A DNA stretch of 64,000 nucleotides, from assembly GCA_040112665.1 (NCBI GenBank), contig CP157796.1, forward strand, positions 2,319,501 through 2,383,500. Direction: 5' to 3'. This document shows positions 1 through 64,000 of this stretch, piece after piece. Below the pieces are notes generated by a model that saw nothing but the letters and a program-made list of their open reading frames with translations, made no database searches and had not been told where the DNA came from. A program made the position numbers and the translations under genes. Within the stretch, counting starts at the first letter, position 1, and every line of letters begins with the position of its first letter. The stretch is from Oceanicaulis sp. GTDB lineage: Bacteria > Pseudomonadota > Alphaproteobacteria > Caulobacterales > Maricaulaceae.

Positions 1-1033
<1,033 letters not shown>

Positions 1034-1037
<4 letters not shown>

Positions 1038-1357
1038 CCCGCCGCTACTGGTTCGCGCCGCGCCGCCGTGACGGGGCGGGACAGTCCGCTCTGATCGGCC
1101 GGGTGCGGCCTGTCAGCTGGCAGGGCTGGGCGTGCGTGGCGCTGTTCGGCGCCTGCATGGCGATCGGCCTGGCGCTGTGGACCGAGACCGCAGCGCAGGG
1201 CCTGCCGCGCGGCTGGGTCGGCTTCGCCTTTCTGACGATCATCGGAGCCGGGGTCCTGTTCGCCGCGATCAGCGCGAAGAGCGATCCCGACCACACCGCC
1301 GCCGATTACCGCGCGGGCCGGGTGAAGAAGACAACGGACGGACCTGAAAATGCTTGA
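1034..1357 (+). CDS. Small membrane protein embedded in suf operon
   Basis: A 107-residue protein that I do not recognise. It has an Arg-rich N-terminus ([12 protein letters not shown]), two hydrophobic segments (about residues 33-50 and 57-77) and a basic polar tail, suggesting an inner-membrane hairpin protein. The GTG start overlaps the sufB stop by 4 bases and the end overlaps the sufC start by 8, so it is co-translated with the scaffold genes. Third-position GC matches its neighbours. Its place between sufB and sufC hints at a link with Fe-S assembly or membrane attachment, but that is inference from position only. Confidence 0.8.
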
Positions 1358-2114
1358 GATTTCCAACCTTCACGCCCGCGTCGAGACCGAGGAGGGCGAC
1401 GGCCGCCAGATCCTCAAGGGCGTCACGCTGAACGCGCCGTCCGGCGAGGTGCACGCCGTGATGGGCCCGAACGGCTGCGGCAAGTCCACGCTCTCCTACG
1501 TGCTTTCGGGCCGCGAGGGCTATGAGATCACCGAGGGCGGCGCGACGCTTCACGGCGAGGATCTTCTTGCGATGGACCCCGAGGAGCGCGCGGCCAAGGG
1601 CGTGTTCCTGTCCTTCCAGTACCCGGTAGAAATCCCCGGCGTGCCGACGCTCACCTTCGTGAAAGAGGCGCTGAACGCCCAGCGGCGCGCGCGCGGCGAA
1701 GACGAAATGACCGCGCCGGACTTCATGAAGCTCGCGCGGGAAAACGCTGCGAAACTCGGCATTTCGAATGAGATGCTGAAGCGGCCGGTCAATGTCGGTT
1801 TCTCCGGCGGCGAGAAGAAGCGTATGGAGATTTTCCAGGCGCTGATGCTCGAACCCAAGCTTCTGATTCTTGACGAGACCGATTCCGGGCTCGACATCGA
1901 CGCGCTGAAAGTCGTCGCCGAGGGCGTGAACGCGCTGCGCAGCCCCGAGCGCACCATGCTGGTGATCACCCACTATCAGCGCCTGCTCGACTATCTCAAA
2001 CCCGACGTCGTTCACGTGATGAGCGCGGGCAAGATCGCCGCCACGGGCGGGCCGGAGCTGGCGCTGGAACTCGAAAAAGAGGGCTACGACAAATATGTCG
2101 AGGCCGCCGCGTAA
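1350..2114 (+). CDS. sufC: SufC, ABC-type ATPase of the SUF complex
   Basis: A 254-residue cytosolic ABC ATPase that drives conformational change in the SufBC2D scaffold. Motifs in order: Walker A GPNGCGKST (about residue 38), an LSGG-like signature FSGGEKKRME (about residue 150), Walker B LLILDETDSGLD (about 172) and the switch histidine in ITHYQRLL. Length is typical for SufC. It overlaps the preceding small gene by 8 bases and abuts sufD with no spacer, the stop codon being directly followed by the sufD ATG. Confidence 0.98.
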   Translation: MLEISNLHARVETEEGDGRQILKGVTLNAPSGEVHAVMGPNGCGKSTLSYVLSGREGYEITEGGATLHGEDLLAMDPEERAAKGVFLSFQYPVEIPGVPTLTFVKEALNAQRRARGEDEMTAPDFMKLARENAAKLGISNEMLKRPVNVGFSGGEKKRMEIFQALMLEPKLLILDETDSGLDIDALKVVAEGVNALRSPERTMLVITHYQRLLDYLKPDVVHVMSAGKIAATGGPELALELEKEGYDKYVEAAA

Positions 2115-3203
2115 ATGACTGTTCCGGTGAAACTCTCCCCGTTCGAAGAGGCGATGGCGCAGCTTCTGCCCGCCGGCGATCTGCGCGACGCGCTGGCCAG
2201 CCGCGGCCTGCCGCACCGCCGCGTCGAAGAGTGGAAATGGTCCGACCTCAGGACCGTGCTCGCCCGGTTCGACGGCGCGACTGCGCCGCTCGTCGCCGAA
2301 GGCTCGCGCCAGGCCGATTTCGAGCCGAAGCCGGGCTCAGATCTCGTGATGGCGCAGCTCGCCGCAGCGCTCGGCGGTCCGGCCCAGGGCTTTACGCTGG
2401 AAGACGGCGAGACGCTCCGGCTCGACCTCGCCGCCTCGCCCGGCGCGGCCCATCAGGTGTTCGAGATCGTCGTGCCCGAGGGCGCGACCGCGACCGTGCG
2501 CGAGACCTATGCGGCCAGCGAGGGCGCGTTCGCGAACATCGCCGTCGTTCTGAAGATCGGCCGGGGCGGGACCCTGCACCGGGTGATCGAGCAGGACCGC
2601 GCCGCCGGCGGGGTTCTGGTGGTCACCAGCGAGATCGATCTGGCCGAGGAAGCGGCGCTCTATCAGACGACTCTCGGTTTCGGCGCGAAGCTCTGCCGGC
2701 TGGAGACCCATGTGAACCACGCCGGGCGCGGCGCCGGGCTGAGGCTCGACGGCGCCTATCTGGTCGGCGAGGGGCTGCATCTCGACCAGACCACGCTGGT
2801 GCGCCATCTGGGCCCTGACGGGACGACCGAAGAACTGTTCAAGGGCGCGGCGAAGTCCGGCACGGGCGTGTTCCAGGGCAAGATCTTCGTCGATCAGACC
2901 GCTCAGAAGACCGACGCGCAGATGCAGCATCGCGGGCTTCTGCTCGACGATCGCGCCGAGATCGACGCCAAGCCCGAACTCGAGATCTACGCCGACGACG
3001 TGGTCTGCGCGCACGGCAACGCCTTTGGCGCCATCAACGAGGACGCGCTGTTCTACATGCGCCAGCGTGGGCTTTCGGAAACCAAGGCGCGCGCGCTGCT
3101 GACCGAGAGCTTCCTGGCCGAACCGCTCGACCGGATCGCCGACGAGACCCTGCGCGAGACGCTGACCGCGCGCCTGCGCGCCCGCCTGCAGGAGATCGCA
3201 TGA
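2115..3203 (+). CDS. sufD: SufD, scaffold partner of SufB
   Basis: A 362-residue SufD, the SufB paralogue that completes the SufBC2D scaffold and helps iron entry. The C-terminal core shows the shared SufB/SufD fold: a beta-helix followed by the helical end with CAHGNAFGAINEDALFYMRQRGL, here given only as position about 297-320, which matches the typical HGxxxGxxxExxxFYxxxRG pattern. The N-terminus (FEEAMAQLLPAGDLRDALASRGLP) resembles the SufD N-terminal helical region including the RRVEEWKWSDL stretch. The start directly follows the sufC stop; the end overlaps sufS by ATGA. Confidence 0.95.
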   Translation: MTVPVKLSPFEEAMAQLLPAGDLRDALASRGLPHRRVEEWKWSDLRTVLARFDGATAPLVAEGSRQADFEPKPGSDLVMAQLAAALGGPAQGFTLEDGETLRLDLAASPGAAHQVFEIVVPEGATATVRETYAASEGAFANIAVVLKIGRGGTLHRVIEQDRAAGGVLVVTSEIDLAEEAALYQTTLGFGAKLCRLETHVNHAGRGAGLRLDGAYLVGEGLHLDQTTLVRHLGPDGTTEELFKGAAKSGTGVFQGKIFVDQTAQKTDAQMQHRGLLLDDRAEIDAKPELEIYADDVVCAHGNAFGAINEDALFYMRQRGLSETKARALLTESFLAEPLDRIADETLRETLTARLRARLQEIA

Positions 3204-4441
3204 CCGCGCTCGCCCGCACCGAACCGCGCTTCGACGCCGAGGCCTTGCGCGCCGAGTTCCCGATCCTCGCGCGCGAGGTGAACGGCAAGCCGCTGGTCTA
3301 TCTCGACAATGCGGCTTCGGCGCAGAAGCCCGAAGCCGTCATCGAGGCGGTCGCGAACGTCTGGCGGCATTCCTATGCGAACGTGCATCGCGGGCTTCAC
3401 ACGCTGGCGAACGAAGCCACAGAGGCGTTCGAGCTGACCCGCCGCAAGGTGGCCGACCTGCTGAACGCGGCCGGCCCTGAGCAGATCGTCTTCACCAAGG
3501 GCGCGACCGAGGCGATCAACCTCGTCGCCGACAGTTTCGGTGCGACGCTGGAACAGGGTGACGAGATCATCCTGTCGCAGATGGAGCACCATTCGAACAT
3601 CGTGCCCTGGCATTTCCTGCGCGAACGCAAGGGCGTGGTGATCAAATGGGTCCCGGTGGACGAGGCCGGCGCGCTCGATCTTGACGCTTATGAGAAGCTC
3701 TTCACGCCGCGCACGAAGCTTGTGAGCCTGGTGCACATGTCCAACGTGCTGGGCACGGTGAACCCGGCGAAACGCCTGACCGAGATCGCCCACGCCAAAG
3801 GCGCGGCGATCCTGTTCGACGGCACGCAGGCGACCGTGCACATGCCCGTCGACGTCGCCGAGATCGGCTGTGATTTCTACGTCTTCACCGGTCACAAGCT
3901 CTACGGCCCGAACGGGGTGGGCGCGCTCTGTGCGGCCGGCGACTGGCTGCAGCGCCTGAGGCCCTATCAGGGCGGGGGCGAGATGATCGCCGAGGTGAGC
4001 GAAGAGGGCGTGGTCTACGCCGACGTGCCCCACAAGTTCGAGGCCGGCACCCCCGCCATCGCCGACGTGATCGGCCTGGGCGCCGCCATCGACTGGGTGA
4101 ACGCGCTCGATCGCACCGCCGCGCTGAACCATGAGCGGGCGCTGCTGGACCGGGCCGAAGCCGCGCTGAGCGAGATCGACGCGATCCGGCTGTTCGGCCG
4201 CACCCAGGACAAGGGCGCGATCGCGAGCTTCGTGATCGAGGGGGCCCATCCCCACGACCTCGCCCAGCTGATGGACAAGTACGGCGTCGCCGTGCGCGCG
4301 GGCCATCACTGCGCCCATCCGCTGATGAAACGCTACGGCGTGCCCGGCACGGTGCGCGCCAGTTTCGCCGTCTACAACACCGAGGCCGAAGTCGACGCCA
4401 TGATCGAGGCGTTGAACAAGGCCAAGAGCTTTCTCATCTAG
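3200..4441 (+). CDS. sufS: SufS, cysteine desulfurase
   Basis: A 413-residue class V PLP enzyme that takes sulfur from L-cysteine as a persulfide for the SUF scaffold. The PLP lysine lies in FTGHKLYGPNG (about Lys233) and the persulfide-forming cysteine in RAGHHCAHP (about Cys371). Other family signs are the YLDNAASAQKP N-terminus and the SQMEHHSNIVPW block. The type is group II (SufS/CsdA). The start overlaps the sufD stop (ATGA). No sufE homologue is visible in the window, so the sulfur-transfer partner must be encoded elsewhere. Confidence 0.97.
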   Translation: MTALARTEPRFDAEALRAEFPILAREVNGKPLVYLDNAASAQKPEAVIEAVANVWRHSYANVHRGLHTLANEATEAFELTRRKVADLLNAAGPEQIVFTKGATEAINLVADSFGATLEQGDEIILSQMEHHSNIVPWHFLRERKGVVIKWVPVDEAGALDLDAYEKLFTPRTKLVSLVHMSNVLGTVNPAKRLTEIAHAKGAAILFDGTQATVHMPVDVAEIGCDFYVFTGHKLYGPNGVGALCAAGDWLQRLRPYQGGGEMIAEVSEEGVVYADVPHKFEAGTPAIADVIGLGAAIDWVNALDRTAALNHERALLDRAEAALSEIDAIRLFGRTQDKGAIASFVIEGAHPHDLAQLMDKYGVAVRAGHHCAHPLMKRYGVPGTVRASFAVYNTEAEVDAMIEALNKAKSFLI

Positions 4442-4447
4442 GGGGCG

Positions 4448-4879
4448 ATGATGAACGATGTGAGCACAGAGCGCCGCGAGCGCGACATGATCGACCTCGA
4501 CACGCCCGCCGCGCCGCAGGTCGAGACGAAAGCGCCGCCCGCCGGCGCCGAGCCCGACCTGCCGCCCGAGGAGATCGAGCGGATCACCAATGACGTGATC
4601 GCCGCGCTGAAAAGCGTGCACGATCCCGAAATCCCCGCCGACATCTACGAGCTGGGGCTGATCTATCAGGTCGATCTCGAAGCCGAGGGCGTGCTGAAGG
4701 TCGAGATGACGCTGACCGCGCCGGGCTGCCCGGTCGCCGGCGAGATGCCCGGCTGGGTCAAGGACGCCTGCGAGACCGTGGAGGGCGTCGAGCGCGCCGA
4801 CGTCACGCTGACCTTCGATCCGCCCTGGACGCCGGACCGCATGTCCGACGAGGCCAAGCTGACGCTGAACATGTTCTAA
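4448..4879 (+). CDS. sufT: SufT-like Fe-S assembly protein (DUF59/MIP18 family)
   Basis: A 143-residue protein with an acidic, Pro-rich N-terminal extension (about residues 1-45) followed by a DUF59 domain: DPEIPADIYELGLIYQV and the TAPGCPVAGEMP segment with the conserved cysteine. SufT proteins of this type act in Fe-S cluster maturation or delivery, and their genes commonly sit next to sufS in alphaproteobacteria. Two adjacent ATG codons (4448 and 4451) are both possible starts. It follows sufS by 6 bases and is separated from sufA by a hairpin-bearing 72-base gap. Confidence 0.9.
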   Translation: MMNDVSTERRERDMIDLDTPAAPQVETKAPPAGAEPDLPPEEIERITNDVIAALKSVHDPEIPADIYELGLIYQVDLEAEGVLKVEMTLTAPGCPVAGEMPGWVKDACETVEGVERADVTLTFDPPWTPDRMSDEAKLTLNMF

Positions 4880-4890
4880 TTGAGTGGTCG

Positions 4891-4933
4891 CCTTTTCGAA
4901 CTGCAAAACCGGTCCCCACTTTTGCTGAAAAGG
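4891..4933 (+). repeat. Nested palindrome between sufT and sufA
   Basis: An interrupted palindrome. The outer arms CCTTTTC (4891-4897) and GAAAAGG (4927-4933) flank inner arms GCAAAA (4903-4908) and TTTTGC (4920-4925) around CCGGTCCCCAC. The core resembles the GCAAAACCGGTTCCCACTTTTGC-type intergenic palindromes I recall as widespread in alphaproteobacteria. As RNA it would form a stem-loop in the sufT-sufA spacer, so it could be an mRNA processing or stability element or a dispersed repeat. It has no U-tract and is not a classical terminator. Confidence 0.6.
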
Positions 4934-4951
4934 CTCCAGAGGAGTTAGCGA

Positions 4952-5308
4952 ATGCGCGAACGACCCAAGGCCGTCACCCTGACCGACGCCGCCGCAGAGC
5001 GCGTCAAATCGCTCATGGCCAAGAGCGAGAAGGGCTTTCTGCGCGTCGGCGTGAAGAACGGCGGCTGTGCGGGGATGGAATACGTCATGGACTATGTCGA
5101 CGAGCCCGACGCGCTCGACGAACGGGTCCAGGACAAGGGCGTGGAGATCGTGGTCGACGCGAAATCGCTGCTCTTCCTTCTGGGCAGCCAGCTCGACTAC
5201 GAAGTCACGCCGCTGCACGCGAAATTCGTGTTCAGAAACCCCAACGAGACCGACGCCTGCGGCTGCGGTGAAAGCGTGACGCTCACCGCAGCTAAGCTCG
5301 ACGGATAG
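4952..5308 (+). CDS. sufA: SufA, A-type Fe-S carrier (HesB/IscA family)
   Basis: A 118-residue A-type carrier protein that receives clusters from the scaffold and hands them to apoproteins. The three conserved cysteines are visible: one in NGGCAGMEY and two in the C-terminal ACGCGES motif. The ATG has a purine-rich ribosome-binding site (GAGGAG) about 7 bases upstream. It is the last gene of the suf cluster, followed by a short GC-rich hairpin before the unrelated glutathione transferase gene. Confidence 0.93.
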   Translation: MRERPKAVTLTDAAAERVKSLMAKSEKGFLRVGVKNGGCAGMEYVMDYVDEPDALDERVQDKGVEIVVDAKSLLFLLGSQLDYEVTPLHAKFVFRNPNETDACGCGESVTLTAAKLDG

Positions 5309-5329
5309 GGCGCGTCGCCGGATAAAGCG

Positions 5330-5344
5330 GGCTGCGCCGCAGCC
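5330..5344 (+). terminator. Possible terminator hairpin after sufA
   Basis: GGCTGC (5330-5335) and GCAGCC (5339-5344) form a 6-bp stem with a 3-base loop, followed by TTGCCTT rather than a clean T-run. It lies 21 bases past the sufA stop and would separate the suf operon from the next gene. The stem is short, so this is weak. Confidence 0.3.
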
Positions 5345-5399
5345 TTGCCTTCGGCGCGCGGTGGGGCAGATTGGATCACGCCTATCGGGGATGTGATCT

Positions 5400-6002
5400 G
5401 TGAAGCTCTACTACTCGCCGACCTCGCCTTACGCCCGCAAGTGCCGGGCGCTGATCATCGAAAAAAGCCTCGAGCGGAAGGTGGAGTGCGTGGAATGCGC
5501 GCCGCTCGACGATCCCGCCGAGCTGCAGGCGCTCAACCCGCTGGGCAAGGTGCCTGCGCTGGAGCGCGAGCGCGGCCCGGCGCTGATGGATTCCCCGCTG
5601 ATCTGCGATTATCTCGACGGGCTCACCGAGGAAAACTGGATCCCGAGAAACGGCGAGAGCCGCATTCTCGTGCTGCGCCAGCAGGCGCTGGCCGACGGGC
5701 TGATCGATCTGACGATCGGCCGCCGCATCGAGCTGATGCGCGAGGAAAACCTGCGCTGGGAGTTCTGGTCGGGGCGCTGGGAAGCCGCGATCGGACGCAC
5801 GCTCGCGAGCCTCGACGCAGAGCGCGGCCAGTTCGAGCGCTCGGTCGATCTCGGCGCGCTCTCGGTGGCTGTGGCCCTGTGCTATCTCGATCTTCGCTAC
5901 GCCGAGCTGGACTGGCGCGGCCAGTACCCCGAGCTCGACGCCTTTGCGAAGCGGTGGAGCGAGCGCGAAAGCTTCAAGCTCACCGAGCCGCCGGCGGCCT
6001 GA
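5400..6002 (+). CDS. Glutathione S-transferase family protein
   Basis: A 200-residue cytosolic GST-fold protein. The N-terminal thioredoxin-like domain is clear: KLYYSPTSPYARKCR at the start, then LNPLGKVPAL with the cis-proline and MDSPLICDYLD as the glutathione gamma-glutamyl site. The C-terminal half is all-helical. The GTG start follows the suf operon by 91 bases. The substrate cannot be told from sequence. The stop is immediately followed by the ATG of the TfoX-like gene, so the two probably form a short operon. Confidence 0.85.
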   Translation: MKLYYSPTSPYARKCRALIIEKSLERKVECVECAPLDDPAELQALNPLGKVPALERERGPALMDSPLICDYLDGLTEENWIPRNGESRILVLRQQALADGLIDLTIGRRIELMREENLRWEFWSGRWEAAIGRTLASLDAERGQFERSVDLGALSVAVALCYLDLRYAELDWRGQYPELDAFAKRWSERESFKLTEPPAA

Positions 6003-6003
6003 A

Positions 6004-6339
6004 ATGGCTGTCTCGGCGGCGTTTCTCGATTTCGCCTGCGAGCTGTTCGCCCCGATCGGTCCGACGCGCCCCCGCCGCATGTTCGGCGGGGCGGGAATCT
6101 ACGCCCACGACCTGATGTTCGCGCTCGTCGCGGACGATACGATCTATCTCAAGGCCGACGAGGCGCTGGCGGCGGACCTTGAAGCAGAAGGGTGCGGGCC
6201 CTTCATATTCACGCCGAAGTCCGGCGAGCCAGCGCAGATGAATTACTGGCGGCTACCTGAAGCGGCGCTGGACGATCCCGAACTCGCCGAGCGCTGGGGG
6301 CGGCGCGCGTTCGAAGTCGCGCTCAGGGCGAAGCGGTAG
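6004..6339 (+). CDS. TfoX N-terminal domain protein
   Basis: A 111-residue protein consisting of a TfoX N-terminal domain: RRMFGGAGIYAHDLMFALVADDTIYLKAD is the family hallmark (positions about 23-51) and MNYWRLPEA follows near the C-terminus. Only the N-domain is present; full-length TfoX/Sxy competence regulators carry a further C-terminal domain. The ATG at 6004 sits one base after the stop of the preceding GST gene; an upstream in-frame start inside that gene is less likely. The last 17 bases overlap the convergent membrane-protein gene. Its role here is unknown. Confidence 0.85.
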   Translation: MAVSAAFLDFACELFAPIGPTRPRRMFGGAGIYAHDLMFALVADDTIYLKADEALAADLEAEGCGPFIFTPKSGEPAQMNYWRLPEAALDDPELAERWGRRAFEVALRAKR

Positions 6340-7054
6340 CGCCGCCGCCTGCGGCGTCCGCCCGCCGCTGGGCCAGCACGCCGCAGCCATAGGCGACCGC
6401 GCCGATCAGCGCGAAGAGAAAGCCCGCCATCGGCCCGAACGGCTCCGGCAGCAAATAACCGCAAGCCACCACGACCACGGTGATCGCCATGATGCCGATC
6501 GCCACCTCTACCTCGTAGCGCGTCCAGGCGCGCTCGGTCGGATCGAGCCCGATCTCGTCGGCGCGGTTCAGCGCATGAGCGTAAAGCAGGGCGAACACGA
6601 TCTGCACGCCGATGTAAAACAGGCCGAACACCAGATAGAGGGTGGGGACCTGATCGATCTGCAGCATGGCGACGATCTCGGACTCGGTCTCGAACCCGCC
6701 GGTGAAGAAGGTGATCACGAAGTCCGCCATAAAGCGCAACGGGTAGACGAAGATCAGCACCAGCAAGAGCAGCACGGCGTTCAGCAACACCGTCCAGCCG
6801 TCCTGCAGCCCGTAGCGGCGGAAAAAGACGTGATGGGTGTGCCAGATCGTCAGGATCAGCGCGAAGCACGCCGTCACTGCGATCGCGTCGCGCCAAAGCC
6901 CTGAAAGATCGGCGAAAGAGTCAGGTACGCCCTGCGCCGCCGTCAGCGTCAGCACCAGCGCGAACACGATGTCGGACAGGTTCTCGACGCGGCTGACATC
7001 CGGGCTGCGCCAGCTGAAATGCGGTTCGCCGCGGAGGAGAGGGTGGCGGGCCAT
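6323..7054 (-). CDS. TMEM175/DUF1211-family membrane protein, putative potassium channel
   Basis: A 243-residue integral membrane protein with about six hydrophobic segments. The first helix holds RVENLSDIVFALVLTL, a variant of the RxxxFSD signature of TMEM175 channels, and the second holds the WHTHHVFFRRY block. Bacterial members conduct potassium; here Leu replaces the Phe of the signature. I chose the ATG at 7054 over an upstream TTG because AAGGAG lies 7 bases before it. The 3' end overlaps the convergent TfoX-like gene. Confidence 0.75.
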   Translation of the reverse strand: MARHPLLRGEPHFSWRSPDVSRVENLSDIVFALVLTLTAAQGVPDSFADLSGLWRDAIAVTACFALILTIWHTHHVFFRRYGLQDGWTVLLNAVLLLLVLIFVYPLRFMADFVITFFTGGFETESEIVAMLQIDQVPTLYLVFGLFYIGVQIVFALLYAHALNRADEIGLDPTERAWTRYEVEVAIGIMAITVVVVACGYLLPEPFGPMAGFLFALIGAVAYGCGVLAQRRADAAGGGATASP

Positions 7055-7110
7055 GAAGCGCTCCTTGGTCAAGGAAGCTTAGGCCCGCCGCAGGCTCACG
7101 TTAAGCGTCT

Positions 7111-8184
7111 TCAGGCCGCCGCTTCGGCCGCGCCGCCGGCGGCGTCGACCGTGATGCGGTTCCGGCCGGTCTGCTTGGATTTATAGAGATTGGTGTCGCA
7201 GCGCTCGATCAGGCACTCGACCGATTCGCCTTCGCGGAATTCCGACACGCCCAGCGAGACGGTGATGTTGCCGAGATCCTCGTTGGTGGATTTGCGAAGC
7301 AGGCGCTTGCTTTCGACCGTGGCGCGGACCTTCTCGGCCAGGTCGCGGGCTTCGGCGACGCCGGCGTTGGGCATCACCACGCCGAATTCCTCGCCGCCAT
7401 AGCGGGCGACCACGAAGCCTTCCTTGGAGAAGCGCGACAGGCAGGCCGCCACGAAGCGGATGATCTGGTCGCCGGTCTGGTGGCCCCAGGTGTCGTTGAA
7501 GCGCTTGAAGTGGTCGATGTCGCACAGGATCAGCGAGAAGGGCTCGCCCTTCAGGTCCGCGTCCCGGCGCGCCTTGCGCATGGTCTCGTCGAAGCGCTTG
7601 CGGTTCGCAACGCCGGTCAGCGCGTCGGTCATCGCCTCTTCGCGGACCTTTTCGAGATTGTTCTTCAGCTGATCGACCTCCTGGGAGGTCTCCTGCAGCC
7701 GGCGTTCGAGCTCGCGCGAGCGGCGCTGCATGCGCGCGGTGGCGGCGACGAGGCCTTCCACCATGCGCTTGACCGATGCGGAGTCGGTCGCCTGATCGAG
7801 CTGGCCGGACGCGCCGGCGAGCGCTTCGCCGTAAGCGGCGGTGTCGCGTTCGGCGGCCTCGAGTGTTTTCACGACCGCGCCGAGCTCGCGGCTCATCGCG
7901 CCGCCCGCGTCGATCACCGCATCCTGGATGCGCTTGAAGGTGAAATGCTTGTCGTAGAGCCCGTCGAGGAAATCCTGGTCGAGCGCCTCGCCCTTTTCGA
8001 GCTTCTGGCCGAGTTCGGCGCACAGCTCGGGGTAGGTGTCCGAGACGTACGCGGTGAACAGCGAATAATTCTGAGCGGTGGGCGCCAGCCCGTGCTCAGC
8101 CATGAAGTCGAGCGCCTTTCTGGCGAGCTCGATACCTTCGGCGGTTTGAAGTCGACCGTTCACCTGTGAACCCCGTTTAGCCAC
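7111..8184 (-). CDS. Diguanylate cyclase (GGDEF), DgcB-like
   Basis: A 357-residue cytosolic protein. Residues about 15-75 form a helical N-terminal region typical of DgcB-type cyclases (LARKALDFMAEHGLAP, YDKHF). A coiled coil follows at about 120-190 (RRSRELERRLQETSQEVDQ) and then a GGDEF domain with the active-site motif RYGGEEF. It should make cyclic di-GMP from GTP. The residues five upstream of GGEEF (KEGF) do not match an RxxD inhibitory site, so product feedback at that site is unlikely. No membrane segment or sensor domain is seen. The start is GTG. Confidence 0.9.
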   Translation of the reverse strand: MAKRGSQVNGRLQTAEGIELARKALDFMAEHGLAPTAQNYSLFTAYVSDTYPELCAELGQKLEKGEALDQDFLDGLYDKHFTFKRIQDAVIDAGGAMSRELGAVVKTLEAAERDTAAYGEALAGASGQLDQATDSASVKRMVEGLVAATARMQRRSRELERRLQETSQEVDQLKNNLEKVREEAMTDALTGVANRKRFDETMRKARRDADLKGEPFSLILCDIDHFKRFNDTWGHQTGDQIIRFVAACLSRFSKEGFVVARYGGEEFGVVMPNAGVAEARDLAEKVRATVESKRLLRKSTNEDLGNITVSLGVSEFREGESVECLIERCDTNLYKSKQTGRNRITVDAAGGAAEAAA

Positions 8185-8257
8185 GGGCGCATTCTGCCAT
8201 ACGCCTCTTCTGGGTTCACACCCTAGGGACCGAATGGAAAAATCAGGTAAACGCCGG

Positions 8258-9709
8258 TCAGATCGCCGGACGGAGCAGGAAGTCCGGCACGTGGTCGCCG
8301 AAACCCGGCGCTGCGGTCGCCTTGTCGCGAGGGCGGCGAGAGCGATCCTCGCGCGGCGCGTCGCGCTCGGCCTTCGCTTCAGATCTGGCGGGCTCGGGCT
8401 TTTTCGCCTCGTCCTTCGCCTCGACGGTCTCGGCGTCGTTCGCAGCCTCGGCCTCGGCCTTCTTCCGGCGGCCGCCGCGGCGGCGCTTGGGCTTGTCCCC
8501 GGAGGCGGGTTTGTCAGCCGCCTGCGCCTCCGCCGCAGGCGTCTCGGCGGGCGCTTCGGCGGGTTTTTCCGCCTTGGCCTTTCCGCCCGACAGATCGAGC
8601 GTTTCCGGTTCGCGGCCGATCAGCTCGACGACTTTGGCGAGCGACTTGCGGTCTTCGGGCGTGACCAGCGTCACCGCCTCGCCCTTCATGCCCGCCCGGC
8701 CGGTCCGGCCGATCCGGTGCACGTAGTCGTCAGCGTTCCGCGATACGTCGTAATTGAACACGTGGCTGACCGCCGGGATGTCCAGACCGCGCGCCGCGAC
8801 GTCGGAGGCGACCAGCAGGCGCAGCTCGCCGGATTTGAACTGGGCCAGCGTCTTGGTGCGCTGTGACTGATCGAGATCGCCGTGGATCGGCGCGGCGGAC
8901 AGCCCGTGGCGCTGCAGCGAGCGGGCGACGATGTCCACGTCGCGCTTGCGATTGCAGAAGATGATCCCGTTCTTCACGCCCTCGCGGTCGATCGCCTTGC
9001 GCAGCGCGTCGCGCTTGGACTTGGCCTGGTTGTCGCCGACCTTGACGATGTACTGGGTGATCGTCTCCGCGGTCGAGGCCGGACGGGAGACTTCCACGCG
9101 CTCGGGATCCTTCAGGAAGGTGTCCACCAGGCGCTGGATCTCCTTGGGCATGGTCGCGGAGAAGAACAGCGTCTGCCGGCGCGGCGGCAGCAGCTTCATG
9201 ATCCGCTCGATGTCGGGGATGAAGCCCATGTCCAGCATGCGGTCGGCTTCGTCGATCACCAGGATCTCGATGCCCATCAGCATCAGCCCGCCGCGCTCCA
9301 CCAGATCGAGCAGGCGGCCGGGCGTGGCGATCAGGATGTCCACGCCCTGGTCGATCAGGCGCTTTTGCGGCTCGAAAGCCACGCCGCCGATCAGCAGCGC
9401 CATCTGGAGCTTGTGGTTCTTGGTGTAGGTCTTGACGTTGTCGGCGACCTGGTCGGCCAGCTCGCGCGTCGGCGCCAGGATCAGCGAGCGCGGCATGCGC
9501 GCCCGGGCCCGTCCGCGCGACAGGCGCTCGATCATCGGCAGGGTGAAGCTGGCGGTCTTGCCCGTACCGGTCTGGGCGATGCCCAGAACGTCTCGTCCGG
9601 TCAGCGCCACCGGAATCGCGCCGGCCTGGATCGGAGTGGGGGACGTGTAGCCGGCGTCGGCGATGGCCGAAAGCAGGGCCGGGCTGAGCCCGAGATCGTC
9701 GAAAGTCAT
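8258..9709 (-). CDS. rhlE: DEAD-box RNA helicase, RhlE type
   Basis: A 483-residue ATP-dependent RNA helicase. All superfamily 2 motifs are visible: AQTGTGKT, PTRELADQ, TPGRLLDL, DEADRMLDMGF, FSATMP, VASDVAARGLDIP and HRIGRTGRAG. About 110 C-terminal residues form a charged Ala/Glu/Lys tail with an RRRGGRRKK patch, typical of RNA-binding tails in RhlE-like enzymes, ending in a short hydrophobic FGDHVPDFLLRPAI. I chose the ATG at 9709 (MTFDDLGLSP) because the family starts with this F-x-x-L-G-L motif; a longer frame adds 29 unrelated residues. Expected roles are ribosome assembly and RNA turnover. Confidence 0.92.
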   Translation of the reverse strand: MTFDDLGLSPALLSAIADAGYTSPTPIQAGAIPVALTGRDVLGIAQTGTGKTASFTLPMIERLSRGRARARMPRSLILAPTRELADQVADNVKTYTKNHKLQMALLIGGVAFEPQKRLIDQGVDILIATPGRLLDLVERGGLMLMGIEILVIDEADRMLDMGFIPDIERIMKLLPPRRQTLFFSATMPKEIQRLVDTFLKDPERVEVSRPASTAETITQYIVKVGDNQAKSKRDALRKAIDREGVKNGIIFCNRKRDVDIVARSLQRHGLSAAPIHGDLDQSQRTKTLAQFKSGELRLLVASDVAARGLDIPAVSHVFNYDVSRNADDYVHRIGRTGRAGMKGEAVTLVTPEDRKSLAKVVELIGREPETLDLSGGKAKAEKPAEAPAETPAAEAQAADKPASGDKPKRRRGGRRKKAEAEAANDAETVEAKDEAKKPEPARSEAKAERDAPREDRSRRPRDKATAAPGFGDHVPDFLLRPAI

Positions 9710-9801
9710 GCGCCTCGCTGGGATCGCTCGTTCGGTCGCCTGTCGGAAAAGGCGAATCTGCGCCGTGCGTCGGCGCTCCGCGTCGGCCCGGAACATAAGA
9801 A

Positions 9802-9830
9802 GCCCGGCCGCGCTGTCAACGCGGCCGGGC
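9802..9830 (-). terminator. Intrinsic terminator of the amidohydrolase operon
   Basis: A perfect 11-bp stem, GCCCGGCCGCG (9802-9812) and CGCGGCCGGGC (9820-9830), around a 7-base loop. Read on the minus strand it is followed by TTCTTATGTT. It lies 66 bases beyond the stop of the last amidohydrolase gene and upstream of the helicase gene, so it separates the two transcripts. Confidence 0.75.
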
Positions 9831-9895
9831 CTGCAAGTGCTGACAAAGCCTTACGGTGTGGCGCTCAGGACAACCTGCCCGTCACGCCGCGCCGC

Positions 9896-11173
9896 TCAGT
9901 GGCGGTAGGCGAAACCGCCCTCGCGGACGACTTCGGCGTACCGGTCGCGCAGCCGGGTCTGCCGTGTCTCCATAGACTGCGGCTCGCCATCGATGATCAC
10001 TGCCACCGGCGCGCTCATCACTTCCAGCGGATCGCCGTCCCAGACCACCACGTCCCCGGCATAGCCCGGCGCCAGAGCGCCGTAACGGTCGCCGACGCCG
10101 TAGATTTCAGCCGGGGTGAGGGTGATCGCCCGGAAGGCGTTCGACCAGTCCGCCCCGTGCGCGACCGAGATCGCGGCGTGCTGGGGCAGGAGGCGCGGGT
10201 TGAAGTAAAGGTCCGACCCCACCGTGGTGTAGGCGACCGGCACGCCGGCATCGAACAGGATCGACGCGCCCTCGGTCGTCGAGGCGAGGGTGGCGAAGCT
10301 GTCGGGCAGGTTGCGCATCGGATCGTAGATCACCGGAACGCCCGCCTCGGCCAGCTCGTCCGCGACGAGATGGGCTTCGGCCCCGCCCGCAATGACGATA
10401 CGGATCGAGGGATAGCGCTCGGCGAAGTCGAGCGCCCGGCGGATGTCCGACGCCCGGTCCATGATCATGACCAGCGGCATCTCGCCCCGGACGACCTGGA
10501 CCATGGCCTGCGCGTCGTAGCGGTCGATGGCGTCGCCTTCATGGTGAGCCATGAAGCGGCCCGGATAGAAGCGCGCGTCTTCGATCGCCGCCCGCAGGAA
10601 GGCCCAGGCGGCGGTGCGTGCGCCGCCCGCGGTCGAGGCGCCGGAATCAGACAGATCGACCAGCATGAAGCGCCGGGGCGCGAACAGGCTGTCAGGCTCG
10701 CCGGTGGAGTCCGCCAGCGCGCCGCGGCCCGCCAGGATCGCCGACCCGGTCGCCGGATACACTGCGAAACGGGTGATCCCCTCGGTCCGCGCTTCGTCGA
10801 TATGGGTGCCGGCGGGGTTGAAGCCGTCGGCCACGTCCAGCGCCGCGGTGAAGTGGCTTTCGTCGGCCGCGTCGTCGCGCGTCGAGCCTTCCGCGCCGAC
10901 CTCGACCAGGCCGAGCTCGGTGTGCGGATGAAACAGGCCCGGCGTGATCCAGCCGCCGTTCGCGTCGATGACACGGACTTCGCCGCCGTCGATCTCGATC
11001 GGCTCGCCGACCGAGACGATCGAGCCGTCACGGATGACCACCGTGCCGTTCTCGATGATGCCGCGCTCGGTGTTGGTGACGACCCGGCCGTTCTGGACGA
11101 CCACGATCTCCTGGGCGATCGCCGGAGCCGCCGTGAGGGCCGCCGCAGCGAGGGAAAGGAGCAGCTTTTTCAT
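9896..11173 (-). CDS. Secreted amidohydrolase-family protein, metal site possibly degenerate
   Basis: A 425-residue exported protein: signal peptide MKKLLLSLAAAALTAAPAIA, then an imidazolonepropionase-type amidohydrolase fold. The first HxH is kept (GLFHPHTELG) and GGAEAH near residue 290 is kept. However, the strand that normally carries a metal-binding His reads PLVMIMDRASDI, and the usual TSDS-type Asp site reads YTTVGSD. It may therefore be a weak or non-catalytic partner. It starts one base after the stop of the lipoprotein amidohydrolase gene, so the two are co-expressed and probably work together in the periplasm. The substrate is unknown. Confidence 0.85.
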   Translation of the reverse strand: MKKLLLSLAAAALTAAPAIAQEIVVVQNGRVVTNTERGIIENGTVVIRDGSIVSVGEPIEIDGGEVRVIDANGGWITPGLFHPHTELGLVEVGAEGSTRDDAADESHFTAALDVADGFNPAGTHIDEARTEGITRFAVYPATGSAILAGRGALADSTGEPDSLFAPRRFMLVDLSDSGASTAGGARTAAWAFLRAAIEDARFYPGRFMAHHEGDAIDRYDAQAMVQVVRGEMPLVMIMDRASDIRRALDFAERYPSIRIVIAGGAEAHLVADELAEAGVPVIYDPMRNLPDSFATLASTTEGASILFDAGVPVAYTTVGSDLYFNPRLLPQHAAISVAHGADWSNAFRAITLTPAEIYGVGDRYGALAPGYAGDVVVWDGDPLEVMSAPVAVIIDGEPQSMETRQTRLRDRYAEVVREGGFAYRH

Positions 11174-11174
11174 A

Positions 11175-12617
11175 TCAGTAGTCTCCTTCGCCGGGCTGGC
11201 CGAGCATGAAGTCGCGGATCGTCCGCCGCTCCGGATCGGCGCGGTCGTACATCAGCGCGCCGTCGATGAAGACCTGATCGGCGAGGCTGTAGCTGGAGAA
11301 GGGATGACCCGACCAGATCACCAGGTCGGCGCGCTTGCCTTCTTCGATCGAGCCGGTCTGTTCGGCGATCCCGAGGGCCTGCGCCGGACGCGAGGTGAGC
11401 CAGGCCATGGCTTCGGCGTCGGTGATGTCCAGACCCATGCGGCGGCCGTCCGAAAGCGCCTTGGCGACTTCCTGATTGAGCCGCTGGATGCCGAGATCGG
11501 AATCCGAATGGATCATCGCGCATGCGCCGCCGGCATGGGTGATCGCGAGGTTCTCGGGGATGGAGTCGTAGGCCTCCATCTTGAACCCGCCCCAGTCCGC
11601 CCAGACCGCCGCGCAGGCGCCGTGCTCGGCCAGAAGATCAGGGATCTTGTAGGCCTCCACCGCGTGGTGGAACGTGGTGACCCGATAGCCGAACTCGTCG
11701 GCCATATCCATGATCTGGGCCATCTCGTCGGCGCGGTAGCAGTGCATCTGCACCAGGATTTCGCCGTCGAGCACGCCCATCAGCGTATCGAGTTCGAAAT
11801 TGCGGGTCGGCGGGTTCACGTCCTCGCCGGCTTCTGCGTCTTCCCAGTAATTGCGCCAGCCGCGGCGGTACTCCACAGCGCGCTGCCAGGCTTCGCGATA
11901 GCCCGCGACATTGCCCATGCGCGAGCCCGGCGCGACGCCGCGATTGCCATAGACGCGCTTGGGGTTCTCCCCGCACGCCATTTTCAGCGTGTAGGGCGCC
12001 TCGGGAAATTTCATGCCCTGCACCGTGCGCGAGGGCACGTTGCGCAGGGTCACGCCGCGGCCGCCGAACAGGTTCGCGGAGCCGGGCAGGACGTGAAGCG
12101 TCGTCACCCCGCCTGCCAGCGCCGTGTCGAAGCCAGGATCCTGCGGCCAGATTCCGTGTTCGGCCCAGACCTCGGCGGTCACGGGGCTCGTGATCTCGTT
12201 GCCGTCCTGGTGCGCGTTCACGCTGGGCGAGGGATAGACGCCGAGATGGGAGTGGATGTCGATGACGCCCGGCGTGACGAACCGGCCGGCCGCGTCAACC
12301 ACGCTCGCGCCCTCCGGCGCTTCAAGTCCCTGGCCGATCGCCGCGATGCGGCCGTCCTCGACGAGGATGTCGGTGTCTTCGAACCGCCCGCCGACGCCGT
12401 CGAACACGGTCGCGCCGCGCAGCAGCGTCACGCCGCTTTCAAACGGGGCGTAGGTGGAGGGAAACGGGTTCTGGTCGTAGCGGACGACGTCCGCATCGCT
12501 GCTCGCCGCGCCGGAAGACGCGCCCGCGTCTTCGGCCTCGCCGTTCGAGCACGCGGCCAGCCCCAGCGCGGCCAGCGCCGCCGCCGAGGCGCCGAGCGCC
12601 TTGATCATGATGTTCAA
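11175..12617 (-). CDS. Lipoprotein amidohydrolase
   Basis: A 480-residue periplasmic lipoprotein: the signal ends in the lipobox LAAC, followed by a Gly/Ala/Ser/Asp linker and an amidohydrolase domain. Metal ligands appear intact: HxH in VIDIHSHLGVYP, a candidate lysine in LKMACGENPK, histidines in MHCYRADE and TFHHAVEAYK, and the Asp of MIHSDSD. The TTG start at 12617 has GGGGAG 6 bases upstream; an in-frame ATG at 12608 is an alternative and gives a signal nearly as good. It is the first gene of a two-gene operon with a paralogue. Members hydrolyse cyclic amides or peptides; the exact substrate cannot be inferred. Confidence 0.88.
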   Translation of the reverse strand: MNIMIKALGASAAALAALGLAACSNGEAEDAGASSGAASSDADVVRYDQNPFPSTYAPFESGVTLLRGATVFDGVGGRFEDTDILVEDGRIAAIGQGLEAPEGASVVDAAGRFVTPGVIDIHSHLGVYPSPSVNAHQDGNEITSPVTAEVWAEHGIWPQDPGFDTALAGGVTTLHVLPGSANLFGGRGVTLRNVPSRTVQGMKFPEAPYTLKMACGENPKRVYGNRGVAPGSRMGNVAGYREAWQRAVEYRRGWRNYWEDAEAGEDVNPPTRNFELDTLMGVLDGEILVQMHCYRADEMAQIMDMADEFGYRVTTFHHAVEAYKIPDLLAEHGACAAVWADWGGFKMEAYDSIPENLAITHAGGACAMIHSDSDLGIQRLNQEVAKALSDGRRMGLDITDAEAMAWLTSRPAQALGIAEQTGSIEEGKRADLVIWSGHPFSSYSLADQVFIDGALMYDRADPERRTIRDFMLGQPGEGDY

Positions 12618-12688
12618 TCTGTTCTCCCCGGATGGTCCCGCGCCGAAGGTCGGCGCGCCGTCAGGCCGCGGAGGCTGGCCGAAAAAGC

Positions 12689-12705
12689 CCCGAGAGGAAA
12701 GGGGT
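12689..12705 (-). terminator. Weak candidate terminator after parE
   Basis: On the minus strand a short CCCC...GGGG stem is followed by CTTTTTC, 34 to 50 bases past the parE stop. The stem is only 4 bp, so it is marginal. A stronger perfect hairpin without T-run (GCGCCGA/TCGGCGC, 12640-12656) lies further downstream in the same gap and could act with Rho or as an RNA end. Confidence 0.3.
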
Positions 12706-12738
12706 GATAAAATTACGTTCCAGCGAGATGCGGCCTCG

Positions 12739-14850
12739 CTAAAGGTCCACGGCTTCCACGAACGGGGCGTGTTCCTGGATGTACTGGAAGCGCAGCTCAG
12801 GCTTCTTGCCCATCAGGGTCTCGACCAGCTGGTCGGCGAGTTCGCGCATCTCCTCGGTCACCGTGACCCGGGCGAGCGAGCGCGTCTCCTTGTTCATCGT
12901 GGTCGATTTCAGCTGGGGCGGGGTCATTTCGCCCAGACCCTTGAAGCGGCCCACTTCGACCTTGCCCTTCTTGAACTCGGTCTCGATCAGCCGGTCCTTC
13001 TCCGCGTCGGTGTCGGCGTAGAGCGTCTTGCCGCCCTGGGTGAGCCGATAGAGCGGAGGCTGGGCCATGTAGAGCCGGCCCGCTTCGATGAGGCCGGGCA
13101 GGAATTTGTAGAAGAAGGTCGCGAGCAGGGCTGCGATGTGCGCGCCGTCCACGTCGGCGTCGCACATGATGATGACGCGCTCATAACGCAGATCGTCGAG
13201 GTGAAACTTCTTGCCCGGCTGGACGCCGAGGGCGAGCAGCAGATCGGAGATCTCCTGGTTCGCGGCGATCTTGTCGGCGGTGGCCGAGGCGACGTTCAGG
13301 ATCTTGCCGCGAAGCGGCAGGATGGCCTGGGTCTTCCGGTCGCGCGCCTGCTTGGCCGAGCCGCCCGCCGAATCGCCCTCGACCAGGAAGATCTCGGTGC
13401 CGTCGGAATTGTTCTGCGAGCAGTCGGCGAGCTTGCCGGGCAGGCGCAGCTTGCGCGTCGCGCTCTGGCGTTTGACCTCTTTCTCGCGCTTGCGCTTGAG
13501 CCGGTCCTCGGCGCGCTCGATCGCCCATTCGACAAGGCGCGCAGCGTCCTTGGGCCGGGCCGCGAGCCAGTGATCGAACCGGTCGCGGATCGCCTGCTCG
13601 ACCAGGCGCTGGGCCTCGGCGGTCGAGAGCCTTTCCTTGGTCTGGCCCTGAAACTCTGGATCCTTGATGAAGACCGAGATCATCGCGCCAGCGCCGCCCA
13701 TGACGTCGTCGGCGGTGATCTGGGCGGCCTTCTTCACGTTCGACAGCTCGCCATAGGCCCTCAGGCCCTTGCTGAGCGCGGCGCGGAAGCCCTGCTCGTG
13801 CGTGCCGCCCATGGGCGTGGGCACGGTGTTGCAGAAGCTCTGCGAAAACCCGTCGGCGTCGGAGAAGCCGTTTTCGGAAAAGGCGACCGCCCATTCCACC
13901 GCGCCCATCCGGCCTTCGGCGCGCTCCACCCGGCCGGCGAAGGCTTCGGTGACCAGGGACGCGCCCTCGGTCAGCTCTGTCAGGCGATCGGCGAGGCCGC
14001 CGGGGAAGCTCAGAACCGTCTCTGACGGGATCTCCGAGCCTTCAACCAGATGCGGCGCGCACTTCCAGCGGATCTCGACGCCGGGACGCAGGAAGGCTTT
14101 CGAGCGCGCCATGGAGAACAGGCGCGCAGCCTTCAGCGCGGCGCGGGCCCCGAAGATTTCCGGATCAGGCTTGAAGCGCACCGACGTGCCGCGGCGATTG
14201 TGCACCGCGCCCAGATTCTCGATCGGGCCCTGGGGCAGGCCGCGCACATAGACCTGACGCCAGAGCGTACGGTCGCGCGCGACTTCGACGACGAGTTCTT
14301 CAGACAGCGCGTTCACCACAGACACGCCCACGCCGTGAAGGCCGCCGGCGGTCTGGTAGGCCTTGTCGGAGAACTTGCCGCCTGCGTGCAGGGTCGTCAG
14401 CACCACTTCGAGCGCAGACTTGTCGGGGAATTTCGGGTGCGGGTCGACGGGGATGCCGCGGCCGTTATCGGTCACCGTCACCCGGCCGTCCTCGTCGAGC
14501 ATGACCTCGATCCGGTCGGCGTGGCCGGCCACGGCCTCGTCCATCGAGTTGTCGAGCACTTCGGCGAACAGGTGGTGCAGGGCGCGCTCGTCGGTGCCGC
14601 CGATATACATGCCCGGCCGCTTGCGCACCGGCTCCAGCCCCTCGAGGACCTCGATCGAACTCGCGTCATAGCCGCCGCCGTCGCCGCCTGCCGCCGGCTT
14701 GCGCGGCGCAGGTTTGCTCGGCGCGGGCGCAGCCTTGGCCGCCGGTTCGGACTCTGCCGGTTTCGGCGCAGGCGCCGGGGACGCGGCCGGTTTGTCGGGG
14801 CGCGGCGCGGGCGAAGCGGAGAAGAGATCGTTTTGCGAATCGTCAGCCAT
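12739..14850 (-). CDS. parE: DNA topoisomerase IV subunit B
   Basis: A 703-residue type II topoisomerase ATPase subunit that decatenates chromosomes with ParC. After a Pro/Ala/Lys-rich extension of about 60 residues comes the GHKL ATPase (LDNSMDEAVAGHADRI, DNGRGIPVD, GGLHGVGVSVVNALS), then the TOPRIM region (FLVEGDSAGGSAKQARDR, DADVDGAHI). The C-terminal RFKGLGEMTPPQLKSTTM separates ParE from GyrB, which has MNPxQLWxTTM here. The ATG at 14850 (MADDSQ) is chosen over an upstream GTG. The low-complexity N-terminal extension is unusual and probably disordered. parC is not in the window. Confidence 0.95.
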   Translation of the reverse strand: MADDSQNDLFSASPAPRPDKPAASPAPAPKPAESEPAAKAAPAPSKPAPRKPAAGGDGGGYDASSIEVLEGLEPVRKRPGMYIGGTDERALHHLFAEVLDNSMDEAVAGHADRIEVMLDEDGRVTVTDNGRGIPVDPHPKFPDKSALEVVLTTLHAGGKFSDKAYQTAGGLHGVGVSVVNALSEELVVEVARDRTLWRQVYVRGLPQGPIENLGAVHNRRGTSVRFKPDPEIFGARAALKAARLFSMARSKAFLRPGVEIRWKCAPHLVEGSEIPSETVLSFPGGLADRLTELTEGASLVTEAFAGRVERAEGRMGAVEWAVAFSENGFSDADGFSQSFCNTVPTPMGGTHEQGFRAALSKGLRAYGELSNVKKAAQITADDVMGGAGAMISVFIKDPEFQGQTKERLSTAEAQRLVEQAIRDRFDHWLAARPKDAARLVEWAIERAEDRLKRKREKEVKRQSATRKLRLPGKLADCSQNNSDGTEIFLVEGDSAGGSAKQARDRKTQAILPLRGKILNVASATADKIAANQEISDLLLALGVQPGKKFHLDDLRYERVIIMCDADVDGAHIAALLATFFYKFLPGLIEAGRLYMAQPPLYRLTQGGKTLYADTDAEKDRLIETEFKKGKVEVGRFKGLGEMTPPQLKSTTMNKETRSLARVTVTEEMRELADQLVETLMGKKPELRFQYIQEHAPFVEAVDL

Positions 14851-14918
14851 GGCGGAACACACAGTGCACGTTCACGCCGGTTCGGGAAAAGCCCGCCGCT
14901 CAGCCAGGGCCGGTTTAT

Positions 14919-15527
14919 CTACAGAAACGGGATCCAGCCACGATTGAGCCGGCCTTCGCACCGGTCGAGCTGGGCGTCGAAGGTGCGCGCGTCGCGCTCG
15001 ACCCGGCGGGCGGCGTCGATCAGCCAGGAATTGCCCCGGTAGGTGCCGCGATTATACCCGCCATGGCCCTGGTGGTAGGCGAGATACAGGTTGTACGCGT
15101 CGTTCGTGTCGATGCCGCTTTGCCGCTCGCTCATCGCCGCGTACCAGCCGATGAAATCCACCGCGTCGCCGAAATCGTCCCGGTCCGCGCCGCGCCGACC
15201 GGTGTCCTCGCGATACCAGTCCCAGGTGGTGTCCAGCGCCTGGGCGTAGCCGTAGGCCGAGGAGGGGCGGGCGCCGGGGATGAAGCCCAGAAGCTTGCGC
15301 CGGGCGGGCCGCGCATCGTGCTGAAAGCTCGATTCCTTCTTCAGGATCGCCAGCTGCACGCCTGGCGACACGCCCCAGCGCCGCTCGGTGCGTCTGAGAT
15401 CGCGCCACCAGGCGCGATTGTCTTCAAGGATCAGGCAGGCGTCATGCTGCTGGGCCGGCGGGGGCGTGGCGCACCCGCTGGCGAGCGTCGTGGCCGCAGC
15501 CGCCCAGATCAACGCCGATCGAAGCAT
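14919..15527 (-). CDS. Lytic transglycosylase-like lipoprotein (SLT domain)
   Basis: A 202-residue outer-membrane or periplasmic lipoprotein: signal peptide MLRSALIWAAAATTLASGC with the lipobox cysteine, then a lysozyme-like SLT domain. The catalytic glutamate is in ILKKESSFQHDARP, and the SSAYGYAQALDTTWDWY and YNLYLAYHQGHGGY segments match the GLMQ-like and AYxxG motifs of transglycosylases. It should cleave peptidoglycan glycan strands. It stands alone between parE and the autotransporter terminator. Confidence 0.85.
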   Translation of the reverse strand: MLRSALIWAAAATTLASGCATPPPAQQHDACLILEDNRAWWRDLRRTERRWGVSPGVQLAILKKESSFQHDARPARRKLLGFIPGARPSSAYGYAQALDTTWDWYREDTGRRGADRDDFGDAVDFIGWYAAMSERQSGIDTNDAYNLYLAYHQGHGGYNRGTYRGNSWLIDAARRVERDARTFDAQLDRCEGRLNRGWIPFL

Positions 15528-15602
15528 GGCCCGATCATGCGCCGGCGTGGTTAATCGAGCGTGAAAACGCGCGCCTGACGACGGTGGCGTGCTGAAACGA
15601 AA

Positions 15603-15637
15603 GAGGCGGGCTTCCGGAAATTCGGAAGGCCCGCCTC
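15603..15637 (-). terminator. Intrinsic terminator of the autotransporter gene
   Basis: GAGGCGGGCTTCCG (15603-15616) pairs with CGGAAGGCCCGCCTC (15623-15637) with one bulged base. On the minus strand the stem is followed by TTTCGTTTC. It is 87 to 121 bases past the autotransporter stop and shields the downstream transglycosylase gene. Confidence 0.75.
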
Positions 15638-15723
15638 AGGTCTTCGCCGTCTTGCATGGGGGTCAGAACCGGGGAAGACGCTGCGACTTTACGTCAGCGC
15701 TGAACCGGTTGCAAGCCCTTCCC

Positions 15724-18700
15724 CTAGAAGGTGAGTCGAATCACCAGCCGCGCCACGTGCCTCACGAAGTCGTCGCGTACGTCGGCGTCGTAGGCGAAGG
15801 TGAAGGTCGAGTAGTTCGACCCCGCGCTTAGCCCGAAACCGATCAGGGCGCCGGAGCTGGCGATGCTGGTCGAGCGCAGCGTGAACGGAGAGCCGGTCTC
15901 GCCGAACTGGGCGGTGGTCTCGTTCTCGTCGTTCAGGAAGTCGCCGCGATAGCCGACGCTGAGCGAGGGAGCCCACCAGGAGATGTCGGTGCCGAAGCGC
16001 CGCGACAGGGTGAACGTCGCCGCGCCAAGCAGGGCCGCGCTCTGCCGGTCGTCGACGATCAGCGCCAGCGGCGCGTTTGCGTTGTCCTCGACGGACTCGG
16101 TGTATCCGCTTTCGAACAGGCTGAGATAGGTCAGGCTCGCTTCAGGGCGCAGCACCCAATTGTTCCACACGAAATCACGCCCCGCCTGCGCGCTGGCGGA
16201 CACGTGCCAGCCGTTCCACTCCGCAGTGTTTATCGAGGCGAAATCGCCGATCAGGATGTTGCGCTCGCTTTCGAAATAGTCGTAGCCGAGCGAGAGCGCG
16301 CCGGAGATGTCCACGCCGCCCAGATCAAGGCCGGCATAGGTCCCCAGCTGACCGGACAGCGCGACCATCGGCTCGTCGAAGCCCTCGACCGATTCCACTT
16401 CGCTGGCCGCGCCGAGCAGGCTGACGCCCACTGCGTAGAACGGACCCACCGGCCGGTCGAGGCCGATCGCGAGGCCCACGCCCTGGCCGCGATAGCCCGG
16501 GCCGAACGCGCCGCCTGCGCGGTCTGCGAAATAGGCGAATTCCTGCGCCCAGACCCCGGCCAGTTCGTCTGGCGCCATGCGCGCATTGCGCAGCCGCACC
16601 GACAGGGCCCCCGCACCGGCGTCGTTCGCCGCCAGAGCGAACTGAAGCGCGCTTGTCGCATATTCGGGCAGAAGTTGATTATAGCCGGCGAAGAAGGCTT
16701 CCTGGGTCCGGATCGCCGCCATCGCCGAGCTGAGCGAGTTGACCGCCTGAAACGCCGAGAACGCCTCGTCGTAGGCCGCCGCACGCGAGGCGTCGAGGCC
16801 CAGCTCGTCGGCGGTTTTCCGGCGCAGGGTGAGCACGAGCGTGTCCGGATCGGTGTCCGAGCGCGCCAGCGAAGCCTGGTAGAGGAAGGGCGCTTCAGTG
16901 GCGTCCAGCGTATCGGCGTCCGCAAGGTTCAAGCCGCCGCCGGCGCTCAGGATTTCGACCTCGGTCTCGGTCTCGGGGATCAGGTTCGCCAGGCTCACCG
17001 AGAGGTCCGAGCCGGAATTGAAATTGATTGCGCCGGAGCTGGTCAGGAACTGCGCCTGCGCGGCCGAGCTGACCTCAAGTTCCAGAACGCCGCCGGCGTT
17101 GAAGTTCGCTTCGGTGACTTCCAGCGTTTCGGTGTTGGTCAGCGCAAGCGTGCCGTCGGTCACGTCGATCACGAGATCGACGGTGACGTCGTCGTCGCTC
17201 ACTGCGCCGCGCAGGCTGGCGCCGTTGATGATCAGCTGGTCGGCGCCTTCGCCGAACGACACGTCGCCGATGAGTTCGCCCGCCAGAAGCTCCAGACGGT
17301 CGTCGCCCGAGCCGAACAGTACGTCGCCGCGAATGGCGACGTCGTTGTCGACAGGCTCGCCCTGATCGTCCAGCGCACGCTCCTGAAGCACGTGAAGCCC
17401 GGTCGTGCGCGTGCTGGCGTCGATCGCCACGAGGGAGATCTGATCTGCGGTGTAGGGCGCTTCGAGATTGGACAGGCTGGCGCTGATCAAGCCGGTGTTC
17501 TCGAGGGTCTGCAGGGACTCGGTCGAGACCTTGATCGCTGTGCCGGACTCAGCTCCGCCGATGACGAATGCGAGGATCTGGCCCTGATCGTTGAGCAGCC
17601 GGCTGATCTCCGAGTTCTCGTCGAGCACCAGGCCGAAGGCGCGGCCCGAACCGAGACGGCTCTCGTTGGCGAGCGTGGCGGGATCGTCGTCGCCGAACCC
17701 GTCCTCGTCATAGCCGAGGCGCGTGGTCGCGCTGATGCGTCCGGTGTTGCGCAGCTCCAGGGAACCACCGGTTCCGGCCTGCACGCCGCCGCCGAGATGC
17801 AGCGCCGTGGCCGTGCCGTCGAAGGCCACCGCCTCGATCGCGCCGGTGTTGAGCATGCCGCCGGCGTTCAGCACCACGACGCGAAGATTGTTGGACTCGT
17901 CGAACCCGCCGATGAGAAAGGCGGTCGAGTCCCGGCCGTCGAAAATGCCCGAGGCGTTCACATTGCCTTCGTTCACGACGCTGTAGCCCAGCGCGGTGGG
18001 ATCGGAATCGTCGTCGGTGCGGGCCTGATCGAAATCGTCAGGCAGAACGGTCTCGCCGATTTCGATCTGGGAATCCCCGCCGATTTCGATCGCGGCGCCG
18101 CCGCCGGACAGATGGGTGACGTTCGCCGTGGAGGCGACGAACACGCCGTCCTCAATGCTCCCTGCGATGATCACTGCAGCGCGGCTGTTGATGTCGTCGC
18201 CGCCGTCGTTGTTGTCAGGATCGAGGATCTGGAAGACTTCCTCGAACACGCGGCTGCGGACCCGATAGCCGGAGACCTCGACTGTACCGGTGAGCCGCAA
18301 GCCGCCGCCGACGTCGCCGCCGATCCGTGCGCCCACGCCCCGCGGCGTTGTCGCGCCGATCTGCCGGATCTGCACGTCGCCGGTAATGTTGTTTTCGATC
18401 GAGACGGCGGCGGAATCTTCGCCGCGCATGGTGATGGTGCCGTTTAGGAGAAGGTCGCCGTCGAGCGGCGCCGCTACGCGGACGCCGTAGCTGTTCTGAC
18501 CGGCGACTTCGATACGTCCGCTCGTCCCCTGGTTCACATCGCCGGTCACCGCCGCCTGGCCGGGAACCGCATCAAAATTGCCGTCGACCGCGCCGATGAG
18601 CAGGCCTGTCTTGTTCTGATCCTGGGCGAAGGGCCCGTCCGGCTCGCCGTCCGGATCGAGATCGCCGTCCTCGTCGCGGTCGGCCAGATCGTCGGTCTCG

Positions 18701-19083
18701 TCGTCTTCGGGGGAATAGCTGTCGCCCAGACTGACGAGCCCGTTGAGGTCGAGATCCGTGGTTACGCCGGGATCGACTTGCACGCCGACCGCGCCGTCGA
18801 CGTTCACTTCATTGCCGTCAGCGTCGGTGTCGCGAATTTCGATCTGAGCGCCGCTCGCGATTTCCAGCGTGTTGTCGGAGTTCACCCGGACCGCCGGTCC
18901 GGTCCCGCCCGTCAGCCGGACGCGGCCCGATCCGCTGATGACGATGTTCGCCGGCTGGCCGTCGTCGATGGTGGCGGTGTCGACCGGATCGGTGACCTCG
19001 GTGTCGATCGTCTCCTCCTGCGCCCAGGAGGTCGAGGTGGCGATCGCGGCGATCGAGGCGGCGGCGAGCAGGCTGCGGCGCAT
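15724..19083 (-). CDS. Autotransporter with large acidic beta-helix-like passenger
   Basis: A 1119-residue type Va secretion protein. The signal peptide ends at STSWAQ (about residue 22). The passenger (about 23-830) is rich in Asp, Gly, Asn and Val with short recurring phrases such as GDV, NTG and ISA, typical of a right-handed beta-helix. Residues 124-150 are an extreme Asp/Glu run with DEDGDLDPDG calcium-site-like loops. The C-terminal beta-barrel (about 850-1119) starts near GVWAQEFAYFADRAGG and ends LVIRLTF with the terminal aromatic residue needed for outer-membrane insertion. It is monocistronic, with its own promoter-like site and terminator. The passenger function is unknown. Confidence 0.88.
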   Translation of the reverse strand: MRRSLLAAASIAAIATSTSWAQEETIDTEVTDPVDTATIDDGQPANIVISGSGRVRLTGGTGPAVRVNSDNTLEIASGAQIEIRDTDADGNEVNVDGAVGVQVDPGVTTDLDLNGLVSLGDSYSPEDDETDDLADRDEDGDLDPDGEPDGPFAQDQNKTGLLIGAVDGNFDAVPGQAAVTGDVNQGTSGRIEVAGQNSYGVRVAAPLDGDLLLNGTITMRGEDSAAVSIENNITGDVQIRQIGATTPRGVGARIGGDVGGGLRLTGTVEVSGYRVRSRVFEEVFQILDPDNNDGGDDINSRAAVIIAGSIEDGVFVASTANVTHLSGGGAAIEIGGDSQIEIGETVLPDDFDQARTDDDSDPTALGYSVVNEGNVNASGIFDGRDSTAFLIGGFDESNNLRVVVLNAGGMLNTGAIEAVAFDGTATALHLGGGVQAGTGGSLELRNTGRISATTRLGYDEDGFGDDDPATLANESRLGSGRAFGLVLDENSEISRLLNDQGQILAFVIGGAESGTAIKVSTESLQTLENTGLISASLSNLEAPYTADQISLVAIDASTRTTGLHVLQERALDDQGEPVDNDVAIRGDVLFGSGDDRLELLAGELIGDVSFGEGADQLIINGASLRGAVSDDDVTVDLVIDVTDGTLALTNTETLEVTEANFNAGGVLELEVSSAAQAQFLTSSGAINFNSGSDLSVSLANLIPETETEVEILSAGGGLNLADADTLDATEAPFLYQASLARSDTDPDTLVLTLRRKTADELGLDASRAAAYDEAFSAFQAVNSLSSAMAAIRTQEAFFAGYNQLLPEYATSALQFALAANDAGAGALSVRLRNARMAPDELAGVWAQEFAYFADRAGGAFGPGYRGQGVGLAIGLDRPVGPFYAVGVSLLGAASEVESVEGFDEPMVALSGQLGTYAGLDLGGVDISGALSLGYDYFESERNILIGDFASINTAEWNGWHVSASAQAGRDFVWNNWVLRPEASLTYLSLFESGYTESVEDNANAPLALIVDDRQSAALLGAATFTLSRRFGTDISWWAPSLSVGYRGDFLNDENETTAQFGETGSPFTLRSTSIASSGALIGFGLSAGSNYSTFTFAYDADVRDDFVRHVARLVIRLTF

Positions 19084-19141
19084 ATGTTTTCTCCGGTCGG
19101 GCGCGGGGGTTCTTTTACAGAACCTTAAGCGTCGGCTCAGG

Positions 19142-19170
19142 GTTTTAGCCCATGGTTTCGCGCGCGTCGA
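19142..19170 (-). promoter_or_regulatory. Putative housekeeping promoter of the autotransporter gene
   Basis: On the minus strand TCGACG (19165-19170) and TAAAAC (19142-19147, within GCTAAAAC) are separated by exactly 17 bases, close to the alphaproteobacterial TTGACG / GCTANAWC consensus. It lies about 60 bases upstream of the start codon. Confidence 0.45.
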
Positions 19171-19219
19171 CTATTGCGCAACCCTTCCGAACAGCGGCGG
19201 CGAACCGTTGCAGACATGA

Positions 19220-19253
19220 AACGGCCGGCCCCGGGGCTCCGGAGCCGGCCGTT
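19220..19253 (-). terminator. Intrinsic terminator of glnBA operon
   Basis: AACGGCCGGC (19220-19229) and GCCGGCCGTT (19244-19253) form a 10-bp stem, extended by CCCCGGGGCTCC in the loop region. On the minus strand it is followed by TCATGTCT after a short TT run. It is 20 bases downstream of the glnA stop. Confidence 0.65.
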
Positions 19254-19272
19254 CGGTAAGATGCGGGTGTGA

Positions 19273-20676
19273 TCAGACCTTGTAGTAGAGCTCGAACTCC
19301 ACCGGGTGGGGGTGGTGTTCGATGCGGGTGACCTCTTCCATCTTCAGGTCGATGTAGGCGTCGATCTGATCGTCGTCCATGACGCCGCCCTTCTTCAGGA
19401 AGTCCCGGTCCGCGTCGAGCGATTCCAGCGCTTCGCGCAGGTTCCGGCAGACGGTCGGGATGTCCTTGAGCTCCTCGGCCGGCAGGTCGTAGAGGTCCTT
19501 GTCCATCGCCTCGCCGGGATGGATCTGGTTCTCGATGCCGTCCAGGCCCGCCATGAGCAGCGCCGTGAAGGTCAGGTAGGGGTTGCCCGCCGCGTCCGGG
19601 AAGCGGGTCTCCAGACGCTTGGCCTTCGGGCTGGAGACGTGCGGGATGCGGATCGAGGCCGAGCGGTTGCGCGCCGAGTAGGCGAGCAGGACCGGGGCTT
19701 CGAAGCCGGGCACCAGACGCTTGTAGGAGTTCGTCGAAGCGTTCGCGAAGGCGTTGATCGCCCGGGCGTGCTTGATGATCCCGCCGATATAGTAAAGGCA
19801 GGTCTCCGACAGGTCGGCGTACTTGTCGCCGGCGAAGAGCGGCTTGCCGTCCTTCCAGATCGACTGGTGCACGTGCATGCCCGAGCCGTTGTCGGCGTAG
19901 ATCGGCTTGGGCATGAAGGTCGCGGTCTTGCCGTAGGCGTGCGCCACGTTGTGCACGATGTACTTATAGTACTGCATGTTGTCGGCCATCTTCAGAAGCG
20001 TGGCGAACTTCATGCCCAGCTCGTGCTGGGAGGGCGCGACCTCGTGGTGGTGCTTTTCCGGATTGAGGCCGAGTTCGGCCATCACCGAGAGCATTTCCGA
20101 GCGCATGTCCTGGCCCGAATCAATCGGGTTCACGGGGAAATAGCCGCCCTTGGGTCCCGGGCGGTGGCCCATGTTTCCGCCCTCGATCCGCTTGCCCGAG
20201 TTGTACGGGCCTTCCTCGGAATCCACCTCGTAGAAGGTGTGGTTCTGCTGGGTGGACCAGCGCACGTCGTCGAACACGAAGAATTCCGCTTCGGGGCCGA
20301 AGAAGGCGGTGTCGCCGACGCCCGAGGCGGCGAGGAATTTCTCCGCCTTCTTCGCGGTCGTGCGCGGGTCGCGGTTATACGGCTGCATGGAGCTCGGTTC
20401 GAGCACGTCGCAGATGATCGCCAGCGTGGTCTGCTGGTAGAACGGGTCGATCAGCGCGGTGTCCGGATCGGGCATCAGCACCATGTCGGACTCGTTGATC
20501 GCCTTCCAGCCGTTGATCGACGAGCCGTCGAACATCGTGCCGTTCTCGAAGAAGTCGTCGTCCACCATCGAGGGATCGAAGGTGACATGCTGCAGCTTGC
20601 CGCGCGGATCGGTGAAGCGCAGGTCGACGTACTCGACGTCTTCTTCCTTGATCCGCTTGAGGATTTCTTCCGACAT
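19273..20676 (-). CDS. glnA: Glutamine synthetase type I
   Basis: A 467-residue GSI enzyme that makes glutamine from glutamate, ammonia and ATP in the cytosol as a dodecamer. Diagnostic stretches are [25 protein letters not shown], the [12 protein letters not shown] active-site block, [19 protein letters not shown] and the adenylylation tyrosine in [10 protein letters not shown], so it should be controlled by GlnE. Length is typical. glnB lies 52 bases upstream on the same strand, making the usual alphaproteobacterial glnB-glnA nitrogen operon. Confidence 0.98.
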
Positions 20677-20728
20677 GGTCAGGTCCCTTTAGGTTAGGCG
20701 AGGTGGATGCGATGAGGTTTGCGTGCGC

Positions 20729-22731
<2,003 letters not shown>

Positions 22732-22796
22732 CCGAACGGCGCGCCCGCGGTTATACGCGAGGCCCGCCCGCGCGAACCCCCGCCTGGAAGCCCCCG

Positions 22797-25079
22797 ATGT
22801 CCGACGACGCCAAGCTCTCGAAGACCGACGAAGAAGCCCTCGCGCTGCACCGCGCCGAGCCGGCCGGCAAGATCGCCCTCAAGGCCACCAAGCCCATGGC
22901 GACCCAGCGCGATCTCGCGCTCGCCTACAGCCCCGGCGTCGCCGCGCCGGTGCGCGCGATCCACGAGAACCCCGACGCGGTCTACGACTACACCTCCAAG
23001 GGCAACACTGTGGCCGTGGTCTCCAACGGCACCGCGATCCTGGGGCTGGGCAATCTCGGCGCGGCGGCGTCCAAGCCCGTGATGGAAGGCAAGGCGGTGC
23101 TGTTCAAGCGCTTCGCCGACATCGACGGGTTCGACGTCGAGGTGAAGTACACCGACGTCGACCGTTTCGTGGAATGCGTGGCCGGGTTCGGCGACAGCTT
23201 CGGCGGGATCAATCTTGAAGACATCAAGAGCCCCGAGTGCTTCGAGATCGAGCGCCGTCTGCGCGAAGAACTCGACATCCCGGTCTTCCACGACGACCAG
23301 CACGGCACGGCCATCATCGCAGCTGCAGGCCTGATGAACGCGTGCGCGCTGACCGAGCGCAAGCTCGAGGACGTTCGCGTGGTGCTGATCGGCGCGGGCG
23401 CGGCGGGGCTCTCGGTGCTCGAGCTGATCAAGTCGCTCGGCGTTCAGCACGACAACGTCACCATCGTGGACGTGCACGGCGTGGTTCATGACGAACGCGA
23501 CGACCTTCACGACAAGCTGCGCGGGCACGCCCGCAAGACCGATCTGCGCACGCTGGAAGAGGCGATGGTCGACGCCGACGTCATGCTGGGCCTGAGCGCG
23601 GGCGGCATCGTGAAGCCCGCCATGGTGAAATCGATGGCGCGCGATCCGATCATCTTCGCGATGGCCAACCCCACCCCGGAGATCATGCCCGACGAGGTGA
23701 AGGCGGTGCGCTCGGATGCGATCATGGCGACGGGCCGGTCCGATTTCCCCAACCAGGTCAATAACGTACTGGGCTTTCCTTATATCTTCCGCGGCGCGCT
23801 CGACGTCCGCGCCAAGACCATCAACGAGGAGATGAAGCTCGCCGCCGCCCGCGCGCTCGCCGACCTCGCCCGCCAGGACGTGCCTGACGAGGTGAGCGCG
23901 GCGAACCGCTCCGAGGGGCTGAAATTCGGCCGCGACTACATCATTCCCTCGCCCTTCGATCCGCGCCTGATCAGCTTCGTGCCGCCCTATGTGGCTCAGG
24001 CGGCGATCGAATCGGGCGTCGCGCGAATCCCGATCGAGGACGAGGACGGCTATCGCCGCAGGCTCGCGCGCCGGCTCGATCCCACCGCCGCGCTGCAGCA
24101 GCGTGTCACCGAGCGCATCCGGGGGCTGGGCAAGCGCATCGTCTTCGCCGAGGGCGAGGAACCGTCGGTCATCCGCGCCGCGCACGCCTTCAAGAGCCAG
24201 GGCCTCGGCGAGCCGGTTCTGGTCGCCCGCGAAGACGTCGCCAGGGCGAACATGCGCGAGCTGGGCCTGCCCGACGGCGAGCTGGAAATCTGGAACGCGC
24301 GGATTTCCGACCGCAATTCGGCCTACGCCGACTGGCTGTTCAAGCGCCTGCAGCGCAAGGGGTATCTGCGCCGCGACGTGCAGCGCCTGGTCAATAACGA
24401 CCGCAACGTCTTCTCCGCCTGCATGCTGAAATTCGGCGATGCGGACGGGATGGTCACCGGCGTGACCCGGCACTTCACCAACACGCTGTCTGACGTCCGG
24501 CTGGTGCTCGACGAGGCGCCGGGCAAGAAGGTGATCGGCCTGTCGGTGGCGATCTCCGGCGGGCGCACGCTGGTGATCGCGGACACCAACGTCACCGAGT
24601 TTCCCGACGCCGAAGGCCTGGCCGACATCGCCGAGGGCGCCGCGCACGCCGCCACCCGGCTGGGGCTCAGCCCGCGCGTGGCGTTCATGAGCTACTCGAC
24701 GTTCGGCAACCCGCCGGGCGACCGGACCGAGAAGGTCCAGGCGGCCGTCGCGCTGCTGGACGAGCGCGGCGTAGACTTTGAATATGAAGGGGAAATGGCC
24801 GTCGACATTGCGCTCGACCCCGATCATCACCGGGTCTACCCGTTCTCGCGGCTGTCGGACGCGGCGAACGTGCTTGTCATGCCGGCGGTGCATTCGGCCT
24901 CGATCGCCACGCGGCTTCTGAAGTCGGCAGGCGGGGCGACGGTGATCGAAGGGCTGCTGATCGGGCTCGAGAAATCGGTGCAGGTTGCGCGGGTGGGCGC
25001 GAGCGTGTCCGACATCGTCAATCTGGCGGGCATGGCGAGCTACGATCTGACCGGTGAGGGCACCGCGGCGGCGGAGTAA
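22797..25079 (+). CDS. maeB: NADP-dependent malic enzyme with C-terminal phosphotransacetylase-like domain
   Basis: A 760-residue MaeB that oxidatively decarboxylates malate to pyruvate with NADPH. The malic domain (about 1-430) shows AYSPGVAAPVRAI, YDYTSKGNTVAVVSNGTA, VFHDDQHGTAII and the nucleotide-binding GAGAAGLSV. The C-terminal Pta-like domain (about 440-750) shows IVFAEGEEPSVIRAA and VNDRNVFSACMLKFGDADGMVTG-type phrases; in MaeB proteins this domain regulates activity by acetyl-CoA rather than acting as a transacetylase. Length matches the family. It is probably transcribed alone or with the upstream repair enzyme. Confidence 0.96.
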   Translation: MSDDAKLSKTDEEALALHRAEPAGKIALKATKPMATQRDLALAYSPGVAAPVRAIHENPDAVYDYTSKGNTVAVVSNGTAILGLGNLGAAASKPVMEGKAVLFKRFADIDGFDVEVKYTDVDRFVECVAGFGDSFGGINLEDIKSPECFEIERRLREELDIPVFHDDQHGTAIIAAAGLMNACALTERKLEDVRVVLIGAGAAGLSVLELIKSLGVQHDNVTIVDVHGVVHDERDDLHDKLRGHARKTDLRTLEEAMVDADVMLGLSAGGIVKPAMVKSMARDPIIFAMANPTPEIMPDEVKAVRSDAIMATGRSDFPNQVNNVLGFPYIFRGALDVRAKTINEEMKLAAARALADLARQDVPDEVSAANRSEGLKFGRDYIIPSPFDPRLISFVPPYVAQAAIESGVARIPIEDEDGYRRRLARRLDPTAALQQRVTERIRGLGKRIVFAEGEEPSVIRAAHAFKSQGLGEPVLVAREDVARANMRELGLPDGELEIWNARISDRNSAYADWLFKRLQRKGYLRRDVQRLVNNDRNVFSACMLKFGDADGMVTGVTRHFTNTLSDVRLVLDEAPGKKVIGLSVAISGGRTLVIADTNVTEFPDAEGLADIAEGAAHAATRLGLSPRVAFMSYSTFGNPPGDRTEKVQAAVALLDERGVDFEYEGEMAVDIALDPDHHRVYPFSRLSDAANVLVMPAVHSASIATRLLKSAGGATVIEGLLIGLEKSVQVARVGASVSDIVNLAGMASYDLTGEGTAAAE

Positions 25080-25225
25080 TCCCCGCTTTATTCGTGGTGG
25101 TCTGCGCCGGCTTCGTCGCCGGCCCGACGGCGCCGCCGTGCGCGATCGTGCCGGCGATGATGGTCCGGGCTTCGAGGAAACATCACCTTTCCGTCACCGC
25201 CATGGAAGCGGAGCGCGGATCGGCC

Positions 25226-25231
25226 TAGCTT
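25226..25231 (+). promoter_or_regulatory. Putative -10 element of the MATE gene
   Basis: TAGCTT in the context CCTAGCTTGG, the same -10 sequence seen upstream of ilvE and nuoA. It is 28 bases before the chosen ATG. The hexamer 17 bases upstream (TGGAAG) is a poor -35, so this is tentative. Confidence 0.3.
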
Positions 25232-25259
25232 GGCCCCCGACGCCAGCGAAGGGACAGCC

Positions 25260-26738
25260 ATGGCCGCGGGCCGATCCGCCAGAGACCTCACGCAAGGTGA
25301 CGTGTTCGGGCACATCGTGCGCATGGTCGCGCCGATGAGCCTGGGCATCGTCGCGATGATGCTGGTCGGGGTGATCGACAGCTACTGGGTGGGCAAGCTC
25401 GGCACCGCCCAGCAGGCCGCCGTCCAGTTCGTCTTCCCCGTGACCATGCTGGTCATGAGCGTGGCCATCGGGCTCGGCGCAGGCGCGGTCTCTGTGGTCG
25501 CGCGCGCAGCCGGGCGCGGGGACGGCGAGCGGACCCGGCGGGTGGCGACCGACGCGGTGACGCTTTCTCTGATCATCGTGGTGTGCACGTCGGCGATCGG
25601 GATTGCGCTGATCGGGCCGCTGTTCCGAGCGATGGGCGCGACCGAGGAGATGATGCCCTACGTACGCGACTACATGACGATCTGGTTCGCCGGTATCGTC
25701 TTCGTGGTCGGCCCGATGGTGGCGGGCAATATCCTTCGCGCGCTGGGCGACGCGATCCTGCCCAGCGCGATCATGATCCTGGCTGCCGTGATCAATATGG
25801 GCCTCACCCCGGTCTTCATCTTCGGCTGGGGCCCGGTGCCCGAGATGGCGGTGCAGGGCGCGGCGCTGTCGTCGCTGATCGCGAATTTCTGCGTCTTCCT
25901 GATCGCGCTCGCCATCATGGTCTTCCGGGAGAAGCTGCTCGATCTGAGCTGGCCGGGCTTTCACGAGATCTTCTGGAACTGGCGCGAGATCGCGCGCATC
26001 GGCGCGCCTGCGGCCGGCTCGAACATGATCGGCCCGGCGGCGAACGCGATCGTGCTCGCCTCGGTCGCCCGGTTCGGCGAGGCAGCGGTGGCCGGGTTCG
26101 GCGTGGCGATGCGGGTGGAGGCCTTCTTCATCATCCCGCTGTTCGCCCTGTCAGGCACGATCGGCCCGATCACGGGGCAGAACGGCGGGGCAGGGCTGAC
26201 CGGCCGGGTGCGCGAGGCCTTCTTCAAGTCCTTCGTCTTCTGCCTCGCCTGGGGATCGGCCATCGCGGTCATTCTGTTTTTCGCCGGCGAGCATCTCGCC
26301 CCGCTTTTCCTGCCGAGCGAAGACGGACGGCAGGTGGCGGAGGTCTTCTGGGACGTCGCGCCGTTCGCAGTCTTCGGCTACGGCGTGGCGATGGCGGCCT
26401 CGGCCGGGTTCAACGGGCTGGGCCGGCCGCTTTACGGCGTGGCGGTGAACGCGCTGCGCGGCTTCGTGCTGATCGCGCCGCTGGCCTGGCTGGGCGGCAG
26501 CCTGGGCGGGGCGACCGGCGCGATCTGGGGCGTGTTCGCCGCAAACCTGATCATCGGCGTGCTGGCGGCGGTCTACGTGCTGAAGTTCGCACCCCTGACC
26601 GCGGTCGAGGGCGGACGCCGGCCGCAGCCCAAACCGGGCAAGCCGGCGGGCGCCGCCCAGGCGGCCTACGCCGAGGGGGAGGCCGAAGCGCCGAGCCCGG
26701 CGATCACCGCCACCAAGAGCCGCGCGGAAGACCTCTAG
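25260..26738 (+). CDS. MATE-family multidrug/cation exporter
   Basis: A 492-residue membrane antiporter with twelve predicted helices in two homologous halves of about 220 residues (MATE repeats at about 15-180 and 240-400). Typical phrases are SYWVGKLGTAQQAA in the first half and GPITGQNGGAG in the second. It should export organic cations or drugs using a sodium or proton gradient. The ATG at 25260 has GAAGGGA upstream, and the -10-like TAGCTT lies between it and a longer in-frame TTG start, which argues against the TTG. A polar Pro/Lys/Ala tail of about 50 residues ends the protein. The last 4 bases overlap the convergent methyltransferase gene. Confidence 0.92.
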   Translation: MAAGRSARDLTQGDVFGHIVRMVAPMSLGIVAMMLVGVIDSYWVGKLGTAQQAAVQFVFPVTMLVMSVAIGLGAGAVSVVARAAGRGDGERTRRVATDAVTLSLIIVVCTSAIGIALIGPLFRAMGATEEMMPYVRDYMTIWFAGIVFVVGPMVAGNILRALGDAILPSAIMILAAVINMGLTPVFIFGWGPVPEMAVQGAALSSLIANFCVFLIALAIMVFREKLLDLSWPGFHEIFWNWREIARIGAPAAGSNMIGPAANAIVLASVARFGEAAVAGFGVAMRVEAFFIIPLFALSGTIGPITGQNGGAGLTGRVREAFFKSFVFCLAWGSAIAVILFFAGEHLAPLFLPSEDGRQVAEVFWDVAPFAVFGYGVAMAASAGFNGLGRPLYGVAVNALRGFVLIAPLAWLGGSLGGATGAIWGVFAANLIIGVLAAVYVLKFAPLTAVEGGRRPQPKPGKPAGAAQAAYAEGEAEAPSPAITATKSRAEDL

Positions 26739-27349
26739 CGCCGCTTCAGCACCCCGCCGAGTTCGGCCTTGCCGCCGAGGGCCGGGTGAGGAAAGGCGGT
26801 GAAGCGGTCAGCCTCCGGCCACGCCCAGCGATCCTCGCTGAAGAGCTCGCGCATCGCGGGCAGCGAGCAGCCATAGGGCGGCCCGCCGCGCTCGTCCTTC
26901 TGCATGAACAGCGCGATCAGCCCGCCGCCGGGTTTGAGCGACTCGAAGGCTGTCGCCTCATAACGCGCCCGATCGTGGGGATGGATGGCGCACAGGAAGG
27001 TCTGCTCCCAGAGAAGGTCGAAGGGAACGGCGGGCCGCCAGTCCAGCCCGTCCGCCTCCATCACCGAGGCGTTCACCCCGGCCGCCGTGATCTGGTCGCG
27101 CTGGAATTTCACCGCGCTGGGCGCGACGTCGCTCGCGGTCACCCTGAGGCCGAGCTTCGCCAGCGCGACGGGCTCGGCCCCGCGCCCGCATCCGGGCACG
27201 TAGATCGAGCTTCCCGCGGTCAGAACGCCGGCCTTGCGAAAGTGCGCGATTGCAGGATGCGGACCGGCCCGCTCCCAGGGCGTATCGTCGTCGCGAAACC
27301 GCGCCTCCCAGTCGAACGGCGTACGGTTTTCAAATTCAGGGTCGCTCAA
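26735..27349 (-). CDS. SAM-dependent methyltransferase, thiopurine methyltransferase-like
   Basis: A 204-residue class I methyltransferase of the TPMT/DUF938-like group. The start region SDPEFENRTPFDWEARF and the block TPWERAGPHPAI match bacterial TPMT proteins, and VPGCGRGAEPVALAKLG is the SAM-binding motif I, followed by VTASDVAPSAV. Later FLCAIHPHDRARY and GGLIALF fit. I chose the TTG at 27349 because GAGAGGA is upstream and homologues begin near SDPEF; an ATG at 27388 would add 13 Arg-rich residues. The natural substrate is uncertain. Confidence 0.82.
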   Translation of the reverse strand: MSDPEFENRTPFDWEARFRDDDTPWERAGPHPAIAHFRKAGVLTAGSSIYVPGCGRGAEPVALAKLGLRVTASDVAPSAVKFQRDQITAAGVNASVMEADGLDWRPAVPFDLLWEQTFLCAIHPHDRARYEATAFESLKPGGGLIALFMQKDERGGPPYGCSLPAMRELFSEDRWAWPEADRFTAFPHPALGGKAELGGVLKRR

Positions 27350-27488
27350 AATCTGTTTCCTCTCAGCAGTTTGCGCGCGTCGCCACATTCGCGCCAGATT
27401 TCGTTCATCTGCAGATCAGCCCCTTCGTGACAGCGTAGCAAAGACGGTGTTGAATATCGCCATTCGGGGACGCAAGAAGGGGACGACA

Positions 27489-28277
27489 GTGAAACAGCTT
27501 GTCATGATCGCCGCGGCCGGTCTCGGTCTGGGCTGCGCGGCGGACGCGCACGCCGACCGGTACTATGACTGCGAAGCGACGATCGTCACTCAGGCCGACG
27601 GGCCGGTGCAGGGTCAGCTCTGGCTCAGCGACCGCGGCCGCGGCGACGCAGTTCAGTTCCGCCGTGTGGCGGGACGCTACGAGTTTACCGAAACGAGCGG
27701 CGCCAGCTGGCGCGACGATCGTGTGAGCTTCACGATCGACGGCGAAGCCGTCTCCGGTCACGCGGAAACAATCGGCGGCGCCGTGCGCTTCACCGGAGTG
27801 TACGGTGACCGTTATGACGGCGTCTGGTGGGCCGACTGCAACGCCGGCGCCTCAGCGCCGGCGTGGTCGCGCGATATGGAAACGGTCGCCGGCGCCGAAC
27901 TCGAACTCAGAGCGTTGCAGGGGCTCGATCTCGATACAGGCGGGATCGTCGCGGTGGGCGCCTCTCAGGACATCGACATCTTTCTCGGGATGTACGAGGG
28001 CCGCATTCCTTTGATCGTCGCCGGGCCGCGTGCGCGCATCAAACTCAGCGAGTCCGCGCCGAGCTTTGAAGAGCTCGAACCCCGCCGCCTCGGGTGTGAC
28101 GGCGTCGCCGCCGAGCGGGTCGGCCAAGGTTTGCCTTTCAGCTCGATCGAGCGCGGATCGGCGATCTGCGTGATGACCGACGAGGGCTATGTCGGCGCGG
28201 TCAGGGTGATCGAGGCGAACGCGGGCGGGGCCCCGTTCCTGCGCTTCTCGTTCGAGCGCTGGGACGTGCTGCGGTGA
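27489..28277 (+). CDS. Secreted protein of unknown function, first of tandem pair
   Basis: A 262-residue protein with a signal peptide (KQLVMIAAAGLGLGCAADAHA) and no domain I recognise. The N-terminal half (about 25-125) is beta-rich with Cys at YDCEAT and WADCNAG, and the C-terminal half (about 145-262) again is beta-rich with LGCDGVAAER and GSAICVMTDEGYVGAV. The GTG start has AGAAGGGG 6 bases upstream. The stop overlaps the leader of the next gene, whose product has the same two-half layout and an alignable C-terminus, so the two look like diverged duplicates. Likely periplasmic or surface exposed. Confidence 0.7.
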   Translation: MKQLVMIAAAGLGLGCAADAHADRYYDCEATIVTQADGPVQGQLWLSDRGRGDAVQFRRVAGRYEFTETSGASWRDDRVSFTIDGEAVSGHAETIGGAVRFTGVYGDRYDGVWWADCNAGASAPAWSRDMETVAGAELELRALQGLDLDTGGIVAVGASQDIDIFLGMYEGRIPLIVAGPRARIKLSESAPSFEELEPRRLGCDGVAAERVGQGLPFSSIERGSAICVMTDEGYVGAVRVIEANAGGAPFLRFSFERWDVLR

Positions 28278-28288
28278 TGGAGGGGATA

Positions 28289-29098
28289 ATGAAAACGCTC
28301 ATCAAGTCTACGCTTCTGGCGGGCGCCGCCGCGCTCTCCACAGCCGTCGCCGCCGACGCTCAGGACTCCATGGCCTGCAGCTTTATCGCCTTCGACCGCA
28401 GCGGGAACCCTTCGATCACCGGCGAAGCGACGCTTCAGCGCAACGTCTCCGCACGCGCCGGGGTGATCGGCTCGATCACCGCGCCGGGCGAGGGGACCCT
28501 GCCGGTCACCGGCGCCTGGGAGGACGGCGCGGCGGTCTTCTATCTCGGCGACGAACGCGAGCCTTTCAGCGGGCGGGAATACCGCGCTAGAAGCGGCGGT
28601 GACGACTGGGTGATCGCCGGGCGCAGCGGAAGCGGCCGAACACCGGTGTTCTTCTACTGCCGCGAAGACGAGCGCGCCGCGCCGCCGCCGCCCGAACCCG
28701 ATCCTGATCCCCGTCCCGAACCTCCGCGTGAGGAGGGGTATGCGGGCGGACTGACGCTGGCGCCGGGGCTGTTCGCCGATCTGGACCGGCCGGCGGTGGA
28801 GGCGGCGTTCTCCTCACGCGCTGATCTGGTCATGGTCGCAACGGCTGAGGAAGCGAGCTTCGTCACGGTCGGCGCGGCGTTGACCGGCGATCCTTACGGC
28901 TTTTCGTCGATGTCGCTCGAGCGGCGGTGCGAAAACGCGCGCGAGCGTGGCCGGCTTTCCGCCGGCGCGATTCCCGAGGTGACGCTGCGGCGCGACGAGG
29001 AAGTCTGCTTCGTAACAGGCGAGGGGCGTCTGGGCGCGCTGATCGTGCGCTCGGTGAACCCGCGTGACGCGGTCTTCGACGTCTATCTGTACGAATAG
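28289..29098 (+). CDS. Secreted protein of unknown function, second of tandem pair
   Basis: A 269-residue exported protein: signal peptide MKTLIKSTLLAGAAALSTAVAADA, a first beta-rich domain with Cys at MACSF and FFYCRED, then a Pro/Glu/Asp linker (PPPPEPDPDPRPEPP, about residues 133-147) and a second domain ending LERRCENAR and EEVCFVTGEGRLGALIV. The C-terminal domain aligns with that of the preceding protein (LExRxxxC, xxxCxxTxEGxxGA). The ATG at 28289 is directly preceded by GGAGGGG. It forms an operon with its neighbour. I cannot assign a function. Confidence 0.7.
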   Translation: MKTLIKSTLLAGAAALSTAVAADAQDSMACSFIAFDRSGNPSITGEATLQRNVSARAGVIGSITAPGEGTLPVTGAWEDGAAVFYLGDEREPFSGREYRARSGGDDWVIAGRSGSGRTPVFFYCREDERAAPPPPEPDPDPRPEPPREEGYAGGLTLAPGLFADLDRPAVEAAFSSRADLVMVATAEEASFVTVGAALTGDPYGFSSMSLERRCENARERGRLSAGAIPEVTLRRDEEVCFVTGEGRLGALIVRSVNPRDAVFDVYLYE

Positions 29099-29113
29099 GG
29101 TGAAGGCAGACGG

Positions 29114-29146
29114 GATCGCGCCTGCGGACCGCGTGCAGGCGCGATC
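29114..29146 (+). terminator. Strong hairpin after the secreted-protein pair
   Basis: A perfect 12-bp stem, GATCGCGCCTGC (29114-29125) and GCAGGCGCGATC (29135-29146), with a 9-base loop, 16 bases after the stop. There is no T-run (TCGTCAAACC follows), so it may stop transcription with Rho or protect the 3' end. Confidence 0.5.
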
Positions 29147-29185
29147 TCGTCAAACCGGCGACCCTGTCGTAAAACCGCCTGCGCT

Positions 29186-29270
29186 GCGGGTGTGGCGGAA
29201 CTGGTAGACGCGCTGGATTTAGGTTCCAGTGTCTTACGACGTGGAGGTTCGAGTCCTCTCACCCGCACCA
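29186..29270 (+). tRNA. tRNA-Leu (UAG anticodon)
   Basis: An 85-base class II tRNA. Acceptor arms GCGGGTG (29186-29192) and CACCCGC (29260-29266) pair perfectly. The anticodon stem CTGGA/TCCAG encloses the loop TTTAGGT with anticodon TAG at 29220-29222. A long variable arm (TGTCTTACGACGT) marks a leucine tRNA. The T-arm is GGAGGTTCGAGTCCTCT-like, and the 3' ACCA is genome-encoded. Confidence 0.97.
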
Positions 29271-29691
29271 TTCAAGCCGGTTCGCCGCAGGCGAAAAAAT
29301 CGATCCGGGGGATCGATTTTAGGCGCAGAATGCCCCGGCAGGGGCTTTCCTGTTCTCCCTCGCCTCCGCTCGGTCGATCCTCCCCCGGCTTGAAGCCGGG
29401 GTGCGGGCGGGCGGTCGCCCTTGCGAACCCTGCGGGCTCGAGGCGGGGCCGCCTCCCATTCTTTCGGCCCTCCCTGCGCGTCTGTAAGTGCCAGAGCCGA
29501 CTGCCGCCTGGGCGGCCGCCAGCGCGTCCCTTCACCCCGCTTTCACATCAACCGCCGCGGGGCCGTTGCGTCCGCAGAATCTGCGTGACATAACGCGCGC
29601 TCGTTTCCGGCCGCCGCCGGCGCGCTCGATCCTTCATGGCCGGGCGTCGCCCGTCAGGCGGCGCCGTATCCATGACAAGGCCTCGCATCCG
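29271..29691 (+). other. 421-base gap between tRNA-Leu and tig
   Basis: No convincing gene. It holds the tRNA terminator at 29296-29320, a small CCCCCGGCTTGAAGCCGGGG hairpin near 29390-29402, and a C-rich stretch with short palindromes. Open frames here run across the tRNA and lack ribosome-binding sites. The tig promoter should lie in the last 150 bases but I see no clear -35/-10 pair. Confidence 0.5.
29296..29320 (+). terminator. Terminator after tRNA-Leu
   Basis: AAAATCGATCC (29296-29306) and GGATCGATTTT (29310-29320) form an 11-bp stem with a GGG loop; the T-run is the end of the stem itself. It is 25 bases downstream of the tRNA CCA end. Confidence 0.65.
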
Positions 29692-31209
29692 ATGAACGTT
29701 GTTGAAAAATCTTCCGAAGGGCTGTCGCGCACGTTCGAAGTCACCGTGCCCGCCAAAGAGCTCGACGCGAAGCTGTCCGCCAAGATCGAAGAGATCCGCC
29801 CCGACGTGCGCCTGAAGGGCTTCCGTCCGGGCAAGGTCCCCGCGAGCCACATCCGCAAGATGTTCGGCGCCTCGATCATGGGCGACATCCTTCAGGACAT
29901 CGTGCCCAAGGCCACCCAGGAAACCCTGGACGAGAAGAAGCTGCGCCCGGCCTCCCAGCCGACCGTCGACGTCAAGTCCGACGCCGAGGACGTGATCAAG
30001 AACGGCGCGGACTTCGCCTTCGAGATCAATGTCGAGATCATGCCGGAGTTCGAACCGGCCGATCCCAAATCCTTCAAGGTCACCCGCCCGGTCGCTCCGG
30101 TCGCCGACGAGCAGATCGACGAAGCGCTCGAAGAGCTGTCGCGCCAGTCGCAGGCCTATGAAGAGAAGTCCGGCAAGGCCGCCGAGGGCGACAAGGTCGT
30201 GATCGACTTCGTCGGCTCGATCGACGGCGAGGAATTCGAGGGCGGCGCAGCGGAAGGCGCCGAGCTGGTTCTGGGTTCGGGCCAGTTCATCCCCGGCTTC
30301 GAAGACCAGCTGGTCGGCAAGAAGGCCGGCGACGAGGTCGAGGTGAAGGTCACCTTCCCGAAGGATTACCAGGCCGAGCACCTGGCCGGTAAGGACGCGG
30401 TGTTCAAGACCACCGTCAAGGACGTCCAGGCGCCCGCCGAGAGCAAGATCGACGATTCGCTGGCCGAGCGCTTCGGCCTGTCCGATCTGAACGCCCTGAA
30501 AGAGGCGCTGAAAGGCCGCTTCGAGCAGGAGCACAAGCAGGCCTCGCGCATGAAGGTCAAGCGCGCCCTGCTTGACCAGATCGACGAGACCCACAAAGAG
30601 ATCGACCTGCCCGCCAAGATGGTCGCTCAGGAGTTCGAGGCGATCTGGCGCGAGGTCAAGAACGCCATCGAGAACGACCAGCTCGACGACGAGGACAAGG
30701 GCAAGTCCGAGGACGAGCTGCGCGCCGACTACATGGCGATCGCCGAGCGCCGGGTGCGCCTGGGCCTGGTGCTCGCCGAGATGGGCCGCAAGGCCAATAT
30801 CGACGTCACCCAGGAAGAGATCGCCCGCGCCGTGAACCAGGAAGCCGCGCGCTATCCGGGCCGTGAGCGCGAAGTCGTCGAATACTTCCAGAAGAACCCC
30901 GGCGCGGTGCAGGGCCTGCGCGCGCCGATCTATGAAGAGAAGGTCGTCGACTACATCCTCGAACTCGCCGACGTGAGCGAGGAAGAGGTCAGCCGCGATG
31001 CGCTGTTCGCCGAAGACGGCGAAGGCGAGGCGGCCGAGAAGAAGCCCGCCAAGAAGGCCCCGGCCAAGAAAAAGGCTCCGGCCAAGAAGGCGGCTGCGAA
31101 GAAAGACGACGCCGAAGCCAGCGCCGAGGACAAGCCCAAGAAGGCTCCGGCCAAGAAGAAGGCGCCGGCCAAGAAGACCGCCGCGAAAAAGGCCGCCGGC
31201 GAGGACTAA
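29692..31209 (+). CDS. tig: Trigger factor with Lys/Ala/Pro-rich tail
   Basis: A 505-residue ribosome-associated chaperone and prolyl isomerase. The N-terminal ribosome-binding domain contains the signature GFRPGKVP (about 44-51). The FKBP domain (about 160-245) contains GDKVVIDFVGSIDGEEF and VTFPKDYQAEHLAGK. The helical substrate-binding C-domain follows to about residue 440. Beyond that, 65 residues repeat PAKK/APAKKK, like histone H1 C-terminal tails; E. coli Tig has 432 residues and lacks this. The ATG at 29692 gives the canonical start (MNVVEKSSEGLSRTFEV). It leads the tig-clpP-clpX-lon block. Confidence 0.96.
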   Translation: MNVVEKSSEGLSRTFEVTVPAKELDAKLSAKIEEIRPDVRLKGFRPGKVPASHIRKMFGASIMGDILQDIVPKATQETLDEKKLRPASQPTVDVKSDAEDVIKNGADFAFEINVEIMPEFEPADPKSFKVTRPVAPVADEQIDEALEELSRQSQAYEEKSGKAAEGDKVVIDFVGSIDGEEFEGGAAEGAELVLGSGQFIPGFEDQLVGKKAGDEVEVKVTFPKDYQAEHLAGKDAVFKTTVKDVQAPAESKIDDSLAERFGLSDLNALKEALKGRFEQEHKQASRMKVKRALLDQIDETHKEIDLPAKMVAQEFEAIWREVKNAIENDQLDDEDKGKSEDELRADYMAIAERRVRLGLVLAEMGRKANIDVTQEEIARAVNQEAARYPGREREVVEYFQKNPGAVQGLRAPIYEEKVVDYILELADVSEEEVSRDALFAEDGEGEAAEKKPAKKAPAKKKAPAKKAAAKKDDAEASAEDKPKKAPAKKKAPAKKTAAKKAAGED

Positions 31210-31230
31210 GCTGACCGCAGCGTTTGCGCC

Positions 31231-31263
31231 CCGCCGCGCGCCTTGCCAGAGTGCGCGCGGCGG
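31231..31263 (+). terminator. Perfect GC hairpin between tig and clpP
   Basis: CCGCCGCGCGC (31231-31241) and GCGCGCGGCGG (31253-31263) pair over 11 bp around an 11-base loop, 22 bases after the tig stop. The following sequence is GCCGTTTCG, so the T-run is poor. It probably attenuates or ends the tig transcript before clpP. Confidence 0.5.
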
Positions 31264-31302
31264 GCCGTTTCGCCCGCAGTCCGGCGTTTATGGGAGCACG
31301 CG

Positions 31303-31926
31303 ATGAACGATCCGCAGGATGCGATGATGAGCCTGGTGCCGATGGTGGTCGAACAGACCGCGCGCGGCGAGCGGGCGTTCGACATCTACTCCCGGCTCCT
31401 GAAGGAGCGGATCGTATTCGTGACCGGCGTGGTCGAGGACCACATGGCCAGCCTGATGGTCGCCCAGCTGCTCTATCTCGAATCGGAAAATCCGAAAAAA
31501 GAGATCGCGATGTACATCAACTCGCCCGGCGGCTCGGTGAGCGCGGGTCTCGCGATCTACGACACCATGCAATACATCCGCTGCCCCGTGGCGACCGCCT
31601 GCGTTGGCATGGCCGGCTCGATGGGTTCGCTGCTTCTGGCCGCGGGCGAGAAGGACATGCGCTTCGCCACGCCGAACGCGCGCATCATGATGCACCAGCC
31701 GTCGGGCGGCTTCCGCGGCACGGCTGCGGACATCGAGCGCCACGGCGAGGACATCCTGAGAATCAAGCGGCGCATGTACGAGATCTACGAGCGCCACACC
31801 GGCCAGCCGATCGAGACAGTCGAGAAGACGCTGGACCGCGACACCTATCTGAACGCGGAAGAAGCGCGCGATTTCGGGCTGATCGATCACGTCTACGAGA
31901 AACGCGGCGGGCCCGAGGCGGCGTAA
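31303..31926 (+). CDS. clpP: ATP-dependent Clp protease proteolytic subunit
   Basis: A 207-residue serine peptidase that forms the double heptamer degraded-protein chamber for ClpX and ClpA. The catalytic serine lies in [14 protein letters not shown] (about Ser105) and the histidine in [11 protein letters not shown]; the aspartate follows near LDRDTYL. The ATG at 31303 has GGGAG upstream; a longer in-frame start would add 20 Arg/Pro-rich residues not seen in the family. Followed by clpX after 236 bases. Confidence 0.97.
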
Positions 31927-32162
31927 GCCGCGTTATCCACGCGAAATGACAGCGATCCGCGCTGCGCACGGCCTGCGCGGCGCGGTTCTGCATGCTTGAT
32001 CATTGCGCGCCGCGTGTGGTCGAATACATCTTGAAAACGTTTCGCTAAGGTCCGGCCCCGATCTTGCGAGGGGTGAGACGTCACGATCTCGCCGTCCGGG
32101 ACCGGAACCCTTCCAGCGGACGGCGCGAGCGTTGCGCGAAGGCGGGACCGACTGGAGCAAGC

Positions 32163-33431
32163 ATGACCAAGGCGACAACAGGCGACGGCAAGAGCACGCT
32201 GTATTGCTCTTTCTGCGGCAAGAGCCAGCACGAGGTCCGCAAGCTCATCGCGGGCCCGACGGTGTTCATCTGCGACGAATGCGTCGAGCTGTGCATGGAC
32301 ATCATCCGCGAGGAGAACAAATCCTCCCTGGTCAAATCCAAGGAGGGCGTGCCCAGCCCGCAGGAAATCTTCGACGTCCTGCAGGACTACGTGATCGGCC
32401 AGCAGACCGCCAAGCGGGTGCTCTCGGTCGCGGTGCACAATCACTACAAGCGCCTCAATCACGCCAGCCAGAATCAGGACGTCGAGCTTTCGAAGTCGAA
32501 CATCCTGCTGATCGGTCCCACCGGCTGCGGCAAGACGCTGCTGGCCCAGACGCTGGCGCGCATTCTGGACGTGCCGTTCTGCATGGCCGACGCCACCACG
32601 CTGACAGAAGCCGGCTATGTGGGCGAGGACGTGGAGAACATCGTCCTGAAGCTGCTTCAGTCGGCGGACTACAATGTCGAGCGCGCCCAGCGCGGCATCG
32701 TCTATATCGACGAGATCGACAAGATCTCGCGCAAGTCCGACAACCCCTCGATCACCCGGGACGTGTCCGGCGAGGGCGTGCAGCAGGCGCTTCTGAAGAT
32801 CATGGAAGGCACGGTGGCCTCCGTCCCGCCCCAGGGCGGCCGCAAGCATCCGCAACAGGAATTTTTGCAGGTCGACACCACCAACATCCTGTTCATCGTC
32901 GGCGGCGCCTTCGCCGGCCTCGAGCGGATCATCGCCCAGCGCGGCAAGGGCAGCGCGGTCGGCTTCGGCGCTGATGTCCGCGATCCCGACGCCCGCCGTC
33001 AGGGCGATGTGCTACGCGACGTCGAGCCCGACGATCTGCAGCGCTTCGGCCTGATCCCGGAATTCGTCGGCCGTCTTCCCGTCATCGCGACGCTGGAAGA
33101 TCTCGACGAGCCGGCCCTGGTGCAGATCCTGACCGAGCCGAAGAACGCCCTGGTCAAGCAGTACCAGCGCCTGTTCGAGATGGAGGGCGTGGGCCTTTCC
33201 TTCACCGAGGACGCGCTGACCGCCATCGCCGAGAAGGCGATCGCCCGCAAGACCGGCGCGCGCGGCCTTCGGTCGATCATGGAAGGCATCCTTCTGGACA
33301 CCATGTTCGATCTTCCGAGCCTGGACGGCGTGGAAGAAGTCGTGGTCAACGCCGAGGTCGTCACCGGCGACGCCACGCCGCTCTTCATCTACGCCAAGCA
33401 GAAAAGCGAAAGCGGGTCGAAAGGCGCGTAA
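32163..33431 (+). CDS. clpX: ClpX, AAA+ unfoldase of ClpXP
   Basis: A 422-residue AAA+ ATPase that recognises and unfolds substrates for ClpP. The N-terminal zinc domain has four cysteines (YCSFCGK and CDECVELC). The AAA+ module has Walker A GPTGCGKT, Walker B IDEIDKIS and the ClpP-binding IGF-equivalent region near [12 protein letters not shown], sensor regions following. The ATG at 32163 has GGAG 5 bases upstream and gives the standard start. In Caulobacter relatives ClpXP drives cell-cycle proteolysis; that role here is inferred. It ends in a clear terminator. Confidence 0.98.
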
Positions 33432-33457
33432 GCCCCTTCGCGATCGCCATGAAACGG

Positions 33458-33486
33458 CGCCGGTCCCTCGCGGGGCCGGCGTTTTT
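33458..33486 (+). terminator. Intrinsic terminator of clpX
   Basis: CGCCGGTCCC (33458-33467) pairs with GGGGCCGGCG (33472-33481) with one G-U pair and a 4-base loop, followed by five T residues (33482-33486). Confidence 0.85.
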
Positions 33487-33528
33487 CGTTTCGCGCTGCA
33501 CTGCGGCGGATCGGGCACGCGTTCAATC

Positions 33529-33557
33529 CTTGAACACCCTGACGCTCAGCGCCACTT
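33529..33557 (+). promoter_or_regulatory. Possible heat-shock (sigma-32) promoter of lon
   Basis: CTTGAA at 33529-33534 and a CGCCACTT box ending at 33557 resemble the CTTGAA / CCCATTT heat-shock consensus at roughly the right spacing. The second box matches only partly. lon is a heat-shock gene in relatives, which makes the reading plausible. Confidence 0.3.
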
Positions 33558-33702
33558 GAGTCCTCACGCGAACGCGGCGAGGCTTCGGGTCGAGGGTCGA
33601 GCGAAGCCGATACGCCGCCGGCCGGCTGCGGATTTTCCGCGCCGGCGCTTCGAAGCCGTCCGCCGCTCATGAGAGGGCGGAGGCGACCGAAAGGACGAGT
33701 GA

Positions 33703-36105
<2,403 letters not shown>

Positions 36106-36130
36106 GCGCGGCCCCGAGACGCTGAAACGG

Positions 36131-36164
36131 AAAGGGCGCGTCCAGCCGGGCGCGCCCTTTTTCG
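36131..36164 (+). terminator. Intrinsic terminator of lon
   Basis: AAAGGGCGCG (36131-36140) and CGCGCCCTTT (36151-36160) form a perfect 10-bp stem with a 10-base loop, followed by TTCGTT after a run of five T residues (36158-36162). Confidence 0.85.
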
Positions 36165-36193
36165 TTGGACCTCGCGCCTGCGCCCGCTAGCTT
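36165..36193 (+). promoter_or_regulatory. Putative promoter of ilvE
   Basis: TTGGAC (36165-36170), 17 bases, then TAGCTT (36188-36193, context GCTAGCTT). The -10 is identical to that proposed for nuoA. The site directly follows the lon terminator and is 53 bases before the ilvE ATG. Confidence 0.5.
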
Positions 36194-36245
36194 CCGCTCG
36201 CGGCCGGGCCGAACCACACCTGGCGCGAAGCAAGGGGAGGGCGTC

Positions 36246-37145
36246 ATGGCCGGGTTTCCGCCGTTCGACGATCGCGACGGGTTCATCCATCTCGACGGGG
36301 CGCTGATCCCCTGGCGGGAGGCGCGGACGCATCTCTTGACCCATGCGCTGCACTATTCGACCGGCGTGTTCGAGGGCGAGCGCGCCTATGGCGGGACGAT
36401 CTTCCGCTCGCGCGATCACTCCGAACGCCTTCTGAGATCGGCTGAAGCGATCTTCCTGCCCCTGAAAGTGAGCGTGGAGGAGATCGAGCGGGCGAAATAC
36501 GCCACGCTGGAGGCCAACGGCCTCACGGACGCCTATGTCCGCGCCTTCGCCTTCCTGGGCTCGACGAAGATGGGCGTGGACATCGCCGGCGCGGGCGATG
36601 CGCACTTCGCCGTGGCGGTCTGGAACGACTGGGCGAGCTATGTCGACCCGGCCACGCGCGACAAGGGCGTCGATCTCGTCACCGTGCCGACCCGCCGACC
36701 GCCGCCTGAGTGCATGCGCGTGCAGGCCAAGGCCGCCGGCAACTACCAGATCAGCATCTGCGCGAAGGCCGAGGCGAAGGCGATGGGCGCGTTCGACGCC
36801 CTGATGCTCGACTGGGAAGGCTATGTCGCCGAATCGAGCGGCTCGAACATCTTCTTCGTGAAGGACGGTGCGGTGTTCACCCCGAAGGCCGACCGGTTCC
36901 TGAACGGCCTCACCCGCCAGACCGTGATCGCGCTCTGCCGGGAGGCGGGCCTCGAAGTGATCGACGACCGGCGCGTGACGCCTGAAGAGCTGCTCGCAGC
37001 CGACGAGGTCTTCCTCACTGGCTCGGCCTTCGAAGTGGCCCCGGTGATGAAGATCACCCACGAAGGCCGCGCGCACCACTTCGCCAGCTCAGACCGCGCG
37101 GTCTGGGTGGCGGAGCGGTACGGGGAGCATGTGCGGGGGCGGTGA
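36246..37145 (+). CDS. ilvE: Branched-chain amino acid aminotransferase
   Basis: A 299-residue fold-type IV PLP enzyme for the last step of valine, leucine and isoleucine synthesis. The N-terminus GALIPWREARTHLLTHALHYSTGVFEGERAY is the family hallmark (given as positions about 17-47); the PLP lysine lies in VQAKAAGNYQIS and the phosphate-binding region in GYVAESSGSNIFFV. The ATG at 36246 has AGGGGAGGG upstream. It is monocistronic, between the lon terminator and a convergent cyclophilin gene 4 bases away. Confidence 0.93.
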   Translation: MAGFPPFDDRDGFIHLDGALIPWREARTHLLTHALHYSTGVFEGERAYGGTIFRSRDHSERLLRSAEAIFLPLKVSVEEIERAKYATLEANGLTDAYVRAFAFLGSTKMGVDIAGAGDAHFAVAVWNDWASYVDPATRDKGVDLVTVPTRRPPPECMRVQAKAAGNYQISICAKAEAKAMGAFDALMLDWEGYVAESSGSNIFFVKDGAVFTPKADRFLNGLTRQTVIALCREAGLEVIDDRRVTPEELLAADEVFLTGSAFEVAPVMKITHEGRAHHFASSDRAVWVAERYGEHVRGR

Positions 37146-37149
37146 TCCC

Positions 37150-37785
37150 TCACTCCACCCTGACCGTCTCGATCCTGACGGGCTCGACCAGGAACTGGGC
37201 GTACTGGAAGTCCTCCGGCGCGTTTTCGATGCTGGTCTCTCCGCTCCAGATCGTTTCGACCACGTCCATGCCCTCGATCACCTCGCCGAAGACCGCGTAG
37301 CCGAGTTCGTCGGGATTGCGGGTGCCCGGCCCGGCGTCGAGGCCCGGATAGTCGGCGACCATGATGAAAAATTCCGTCGTCGCCGTGCCCGGATCGAACC
37401 GGGCCATGGAGATCGCGCCTCGCTTGTGGCTGAGGCCGGTCTGGGTCGTGGGCTCGTGCGCGATGGGTTCGGCGCCGGACGAGCCGTCGAAATCGTAGCC
37501 GCCCTGAATGAGGCTCATCGGCTCGACGTCCGGCCGGTCGTTGTCGGGCCGCACCGAGCGGTAGAAGAGCCCGCCGTCATAGGCGCCGGCCTCGGCGTGC
37601 CGGACGAAGTTCGCCACCGAGATCGGGGCGGCGTCTTCGGCCAGCGCGACGCGGATGTCCCCGGCGCTGGTCTCGATGACGGCGGTGCGCGGGCCGGCGT
37701 CCGCGGCGGTTTCAGCGGGCGGTTCGGCGTCGGGCGTGCAGGCGGCCAGCGCGACGGCTGCGGCGAGCAGGGCGTAGTGTTGCAT
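37150..37785 (-). CDS. Cyclophilin-type peptidyl-prolyl isomerase, lipoprotein
   Basis: A 211-residue periplasmic isomerase anchored by a lipobox (signal MQHYALLAAAVALAAC, then an acidic Pro/Glu/Ala linker). The cyclophilin domain (about 38-210) shows FVRHAEAGAYDGGLFYRSV, IQGGYDFDG, KRGAISMAR, TEFFIMVADYPGLD and GYAVFGEVIEGMDVV. The usual FHR arginine-containing motif reads FYRSVRP, so the catalytic Arg is kept. Role: outer-membrane or periplasmic protein folding. Confidence 0.9.
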   Translation of the reverse strand: MQHYALLAAAVALAACTPDAEPPAETAADAGPRTAVIETSAGDIRVALAEDAAPISVANFVRHAEAGAYDGGLFYRSVRPDNDRPDVEPMSLIQGGYDFDGSSGAEPIAHEPTTQTGLSHKRGAISMARFDPGTATTEFFIMVADYPGLDAGPGTRNPDELGYAVFGEVIEGMDVVETIWSGETSIENAPEDFQYAQFLVEPVRIETVRVE

Positions 37786-37862
37786 GTCTCTCCCCCATGC
37801 GCCGGCCGGCGTGCTGACTCGGCGCTTTTCCTTTCTTCATTCTCTCATGCTAGATCGCGCGC

Positions 37863-38492
37863 ATGGACGACGCCATACGCCCCAAACGCCGGCGCGGCCG
37901 GCCGCCGCTGGGACCTGAACATCGCGAACGGCTGATCAGGGCCACGCTGCACCTTCTCGACCGCAAGGGTCTGGAGGGGCTGCAGGCGCGCCTGATCGCC
38001 GCCGAGGCCAAGCTGTCTGTCGGCTCGCTGTACAAGCTCGTCGGCGATATCGACGACGTGGCGCGCGAGGCGGCGCTTCAGACCTATCGCGCCCTTTACG
38101 ATCACGAGACGGCGATTTTCGCCACGGTGAAGGACCGGCCGGTCCGCGAGCAGCTTCTGGCGATGGCGCGCGGCTATGTCGAGTTCGTCAGCCGCCACGA
38201 GAAACGCTGGAGCGCGATCATCGCGCGCCGCCGCGCCGAAGGGCTGAGGCCGGAATGGTACGACGCGGCGGAAACGCGCATGTTCTCGCTGATCACCGAG
38301 CGGCTTTCGGAAGCCTTGCCCGGCGCGCTGGCCGAGCCCGACCGGCTGATGGCGGCCCGCGCGCTGTGGGCCGCGGTGCACGGCATCGTCACCGCCGCGA
38401 GCCATGACGACGGCGACCCGGCCGAGCAGGAGGCGATGATCACGCTGATCATCGACGGGGTTCTGGGCGAGCTCGCACGAAAAGCGGGTTGA
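37863..38492 (+). CDS. TetR-family transcriptional regulator
   Basis: A 209-residue repressor-type regulator. After a basic KRRRGRPP AT-hook-like segment (about 8-15) comes the HTH: LIRATLHLLDRKGLEGLQARLIAAEAKLSVGSLYKLVGD (about 20-60), with the usual SxGSLYxxxxxxxxL recognition-helix pattern. The C-terminal domain contains VEFVSRHEKRWSAII, typical of the WHG-domain group. Ligand and targets are unknown; the divergent cyclophilin gene 77 bases upstream is one candidate target. The stop lies just upstream of the pheA leader. Confidence 0.88.
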   Translation: MDDAIRPKRRRGRPPLGPEHRERLIRATLHLLDRKGLEGLQARLIAAEAKLSVGSLYKLVGDIDDVAREAALQTYRALYDHETAIFATVKDRPVREQLLAMARGYVEFVSRHEKRWSAIIARRRAEGLRPEWYDAAETRMFSLITERLSEALPGALAEPDRLMAARALWAAVHGIVTAASHDDGDPAEQEAMITLIIDGVLGELARKAG

Positions 38493-38524
38493 CCGGGAAA
38501 AGCCTGGCGGCTCATTCTTTGCCC

Positions 38525-38587
38525 ATGAGCACGGCGCGCACCTTCTTTTATGCGATCTATTTCACCGGCCCGCGGGGGACCGGCTGA
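38525..38587 (+). CDS. pheL: pheA leader peptide (attenuation)
   Basis: A 20-codon open frame reading MSTARTFFYAIYFTGPRGTG, with Phe at codons 7, 8 and 13 and Tyr at codons 9 and 12. It sits directly upstream of pheA and is followed by alternative RNA hairpins and a terminator, the standard layout of a Phe-controlled attenuator (compare the FFFAFFF leader of E. coli pheL, to which it is not similar in sequence). No strong ribosome-binding site is visible. Assignment rests on the clustering of aromatic codons and the structures around it. Confidence 0.75.
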   Translation: MSTARTFFYAIYFTGPRGTG

Positions 38588-38640
38588 CCACGCTCGCGCC
38601 GAGCCGATCAGTCTGCCCCCGCCCGAAAGGCGGGGGTTTT
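38565..38640 (+). promoter_or_regulatory. Transcription attenuator of pheA
   Basis: Mutually exclusive pairings are readable. Hairpin 1:2 has CCGG (38565-38568) with CCGG (38580-38583) plus CCC/GGG inside. The antiterminator 2:3 has GCGGGGG (38572-38578) with CCCCCGC (38616-38622). The terminator 3:4 has CCCCCGCC (38616-38623) with GGCGGGGG (38629-38636) and a CGAAA loop, then TTTT. A ribosome stalled at codons 7-9 of the leader would leave region 2 free to pair with region 3 and allow pheA transcription. Confidence 0.75.
38616..38640 (+). terminator. Attenuator terminator upstream of pheA
   Basis: Perfect 8-bp stem with a CGAAA loop, followed by TTTTCGTTT. It lies 24 bases before the pheA start and after the leader peptide stop, so it is a regulated rather than a gene-end terminator. 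Confidence 0.85.
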
Positions 38641-38663
38641 CGTTTGCGGGGAGCCTTCGACCG

Positions 38664-39824
38664 ATGACCGAGACCAGAGACGACCGCGCCGCGCTGAGAT
38701 CGGCGATCGACGCTGCGGACCGCGAGCTGCTGCGCCTTCTGGCCGACCGCAGGCGGCTGGGTGAGGCGCTGGGCGCGCTCAAGGCCGGAGAAAGCACGCC
38801 GGTGCGCGATCTCGAACGCGAGCGCGACGTGATCGACCGGGCGATGACCGCCGGCCGCGCGCAGGGGCTCGATGCAGGCTTTGTCGAAAAGCTGTTCCAG
38901 CTCATCATCGACGACAGCCTGCGCCGCCAGCGCGACGGTCTGGACGCGCGCGCGCACGGCCGCATGCTGACCGAGGCGCGGGTGGCGTATCTGGGCGGGC
39001 CGGGCAGCTATTCGCATTTCGCAGCGCACGCGCACTTTTCCGGCCGGTACTCAGGGCTGTCGCCGGTGATCAAGCGCGACTACGCGGCGGTCTTCGGCGC
39101 AGTGGAGAGCGGCGAAGCCGATTACGGCTTCCTGCCGATCGAGAACACCTCCACCGGCGGCATCGTGGAGGTCTACGACCTGTTGCGCGACACCAGGCTA
39201 AAGATCGCCGGCGAACGTCATCACCGGGTCGAACACGCGCTTTTAGGCAAATCGACCGATCTGGGCGCAGTGCGCACGGTCTACGGTCACGCCCAGGCGC
39301 TGCGCCAGGCGCAGATCTGGCTGAACGCCCGGCCTGAACTCAAAAAGGTCCCGGTGGCCTCGAGCACCCGCGCGCTCGAACGCGCGCTCGACGAGGGTCC
39401 GACCGTGGCTGCGGTGGCGGGGCCGGAAGCGGCGGGCCTGTTCGGTCTGAACGTGATCGAGCCGTCGATCTCCGATCATCCCGGCGCACAGACTCGATTC
39501 GTGGCGCTGGCGCTCGATCCCGAACCGGCGAGCCCGCTTTTGCCGTGCAAGACCTCGCTTGTGTTCGTGACCTCCGACGAGGCGGGCTCCCTGGTCGACG
39601 CGCTGGACGGGTTCAGGGCCGAGGGCGTCAATCTCACCAAGCTTGAAAGCCGGCCCGTGGCGGGCGCGCCCTGGGAGCAGATGTTTTTCCTCGATTTCGA
39701 AGGCCATGAAGAGGACGAGCCGGTCGCCCGCGCGCTCGCCCGGCTTCAGGGCCACGCCAAAAGCGTGCGCAGTTTCGGCTCCTACGGCTCGGACCGCTTG
39801 AAGCCCGCCGCACGCGAAGGCTAA
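38664..39824 (+). CDS. pheA: Bifunctional chorismate mutase / prephenate dehydratase (P-protein)
   Basis: A 386-residue enzyme of phenylalanine synthesis. Residues about 5-90 are an AroQ chorismate mutase (LRSAIDAADRELLRLLADRRRL), about 105-280 the prephenate dehydratase (VAYLGGPGSYSHFAA, FLPIENTSTGGIVEVYDLL, the catalytic Thr in QTRFVAL), and about 290-370 an ACT domain with the Phe-binding ESRPVAG motif, so the enzyme is feedback inhibited. The ATG at 38664 has GGGGAG upstream. Expression is probably set by the leader-peptide attenuator just upstream. Confidence 0.96.
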   Translation: MTETRDDRAALRSAIDAADRELLRLLADRRRLGEALGALKAGESTPVRDLERERDVIDRAMTAGRAQGLDAGFVEKLFQLIIDDSLRRQRDGLDARAHGRMLTEARVAYLGGPGSYSHFAAHAHFSGRYSGLSPVIKRDYAAVFGAVESGEADYGFLPIENTSTGGIVEVYDLLRDTRLKIAGERHHRVEHALLGKSTDLGAVRTVYGHAQALRQAQIWLNARPELKKVPVASSTRALERALDEGPTVAAVAGPEAAGLFGLNVIEPSISDHPGAQTRFVALALDPEPASPLLPCKTSLVFVTSDEAGSLVDALDGFRAEGVNLTKLESRPVAGAPWEQMFFLDFEGHEEDEPVARALARLQGHAKSVRSFGSYGSDRLKPAAREG

Positions 39825-39837
39825 AGACGTTGACTGA

Positions 39838-39913
39838 GGGCGGTTAGCTCAGCTGGTAGAGCATCTCGTTTACACCGAGCAGGTCGGCGGTTCGAACCCG
39901 TCACCGCCCACCA
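39838..39913 (+). tRNA. tRNA-Val (UAC anticodon)
   Basis: A 76-base tRNA. Acceptor arms GGGCGGT (39838-39844) and ACCGCCC (39903-39909) pair fully, the D-arm is GCTCAGCTGGTAGAGC, the anticodon loop TTTACAC carries TAC at 39871-39873, and the T-arm is GGCGGTTCGAACCCGTC-like. CCA is encoded. The top pair of the anticodon stem (27-43) is a U-C mismatch; the other four pairs are sound. It starts 13 bases after pheA. Confidence 0.95.
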
Positions 39914-40045
39914 GCCTTCGCTCGCTGGCGCGAGCTTCGGCTCGGCGGACAATCATCCGGCGCGTAGTAGGCGTTGATTGAGCGAGCCGGAGCAAGCGAT
40001 TCGACCCCTTTCTTTTTCACCGAGGCGGAAGTTACACTTCGCGCC

Positions 40046-40234
40046 ATGAAAGACGGCTATGAACATCCGATCGCCGTGCCGCTTTTCTTTCTGGCGAGCT
40101 TCTGCGTGATCACTGGAGCAAACGCCGGCGAGGCGTCGGAGGGCGACCTGTTGGCGATCGTCGCAGTGTTGGCGGGCGTCATCGGAGCGGGGATTGCGCT
40201 CTTTCAACTCGCCCGCGGAATTTTGCGACGCTGA
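40046..40234 (+). CDS. Small hypothetical membrane protein
   Basis: A 62-residue protein with two hydrophobic stretches (VPLFFLASFCVITGA and LLAIVAVLAGVIGAGIALFQLA) joined by a short acidic turn, ending in RGILRR. I do not recognise it. The ATG at 40046 lacks a strong ribosome-binding site, but codon usage is like its neighbours and the two-helix pattern is consistent with a real inner-membrane peptide. It sits alone between tRNA-Val and the EF-hand gene. Confidence 0.5.
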   Translation: MKDGYEHPIAVPLFFLASFCVITGANAGEASEGDLLAIVAVLAGVIGAGIALFQLARGILRR

Positions 40235-40331
40235 GCAGGTGTAGCGCGGCTCCGCGACGGAAACCGGCCGCCCCATCCGTATCGGTCTCAACGGCGCAGC
40301 CCTGCGCCGCTCAGCTGAGGAGCCCGATCCC

Positions 40332-40778
40332 ATGAGCTTTCGTCCCTTGTTCGCCGCTGCATTCACGGTGCTGTTCGCCGCGCCCGCCTTCGCCCAGGCC
40401 GGTCCTGGCGCGATGTTCGACCGGTTCGACGCTGACGGAGACGGAGCGATCACCCGAGCCGAAGTCCGCGACTGGCGCGACCGATTCTTCACTGGCGCGG
40501 ACGCGGATGCGGACGGGTACGTCACCCGCGAGGAGCTCGACGCCCTGCGCGCCCAGGCCGCCGACGCGGCAGAGGCCGCCGGTTACGGTCAGACCCGGCG
40601 CGGCCGTGCGGGCGGCATGGGCCGCGATCCCATCGCCCAGCACGACGCGGACGGTGACGGCCGGCTCTCACGCGCAGAGTTCGTCGATGCGCCGTTTCCT
40701 GCGCTCGACCGGTTCGACGCGAACGGCGACGGTGCGCTGAGCCGGGACGAGCTGCCTCAACGCCGCCGCGGCGGCTGA
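40332..40778 (+). CDS. Secreted EF-hand calcium-binding protein
   Basis: A 148-residue exported protein with signal peptide MSFRPLFAAAFTVLFAAPAFA. Four EF-hand loops are legible: DADGDGAITRAE, DADADGYVTREE, DADGDGRLSRAE and DANGDGALSRDE, arranged as two pairs with a Gly/Arg-rich spacer (about residues 88-96). It probably binds calcium in the periplasm. The end overlaps the convergent esterase gene by 22 bases. Confidence 0.88.
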   Translation: MSFRPLFAAAFTVLFAAPAFAQAGPGAMFDRFDADGDGAITRAEVRDWRDRFFTGADADADGYVTREELDALRAQAADAAEAAGYGQTRRGRAGGMGRDPIAQHDADGDGRLSRAEFVDAPFPALDRFDANGDGALSRDELPQRRRGG

Positions 40779-42046
40779 CGGGCCGTCGCCCGGTCCGCCG
40801 CCGCGAGGAAGGCGGTCCAGTCTTCTTCAGTCACGCCATGCGTTCCCGGCCGGAGATGGCTGCTGACACGGGCGCCCGGGTCTTCGCCGTAGAGCGTCCA
40901 GGCTGGCGCTGCGGCGCGGGCGGCGGTTTCGGCGCCTTTGGGGTCGGCCCAGCTGTCGCGGTTGGCGCCGCCCAGATGGAGGGCGCGCGGGGCGAGAAGG
41001 GCGATGAGCTGGTGCTGGTTGACCGACAGGGCGGCTTCGTTTCCGGCGTAGCGGCTGAAGCGCGGCGTGAACCAGTGCGGGTAGGATTTCACCATCGAAG
41101 CAACGGGTTCGCCGGTCGCGTCGGCGTGAGGCGCGGCGCCGGTGGTTCCCGACTGGTGGACGAGGGTGAGTGCGATCCGGTCGTCTCGGGCCGCAGCCAG
41201 GAGCGCCGCCTTGCCGCGTCTGGAATGGCCGTAGGCGAAGACCGGCGCTGATCCGAGCTCGGGGTGGTCTTCAATGGCGTCGATCATCGCTGACAGGGTC
41301 CAGGCCCAGACCGAGATCAGGCCGGGCCGGTTTTCAGCGCCCGAATCAACGCCCAGACGGAGAAGCGCTGCGTCGAACCGGTCCCGCTCGTCAGGCCCGA
41401 TCGCGCCGTCGTGGAAGAGAGCGGCGGCGTAGCCGGCCTCGAGAATCCGGTCGAGCGGCGGGGTGAGGATGTGCTTTCCAAACAGGGCCCCGACGAGACC
41501 GCCAGGGTCCCCGCCCAGGCTCTCGGGAGGGCCGCACCAGCTTGACCTGTAGTCGGTCGGCGGATCGATGCGGTGATCGGAGAGCGCGGCTCTGAGTCCG
41601 CAGTCTGCGGGGATGAAAAACACCCCGTTTACAGAGCCTTGCGGCCTGACGACGGCGAGGGTGAGGGCGATCGGATCGGCGCTTTCAGGGGTGATCGTGA
41701 TCCGGCGCAGCTCCAGAACGCCGGTCCCGACCCAGTCCGGAGCGGGCAGGGTCTCGACTTCCAGCGTCGTGACGGCGGGTTCGGCCGGGGCGGCGCCGTA
41801 GATTTCACGTTCAAAAACAGCAAGCAGCGCGGTTCGTCGCGCCTCCCAGTCCGCCAGAGTGTCCACAGCTTCCTGACCATACCCTTCGGCGAAAAGCGGC
41901 GGGGCGAGGGGGGCTCTGGCGGGGGTGTTCTCGGCTGTGGCGAGGAGGTGGCGCACGGGTGTGGCGCTGGCCAGAAGACCGGCGAGGAGGGCGGTGAGGA
42001 GGGCTGCGGCGAGGGCGAGCCTGGCCTTGCCGGTGGGAGCGGACAT
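40757..42046 (-). CDS. CE15-like esterase (glucuronoyl esterase family)
   Basis: A 429-residue alpha/beta hydrolase with an N-terminal signal or anchor (about residues 8-27). The nucleophile elbow GHSRRGKAAL carries the SRxGK pattern of carbohydrate esterase family 15, followed by LVHQSGTTGAAP with the conserved QSG-type stretch, YPHWFTPRF, NQHQLIALLAPRALHLG and the catalytic-His region near HGVTEEDW. CE15 enzymes cleave glucuronate esters between lignin and xylan; here another ester of uronic acids, such as algal polysaccharide, is as likely. The enzyme is probably periplasmic. Confidence 0.78.
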   Translation of the reverse strand: MSAPTGKARLALAAALLTALLAGLLASATPVRHLLATAENTPARAPLAPPLFAEGYGQEAVDTLADWEARRTALLAVFEREIYGAAPAEPAVTTLEVETLPAPDWVGTGVLELRRITITPESADPIALTLAVVRPQGSVNGVFFIPADCGLRAALSDHRIDPPTDYRSSWCGPPESLGGDPGGLVGALFGKHILTPPLDRILEAGYAAALFHDGAIGPDERDRFDAALLRLGVDSGAENRPGLISVWAWTLSAMIDAIEDHPELGSAPVFAYGHSRRGKAALLAAARDDRIALTLVHQSGTTGAAPHADATGEPVASMVKSYPHWFTPRFSRYAGNEAALSVNQHQLIALLAPRALHLGGANRDSWADPKGAETAARAAAPAWTLYGEDPGARVSSHLRPGTHGVTEEDWTAFLAAADRATARQPPRRR

Positions 42047-42049
42047 GGG

Positions 42050-42078
42050 GACAGACTAGCGCCTGTCCGGGGGATCGT
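42050..42078 (-). promoter_or_regulatory. Putative promoter giving a near-leaderless esterase transcript
   Basis: On the minus strand CTGACG and TAGTCT (context GCTAGTCT) are 17 bases apart, and the -10 ends only 6 to 7 bases before the ATG. Transcription would start at or next to the ATG, and no ribosome-binding site is visible, so the mRNA may be leaderless. Confidence 0.4.
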
Positions 42079-42193
42079 CAGCGCGTGTGCAGACAGGTGC
42101 GAAAGCAGCGCGAAACCTGCTTGACCGCATCCGGCCCCCGCTTTAGGAAAGCGCCTCTCCGGGGCGGCCACCCGCGCCGGGGAAGCGATCTGG

Positions 42194-42270
<77 letters not shown>

Positions 42271-42294
42271 GTTCCAGATCGAAACCGTGCAAAG

Positions 42295-42320
42295 CGCCCG
42301 CCCTTATCCGGCGGGCGTTT
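42295..42320 (+). terminator. Terminator after tRNA-Asp
   Basis: CGCCCGCC (42295-42302) and GGCGGGCG (42310-42317) form an 8-bp stem with a 7-base loop, followed by TTTCGCGTTTC. It may also serve the convergent efflux operon. Confidence 0.7.
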
Positions 42321-42398
42321 CGCGTTTCGGGCCCGTCGGATTCACCTTCTGAAACCGCCCTGACGTCATGGGGAACCGCCCCGGCGTCATCAAAACCG

Positions 42399-43652
42399 CT
42401 ATTCGTGTCGGAGCGCCTCGATCGGGTCGAGCCGGCTGGCTCTCAGGGCGGGATAAAATCCGAACAGGACGCCCACCAGGGTCGAGGCGCCGATCGCGAT
42501 CGCCGCGATCGAGGGATCGACCGAGACCGGCAGCTGCTGCAGCCCGAGCGCGGGGGCGAACTGTTCGAGCGCGACCGCCGAGGCGACGCCCAGGCCGAGC
42601 CCGAGCACCCCGCCGACCGAACACAGCACGACCGATTCGATCAGGAACTGGTTCCTGATGTCCGCGCGCCGCGCGCCGACCGCGAGCCTGAGGCCGATCT
42701 CCCGCGTGCGTTCGGTCACCGAGACCAGCATCACGTTCATGATGCCGATGCCGCCCACCAGAAGCGTGATGAGCCCGGCCGCGGCGAGCAGCACGCCCAG
42801 CACGCGTTCGCTTTCGTTGAAGGCGCGGATGAACTCGGCGAAATTTCGCACCGAGAAATCGTCTTCCGCGCCGGGTTCGATTCCGCGCAGACCGCGCAGA
42901 TAATCGGTGATCTCGGCCTGGGCGACTTCCATGTCCTCGCCGGCGGCGACCTCGACCCAGACGGTCTGGACCGGATCGCGCACGCCCGCGCGGGAAAAGC
43001 CCGACACCCGCTCGCGCACGGTGGAGATCGGCGCGATGATGATGTCGTCCTGATCCTGCCCCCAGCCGCCCTGGCCGAGTTCCTCGAGAAGGCCGATCAC
43101 CTCGAAGGGCTGGCCGTTCAGGCGCACCGTGGCCCCCAGAGAGCCGCCGGAAGGAAACAGCTCCTCGGCGACGGTCTGACCCAGAATGGCGACCCGGGCG
43201 GAACGCTGGTTCTCGGTGGGCGTAAAGAGCCGGCCCTGATCGATCTCCCAGTCGCGAATCTCGATATAGTCAGGATGCACGCCGACGATCTGGGTGGGCC
43301 AGTTCACGCCGTCGACCACGGCGGTGACCTGGCTCTGCACCGTGCCCGATGCGGCGACGATCACCGGCACGTCGCGCCGCAGGGCGTCCACGTCATCGGA
43401 GGAGAAGGGGGTGGCGCTGCCCGCCCCGCCGCGCCGCCCGCCGCGATTGTCCGAGCCCGGGCGGATGTTGAGCGTGTTCGCGCCCAGCCCGGCGATCTGG
43501 TCTTCCAGCGCGGCGCTCGCGCCTTCGGTCAGCGACACGGTGGTGATCACCGCGGCCACGCCGAAGATCACGCCGAGGATCGCGAGAAAGCTTCTGAGCG
43601 CATTGACCCGCAGGGCGGTCAGCGCGACGGAGATCGCAGCGAGAAAGTTCAT
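42399..43652 (-). CDS. MacB-type ABC transporter permease
   Basis: A 417-residue membrane protein with one N-terminal helix (about 18-40), a large periplasmic MacB_PCD domain (about 45-270, beginning LEDQIAGLGANTLNIRPG) and three C-terminal helices of the FtsX type with the ERTREIGLRLAVGARRADI motif. It is the permease half of a mechanotransmitting ABC efflux pump whose ATPase and adaptor are encoded just upstream. The start overlaps the ATPase gene by 4 bases. Substrate unknown: antibiotics, peptides, lipids or siderophores are all possible. Confidence 0.93.
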   Translation of the reverse strand: MNFLAAISVALTALRVNALRSFLAILGVIFGVAAVITTVSLTEGASAALEDQIAGLGANTLNIRPGSDNRGGRRGGAGSATPFSSDDVDALRRDVPVIVAASGTVQSQVTAVVDGVNWPTQIVGVHPDYIEIRDWEIDQGRLFTPTENQRSARVAILGQTVAEELFPSGGSLGATVRLNGQPFEVIGLLEELGQGGWGQDQDDIIIAPISTVRERVSGFSRAGVRDPVQTVWVEVAAGEDMEVAQAEITDYLRGLRGIEPGAEDDFSVRNFAEFIRAFNESERVLGVLLAAAGLITLLVGGIGIMNVMLVSVTERTREIGLRLAVGARRADIRNQFLIESVVLCSVGGVLGLGLGVASAVALEQFAPALGLQQLPVSVDPSIAAIAIGASTLVGVLFGFYPALRASRLDPIEALRHE

Positions 43653-44332
43653 CGACTGTCCTCCACGATCTGCCCGTCGCGGAAGACGATCCGGCGGCGG
43701 GTGTGCGCGCCCACATCGTCCTCGTGGGTGACGAGAATCACGGTGATGCCCTGCGCGTTCAGCGAATCGAAGATCGACATGACTTCGTGGCTGGTTTTCG
43801 TGTCGAGCGCGCCCGTGGGTTCGTCGGCGAGCAGGATGGAGGGCTCGCCCGCCAGCGCCCGGGCGATCGCAACGCGCTGCTGCTGACCGCCTGAGAGCTG
43901 GGAGGGATGATTGGCGAGCCGGTCGCCCAGCCCCACCATTTCAAGACATTCGATCGCGCGCTTGCGGCGTTTCGCCGTGCTCCAGCCGCGATAGACCAAT
44001 GGCAGGGCGACATTGTCGACCGCGCTGGTCCGGGCGAGCAGGTTGAACTGCTGGAAGACGAAGCCGACAGAGCGGTTTCTGAAGGCGGCGAGCTCGTCGG
44101 GCGTGCGGTCGTTCAGCTCCTCGCCGTCGACCACCAGCTTGCCGCCGTCGGGCCGGTCCAGCGCGCCGAGCATGTTCATGAAGGTCGATTTGCCCGAGCC
44201 CGAGGCGCCCATGATCGCCACGTACTCGCCTGCGTCGATGTCGCAATCCACGCCGTCCAGCGCCCGGATCTCCGAGCCGCCGAGCGTGTAGGTGCGCACA
44301 AGCCCGCGCGCCCGGATGAGCGGCGGGCTCAT
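43649..44332 (-). CDS. MacB-type ABC transporter ATPase
   Basis: A 227-residue ABC ATPase of the LolD/MacB group. Walker A GASGSGKST, Q-loop FVFQQFNLL, signature LSGGQQQRVAIARAL, Walker B ILLADEPTGALD and switch His VTHEDDVG. In E. coli MacB the ATPase and permease are fused; here they are separate and overlap by ATGA. The ATG at 44332 gives the standard MSPPLIRARGLVRTY start and overlaps the end of the adaptor gene; a longer Arg-rich frame upstream is rejected. Confidence 0.95.
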   Translation of the reverse strand: MSPPLIRARGLVRTYTLGGSEIRALDGVDCDIDAGEYVAIMGASGSGKSTFMNMLGALDRPDGGKLVVDGEELNDRTPDELAAFRNRSVGFVFQQFNLLARTSAVDNVALPLVYRGWSTAKRRKRAIECLEMVGLGDRLANHPSQLSGGQQQRVAIARALAGEPSILLADEPTGALDTKTSHEVMSIFDSLNAQGITVILVTHEDDVGAHTRRRIVFRDGQIVEDSR

Positions 44333-45813
44333 CAGCCCGCCTCGCGCACGCGGGTGACGACCGCCTCGCCGGCCTCGAGCCCCTGGCCGAGGATCTGGGT
44401 GTATTGCCCGTCGGACAGACCCAGCCCGACCGGGCGGGCGGCGATCCGGCCGTCTTCGGTCTGAACCCACAGCGTGCCGCGGCGCACGTCCTGGCGGGCG
44501 TTGGCGCGTTCGGCGGCCAGCGCATCGTAGCGGGCGAGCTGTTCGGTCGTCAGCACGTCAGACAGGGCCCGGCGGATCACCGCCTGGAAGTTCGGCGGCC
44601 CGCCGCCGCCCCCGGCCGCGCCGGCCTGCATCTGCGCGCGCATCTGGGCGAAGGCGTCGCGAAGCGCGGTGCGCGCTTCGTCTTTTTGTTCATCGGTCAT
44701 GTCGAGCTGTTCGGCGAGGCCGTCGATCATCGCGTCCATGCCGCCGCCGCGCCCGCGCCCGCCGCCACGGCCTTCCCCGCCGGGCGCTTCGGCGACCAGA
44801 GCCTCGGCCGCGCCGCGCGGGGTGAAGCGCAGCGCCGCGTTGGGCGCGGCGAGCACGCCGTCGACCGATCCGGTGACGATGGTGACGTTCGCGGTCATGC
44901 CCGGAAGCAGGCGCTGGCCGGGATTGTCCGCTTCGATGACGACCGTATAGGTCACCACGTTCTGCGCGTCCTGCGCGGCGAGGCGGACCTGCGTGACCTG
45001 ACCGTCGAAATTCTGGCCGGGATAGGCGTCCACGTCGAAGCTGACGGTCTGGCCCTCCTCGATCTGGCCGATATCGGCCTCGTCGATCTGGGCCTCGATC
45101 TGGATGCGGCCGAGATCCTGCGCGATCAGGAACAGGACCGGCGCGTTGAAGGAGGCGGCGACGGTCTGGCCCTCGTCGATCTGGCGGTCGATCACCACCC
45201 CGTCGATGGGCGAGCGGATGAAGGTGCGCTGAAGATCGACCTGCGCGCTTTCGAGATTCGCCTCGCGCTGCTGCAGGGCGGCGCGCGCGTTCCTGAGATT
45301 GGCGTTGGCCACCGACAGCCCGGCGCGGGCGTTCTCATAGGCGGTCTCGGCCTGATCGTACTGGGCTTCGGAGAAGGTGCCGCGCTCGCGCAGGGACTGG
45401 GCGCGGTCGAAGGCCCGGCGCGCGGCGTTCAGTTCGGCGTCGGCGCGGGAGACGTTGGCGCGGCTCACCTCCACCTGGGCACGGGCGACTTCGAGGGCGG
45501 CTTCGGCTTCACGCACGCGGGTTTCGAAGGTCTGCGGATCAATACGGGCGAGCAGGCCGCCAGCCTCGACCGGGTCGTTGAAATCCGCGTCGATCGAAAG
45601 AATCTGACCGGACAGCTGGGAGCCGACCTCGACGGTGATCAGCGGGGCGATCTTGCCCGAGGAGGCGACGACGCGGGACAGGTCGCGGCGTTCGAGCTGG
45701 GCGGTCTCGATCCGAAGATCGCCGCTCGCCGCGCCGTCATCGCGGAGAAAGAAGAACCAGCCTGCGGCCGCAGCGGCGGCGACGACGACGAGCACTGTGA
45801 GAATTCGCGCCAT
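44332..45813 (-). CDS. MacA-like periplasmic adaptor with extra helical insert
   Basis: A 493-residue membrane-fusion protein: N-terminal helix (about 4-22), lipoyl and hairpin domains (coiled coil about 85-190 with repeated RADAELNAARRAFDRAQ-like heptads), beta-barrel and a C-terminal domain ending VTRVREAG. E. coli MacA has 371 residues; the difference is mostly residues about 342-444, where two Gly-rich linkers flank helices reading LDMTDEQKDEARTAL and LTTEQLARYDALAAERA, the LTxxQ style of Spy/CpxP proteins. The ATG at 45813 has a G-rich ribosome-binding site; a GTG two codons upstream is possible. First gene of the efflux operon. Confidence 0.92.
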   Translation of the reverse strand: MARILTVLVVVAAAAAAGWFFFLRDDGAASGDLRIETAQLERRDLSRVVASSGKIAPLITVEVGSQLSGQILSIDADFNDPVEAGGLLARIDPQTFETRVREAEAALEVARAQVEVSRANVSRADAELNAARRAFDRAQSLRERGTFSEAQYDQAETAYENARAGLSVANANLRNARAALQQREANLESAQVDLQRTFIRSPIDGVVIDRQIDEGQTVAASFNAPVLFLIAQDLGRIQIEAQIDEADIGQIEEGQTVSFDVDAYPGQNFDGQVTQVRLAAQDAQNVVTYTVVIEADNPGQRLLPGMTANVTIVTGSVDGVLAAPNAALRFTPRGAAEALVAEAPGGEGRGGGRGRGGGMDAMIDGLAEQLDMTDEQKDEARTALRDAFAQMRAQMQAGAAGGGGGPPNFQAVIRRALSDVLTTEQLARYDALAAERANARQDVRRGTLWVQTEDGRIAARPVGLGLSDGQYTQILGQGLEAGEAVVTRVREAG

Positions 45814-46139
45814 GAACACCCCCCCAAAGCGCGCCGGAAAAATGCGCGGCGCAGCAAGATACGGATCGGTAGCACGCGAGCCGTCGCGGCGAAAATGAAC
45901 ATGAAGACAGGCTCATTTCAGCAATTGAAAATCACTTGCAGATAAAGCCTGTAAAACCCGGCCGGAACGGGCGTTCCGGGCGGTGCTTTCGTCTTGCGGC
46001 GCGGAACGGGTCGAACTAGCTTCCGCCCCGACCGCGACCGGGGTCTCGTCGCGGGCGTCCGGGTGCGCGGAAACGCCCCATGCGCGCCGGCGGTCTCCCG
46101 GACCATATGGATCATCACGCCGGAAAGGTGAGACGCGAC
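45814..46139. other. Divergent control region, efflux operon / nuoA
   Basis: No gene. An AT-richer patch at about 45890-45955 contains TTTCA-N5-TGAAA (45916-45930), nested in a wider inverted repeat ACAGGCT (45907-45913) / AGCCTGT (45946-45952), an operator-like layout next to likely minus-strand promoter sequences (TTGCTG and TGTTCA 17 bases apart; TTTACA further up). The nuoA-side promoter lies at 45994-46022. GGAACGGGCGTTCC (45964-45977) is another small palindrome. Confidence 0.5.
45994..46022 (+). promoter_or_regulatory. Putative promoter of the nuo operon
   Basis: TTGCGG (45994-45999), 17 bases, TAGCTT (46017-46022, context ACTAGCTTCC). The -10 and following CC are identical to the proposed ilvE promoter. 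It leaves a 5' untranslated region of about 110 bases before nuoA. Confidence 0.45.
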
Positions 46140-46505
46140 ATGAACGCGCTCCTTCTCGAATATCTGCCGATCCTGATCTTCTTCGGAATCGCGACCGTGC
46201 TGGGCCTTGCCTTCATCCTGGCCGCCTTCGTGCTCGCGCCGTCCGATCCCGATCCGGAAAAGGTGTCGACCTATGAATGCGGGTTCAACGCCTTCGACGA
46301 CGCGCGGATGAAGTTCGACGTCCGGTTCTATCTGGTGGCGATCCTGTTCATCATCTTCGACCTCGAGGTCGCCTTCCTCTTCCCCTGGCTGTTCCCGATC
46401 TTCGAGGGGAACATCTTCGCCTTCTGGTCGATGATGGTCTTCCTCGGGGTTCTGACGGTGGGCTTTCTCTATGAATGGCGCAAAGGCGCCCTGGACTGGG
46501 AGTAG
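46140..46505 (+). CDS. nuoA: NADH-quinone oxidoreductase subunit A
   Basis: A 121-residue membrane subunit of complex I with three helices. The TM1-2 loop carries the conserved cysteine in [22 protein letters not shown], given as positions about 43-64, and the second helix reads [14 protein letters not shown], both hallmarks of NuoA. The ATG at 46140 follows AAAGGTGAG. First gene of the operon; the stop is 3 bases before nuoB. Confidence 0.97.
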
Positions 46506-46508
46506 GCG

Positions 46509-47072
46509 ATGGCCGACGCGACCTATCCGGCGGGCGGCGCGGGCAAGGCCGCGACCCCGCTCTACGACCCCAAGAAACACGATCCGTTCTTCGACGGCGT
46601 TTCCGACGCGCTGGCCGACAAGGGCTTTCTCGTCGCGCGGGCGGACGATCTGATCACCTGGGCGCGCACCGGCTCGCTGATGTGGATGACGTTCGGCCTG
46701 GCGTGCTGCGCGGTGGAGATGATGCAGGCCTCCATGCCGCGCTACGACATCGAACGCCTGGGCGCCGCGCCGCGCGGTTCGCCCCGGCAGTCCGACGTGA
46801 TGATTGTCGCGGGCACGCTGACCAACAAGATGGCTCCGGCCCTGCGCAAGGTCTACGACCAGATGCCCGAGCCGCGCTACGTCATCTCGATGGGCAGCTG
46901 CGCGAACGGGGGCGGGTATTATCACTACTCGTACTCGGTGGTGCGCGGCTGCGACCGCATCGTGCCGGTGGACATCTACGTGCCCGGCTGCCCGCCGACC
47001 GCCGAAGCGCTGATCTACGGCATCATGCAGCTTCAGAAGAAGATCCGCCGCGAAGGCTCGATCGAGCGCTAG
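46509..47072 (+). CDS. nuoB: NADH-quinone oxidoreductase subunit B
   Basis: A 187-residue subunit that binds terminal cluster N2 next to the quinone site. The four cysteine ligands lie in [10 protein letters not shown] (adjacent pair), [12 protein letters not shown] and [10 protein letters not shown]. An N-terminal extension of about 25 residues precedes the conserved core. It is part of the peripheral arm and sits on the membrane arm beside NuoD and NuoH. Confidence 0.98.
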
Positions 47073-47097
47073 CCGCTCGGACCTGGGAGAGGGCGCC

Positions 47098-47712
47098 TTG
47101 AGCAAACCCGAAACACTCAAAGAGCTCGGCGAGCACATCGCCGCGAGCCATGACGAGGACGTCAGGGGCTTTGCGGTCGAGAACGGCGAGCTGACCGTGG
47201 AGATCCATCGCGACCGCGTGGCCAAGGTCATGCGCTTTTTGCGCGACGATCCGGTCTGCCGCTTCACCACGCTGATCGACATCTGCGGGGTGGACTGGCC
47301 CAGCCGCAGCGACCGGTTCGACGTGGTCTATCACCTTCTGTCGATGCACCATAACCAGCGCATCCGGGTGATCCTGACCACCGACGAGGACAGCCCGGTG
47401 GAATCGATCACCTCGATCTTCCCGGCCGCGAACTGGTTCGAGCGCGAAGCCTTCGACATGTACGGGATCCTGTTCGACAACCATCCCGACCTGCGCCGGA
47501 TCCTCACCGATTACGGCTTCCACGGCTTCCCGCTGAGGAAGGACTTCCCGCTGACCGGCTTTACTCAGGTCGTCTATGACGACGAGCAGAAGCGGGTGGT
47601 CTACGAGCCGGTGACGCTGGTTCAGGAATACCGCGAGTTTGATTTCCTGTCCCCCTGGGAAGGCGCGAAATACGTGCTGCCCGGCGACGAGAAGGCGGAG
47701 GACAAGGCGTGA
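47098..47712 (+). CDS. nuoC: NADH-quinone oxidoreductase subunit C
   Basis: A 204-residue peripheral subunit. Core features are the [15 protein letters not shown]-type segment, the [14 protein letters not shown] strand and the C-terminal signature [19 protein letters not shown], with [11 protein letters not shown] following. The start is TTG with GGGAGAGG upstream. Here nuoC and nuoD are separate and are even split by a small extra gene; NuoC ends in a 4-base overlap (GTGA) with it. Confidence 0.96.
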
Positions 47713-48128
47713 CCATTGCCGCTTCCATTCTTGCGGGCCTGATCGGGGCCGTCTCCGCCGGGGGCGCGCCGGCGGCGGAGTTCGGCAAGGCGCATGCGGT
47801 CGGCTGCTACGCCAATTACGTGCCTTTGCTCAACCGTGACGGCGCCCAGATCGACCGGCTGGCGCCGGGCGAGGAGAAGGACGTGCTGACCGAAGAAAGC
47901 GTCTTCTGGTCCGCGCGCGTCGGCGCGTTTTCCGAGAACGAAGAAGACGCCGAACTCGACCGTCAGCTGGCCGGCGCCCAGCGCGCGCTTGCGCTCGCGC
48001 GCACGGTGCTGACGACCGGCCCGCAGGACGCGCAGAGCGATATGACCGGTGCGCTCGCCCAGTGCCGGACCGACCGTAGCGCGATCGAAGCAGAGACGAG
48101 CGAACCGGCGGAGCCGACCGATGGCTGA
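47709..48128 (+). CDS. Exported protein of unknown function inside nuo operon
   Basis: A 139-residue protein with a signal-like start ([23 protein letters not shown]) and two cysteines in the mature part ([10 protein letters not shown] and LAQCRTDRS), possibly a disulfide. The middle is acidic with a helical stretch [18 protein letters not shown] know no family for it. It overlaps nuoC by 4 bases and nuoD by 8, so it is translationally coupled to both. A periplasmic protein in a complex I operon could be an assembly or stability factor, but that is inference. Confidence 0.72.
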
Positions 48129-49311
48129 AACAGACATCCGCAATTTCACGATTAATTTCGGCCCCGTTCACCCGGCCGCGCATGGCGTGCTGCGCATGGT
48201 GCTGGAGCTGGACGGCGAGGTGGTCGAGCGCGTCGATCCCCATATCGGCCTTCTGCACCGCGGCACCGAGAAGCTGCTCGAGCACAAAACGTACCTGCAG
48301 GGCATCGGCTATTTCGACCGGCTCGACTACGTCGCGCCGATGAACCAGGAGCACGCCTTCTGCATGGCGGCCGAGAAGCTTGCCGGCATTCCGGTGCCCA
48401 AGCGCGGCTCCTATGTGCGCGTGCTCTATTCCGAGATCGGCCGGATCCTGGCGCACCTTCTGAACATCACCACCCAGGCGATGGACGTGGGCGCGCTGAC
48501 CCCGCCGCTGTGGGGGTTCGAAGAGCGCGAAAAGCTGATGGGCTTCTATGAGCGCGCGTCCGGCGCGCGCCTGCACGCGCACTTCTTCCGGCTGGGCGGC
48601 GTGCACCAGGACCTGCCCCAGGCGCTGATCGACGACATCTATGCGTGGTGTGAAAACTTCCCCAAGCATGTCGACGATCTCGAAGCGCTTCTGACCGGCA
48701 GCCGCATCTTCCGCGCCCGCAATGTCGATATCGGCGTGGTCAGCAAGGAAGACGCGCTGGCGTGGGGCTTTTCCGGCGTGATGGTGCGCGGCTCGGGCAT
48801 GGCCTGGGATCTGCGCCGCGCCCAGCCCTACGAGGTTTATGACGAGCTCGACTTCAAGATTCCGCTCGGCAAGAACGGCGACAATTTCGACCGCTATCTG
48901 TGCCGCATGGAAGAGATGCGCGAGAGCGTGAAGATCATGAAGCAGTGCTGCGAATGGCTCTCCAGGGCGGAGAACCAGGGCGAGGTGCTGCCCACCGACA
49001 CCAAATGGGCGCCGCCGCGGCGCGCGGAGATGAAGCGCTCGATGGAAGCGCTCATCCACCACTTCAAGCTCTACACCGAAGGCGTGCACGTGCCCGAGGG
49101 CCAGGCCTACGCCGCCGTCGAGGCGCCCAAGGGCGAGTTCGGCGTCTATCTGGTCTCCACTGGCGGCAACAAGCCCTACCGGGTGAAGATCCGCGCGCCG
49201 GGCTTCCCGCACCTGCAGGCCATGGATCACCTGAACAAGGGCCACATGCTGGCCGACGTTTCCGCGATCCTGGGCTCGCTGGACATCGTGTTCGGGGAGA
49301 TCGACCGGTAA
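48121..49311 (+). CDS. nuoD: NADH-quinone oxidoreductase subunit D
   Basis: A 396-residue 49-kDa subunit that, with NuoB, forms the quinone pocket. It begins with [17 protein letters not shown], contains [23 protein letters not shown] and [23 protein letters not shown] (positions about 340-362), and ends with [10 protein letters not shown], the conserved C-terminus. The ATG at 48121 overlaps the preceding small gene; longer in-frame starts inside that gene are rejected. The stop TAA shares a base with the next ATG. Confidence 0.98.
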
Positions 49312-49694
49312 TGCTCTCCGCTGCGACAGCCGCCAATGAGGCTCTGAGCCCGGCCATGCTCGCCGAGCGCCAGCTCGCCGCGTACAACGCGCGCGATCTG
49401 GACGCGTTCGCGGCGTGCTTCGCCGAGGACGTGGAGGTCTACGACTTCCCCGGCGTGCTTACGCTGTCGGGCCGGGACGCCTTCCGCGCGCGCTATGTCG
49501 AACGCTTCAAGTCCGAGGGGCTCGAAGCGATCGCGGTGCACCGGGCGGTCGTCGGAAACCGCGTCGTCGATCACGAGCGCGTCTGGCTGGAAGGCCGGTC
49601 GAGGAGCGCACCGATCGATCTGGTCGTCATCTACACGGTGCGGGAGGGCCTCATCGCCCGCGTCGATTTCATCAAGGAGGGGACGCCCTCATGA
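49311..49694 (+). CDS. SnoaL/NTF2-like protein in nuo operon
   Basis: A 127-residue protein with an NTF2-like alpha-plus-beta barrel: AERQLAAYNARDLDAFAACFAEDVEVYDFP at the N-terminus (about residues 17-46) and LVVIYTVREGLIARVDFI at the C-terminus are typical of SnoaL-like/steroid isomerase-like proteins. The ATG overlaps the nuoD stop by one base and the stop overlaps nuoE by ATGA. It is not a complex I subunit known to me; it could bind a small hydrophobic ligand or be a hitchhiking enzyme. The catalytic pocket cannot be judged from sequence. Confidence 0.8.
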   Translation: MLSAATAANEALSPAMLAERQLAAYNARDLDAFAACFAEDVEVYDFPGVLTLSGRDAFRARYVERFKSEGLEAIAVHRAVVGNRVVDHERVWLEGRSRSAPIDLVVIYTVREGLIARVDFIKEGTPS

Positions 49695-50635
49695 GCGTGC
49701 GCCGTCTCGCCGCCGAGCAGCCTGAAAGCTTCGCCTTTTCAAAGGAGAGCGAGGAAAAGGTCGCGTTCTGGCTGAACAAGTATCCGGACGACCGGAAGGC
49801 CTCTGCGGTGATCCCGCTTCTGTGGATCGTGCAGAAGCAGGAGAACTGGATCTCCGAGCCGGCCATGCGCGAGATCGCGGAGCGGCTGGCCATGCCGTAT
49901 ATCCGCGTCTACGAGGTCGCGACTTTCTATACGATGTTCAACCTCGCCCCGACCGGCCGGCACCTGATCCAGGTGTGCGGCACGACGCCGTGCTGGCTGC
50001 GCGGCGCGGACGGGCTGAAGGCGGTCTGCGAGAAGAAGATCGGGCCCAAGGGCCGGGGCCACGTCTCCGCCGACGGCGCGCTCGCCTGGGAAGAGGTGGA
50101 ATGCCTGGGCGCGTGCGCGAACGCGCCGATGGTGCAGATCTCCAACACCGAGGGCGACTTCTACTACGAGGACCTGACGCCCGAGGCGCTCGAGCAGATG
50201 CTCGACGATCTCAGCGCCGGCAAAGCGGTCGAACACGGCCCGATCACCAAGCGCCATGCGTCCGAACCGACCCAGGCCAAGGTGAAGGTGCTCGAAGACG
50301 CCGGCCTCTATGACGGCTCGCGCGCTGAGCCGATCACCGCGCTGCCGAACACCACGGCGAAGACCGATCCCGAGCCCAAGGCCAAGCCGGTCAAGGACGA
50401 CCGCCAGGAGACCGAGGCGAAGCGCCCGGCCGCCGTCGCCAAGCCCGCGGCCAAGGACGAGGCCGAGGCGAAGAAGCCTGAAGAGGCGCAGCCGAAGACC
50501 CCGGCGAAGAAGCGGCCTGCGGCGAAGAAGGCGACGGCCGCTAAAAAGCCGGCCGCCAAATCCACCGCGGCGAAGAAGCCCGCGGCGAAGAAACCGGCTG
50601 CGAAAAAATCGCCGCCGAAGAAGAGCGAGGAGTAG
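49691..50635 (+). CDS. nuoE: NADH-quinone oxidoreductase subunit E with long Lys/Ala tail
   Basis: A 314-residue 24-kDa subunit carrying the N1a 2Fe-2S cluster: ligands in VCGTTPCWLRG and ECLGACANAPM. The core ends near residue 205. Residues about 220-314 are Pro/Lys/Glu-rich and turn into KKPAAKK repeats resembling a histone H1 tail, far longer than the 166-residue E. coli NuoE. Alphaproteobacterial NuoE proteins often have extensions, but the degree of repetition is striking. The ATG at 49691 overlaps the preceding stop. Confidence 0.96.
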   Translation: MSVRRLAAEQPESFAFSKESEEKVAFWLNKYPDDRKASAVIPLLWIVQKQENWISEPAMREIAERLAMPYIRVYEVATFYTMFNLAPTGRHLIQVCGTTPCWLRGADGLKAVCEKKIGPKGRGHVSADGALAWEEVECLGACANAPMVQISNTEGDFYYEDLTPEALEQMLDDLSAGKAVEHGPITKRHASEPTQAKVKVLEDAGLYDGSRAEPITALPNTTAKTDPEPKAKPVKDDRQETEAKRPAAVAKPAAKDEAEAKKPEEAQPKTPAKKRPAAKKATAAKKPAAKSTAAKKPAAKKPAAKKSPPKKSEE

Positions 50636-50641
50636 GGCGCC

Positions 50642-51952
50642 ATGACCCAGCTTCTGCAGGACAAGGACCGCATCTTCACCAATCTCTACGGCCGCCATGA
50701 CTGGCGCCTGGAGGCGGCGAAGACGCGCGGTTCGTGGAACGGCACCAAAGAGATCCTCGAACAGGGCCGCGACTGGATCATCGATCAGGTCAAGAAGTCC
50801 GGCCTGCGCGGCCGGGGCGGGGCGGGCTTCCCGACGGGTCTGAAATGGTCGTTCATGCCCAAGGAAGTCGGCGCGCGGCCGCACTATCTGGTGGTCAACG
50901 CCGACGAGTCCGAGCCGGGCACGTGCAAGGACCGCGAGATGATGCGCCACGATCCGCAGCACCTCATCGAGGGCTGCCTGATCGCGAGCTACGCCATGCG
51001 CGCGCACGCCTGCTACATCTATATCCGCGGCGAGTACCAGCTGGAGCTGTCCCGCCTCGAAGCGGCGATCAAGGAAGCGTACGACGCGAAGCTGATCGGC
51101 AAGGACAACATCCACGGCTGGGATTTCGACCTCTACGTCCATCACGGCGCGGGCGCGTATATCTGCGGTGAAGAGACCGCGCTTCTCGAAAGCCTGGAAG
51201 GCAAGAAGGGCCAGCCGCGCCTGAAGCCGCCGTTTCCGGCGAACGCAGGCCTCTACGGCTGCCCCACCACAGTAAACAACGTGGAATCGATCGCGGTCGT
51301 CCCGACCATCCTGCGCCGCGGCGCGGACTGGTTCGCCGGCTTCGGCCGTGAGGGCAATGCGGGCACGAAAGTGTTCTCGATCTCGGGCCACGTGAACGCG
51401 CCGTGCAATGTCGAAGAGGCGATGAGCATCCCGCTCAGGACCCTCATCGAGAGCTATTGCGGCGGCGTGCGCGGCGGCTGGGATAACCTCAAGGCCGTCA
51501 TCCCGGGCGGGTCGTCGGTTCCCCTTCTGCCGAAGGAGATCTGCGACGACGTGCTGATGGATTTCGACGCTCTGAAAGAGCACAAATCCGGCCTCGGCAC
51601 CGCAGCGGTCATCGTCATGGACAAGTCCACCGACGTGGTGAAGGCGATCGCGCGCATTTCGTACTTCTACAAGCACGAAAGCTGCGGCCAGTGCACGCCG
51701 TGCCGCGAAGGCACGGGCTGGATGTGGCGCGTGCTCGAACGCATGGCGCGCGGCGAGGCGCAGACCAGCGAGATCGACGATTTGCTCGACGTGGCGGGCC
51801 AGGTGGAAGGTCACACGATCTGCGCGCTCGGCGACGCGGCGGCCTGGCCGGTCCAGGGCCTGATCCGGCATTTCCGCCACGAGATCGAAGAGCGGATCGA
51901 AAACTATCGCGCCGGCAAGCCGGTGTTCACCCCGGCGGTGGCGGCGGAGTAG
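50642..51952 (+). CDS. nuoF: NADH-quinone oxidoreductase subunit F
   Basis: A 436-residue 51-kDa subunit that binds NADH, FMN and cluster N3. Motifs: [16 protein letters not shown] (FMN/NADH), [33 protein letters not shown] and the 4Fe-4S site [12 protein letters not shown] with a further cysteine near [10 protein letters not shown]. Length is normal. A ribosome-binding site GAGGAG lies before the ATG. The next gene begins 4 bases after the stop. Confidence 0.98.
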
Positions 51953-51956
51953 AGGG

Positions 51957-52217
51957 ATGCGCATCGTTCTGACCGCCCATGCGCGGGAGCGATGCGAAGA
52001 ACGGGGCGTGAAGCCCGAATGGATCGACCGGACGCTGGCTGAACCCGACTGGGTTGAGCCGGACCCGAGCGATCCGGACGCGAAACGGTGGTTCAAGGCG
52101 GGCGTCGCCGGAGACGGACGCGTGCTGCGGGTCGCCGCGAGAGTTGAAAAGGATGCGGCCGTCGTGATCACAGCCTTCTTTGACAGAGGCGCGCGGCGGA
52201 CGAGGAGCGAAACATGA
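51957..52217 (+). CDS. DUF4258-like protein, possible toxin of a TA pair
   Basis: An 86-residue basic protein with the DUF4258 pattern: TAHARERCEERGVKPEWIDRTL near the start (about residues 6-27), then PDWVEPD and DAKRWFKAGVAGDGRVLRVAARV, and a C-terminal beta strand VVITAFFDRGARR. DUF4258 proteins belong to a BrnT/RelE-like small-fold group often found beside antitoxin genes. It is joined to the DUF2283 gene by an ATGA overlap. It lies between nuoF and nuoG with nuo-like codon usage. Toxic activity is inferred, not shown. Confidence 0.78.
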   Translation: MRIVLTAHARERCEERGVKPEWIDRTLAEPDWVEPDPSDPDAKRWFKAGVAGDGRVLRVAARVEKDAAVVITAFFDRGARRTRSET

Positions 52218-52408
52218 ACTGGCGCTATGACAGTGAGGCGGATGCGGCTTATCTGAGCCTCGCCGACGCCAAGGTCGCCGAGAGCGAGGAGGTTGCGCGC
52301 GACGTCGTCGTCGATCTCGACGCGGACGACCGCATCGTCGGGATCGAGGTGCTCCACGCCTCGCGCCGCTTGCCGGACGCCGTCATCCACCCTGAAGCGG
52401 CGGAGTAG
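52214..52408 (+). CDS. DUF2283-family protein, possible partner of DUF4258
   Basis: A 64-residue protein with the DUF2283 signature: MNWRYDSEADAAYLSLADAK at the start and VVVDLDADDRIVGIEVLHASR in the middle (positions about 32-52). DUF2283 genes are recurrently found next to DUF4258 genes in bacteria, which is why a toxin-antitoxin-like function has been suggested. It overlaps the DUF4258 gene by 4 bases and precedes nuoG by 9, with GTAGGGA before the nuoG start. No DNA-binding motif is seen. Confidence 0.82.
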   Translation: MNWRYDSEADAAYLSLADAKVAESEEVARDVVVDLDADDRIVGIEVLHASRRLPDAVIHPEAAE

Positions 52409-52417
52409 GGACGCATC

Positions 52418-54532
52418 ATGACCGACACCATGCGCACCATCGTCATCGACGGCGAGGAAGTGACCGTCCCGCAGGAGTATAACCTCCTGCAGGCCGCCGA
52501 GGCGGCGGGGCGGGAAATCCCGCGCTTCTGCTATCACGAGCGGCTTTCGGTCGCCGGCAATTGCCGGATGTGCCTTGTCGAGCTGGTCGGCGCGCCCAAG
52601 CCCGTGGCGTCCTGCGCCTTCCTGGTGCGCGACATGCGCGGCGGGCCGAACGGCGAGCCGCCGCAGATGCGAACGCTCAGCCCGCTGGTGAAAAAGGCGC
52701 GCGAAGGGGTGATGGAGTTCCTGCTCATCAACCACCCGCTCGATTGCCCGATCTGCGACCAGGGCGGGGAGTGCGATCTGCAGGACCAGTCGATGGCGTA
52801 CGGGCGCGCCGGCTCGCGCTTTGCAGAGAACAAGCGCGCGGTGGAAGACAAGTATATGGGTCCGCTGATCAAGACGATCATGACCCGCTGCATCCAGTGC
52901 ACGCGCTGCGTGCGCTTCGCCACCGAGATCGCGGGCGTGCCCGAACTCGGCGCCATCGGCCGCGGCGAGGACATGGAGATCACCACCTATCTCGAACAGT
53001 CCATGACGTCGGAGCTGTCCGGCAACGTCATCGATCTGTGCCCGGTGGGCGCGCTGACCTCCAAGCCCTACGCCTTCAACGCGCGGCCCTGGGAGCTGAA
53101 CAAGACTGAAAGCATCGACGTGATGGACGCGCTGGGCGCGAATATCCGCGTGGATGCGCGCATGGGCGCGGTGCTGCGCATCATGCCGGTGACCCATGAC
53201 GCCGTGAACGAGGAGTGGATTTCCGACAAGACCCGCTTCGTCTGGGACGGGCTCGGCCGCCAGCGCCTGGATCGCCCCTACGCGAAGAAAGACGGCAAGC
53301 TCGCGCCGGTCGATTGGTCCGAAGCGCTCAAAATCGCGGCGGAAAAGCTCTCCGGCGACGCCTCGAAGATCGGCGTCATCGCAGGCGATCTCAACGAGGT
53401 CGAGGGGCTGAAGGCCGCGAAGGATCTGTTCTCTTCTCTCGGCGTCACCTCGATCGACTGCCGCCAGGACGGCGCGAAGATCGGCGGCGGGCCGCGCGAG
53501 AGCTATCTGTTCAACTCCACCATCGCGGGCATCGATAAGGCGGACGCGATCCTGCTCGTCGGGTCCAATCCGCGCCTTGAGGCGCCGGTGCTCAACGCCC
53601 GGATCCGCCAGCGCTGGCTGAACGCTCAGCATGTGGAGATCGGCCTGATCGGCGAGCCGGCCGATCTGACCTATGATTTCGAGCATGTCGGGGCCTCGCC
53701 GAAGGACCTTGAAGGGCTTGCCCGCAAGCGTTCGGGTATCGCGAAAGCGCTGAAAGACGCCGAACGCCCGATGATCATCGTCGGCGCCGGCGCGCTGGCG
53801 CGCGAAGACGGCGCGGCGGTGCTGCGCGCGGCCGGTGAGCTCGCCGACAAGGTGGGCGCGGTCAAGGACGGCTGGAACGGCTTCAACGTGCTGCACGGCG
53901 CGGCGAGCCGGGTCGGCGGCCTCGATCTGAAGTTCCTGCCGGGCGAGGGCGGGCGCGACACGACCGCCATCCTCGACGGCGCGGGTAAGGGCGAGGTCGA
54001 GACGGTCGTGCTTCTGGGCGCGGACGAGATCGACATGGACCGGCTGGGCGGCGCCTTCGTGATCTATGTCGGACACCATGGCGACAAGGGCGCCATGCGC
54101 GCCGATCTGATCCTGCCGTCAGCGGCTTACACCGAGAAGAACGGGCTTTACGTGAACACCGAGGGCCGGGTCCAGATGGGCGCGCGCGCAGTGTTCCCGA
54201 AGGGCGAGGCGAAAGAGGACTGGGCGATCTTCCGCGCGCTGTCCGGCGTGATGGGCAAGACGCTGCCCTATGACGATCTGAACGCGCTGCGCGCCCAGCT
54301 GATCGAGGAGATCGAGACCTTCGGCCAGATCGACCATGCCCCGGGCGCAGCCACAGCGGCGGAGTTCAAGGTCGCCGAGATCGGCGAGGCGGGCGATCTG
54401 TCCGACGCGCCGTTCCGCTCGCCGGTCGCGGACTTCTACCTCACCAACCCGATCGCGCGGGCCTCGAAAACCCTGGCGGAGTGCTCGGCCATGGTCGCCG
54501 CGGCGCGCGCCGAGCTGCAGGCGGCGGAGTAG
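52418..54532 (+). CDS. nuoG: NADH-quinone oxidoreductase subunit G
   Basis: A 704-residue 75-kDa subunit. The N-terminal ferredoxin domain has CYHERLSVAGNCRMC, then the His/Cys site HPLDCPICDQGGECDLQDQ (N5) and CIQCTRCVRFATE (N4), followed by a molybdopterin-oxidoreductase-like domain without a cofactor site (about 220-600) containing NPRLEAPVLNARIR and a poorly conserved C-terminus. Typical alphaproteobacterial length. The stop is 3 bases before a small membrane-protein gene. Confidence 0.97.
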   Translation: MTDTMRTIVIDGEEVTVPQEYNLLQAAEAAGREIPRFCYHERLSVAGNCRMCLVELVGAPKPVASCAFLVRDMRGGPNGEPPQMRTLSPLVKKAREGVMEFLLINHPLDCPICDQGGECDLQDQSMAYGRAGSRFAENKRAVEDKYMGPLIKTIMTRCIQCTRCVRFATEIAGVPELGAIGRGEDMEITTYLEQSMTSELSGNVIDLCPVGALTSKPYAFNARPWELNKTESIDVMDALGANIRVDARMGAVLRIMPVTHDAVNEEWISDKTRFVWDGLGRQRLDRPYAKKDGKLAPVDWSEALKIAAEKLSGDASKIGVIAGDLNEVEGLKAAKDLFSSLGVTSIDCRQDGAKIGGGPRESYLFNSTIAGIDKADAILLVGSNPRLEAPVLNARIRQRWLNAQHVEIGLIGEPADLTYDFEHVGASPKDLEGLARKRSGIAKALKDAERPMIIVGAGALAREDGAAVLRAAGELADKVGAVKDGWNGFNVLHGAASRVGGLDLKFLPGEGGRDTTAILDGAGKGEVETVVLLGADEIDMDRLGGAFVIYVGHHGDKGAMRADLILPSAAYTEKNGLYVNTEGRVQMGARAVFPKGEAKEDWAIFRALSGVMGKTLPYDDLNALRAQLIEEIETFGQIDHAPGAATAAEFKVAEIGEAGDLSDAPFRSPVADFYLTNPIARASKTLAECSAMVAAARAELQAAE

Positions 54533-54535
54533 ACG

Positions 54536-54739
54536 ATGCGCGCCGGAGCCCTCGCAAAGCGGATGTTCAACGCGCGCACCAACGTGCCCTGGGTGCTGGC
54601 GATGATCACCGGCCTAGGCGCGGGCGCGTCGCAGGACATGATGGGGCGCGGCCTTTTGCTCGGCCTCGCGCTGGGGCTGATCTGGGCGGTGCTGTTCGGA
54701 AACGTGCGCGAGCGCGAAGATCACAGCGGCGAGGCCTAG
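54536..54739 (+). CDS. Mini membrane protein 1 between nuoG and nuoH
   Basis: A 67-residue protein with a basic start (MRAGALAKRMFNARTN) and two short Gly/Ala/Leu helices (WVLAMITGLGAGAS and GRGLLLGLALGLIWAVLFG), ending in a charged tail. I do not recognise it. It starts 3 bases after nuoG and ends 3 bases before a second protein of the same build, so both are co-transcribed with complex I. Gly-rich packing suggests a glycine-zipper hairpin in the membrane. Confidence 0.75.
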   Translation: MRAGALAKRMFNARTNVPWVLAMITGLGAGASQDMMGRGLLLGLALGLIWAVLFGNVREREDHSGEA

Positions 54740-54742
54740 ACG

Positions 54743-54937
54743 ATGGCGCGCTGGCTCAATACCAACACGCTCGCCGGGCTGCTGATGGGCGTGGGCATGG
54801 GGCTGACGATGGGGCTTCTGCTCGGCCCGGCCGCTGGCGTTCCGATCGGGCTCGGGGTCGGGATCGTATGGGCCGTGGTGTTCAACACCAGCCGGACCGC
54901 TTCAGGCGGCGACAAGACTGACAAGGACGCGGACTGA
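54743..54937 (+). CDS. Mini membrane protein 2 between nuoG and nuoH
   Basis: A 64-residue protein with two Gly-rich helices ([19 protein letters not shown] and [17 protein letters not shown]) and a charged tail ([11 protein letters not shown]). The second helix aligns with that of the preceding protein (GLxLGLxxGLxWAVxF), so the pair looks like a duplication. The stop overlaps the nuoH ATG (TGATG). Function unknown; an accessory role in complex I assembly is possible from position alone. Confidence 0.75.
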
Positions 54938-55995
54938 TGTACGATTTCGTCACCCAGTGGGGCCCGGTCTGGGGCACGCTCGCCGCGGTGGGGCAGATCC
55001 TGGGCTTCACGGTCGTCCTGCTGCTCTCGCTCGCCTTCCTGCTCCTTATGGACCGCAAGGTGTGGGCGGCGGTGCAGATGCGGAAGGGCCCCAACACGGT
55101 GGGCGCCTTCGGCCTGCTGCAGTCCTTCGCGGACTTCATCAAGTTCGTGGTCAAGGAAATCATCGTGCCCGCGGGCGCGGACCGGCCGCTGTTTCTTCTG
55201 GCGCCGCTTCTGACCTTCATCTTCGCCTTCATCACCTGGGCGGTGATCCCGGTCGCGCCGGGCTGGGTGATCGCCGACCTCAACGTTGGCATCCTCTACA
55301 TCTTCGCGATCAGCTCGCTGGGCGTTTACGGCATCATCATCGGCGGCTGGGCGTCGAACTCGAAATACCCGTTCCTGGGCTCGCTCCGGTCGGCCGCTCA
55401 GATGGTCTCCTACGAGGTCTCCATCGGCTTCGTGCTGGTGACCATCCTTCTTATGGCCGGCACGATGAACCTCTCCACCCTGGTCGAGGCGCAGGCCGGC
55501 GGGTTCTGGAACTGGCACATCCTGTCTCTGGACATGCTGCCCTGGCCGGTCTTCCTGATCACCATCCCGATGTTCGTGATCTTCTTCGTCTCCGCCCTGG
55601 CCGAGACGAACCGTCCGCCCTTCGACCTGCCCGAGGCCGAATCCGAACTCGTGGCCGGCTATCAGGTGGAATACTCCTCCACGCCCTACCTGCTCTTCAT
55701 GATCGGGGAGTACCTCAACATCGTGCTGATGTGCGCGCTGATGACGGTGCTGTTCCTGGGCGGCTGGCACGCCCCGTTCGACATCGCGCCGTTCACCTGG
55801 ATCCCGCCGGTGTTCTGGTTCGCGATCAAGGTCGTGTTCTTCTTCTTCCTGTTCGCCATGGTGAAGGCTCTGGTCCCGCGCTACCGCTACGACCAGCTGA
55901 TGCGCCTGGGCTGGAAAATCTTCCTTCCGACCTCGCTCGCGGCCGTGGCCGTAATGGGCGGGATCGTCGTGTACACCCAAGCGGCCGCAGGCTAA
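54937..55995 (+). CDS. nuoH: NADH-quinone oxidoreductase subunit H
   Basis: A 352-residue membrane subunit at the quinone-channel junction with eight or nine helices. Signatures: [21 protein letters not shown] in the first part (about 30-50) and [24 protein letters not shown] in the loop (about 220-243), which lines the quinone path. The ATG overlaps the preceding stop by one base. Confidence 0.98.
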
Positions 55996-56008
55996 CCCGA
56001 GGCTTGAT

Positions 56009-56497
56009 ATGAACCGCATCGCGCAAACCCTTCGCGGCGCAGCCCTTCTGGACTTCTGGGGCGCCTTCGGACTGGGCATGAAGTACTTCTTCAAGCCCAA
56101 GCCGACGATCAACTACCCCTTCGAGAAGGGCCGTCTCAGCCCGCGCTTCCGCGGCCAGCACGCCCTGCGCCGCTATCCCAACGGGGAAGAGCGCTGCATC
56201 GCCTGCAAGCTGTGCGAGGCGGTGTGCCCGGCCCAGGCCATCACCATCGAGGCCGAACCGCGCGCGGACGGCTCGCGGCGCACCACGCGCTACGACATCG
56301 ACATGGTGAAATGCATCTATTGCGGCTTCTGCGCGGAAGCCTGCCCGGTGGACGCGATCGTGGAGGGCCCGAACTTCGAGTTCGCCACCGAGACGCGCGA
56401 AGAGCTTTACTACGACAAGGAAAAACTCCTCGACAACGGCGACCGCTGGGAACGTGAAATCGCACGGAACCTCGAACTCGACGCGCGCTACCGGTAG
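56009..56497 (+). CDS. nuoI: NADH-quinone oxidoreductase subunit I
   Basis: A 162-residue ferredoxin-like subunit with two 4Fe-4S clusters (N6a, N6b): [12 protein letters not shown] and [12 protein letters not shown]. The N-terminal amphipathic helix attaches to NuoH. Length and C-terminus ([15 protein letters not shown]-like) are typical. It is followed by the only long gap inside the nuo operon. Confidence 0.98.
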
Positions 56498-56607
56498 CGC
56501 TATTACGGCGCCCGACTCCCGACCCGGCGAAGGGATTCCTTCTTCGCCGTAGACCTTCCCCAAGCGGCGCGGAGCCTTTCGCGCCGATCGCTCAAAAGGG
56601 GGCGAAC
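56498..56607 (+). other. 110-base nuoI-nuoJ gap with hairpin
   Basis: No coding content seen. CGGCGAAG (56525-56532) and CTTCGCCG (56542-56549) form a perfect 8-bp stem with a 9-base loop and no T-run. It is the only intergenic space over 30 bases within nuo and may set the ratio of peripheral- to membrane-arm subunits through mRNA processing. Confidence 0.45.
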
Positions 56608-57216
56608 GTGCTGCAAGCGGCGGCCTTCTACATCTTGTCCGCAGTCGCGGTCCTGTCCGCCTTCATGGTGGTGGCGGCCAGGAACCCGGTCCGTGCGGTC
56701 CTGTTCCTGATCCTGGCCTTCTTCGCGGCGGCGGGGCTGTTCGTGCTTCTGGGCGCGGAGTTCCTGGCGATGATCCTGGTCATCGTCTACGTCGGCGCGG
56801 TCGCGGTGCTGTTCCTGTTCGTGGTGATGATGCTGGACATCGACTTCGCCGCGCTGAAGGCGGGCTTTTCGACCTATGCGCCGCTGGGCGGCCTGGTCGC
56901 GCTGGCGCTGGCGGCGATCCTGGCGATGACCGGTTTCGCCTGGGTCAGCGCTGAAAGCGCGGGCGCGAACATCGCAGCCCCGACCCCCGCGGACATGACC
57001 AATATCGAGGCGCTCGGCGCGCTCATCTACGACCGGTACGTCCTGTACTTCCAGATGGCCGGCCTGATCCTGCTGGTGGCGATGATCGGCGCGATCGTGC
57101 TGACGCTGCGCCATCGCGACGGGGTCAAGCGCCAGGACATGCACCGGCAGACCACGCGCTCGCGCGAGGACTCGGTGGAAGTGGTCGACGTCGAACGCGG
57201 CGAGGGGATCGGGTGA
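56608..57216 (+). CDS. nuoJ: NADH-quinone oxidoreductase subunit J
   Basis: A 202-residue membrane subunit with five helices. [44 protein letters not shown] (about 33-76) contains the pi-bulge helix region of NuoJ. The GTG start has AAAAGGGGG upstream. The C-terminal tail (about 170-202) is charged and hydrophilic. The stop overlaps the nuoK start. Confidence 0.97.
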
Positions 57217-57527
57217 TGCTCGAGATCGGACTTGGACACTATCTGGCGCTCGCCGCCGCCCTGTTCACGATCGGTGTGTTCGGCATCTTCGTGAACCGCA
57301 AGAACGTGATCATCCTTCTGATGTCGATCGAGCTTCTGCTGCTCGCGGTCAACATCAACCTGGTGGCCTTTTCGGTCCATCTCGGCGATCTCGCCGGGCA
57401 GGTCTTCGCAATGTTCATTCTGACCGTCGCCGCCGCCGAGGCGGCCGTCGGCCTCGCCATTCTCGTCGTCTTCTTCAGGAACCGCGGTGACATCGCGGTC
57501 GAAGGCGCCAATCTGATGAAGGGCTAG
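57216..57527 (+). CDS. nuoK: NADH-quinone oxidoreductase subunit K
   Basis: A 103-residue, three-helix antiporter-like subunit. The conserved glutamates sit in [15 protein letters not shown] and in [13 protein letters not shown]. The ATG at 57216 shares its A with the nuoJ stop (TGATG) and has GAGGGG upstream; a GTG one codon earlier is less likely. Confidence 0.97.
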
Positions 57528-57536
57528 CGCCAGGCT

Positions 57537-59630
57537 ATGGCTTATATCGTCGTCTTCGCGCCGCTCCTCGCAGCGATCATCGCCGGGCTGTTTCAAAAGC
57601 AGATCGGCGACCGCGCCGCCCAGATCCTGACCACCGGCGCGACAATTCTGGCCGCCGTGGTTTCGGTCGCCGTCTTCTTCGACGTGGCGGTGGGCGGAAA
57701 CGCGCGGACCCACGAGCTCGCCACCTGGATGGCGATCGGCCAGTTCGAGGTGAGCTGGGCGATCAAGCTCGACACGCTCTCCGCGGTGATGCTGGTGGTG
57801 ATCACCAGCGTCTCCAGCCTCGTGCACGTCTACTCCTGGGGCTACATGTCCCACGACCCGCACCGGGCGCGCTTCTTCGCGTACCTGTCGCTGTTCACCT
57901 TCGCGATGCTGTCGCTGGTGACCGCGGACAACCTGATCCAGATGTTCTTCGGCTGGGAGGGCGTGGGGCTCGCCTCCTATCTGCTGATCGGCTTCTGGTA
58001 CAAGAAAGAGAGCGCCAACGCGGCCGCCATCAAGGCCTTCGTCACCAACCGGGTGGGCGATTTCGGCCTGGCGCTGGGCGTGATGGCGGTGTTCGCCGTG
58101 TTCGGCACGGTGAAGTTCGACGAGATCTTCGCACAGATCCCTGAGATGTCCGACGCGGTGCTGACCGTGTTCGGCATGCAGTTCCAGGCGCTGGAGCTGA
58201 TCGCTTTCCTGCTGTTCATCGGCGCGATGGGCAAGTCCGCGCAGTTCTTCCTGCATGTCTGGCTGCCCGACGCGATGGAAGGCCCCACGCCGGTCTCCGC
58301 GCTCATTCACGCCGCGACCATGGTGACCGCGGGCGTGTTCCTGGTCTGCCGGATGTACCCGGTCTACGAGCTCGCGCCGAACACCAGCGCGGTGATCACC
58401 TTCATCGGCGCGATCACGGCGATCTTCGCCGCGACCGTCGGCGTGGTGCAGAACGACATCAAGCGGGTGATCGCGTATTCGACCTGCTCGCAGCTGGGCT
58501 ACATGTTCTTCGCGGCGGGCCTGGGACTTTATTCCGCGGCGATGTTCCACCTGTTCACGCACGCCTTCTTCAAGGCGCTGCTGTTCCTGGGCGCGGGCTC
58601 GGTCATTCACGGCCTGCACGACGAGCAGGACATGCGCAACATGGGCGGCATCTACAAGCTGCTGCCGATGACCTGGATCCTGATGATCATCGGCACGCTG
58701 GCGCTGACCGGCGTGGGCGTCCCGCTGCTCGGGATCGGCTTTGCGGGCTTCTATTCGAAGGACATGATCATCGAGGAAGCCTTCGCCATGGGCCAGGAAG
58801 GCCTGCCCTTCGGCCTGTTCGCCTTCTGGATCGGGATCCTCGCGGCGGGGCTGACCAGCTTCTACTCCTGGCGGCTGATCTTCATGACGTTCCACGGCAA
58901 GCACCGCGGCGATCCTGAAAACCTCAAGCACGCCCATGAAAGCGGCTGGGTGATGCTCACCCCGCTGATCCTGCTGGCCGTCGGCGCGGTGTTCGCGGGG
59001 GCGGCGTTCAAGTCCGACTTCGTGGGCGAGCGCGCCCAGACCTTCTGGGGCGAGTCCCTGCCGGCCGGCGCGTACTCGGACTACAAGTACGGCCCCGACA
59101 GCGGCTACGGCGATCACGGGACGGGCGGTTACGCTGACGAGGCGACTGCAGCCGCGGCCGCTGAAACCGGCGAGGGCGCTTACCGCGACGAGGCCTATGG
59201 CGAAGACGACTATGGCGGAGAGACCGCCAGCCCGCGCCACCCCGCCTGGGTGCTGATCCTGCCGGTGGCGGTGTCCGCGCTCGGCTTCGCGCTGGCCTGG
59301 TTCTTCTACATGGCCAATCCGGGCCTTCCTGCGCGCATCGCCGCGCGCGGCGGTCCGCTTCACGCCTTCCTTTACAACAAGTGGTATTTCGACGAGCTCT
59401 ACGACGCGGTCTTCGTGCGCGGGTCACGGGCGCTCGGCGACCTGTTCTGGAAGTTCGGCGACCGTAAGGTCATCGACGGGCTCGGCCCGAACGGCTTTGC
59501 GGCCACCGCGCTCGCAGGCGCGCGCCGCATCGCCAAATTCCAGAGCGGATACGTCTACCACTACGCATTCGTCATGCTGATCGGGGTGCTGGGTCTGGCG
59601 CTCTGGGTCGTCGCACGCGCCGGGGTGTAA
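57537..59630 (+). CDS. nuoL: NADH-quinone oxidoreductase subunit L with Tyr/Gly/Asp-rich insert
   Basis: A 697-residue proton-pumping subunit, the largest of the membrane arm, with the long lateral helix at the C-terminus. Signatures: [19 protein letters not shown], the lysine and histidine in [15 protein letters not shown], and [21 protein letters not shown] soluble insert at about residues 505-565 is rich in Tyr, Gly, Asp and Ala ([22 protein letters not shown]) before the last two helices; the E. coli protein (613 residues) lacks it. Confidence 0.97.
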
Positions 59631-59637
59631 CGGGGAC

Positions 59638-61185
59638 ATGCTGAGCCAGCTTCCAATCCTTTCCGCCATCACCTTCCTGCCGGCGCTGGGCGCGGTGGCG
59701 ATCCTCATCCTGCGCGCGCTCATGCGCAAAGAGGACGCCGCGGCGCTGGACACCAACGCCAAGGGCGTGGCGCTGTTCATCTCGGGCTTCGTGTTCGTGC
59801 TCAGCGTGCTGATGGTGCTGGAGTTCGACGCCTCGAACCCGGCCTATCAGTTCGTGGAGACCGCGCCCTGGCTCGCCGATCTCGGGATCGCCTACAAGAT
59901 GGGCGTGGACGGAATCAGCGTGCTCTTCGTGCTGCTGACCGCCTTCCTGCTGCCGATCTGCATCCTGGCGAGCTGGGGTCTCAAAAAGCGCGTGGCCGAC
60001 TACATGGCCGCCTTCCTGCTTCTGGAGACGCTGGTCATCGGCGTGTTCTGCGCGCTGGATCTGGTGCTGTTCTACATCTTCTTCGAAGGCTCTCTGATCC
60101 CGATGTTCCTGATCATCGGGGTGTGGGGCGGGGCGAACCGCATCTACGCGGCGTTCAAGTTCTTCCTGTACACCTTCGTCGGCTCGGTGCTGATGCTCGC
60201 GGCGATGATCGTGATGTTCATCACCGCAGGCACGACCGACATGGAAGTGCTGGCGACCTTCCCGTTCGCCGAGAGCCTGCAGACCTGGCTGTGGCTGGGA
60301 TTCTTCGCGAGCTTCGCGGTGAAGATGCCGATGTGGCCGGTGCACACCTGGCTCCCCGACGCGCACGTCGAGGCGCCCACCGCCGGCTCTGTCATCCTGG
60401 CGGGCATCCTTCTCAAGCTCGGCGGTTACGGGTTCCTGCGGTTCTCGCTGCCGATGTTCCCAGCCGCGAGCGACTATTTCGCGCCGCTGGTCTTCGTGCT
60501 GTCGATCATCGCGATCGTGTACACCTCGCTGGTCGCCTTCCGGCAGACCGACATCAAGAAGCTCATCGCCTATTCCTCGGTGGCCCACATGGGCTTCGTG
60601 ACGCTGGGGATTTTCGCGGGTAACGAGCTCGGCGTTCAGGGCGCGATCTTCCAGATGATCAGCCACGGGCTGATCTCGGGCGCGCTCTTCCTTCTGGTGG
60701 GCGTGATCTACGACCGCTTCCACACCCGCGAGATCGCCTTCTACGGCGGGCTGGTGCACAAGATGCCGGTCTACGCCGCCTTTTTCGGCCTGTTCGCGAT
60801 GGCCAATGTGGGCCTTCCGGGCACGTCGGGCTTCGTGGGCGAGATCACCACCATGATGGGCGCGTTCGAGGTCGATCCGCGCGTGGCCTTCGGCGCCGCG
60901 CTCGGGGTGATCTTCTCGGCGGTCTACATGCTGACCCTCTACAAGAAGGTCGTGCTGGGCGAGCTGGGCAATCCCAAGCTCGAGGCCGCGACCGATCTGA
61001 ACGGCAGGGAGTGGATCAACCTGTCCATTCTCGCCGCGCTCACCGTGTATTTCGGCTTCTTCACCACGCCGATCACCGAAACCACGCGCGCCAGCGTCGA
61101 GGCGCTGATCGCACAGTACCAGACCGCGATCGAAGCGCCGTTCGAACCGATCGAACCCGCGCCGTTCCAAGACATCGAAGGCTGA
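59638..61185 (+). CDS. nuoM: NADH-quinone oxidoreductase subunit M
   Basis: A 515-residue antiporter-like subunit with about fourteen helices. Signatures: [20 protein letters not shown]-like stretch at about 142-161, the charged lysine in [27 protein letters not shown] (about 228-254) and [17 protein letters not shown]. It starts 7 bases after nuoL. Confidence 0.98.
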
Positions 61186-61192
61186 TCGTCCC

Positions 61193-62647
61193 ATGACCGC
61201 TCAGGCGCTCCTCTCCGATCTCGGACACATGATCCCCGAGCTGATCCTGGCGATCGGCGCGATGGCTCTGCTGATGCTGGGCGTGTACTGGAAGAACGCC
61301 GAGGCGGGCGCGAAGCTCGTCATGCGGCTTGCGACCGGGCTTCTGGTCGTCGCCGCGGGCGCGGCGGTCTTCACCGCGACCGGCGAGCCGGCGGACCTGT
61401 TCTTCGACGCCTTCTCGGTGGACGCCTACTCGCTCTACGCCAAGACCGCGGTCTTCCTGGCCGCGGCGGTCGCGCTCATCCTGGCCTCGCGCTATCTCGA
61501 AACCGAGCGGCTTCTGAAGCCCGAATATCCGGTTCTGATCACGCTGGCCTCGCTGGGCATGGCCTTCATGGTCAGCGCGGACGACCTGATGACGCTCTAT
61601 CTCGGCCTCGAGATGCAGTCGCTGGCGGTCTACATCCTCGCCGCCTTCAACCGCGACAGCCTCCGGGCGTCCGAGGCGGGCCTGAAATACTTCGTGCTCG
61701 GCGCGCTCAGCTCGGGCCTTCTGCTTTACGGGGCGTCGCTGGTCTACGGCTTCACCGGGTCGACCAGCTTCGAGCTCATCGCCGTCGCCGCGGCCGAGGA
61801 GGGGACCAATATCGGTCTTCTGTTCGGCATGGTGTTCGTGATCTCCGGCATCGCCTTCAAGATCTCCGCTGCGCCCTTCCACATGTGGACCCCTGACGTC
61901 TACGAGGGCGCGCCCACGCCGGTCGCGGCCTTCTTCGCCACCGCGCCGAAGCTCGCCGCGATGGCGCTTCTGTCGCGCGTCCTGTTCGAGGCCTTCGGCC
62001 CGCTGGTCGACGACTGGCGGCAGATCGTGATCGTGATCGCGATCCTGTCCATGGCGGTGGGCGCGTTCGGCGCGCTGATGCAGACCAACATCAAGCGCCT
62101 GATGGGCTATTCCTCGATCGGCAATGTCGGCTACGCGCTCGTCGGCCTGGCCGCCGGCACCCAGCTCGGCGTCTGGTCGGTGCTCCTTTACATGACGCTC
62201 TATGTCGTCGGCGTGGCCGGCGCGTTCGCGGTGATCCTGTCCATGCGCCGCGCCGAAGGCATGGTGGAGCGCATCGAGGATCTCGCCGGCGTCGCGCAGA
62301 CCCGACCGGTGCTCGGCCTGTCGATGACCGCGCTGATGTTCTCGATCGGCGGCATGCCGTTCCTGGTGGGCTTCTTCGGCAAGCTGATGGTGTTCTACGC
62401 CGCGGCCAGCGCGGGGCTGGTCTGGCTGGTGGTCGTCGCGCTGCTCTTCTCGGCGGTGTCGATCGCCTACTATCTGCGCGTCGTGAAGGTGATGTGGTTC
62501 GACGAGCCCCAGGGCGAGTTCCAGCCCGCGCCGGGCGGGGTGGCCTTCGTGAGCCGCGCGGCGGGGCTTGCGACCGTGGCGCTGGTGCCGTTCGTGGCGA
62601 TCCTGTTCGTGCAGGTGATCCGCGCGGGCGGCGGCATCGGCGGCTAG
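61193..62647 (+). CDS. nuoN: NADH-quinone oxidoreductase subunit N
   Basis: A 484-residue antiporter-like subunit. Signatures: LMTLYLGLEMQSLAVYIL, SEAGLKYFVLGALSSGLLLYG, the lysine in AFKISAAPFHMWTPDVYEGAPTPV (about 222-245) and NIKRLMGYSSIGNVGY. It ends the nuo operon; birA follows after 4 bases, so birA and coaX are likely on the same transcript, an order shared with many alphaproteobacteria. Confidence 0.98.
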   Translation: MTAQALLSDLGHMIPELILAIGAMALLMLGVYWKNAEAGAKLVMRLATGLLVVAAGAAVFTATGEPADLFFDAFSVDAYSLYAKTAVFLAAAVALILASRYLETERLLKPEYPVLITLASLGMAFMVSADDLMTLYLGLEMQSLAVYILAAFNRDSLRASEAGLKYFVLGALSSGLLLYGASLVYGFTGSTSFELIAVAAAEEGTNIGLLFGMVFVISGIAFKISAAPFHMWTPDVYEGAPTPVAAFFATAPKLAAMALLSRVLFEAFGPLVDDWRQIVIVIAILSMAVGAFGALMQTNIKRLMGYSSIGNVGYALVGLAAGTQLGVWSVLLYMTLYVVGVAGAFAVILSMRRAEGMVERIEDLAGVAQTRPVLGLSMTALMFSIGGMPFLVGFFGKLMVFYAAASAGLVWLVVVALLFSAVSIAYYLRVVKVMWFDEPQGEFQPAPGGVAFVSRAAGLATVALVPFVAILFVQVIRAGGGIGG

Positions 62648-62651
62648 CGCT

Positions 62652-63374
62652 TTGCGCGTCGAGGTCTTCGACGAACTGGACTCCACCAACGAGGAGGCCA
62701 AGCGCCGCGCCGCCTCCGGCGAGGCCGGCCCGCTCTGGATCATGGCCCGCGCGCAGACCGCAGGGCGCGGCCGCCGCGGCCGGGCCTGGACCAGCGCAGG
62801 CGGCAATCTCTTCACTACAGGGCTCTACCGGCTCGACGCGACGCCGGCCGGGGCTGCGAACCTGTCTTTCGCCGCAGCGCTGGCGGTCGGCGATCTCGCC
62901 GCCAGCGTGATCGATCCCGCGCTGGTGAAGCTCAAATGGCCCAACGACGTCCTGATCGGCGGGCGGAAGACTTCCGGCATTCTGCTTGAAAGCGGCGCGC
63001 ATCAGGCGGGCGGGCTGTGGCTGGCGGTCGGGATCGGGGTCAATCTCGCCCACCATCCCGAGGACTCCGAACGTCCCGCCACGGATTTCTCGGTCCACGG
63101 CGCGTCCCTGACGCCCGAAGCCGCGCTCGAGACCCTGTCCGGGCGCTTCGAGCACTGGCGTCTCCAGCACCAGCGCGAGGGCTTCGCCCCGCTCAGGCAG
63201 GCCTGGCTCTCCCGCGCGCACGGGCTGGGAGAGCGCTGCACGGTCAGGCTCGAAGGCGAGACGCTGGAAGGCGTGTTCGCGGACCTGGCCGAGGACGGTG
63301 CGCTGAGGCTTGATTTGCCCGGCGGCGGACGGCGCCTTATCTCGGCGGGCGACGTGTTTTTTCCGCAAGGGTGA
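62652..63374 (+). CDS. birA: Biotin--[acetyl-CoA-carboxylase] ligase
   Basis: A 240-residue ligase that attaches biotin to the carboxyl carrier protein of acetyl-CoA carboxylase. Motifs: [14 protein letters not shown], the nucleotide loop [34 protein letters not shown] and the small C-terminal SH3-like domain (about 195-240) ending GDVFFPQG. It lacks the N-terminal HTH of E. coli BirA, so it is the monofunctional type. The TTG start is 4 bases after the nuoN stop. Confidence 0.95.
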
Positions 63375-63391
63375 AGCCTTTGCGGCGCGCT

Positions 63392-63516
63392 TTTCCTCCC
63401 CCGTTCACGGGGGAGGGGGACCACGAAGTGGTGGAGGGGGGAGCGGCTCGCAGAACCGCCGCAATCCCCCCCTCCGTCCGCTACGCGGACACCTCCCCCG
63501 CAGGCGGGGGAGGAAA
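63392..63516. repeat. 125-base palindromic intergenic element
   Basis: Imperfect inverted repeat between birA and coaX. The left arm is built of CCTCCCCCG-TTCA-CGGGGGAGG and CCACGAAGTGG; the right arm of CGTCCGCTACGCGGACA-like and CCTCCCCCGCAGGCGGGGGAGG-like hairpins (the latter 63493-63513), with a central GGGGGG/CCCCCCC pair flanking CGGCTCGCAGAACCGCCG. The whole can fold into a cloverleaf of three hairpins. It looks like a dispersed REP-type or MITE-like element of a kind common in alphaproteobacterial intergenic regions. Confidence 0.75.
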
Positions 63517-63541
63517 GAGCGTTGAGGATGAAGGAACGCCC

Positions 63542-64000
63542 ATGCTTCTCGCCATCGATTGCGGCAACACCAACACGCTCTTCGCCGTCCATGACGGGGC
63601 CGGCTGGCGGGCGCAGTGGCGCACCTCCACCCAGACCACCCGCACCGCGGACGAGTACGCGGTCTGGCTGAGCCAGCTTCTGCAGCTTCAGGACCTGTCG
63701 CTGAGAGACATCGAGAGCTGCGTGATTTCCACGGTGGTGCCCCAGTCGCTGTTCAATCTCAGAAACCTCGCCCGGCGCTATCTGGGCGGAGAGCCGATCG
63801 TGGTGGGAGAGCCGGGCGTCGATCTCGGCGTCAGCGTGAATCTGCGCCGTCCGTCCGAGGCGGGCGCGGACCGGCTTGTGAACGCGCTGGGCTGCCGGGT
63901 GAAATACGACGGCGCGCTGATCATCGTGGATTCAGGCACCGCGACAACGTTCGACGTGGTCAGCGCCGAGGGCGCGTTCGAGGGCGGGATCATCGCGCCG
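63542..64000 (+). CDS. coaX: Type III pantothenate kinase (3' end outside window)
   Basis: The first 153 codons of CoaX, which phosphorylates pantothenate in coenzyme A synthesis. The frame is open to the last base. Motifs: the ASKHA phosphate loop [25 protein letters not shown], the [10 protein letters not shown] motif with the catalytic Asp, and [20 protein letters not shown] precedes the ATG. It follows birA across the palindromic element; the same order is frequent in alphaproteobacteria. Confidence 0.96.

Follow-up and report, generated by a model that had tools for sequence, protein, structure and literature searches.

The attenuator before pheA in Gammaproteobacteria, for which we take the pheL-pheA system of E. 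coli as the example, consists of a short aromatic leader ORF and a terminator that precede a fused chorismate mutase-prephenate dehydratase gene. In the classical logic of leader-peptide attenuation, a ribosome that arrives at the stop codon covers the antiterminator strand, as opposed to a ribosome that stalls upstream. Caulobacter crescentus, which belongs to the same bacterial order as the Oceanicaulis sp. genome analyzed here, contributes leader peptides of this type closer to the present lineage. Leader-peptide attenuation of pheA has already been published for Shewanella (PMC2659441). Among Alphaproteobacteria, the attenuator RNA of S. meliloti trpL is reported to begin with the AUG of its leader peptide, so that a leaderless leader-peptide mRNA is already known (PMC10117765); the ilvBN and ilvIH leaders of C. 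crescentus carry tandem codons for two amino acids, and 375 leaderless mRNAs have been mapped in this species (PMC4117421).

The regulatory codons of an attenuator are usually taken to name what its own operon makes. In the Oceanicaulis leader they seem to extend beyond this product by one pathway step, as a phenylalanine gene is preceded by Tyr codons in a genome where tyrosine is predicted to be derived from phenylalanine. We consider it very probable that the site is a ribosome-mediated transcription attenuator of pheA in which Phe and Tyr codons are read from a probably leaderless mRNA, in a lineage that probably makes tyrosine via phenylalanine hydroxylase.

The pheA leader and its conservation

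The window, a stretch of 64,000 nucleotides from the 3.08 Mb genome of Oceanicaulis sp. (G000), contains in this order a TetR-type gene (37863-38492), a 20-codon leader ORF (38525-38587), a terminator, and pheA (38664-39824, with its ATG at 38664); the leader, pheA, and all regulatory features described below lie on the plus strand. The 386 aa product of pheA is a fusion of chorismate mutase, prephenate dehydratase, and ACT domains, and its closest named relatives come from Oceanicaulis, Alkalicaulis, Marinicauda, Glycocaulis, and Euryhalocaulis, genera that presumably represent the family Maricaulaceae. Elsewhere in the genome, a second, short prephenate-dehydratase-like stretch (L222; G000:C1:1661542-1662114, minus strand) shares 32% identity with PheA residues 100-292; weak matches of this kind also occurred in 11 other genomes of the same genus (g1) in the search of 99 genomes.

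The translated leader, MSTARTFFYAIYFTGPRGTG, starts with ATG at 38525 and ends with TGA at 38585-38587; its Phe codons (7, 8, and 13) and Tyr codons (9 and 12) are arranged as Phe Phe Tyr (38543-38551) and Tyr Phe (38558-38563). The 20-codon frame with three Phe and two Tyr codons that had been proposed from the sequence was therefore found as described, and it is conserved in relatives. Substitutions among close leaders, counted at codon positions 3/2/1 (181/157/126), show a mild third-position bias that by itself lends little support to a coding function.

Taken as a single sequence, the site does not stand out beyond chance, since it contains one terminator-like site where shuffled sequences average 0.5, and its folding z-score is an unremarkable -1.28; both values would suit an accidental meeting of a hairpin and an aromatic-rich short ORF in GC-rich intergenic DNA. 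What lifts the site beyond chance is its conservation among relatives. The family search covered 137 genomes and found fused pheA in 51, a gene being counted as fused when its match began no later than query residue 10 and extended at least to residue 379. The Phe/Tyr leader and its terminator were kept in 46 of these 51 genomes, distributed over eight genera (complete leaders in 27 of the first 30 genomes and in 19 of the 21 added later), and the sequence part of the comparison by which the original prediction could have failed, the loss of aromatic codons or stems in relatives that keep pheA, did not refute it. Leaders were defined as ATG-initiated ORFs of 15-30 codons with at least three Phe or Tyr residues in 8 codons and with TTGAC within 38-31 bases 5' of the ATG; this combination was found in all 46 leaders vs. 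none of 67 regions upstream of stand-alone prephenate dehydratase genes, and without the promoter clause the ratio was 46/46 vs. 1/67. The 67 loci are those of 99 genomes less the 30 with a fused gene and less two (G004 and G045) without a usable match; in five of the 67 (G060, G064, G080, G084, and G096), the match is weak and partial, and the gene may be something other than pheA. One candidate leader before a stand-alone prephenate dehydratase gene, in G051, lacked the promoter spacing and was judged a chance occurrence; the reverse-strand control gave 4/67. The accidental origin is contradicted by this distribution and by the fixed promoter spacing detailed below; conservation renders it untenable, and its probability is negligible.

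Among the five remaining fused-pheA genomes, the leader of G108 is truncated by a contig end and visible in part, and no leader was found in G005, G020, G036, and G109. In G005 (L247), a different coding stretch, AT-richer by eye, is located directly 5' of pheA where the leader is expected. In G036 and G020 (L248 and L249, part of genus g7), pheA follows directly 3' of a long gene that appears lon-like by eye, without a leader; the counterpart of this gene in the window, also named by eye, is the ORF at 33703-36105, which three further genes separate from pheA.

At the level of the class, fused pheA (E up to 1e-60) was found only in the Oceanicaulis genome among 385 genomes drawn, a sample from which other fused-pheA members of the family were evidently missing and in which the fused gene is thus special to this family. 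The fused pheA may have been acquired by transfer, and the leader would then have evolved or been rebuilt afterwards.

Terminator, alternative pairing, and predicted leaderless start

A terminator search identified an intrinsic terminator (38615-38640) with a stem at 38615-38637 and a T-run at 38637-38640; eight of the nine stem pairs are G-C, and the T-run is followed by CGTTT. A hairpin followed by T residues is present in 46/46 relatives with a leader, and the terminator that had been placed just before pheA is thus both real at this position and conserved. The antiterminator strand (38571-38588), formed by the last leader codons and the stop codon, pairs with a partner strand at 38608-38624; within this duplex, GCGGGGG (38572-38578) is exactly complementary to CCCCCGC (38616-38622) of the left terminator arm, as the original prediction had pointed out. 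Two further structures emerge from minimum-energy folding: a leader-head arm (38532-38538) that can pair with 38595-38601 past the stop codon and shows weak co-variation, and a leader-tail hairpin (38562-38587), obtained from the window sequence alone, that would sequester the antiterminator strand when the leader is not translated.

Co-variation was examined by swapping pairing partners among the eight genera in all 40320 genus permutations and scoring the duplex energy. Partner swapping weakens the antiterminator duplex, from a native mean of -22.29 to -19.76 kcal/mol for the permutations, and the native value was reached by the native order alone among the 40320 permutations; as the genera are not fully independent, such permutation fractions are not exact probabilities. 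Considered separately, the stop-codon part of the antiterminator was equaled or surpassed by 185/40320 permutations and the G-run/C-run core by 376/40320, and displaced control pairings by 38724/40320 and 11519/40320. Support for the leader-head stem is weaker, with 39/40320 genus permutations as good and no gain in g1 or g14. The signal is uneven across genera: the stop-codon helix showed no native gain in g13, g7, and g9, and the G-run/C-run core none in g10, g14, and g15; in g9, foreign partners gave the tails a more stable duplex (-22.93) than the native one (-20.03). The length of the longest uninterrupted antiterminator helix was 6.87 in native and 6.86 in cross-genus pairings, without co-variation in the G-run/C-run helix length; the antiterminator, which overlaps both the terminator and the leader ORF, co-varies in duplex energy and not in longest-helix length.

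The predicted -35 element TTGACC (38489-38494) overlaps the stop codon of the TetR-type gene, and the predicted -10 element CATTCT (38513-38518) was assigned by eye, without a score, from the aligned upstream regions. TTGAC starts 35-37 bases 5' of the leader ATG in 46/46 relatives with a leader, and a CAnnnT-like hexamer is visible by eye ca. 12 bases 5' of the ATG in most of them. In leaders with several in-frame ATGs, the start was assigned to the ATG that opens the conserved block, not to the ATG 12 bases upstream within the -10 region, and to the first ATG where two occurred in tandem; these choices were made before TTGAC was counted, with the upstream bases in view, and were therefore not blind for the 19 later leaders. 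A general sigma-70 scan of the site did not find a promoter, so that the promoter call rests on conservation. From the positions of the two elements, transcription would begin at the leader ATG or immediately beside it (at or next to 38525), which probably makes this mRNA leaderless. The near-absence of a ribosome-binding site, which had seemed odd when the leader was proposed, is not odd for a probable leaderless transcript, and the accompanying guess of a leaderless leader-peptide mRNA gains support from the promoter spacing shared by all 46 leaders.

From these features we infer the following switch. RNA polymerase would start at or beside the leader ATG, and the ribosome would load on the bare AUG. 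With charged tRNA-Phe or tRNA-Tyr scarce, the ribosome would stall in the FFYAIYF block and leave at least the distal part of the antiterminator strand free; the leader tail with its stop codon would then pair with the left terminator arm, and pheA would be transcribed. With both charged tRNAs plentiful, translation would proceed to the stop codon, where the ribosome would mask the leader tail; the terminator would then form, and transcription would end near 38640. If the leader were not translated, formation of the leader-head stem and the tail hairpin would let the terminator fold by default. The reading of the pheA leader as an attenuator gains support from the conserved ORF, the terminator, and the alternative pairing.

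As an alternative to attenuation, the short ORF could regulate by translation or encode a small peptide with a function of its own, and the hairpin could simply terminate an upstream transcript or release a small RNA, as rnTrpL and the peptide peTrpL of S. meliloti are reported to act in trans (PMC10117765, PMC7298713). We regard this alternative as highly improbable, since promoter, terminator, and pheA follow each other in this order on one strand, the promoter being conserved, and since a co-varying duplex joins the leader tail to the left arm of the terminator; a function in trans would add to attenuation and not replace it. By analogy with rnTrpL, the terminated RNA of ca. 116 bases could also act in trans in addition to its role in the attenuator.

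Tyrosine codons and the route to tyrosine

Across the 46 leaders, 143 Phe and 96 Tyr codons were counted; Tyr is present in 45 leaders, and the most conserved aromatic column, which contains the second Tyr of the Oceanicaulis leader, is Tyr in 40/46. Four leaders (L005, L006, L009, and L011) have two Tyr codons and one Phe codon. The reading of Phe by the leader, as originally proposed, is upheld; the proposal had not noticed that conservation of Tyr equals or exceeds that of Phe, or that TyrA is apparently missing from the Oceanicaulis genome. Taken together, Tyr conservation and the apparent absence of TyrA indicate that the switch probably senses tyrosine as well as phenylalanine.

The PDH_N domain (TyrA family) was not detected in the Oceanicaulis genome by a search that recovered it in 14/14 control genomes (13/14 in two other searches), and a search with the short TyrA of a relative, run without a positive control, gave no match either. 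Phenylalanine hydroxylase was found above the curated cut-off, and the genome therefore shows the gene pattern of hydroxylase-based tyrosine synthesis: TyrA undetected, hydroxylase present. The hydroxylase of g1 (L224; G000:C1:885914-886642, minus strand) was matched in two pieces without an internal stop; ca. 25 extra residues lie between profile positions 153 and 154, and other genera of the family gave a one-piece match. Canonical TyrA is absent from all fused-pheA genomes (PDH_N of at least 96 bits in 0/51 vs. 61/86 of the other genomes). Seventeen of the 51 encode a short, divergent TyrA-like protein (60-88 bits), namely 16 of the 19 genomes of g9 and G034, as do 13 of the 86 other genomes, all in g6; these counts were made by hand from the match list. 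Eight of the short proteins were read (L212-L219, from G034, G056, G022, G038, G049, G055, G035, and G046); they have ca. 240-265 residues vs. ca. 300 in canonical TyrA, and all contain the stretch HPLFGP, which we take to be a TyrA mark. The two that were scanned matched prephenate dehydrogenase models, above the cut-off for Pfam PDH_N and below it for NCBIfam. PDH_N matches scoring below ca. 34 bits were assigned to other dehydrogenases; two of these proteins (L220 and L221) resemble hydroxyisobutyrate dehydrogenases by eye.

Since the Oceanicaulis genome combines a phenylalanine hydroxylase with no detectable TyrA, PheA probably gates the supply of both phenylalanine and tyrosine, and the lineage probably makes tyrosine from phenylalanine by this enzyme. 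Tyr codons would then be read in the pheA leader because tyrosine is probably made from phenylalanine. A comparable gene complement is reported for Dyella japonica, with a fused CM-PDT, no good TyrA candidate, and a hydroxylase that is important in defined but not in rich media; a similar situation is reported for Legionella pneumophila (GapMind, PMC7311316).

Hydroxylase was found in 48 of the 51 fused-pheA genomes; those without a match are G034 (100% complete), G137 (65%), and G149 (69%). The leader of G034, MVSRGQFFGFSNASRPGGAA, is the only one without Tyr, and this genome has a short TyrA-like gene in addition to lacking the hydroxylase; its congener G017 has a hydroxylase, no TyrA, and three leader Tyr codons. 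G137 and G149 carry Tyr codons despite the missing hydroxylase match, which may reflect an assembly gap. Among the 43 leader genomes that are at least 89% complete, one lacks the hydroxylase and one lacks leader Tyr, and this is the same genome; the coincidence is suggestive of a link between hydroxylase and Tyr codons but counts as a single event. Genomes of g9 that have both the short TyrA and the hydroxylase still have leader Tyr codons, so that TyrA absence is not a strict condition for Tyr codons.

The hydroxylase could serve breakdown instead of biosynthesis. A purely biosynthetic role, argued from the absence of phenylalanine and tyrosine breakdown, fails on a weak HmgA-like match in the Oceanicaulis genome (G000:C1:2233141-2234025; 76.9 bits vs. 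a cut-off of 510.75); such weak matches occur in 30/51 fused-pheA genomes, none of them in g9, and in four other genomes, and true HmgA was found in one of the 137 genomes (G015). No leader was found 5' of the hydroxylase gene in the Oceanicaulis genome; leaders were sought at 31 hydroxylase loci, seven of them from fused-pheA genomes, and after one locus without the enzyme motif (L144) had been set aside, three of the remaining 30 (L115, L128, and L133) yielded weak leader candidates.

Two interpretations of the Tyr codons have to be weighed. The leader could sense phenylalanine only, with Tyr codons arising by neutral drift, as TTY and TAY are one base apart; pheA makes the phenylalanine precursor, Tyr codons persist in g9 although a short TyrA-like gene was found in 16 of its 19 genomes, and leaders found at 64 of 68 Shewanella fused-pheA loci are nearly pure Phe, with 323 Phe against 7 Tyr codons when the block is counted as far as its last Phe pair. 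Drift, however, would not hold one column as Tyr in 40 of 46 leaders from eight genera, nor would it maintain a Phe to Tyr balance such as the one counted here, or leaders with more Tyr than Phe, and we consider a Phe-only attenuator unlikely, though it deserves serious attention. We lean, with moderate confidence, toward a dual Phe/Tyr sensor whose Tyr codons were kept because the hydroxylase has replaced TyrA, so that the codons would record a rewired pathway; with the same moderate confidence, loss of the hydroxylase, as in G034, is expected to take the Tyr codons along. Within such a dual sensor, tyrosine may be the stronger input, judging from its status as the most conserved codon and from the four leaders with a Tyr majority. 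If the dual-sensor interpretation is true, leader peptides can provide evidence for pathway wiring that is not annotated, here for hydroxylase-based tyrosine synthesis in a marine alphaproteobacterial family.

Comparison with known attenuators

An Rfam scan of positions 37500-39500 up to E 10 returned eight matches, all below their gathering scores and none to an amino-acid-operon leader attenuator. Two of them overlapped the site and were rejected, Hrs1 on the minus strand (22 bits vs. a gathering score of 56.4) and anti-hemB on the plus strand (20.3 vs. 49.5 bits). A Phe/Tyr attenuator of pheA in Alphaproteobacteria had no earlier description among the matches listed in the literature searches; related predictions may be contained in the 2004 work of Vitreschak and colleagues, who reportedly compared attenuators across Proteobacteria. 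The Lactococcus lactis Leu/phe leader (RF01743) and the actinobacterial pheA motif, the latter without an Rfam number in the motif table of its source, are also candidate RNA motifs linked to phenylalanine (PMC2864571); unlike the present leader they belong to other phyla, and neither was among the Rfam matches.

The two alphaproteobacterial systems share the leader-peptide principle and differ in what they sense: S. meliloti trpL responds to Trp and controls trpE, and the C. crescentus leaders respond to Ile and Val and control branched-chain genes. The gammaproteobacterial pheL-pheA attenuator is alike in architecture and in the fused gene that it precedes; in contrast to the nearly all-Phe block in Shewanella, the leaders described here mix Phe with abundant Tyr, which all but one of them contain, and a leaderless start is predicted. 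The kind of attenuator is thus known, and the Oceanicaulis leader adds a likely leaderless case to those described in Alphaproteobacteria; what is unusual is the conserved tyrosine input on a phenylalanine gene, combined with the apparent absence of TyrA and with an mRNA that is probably leaderless.
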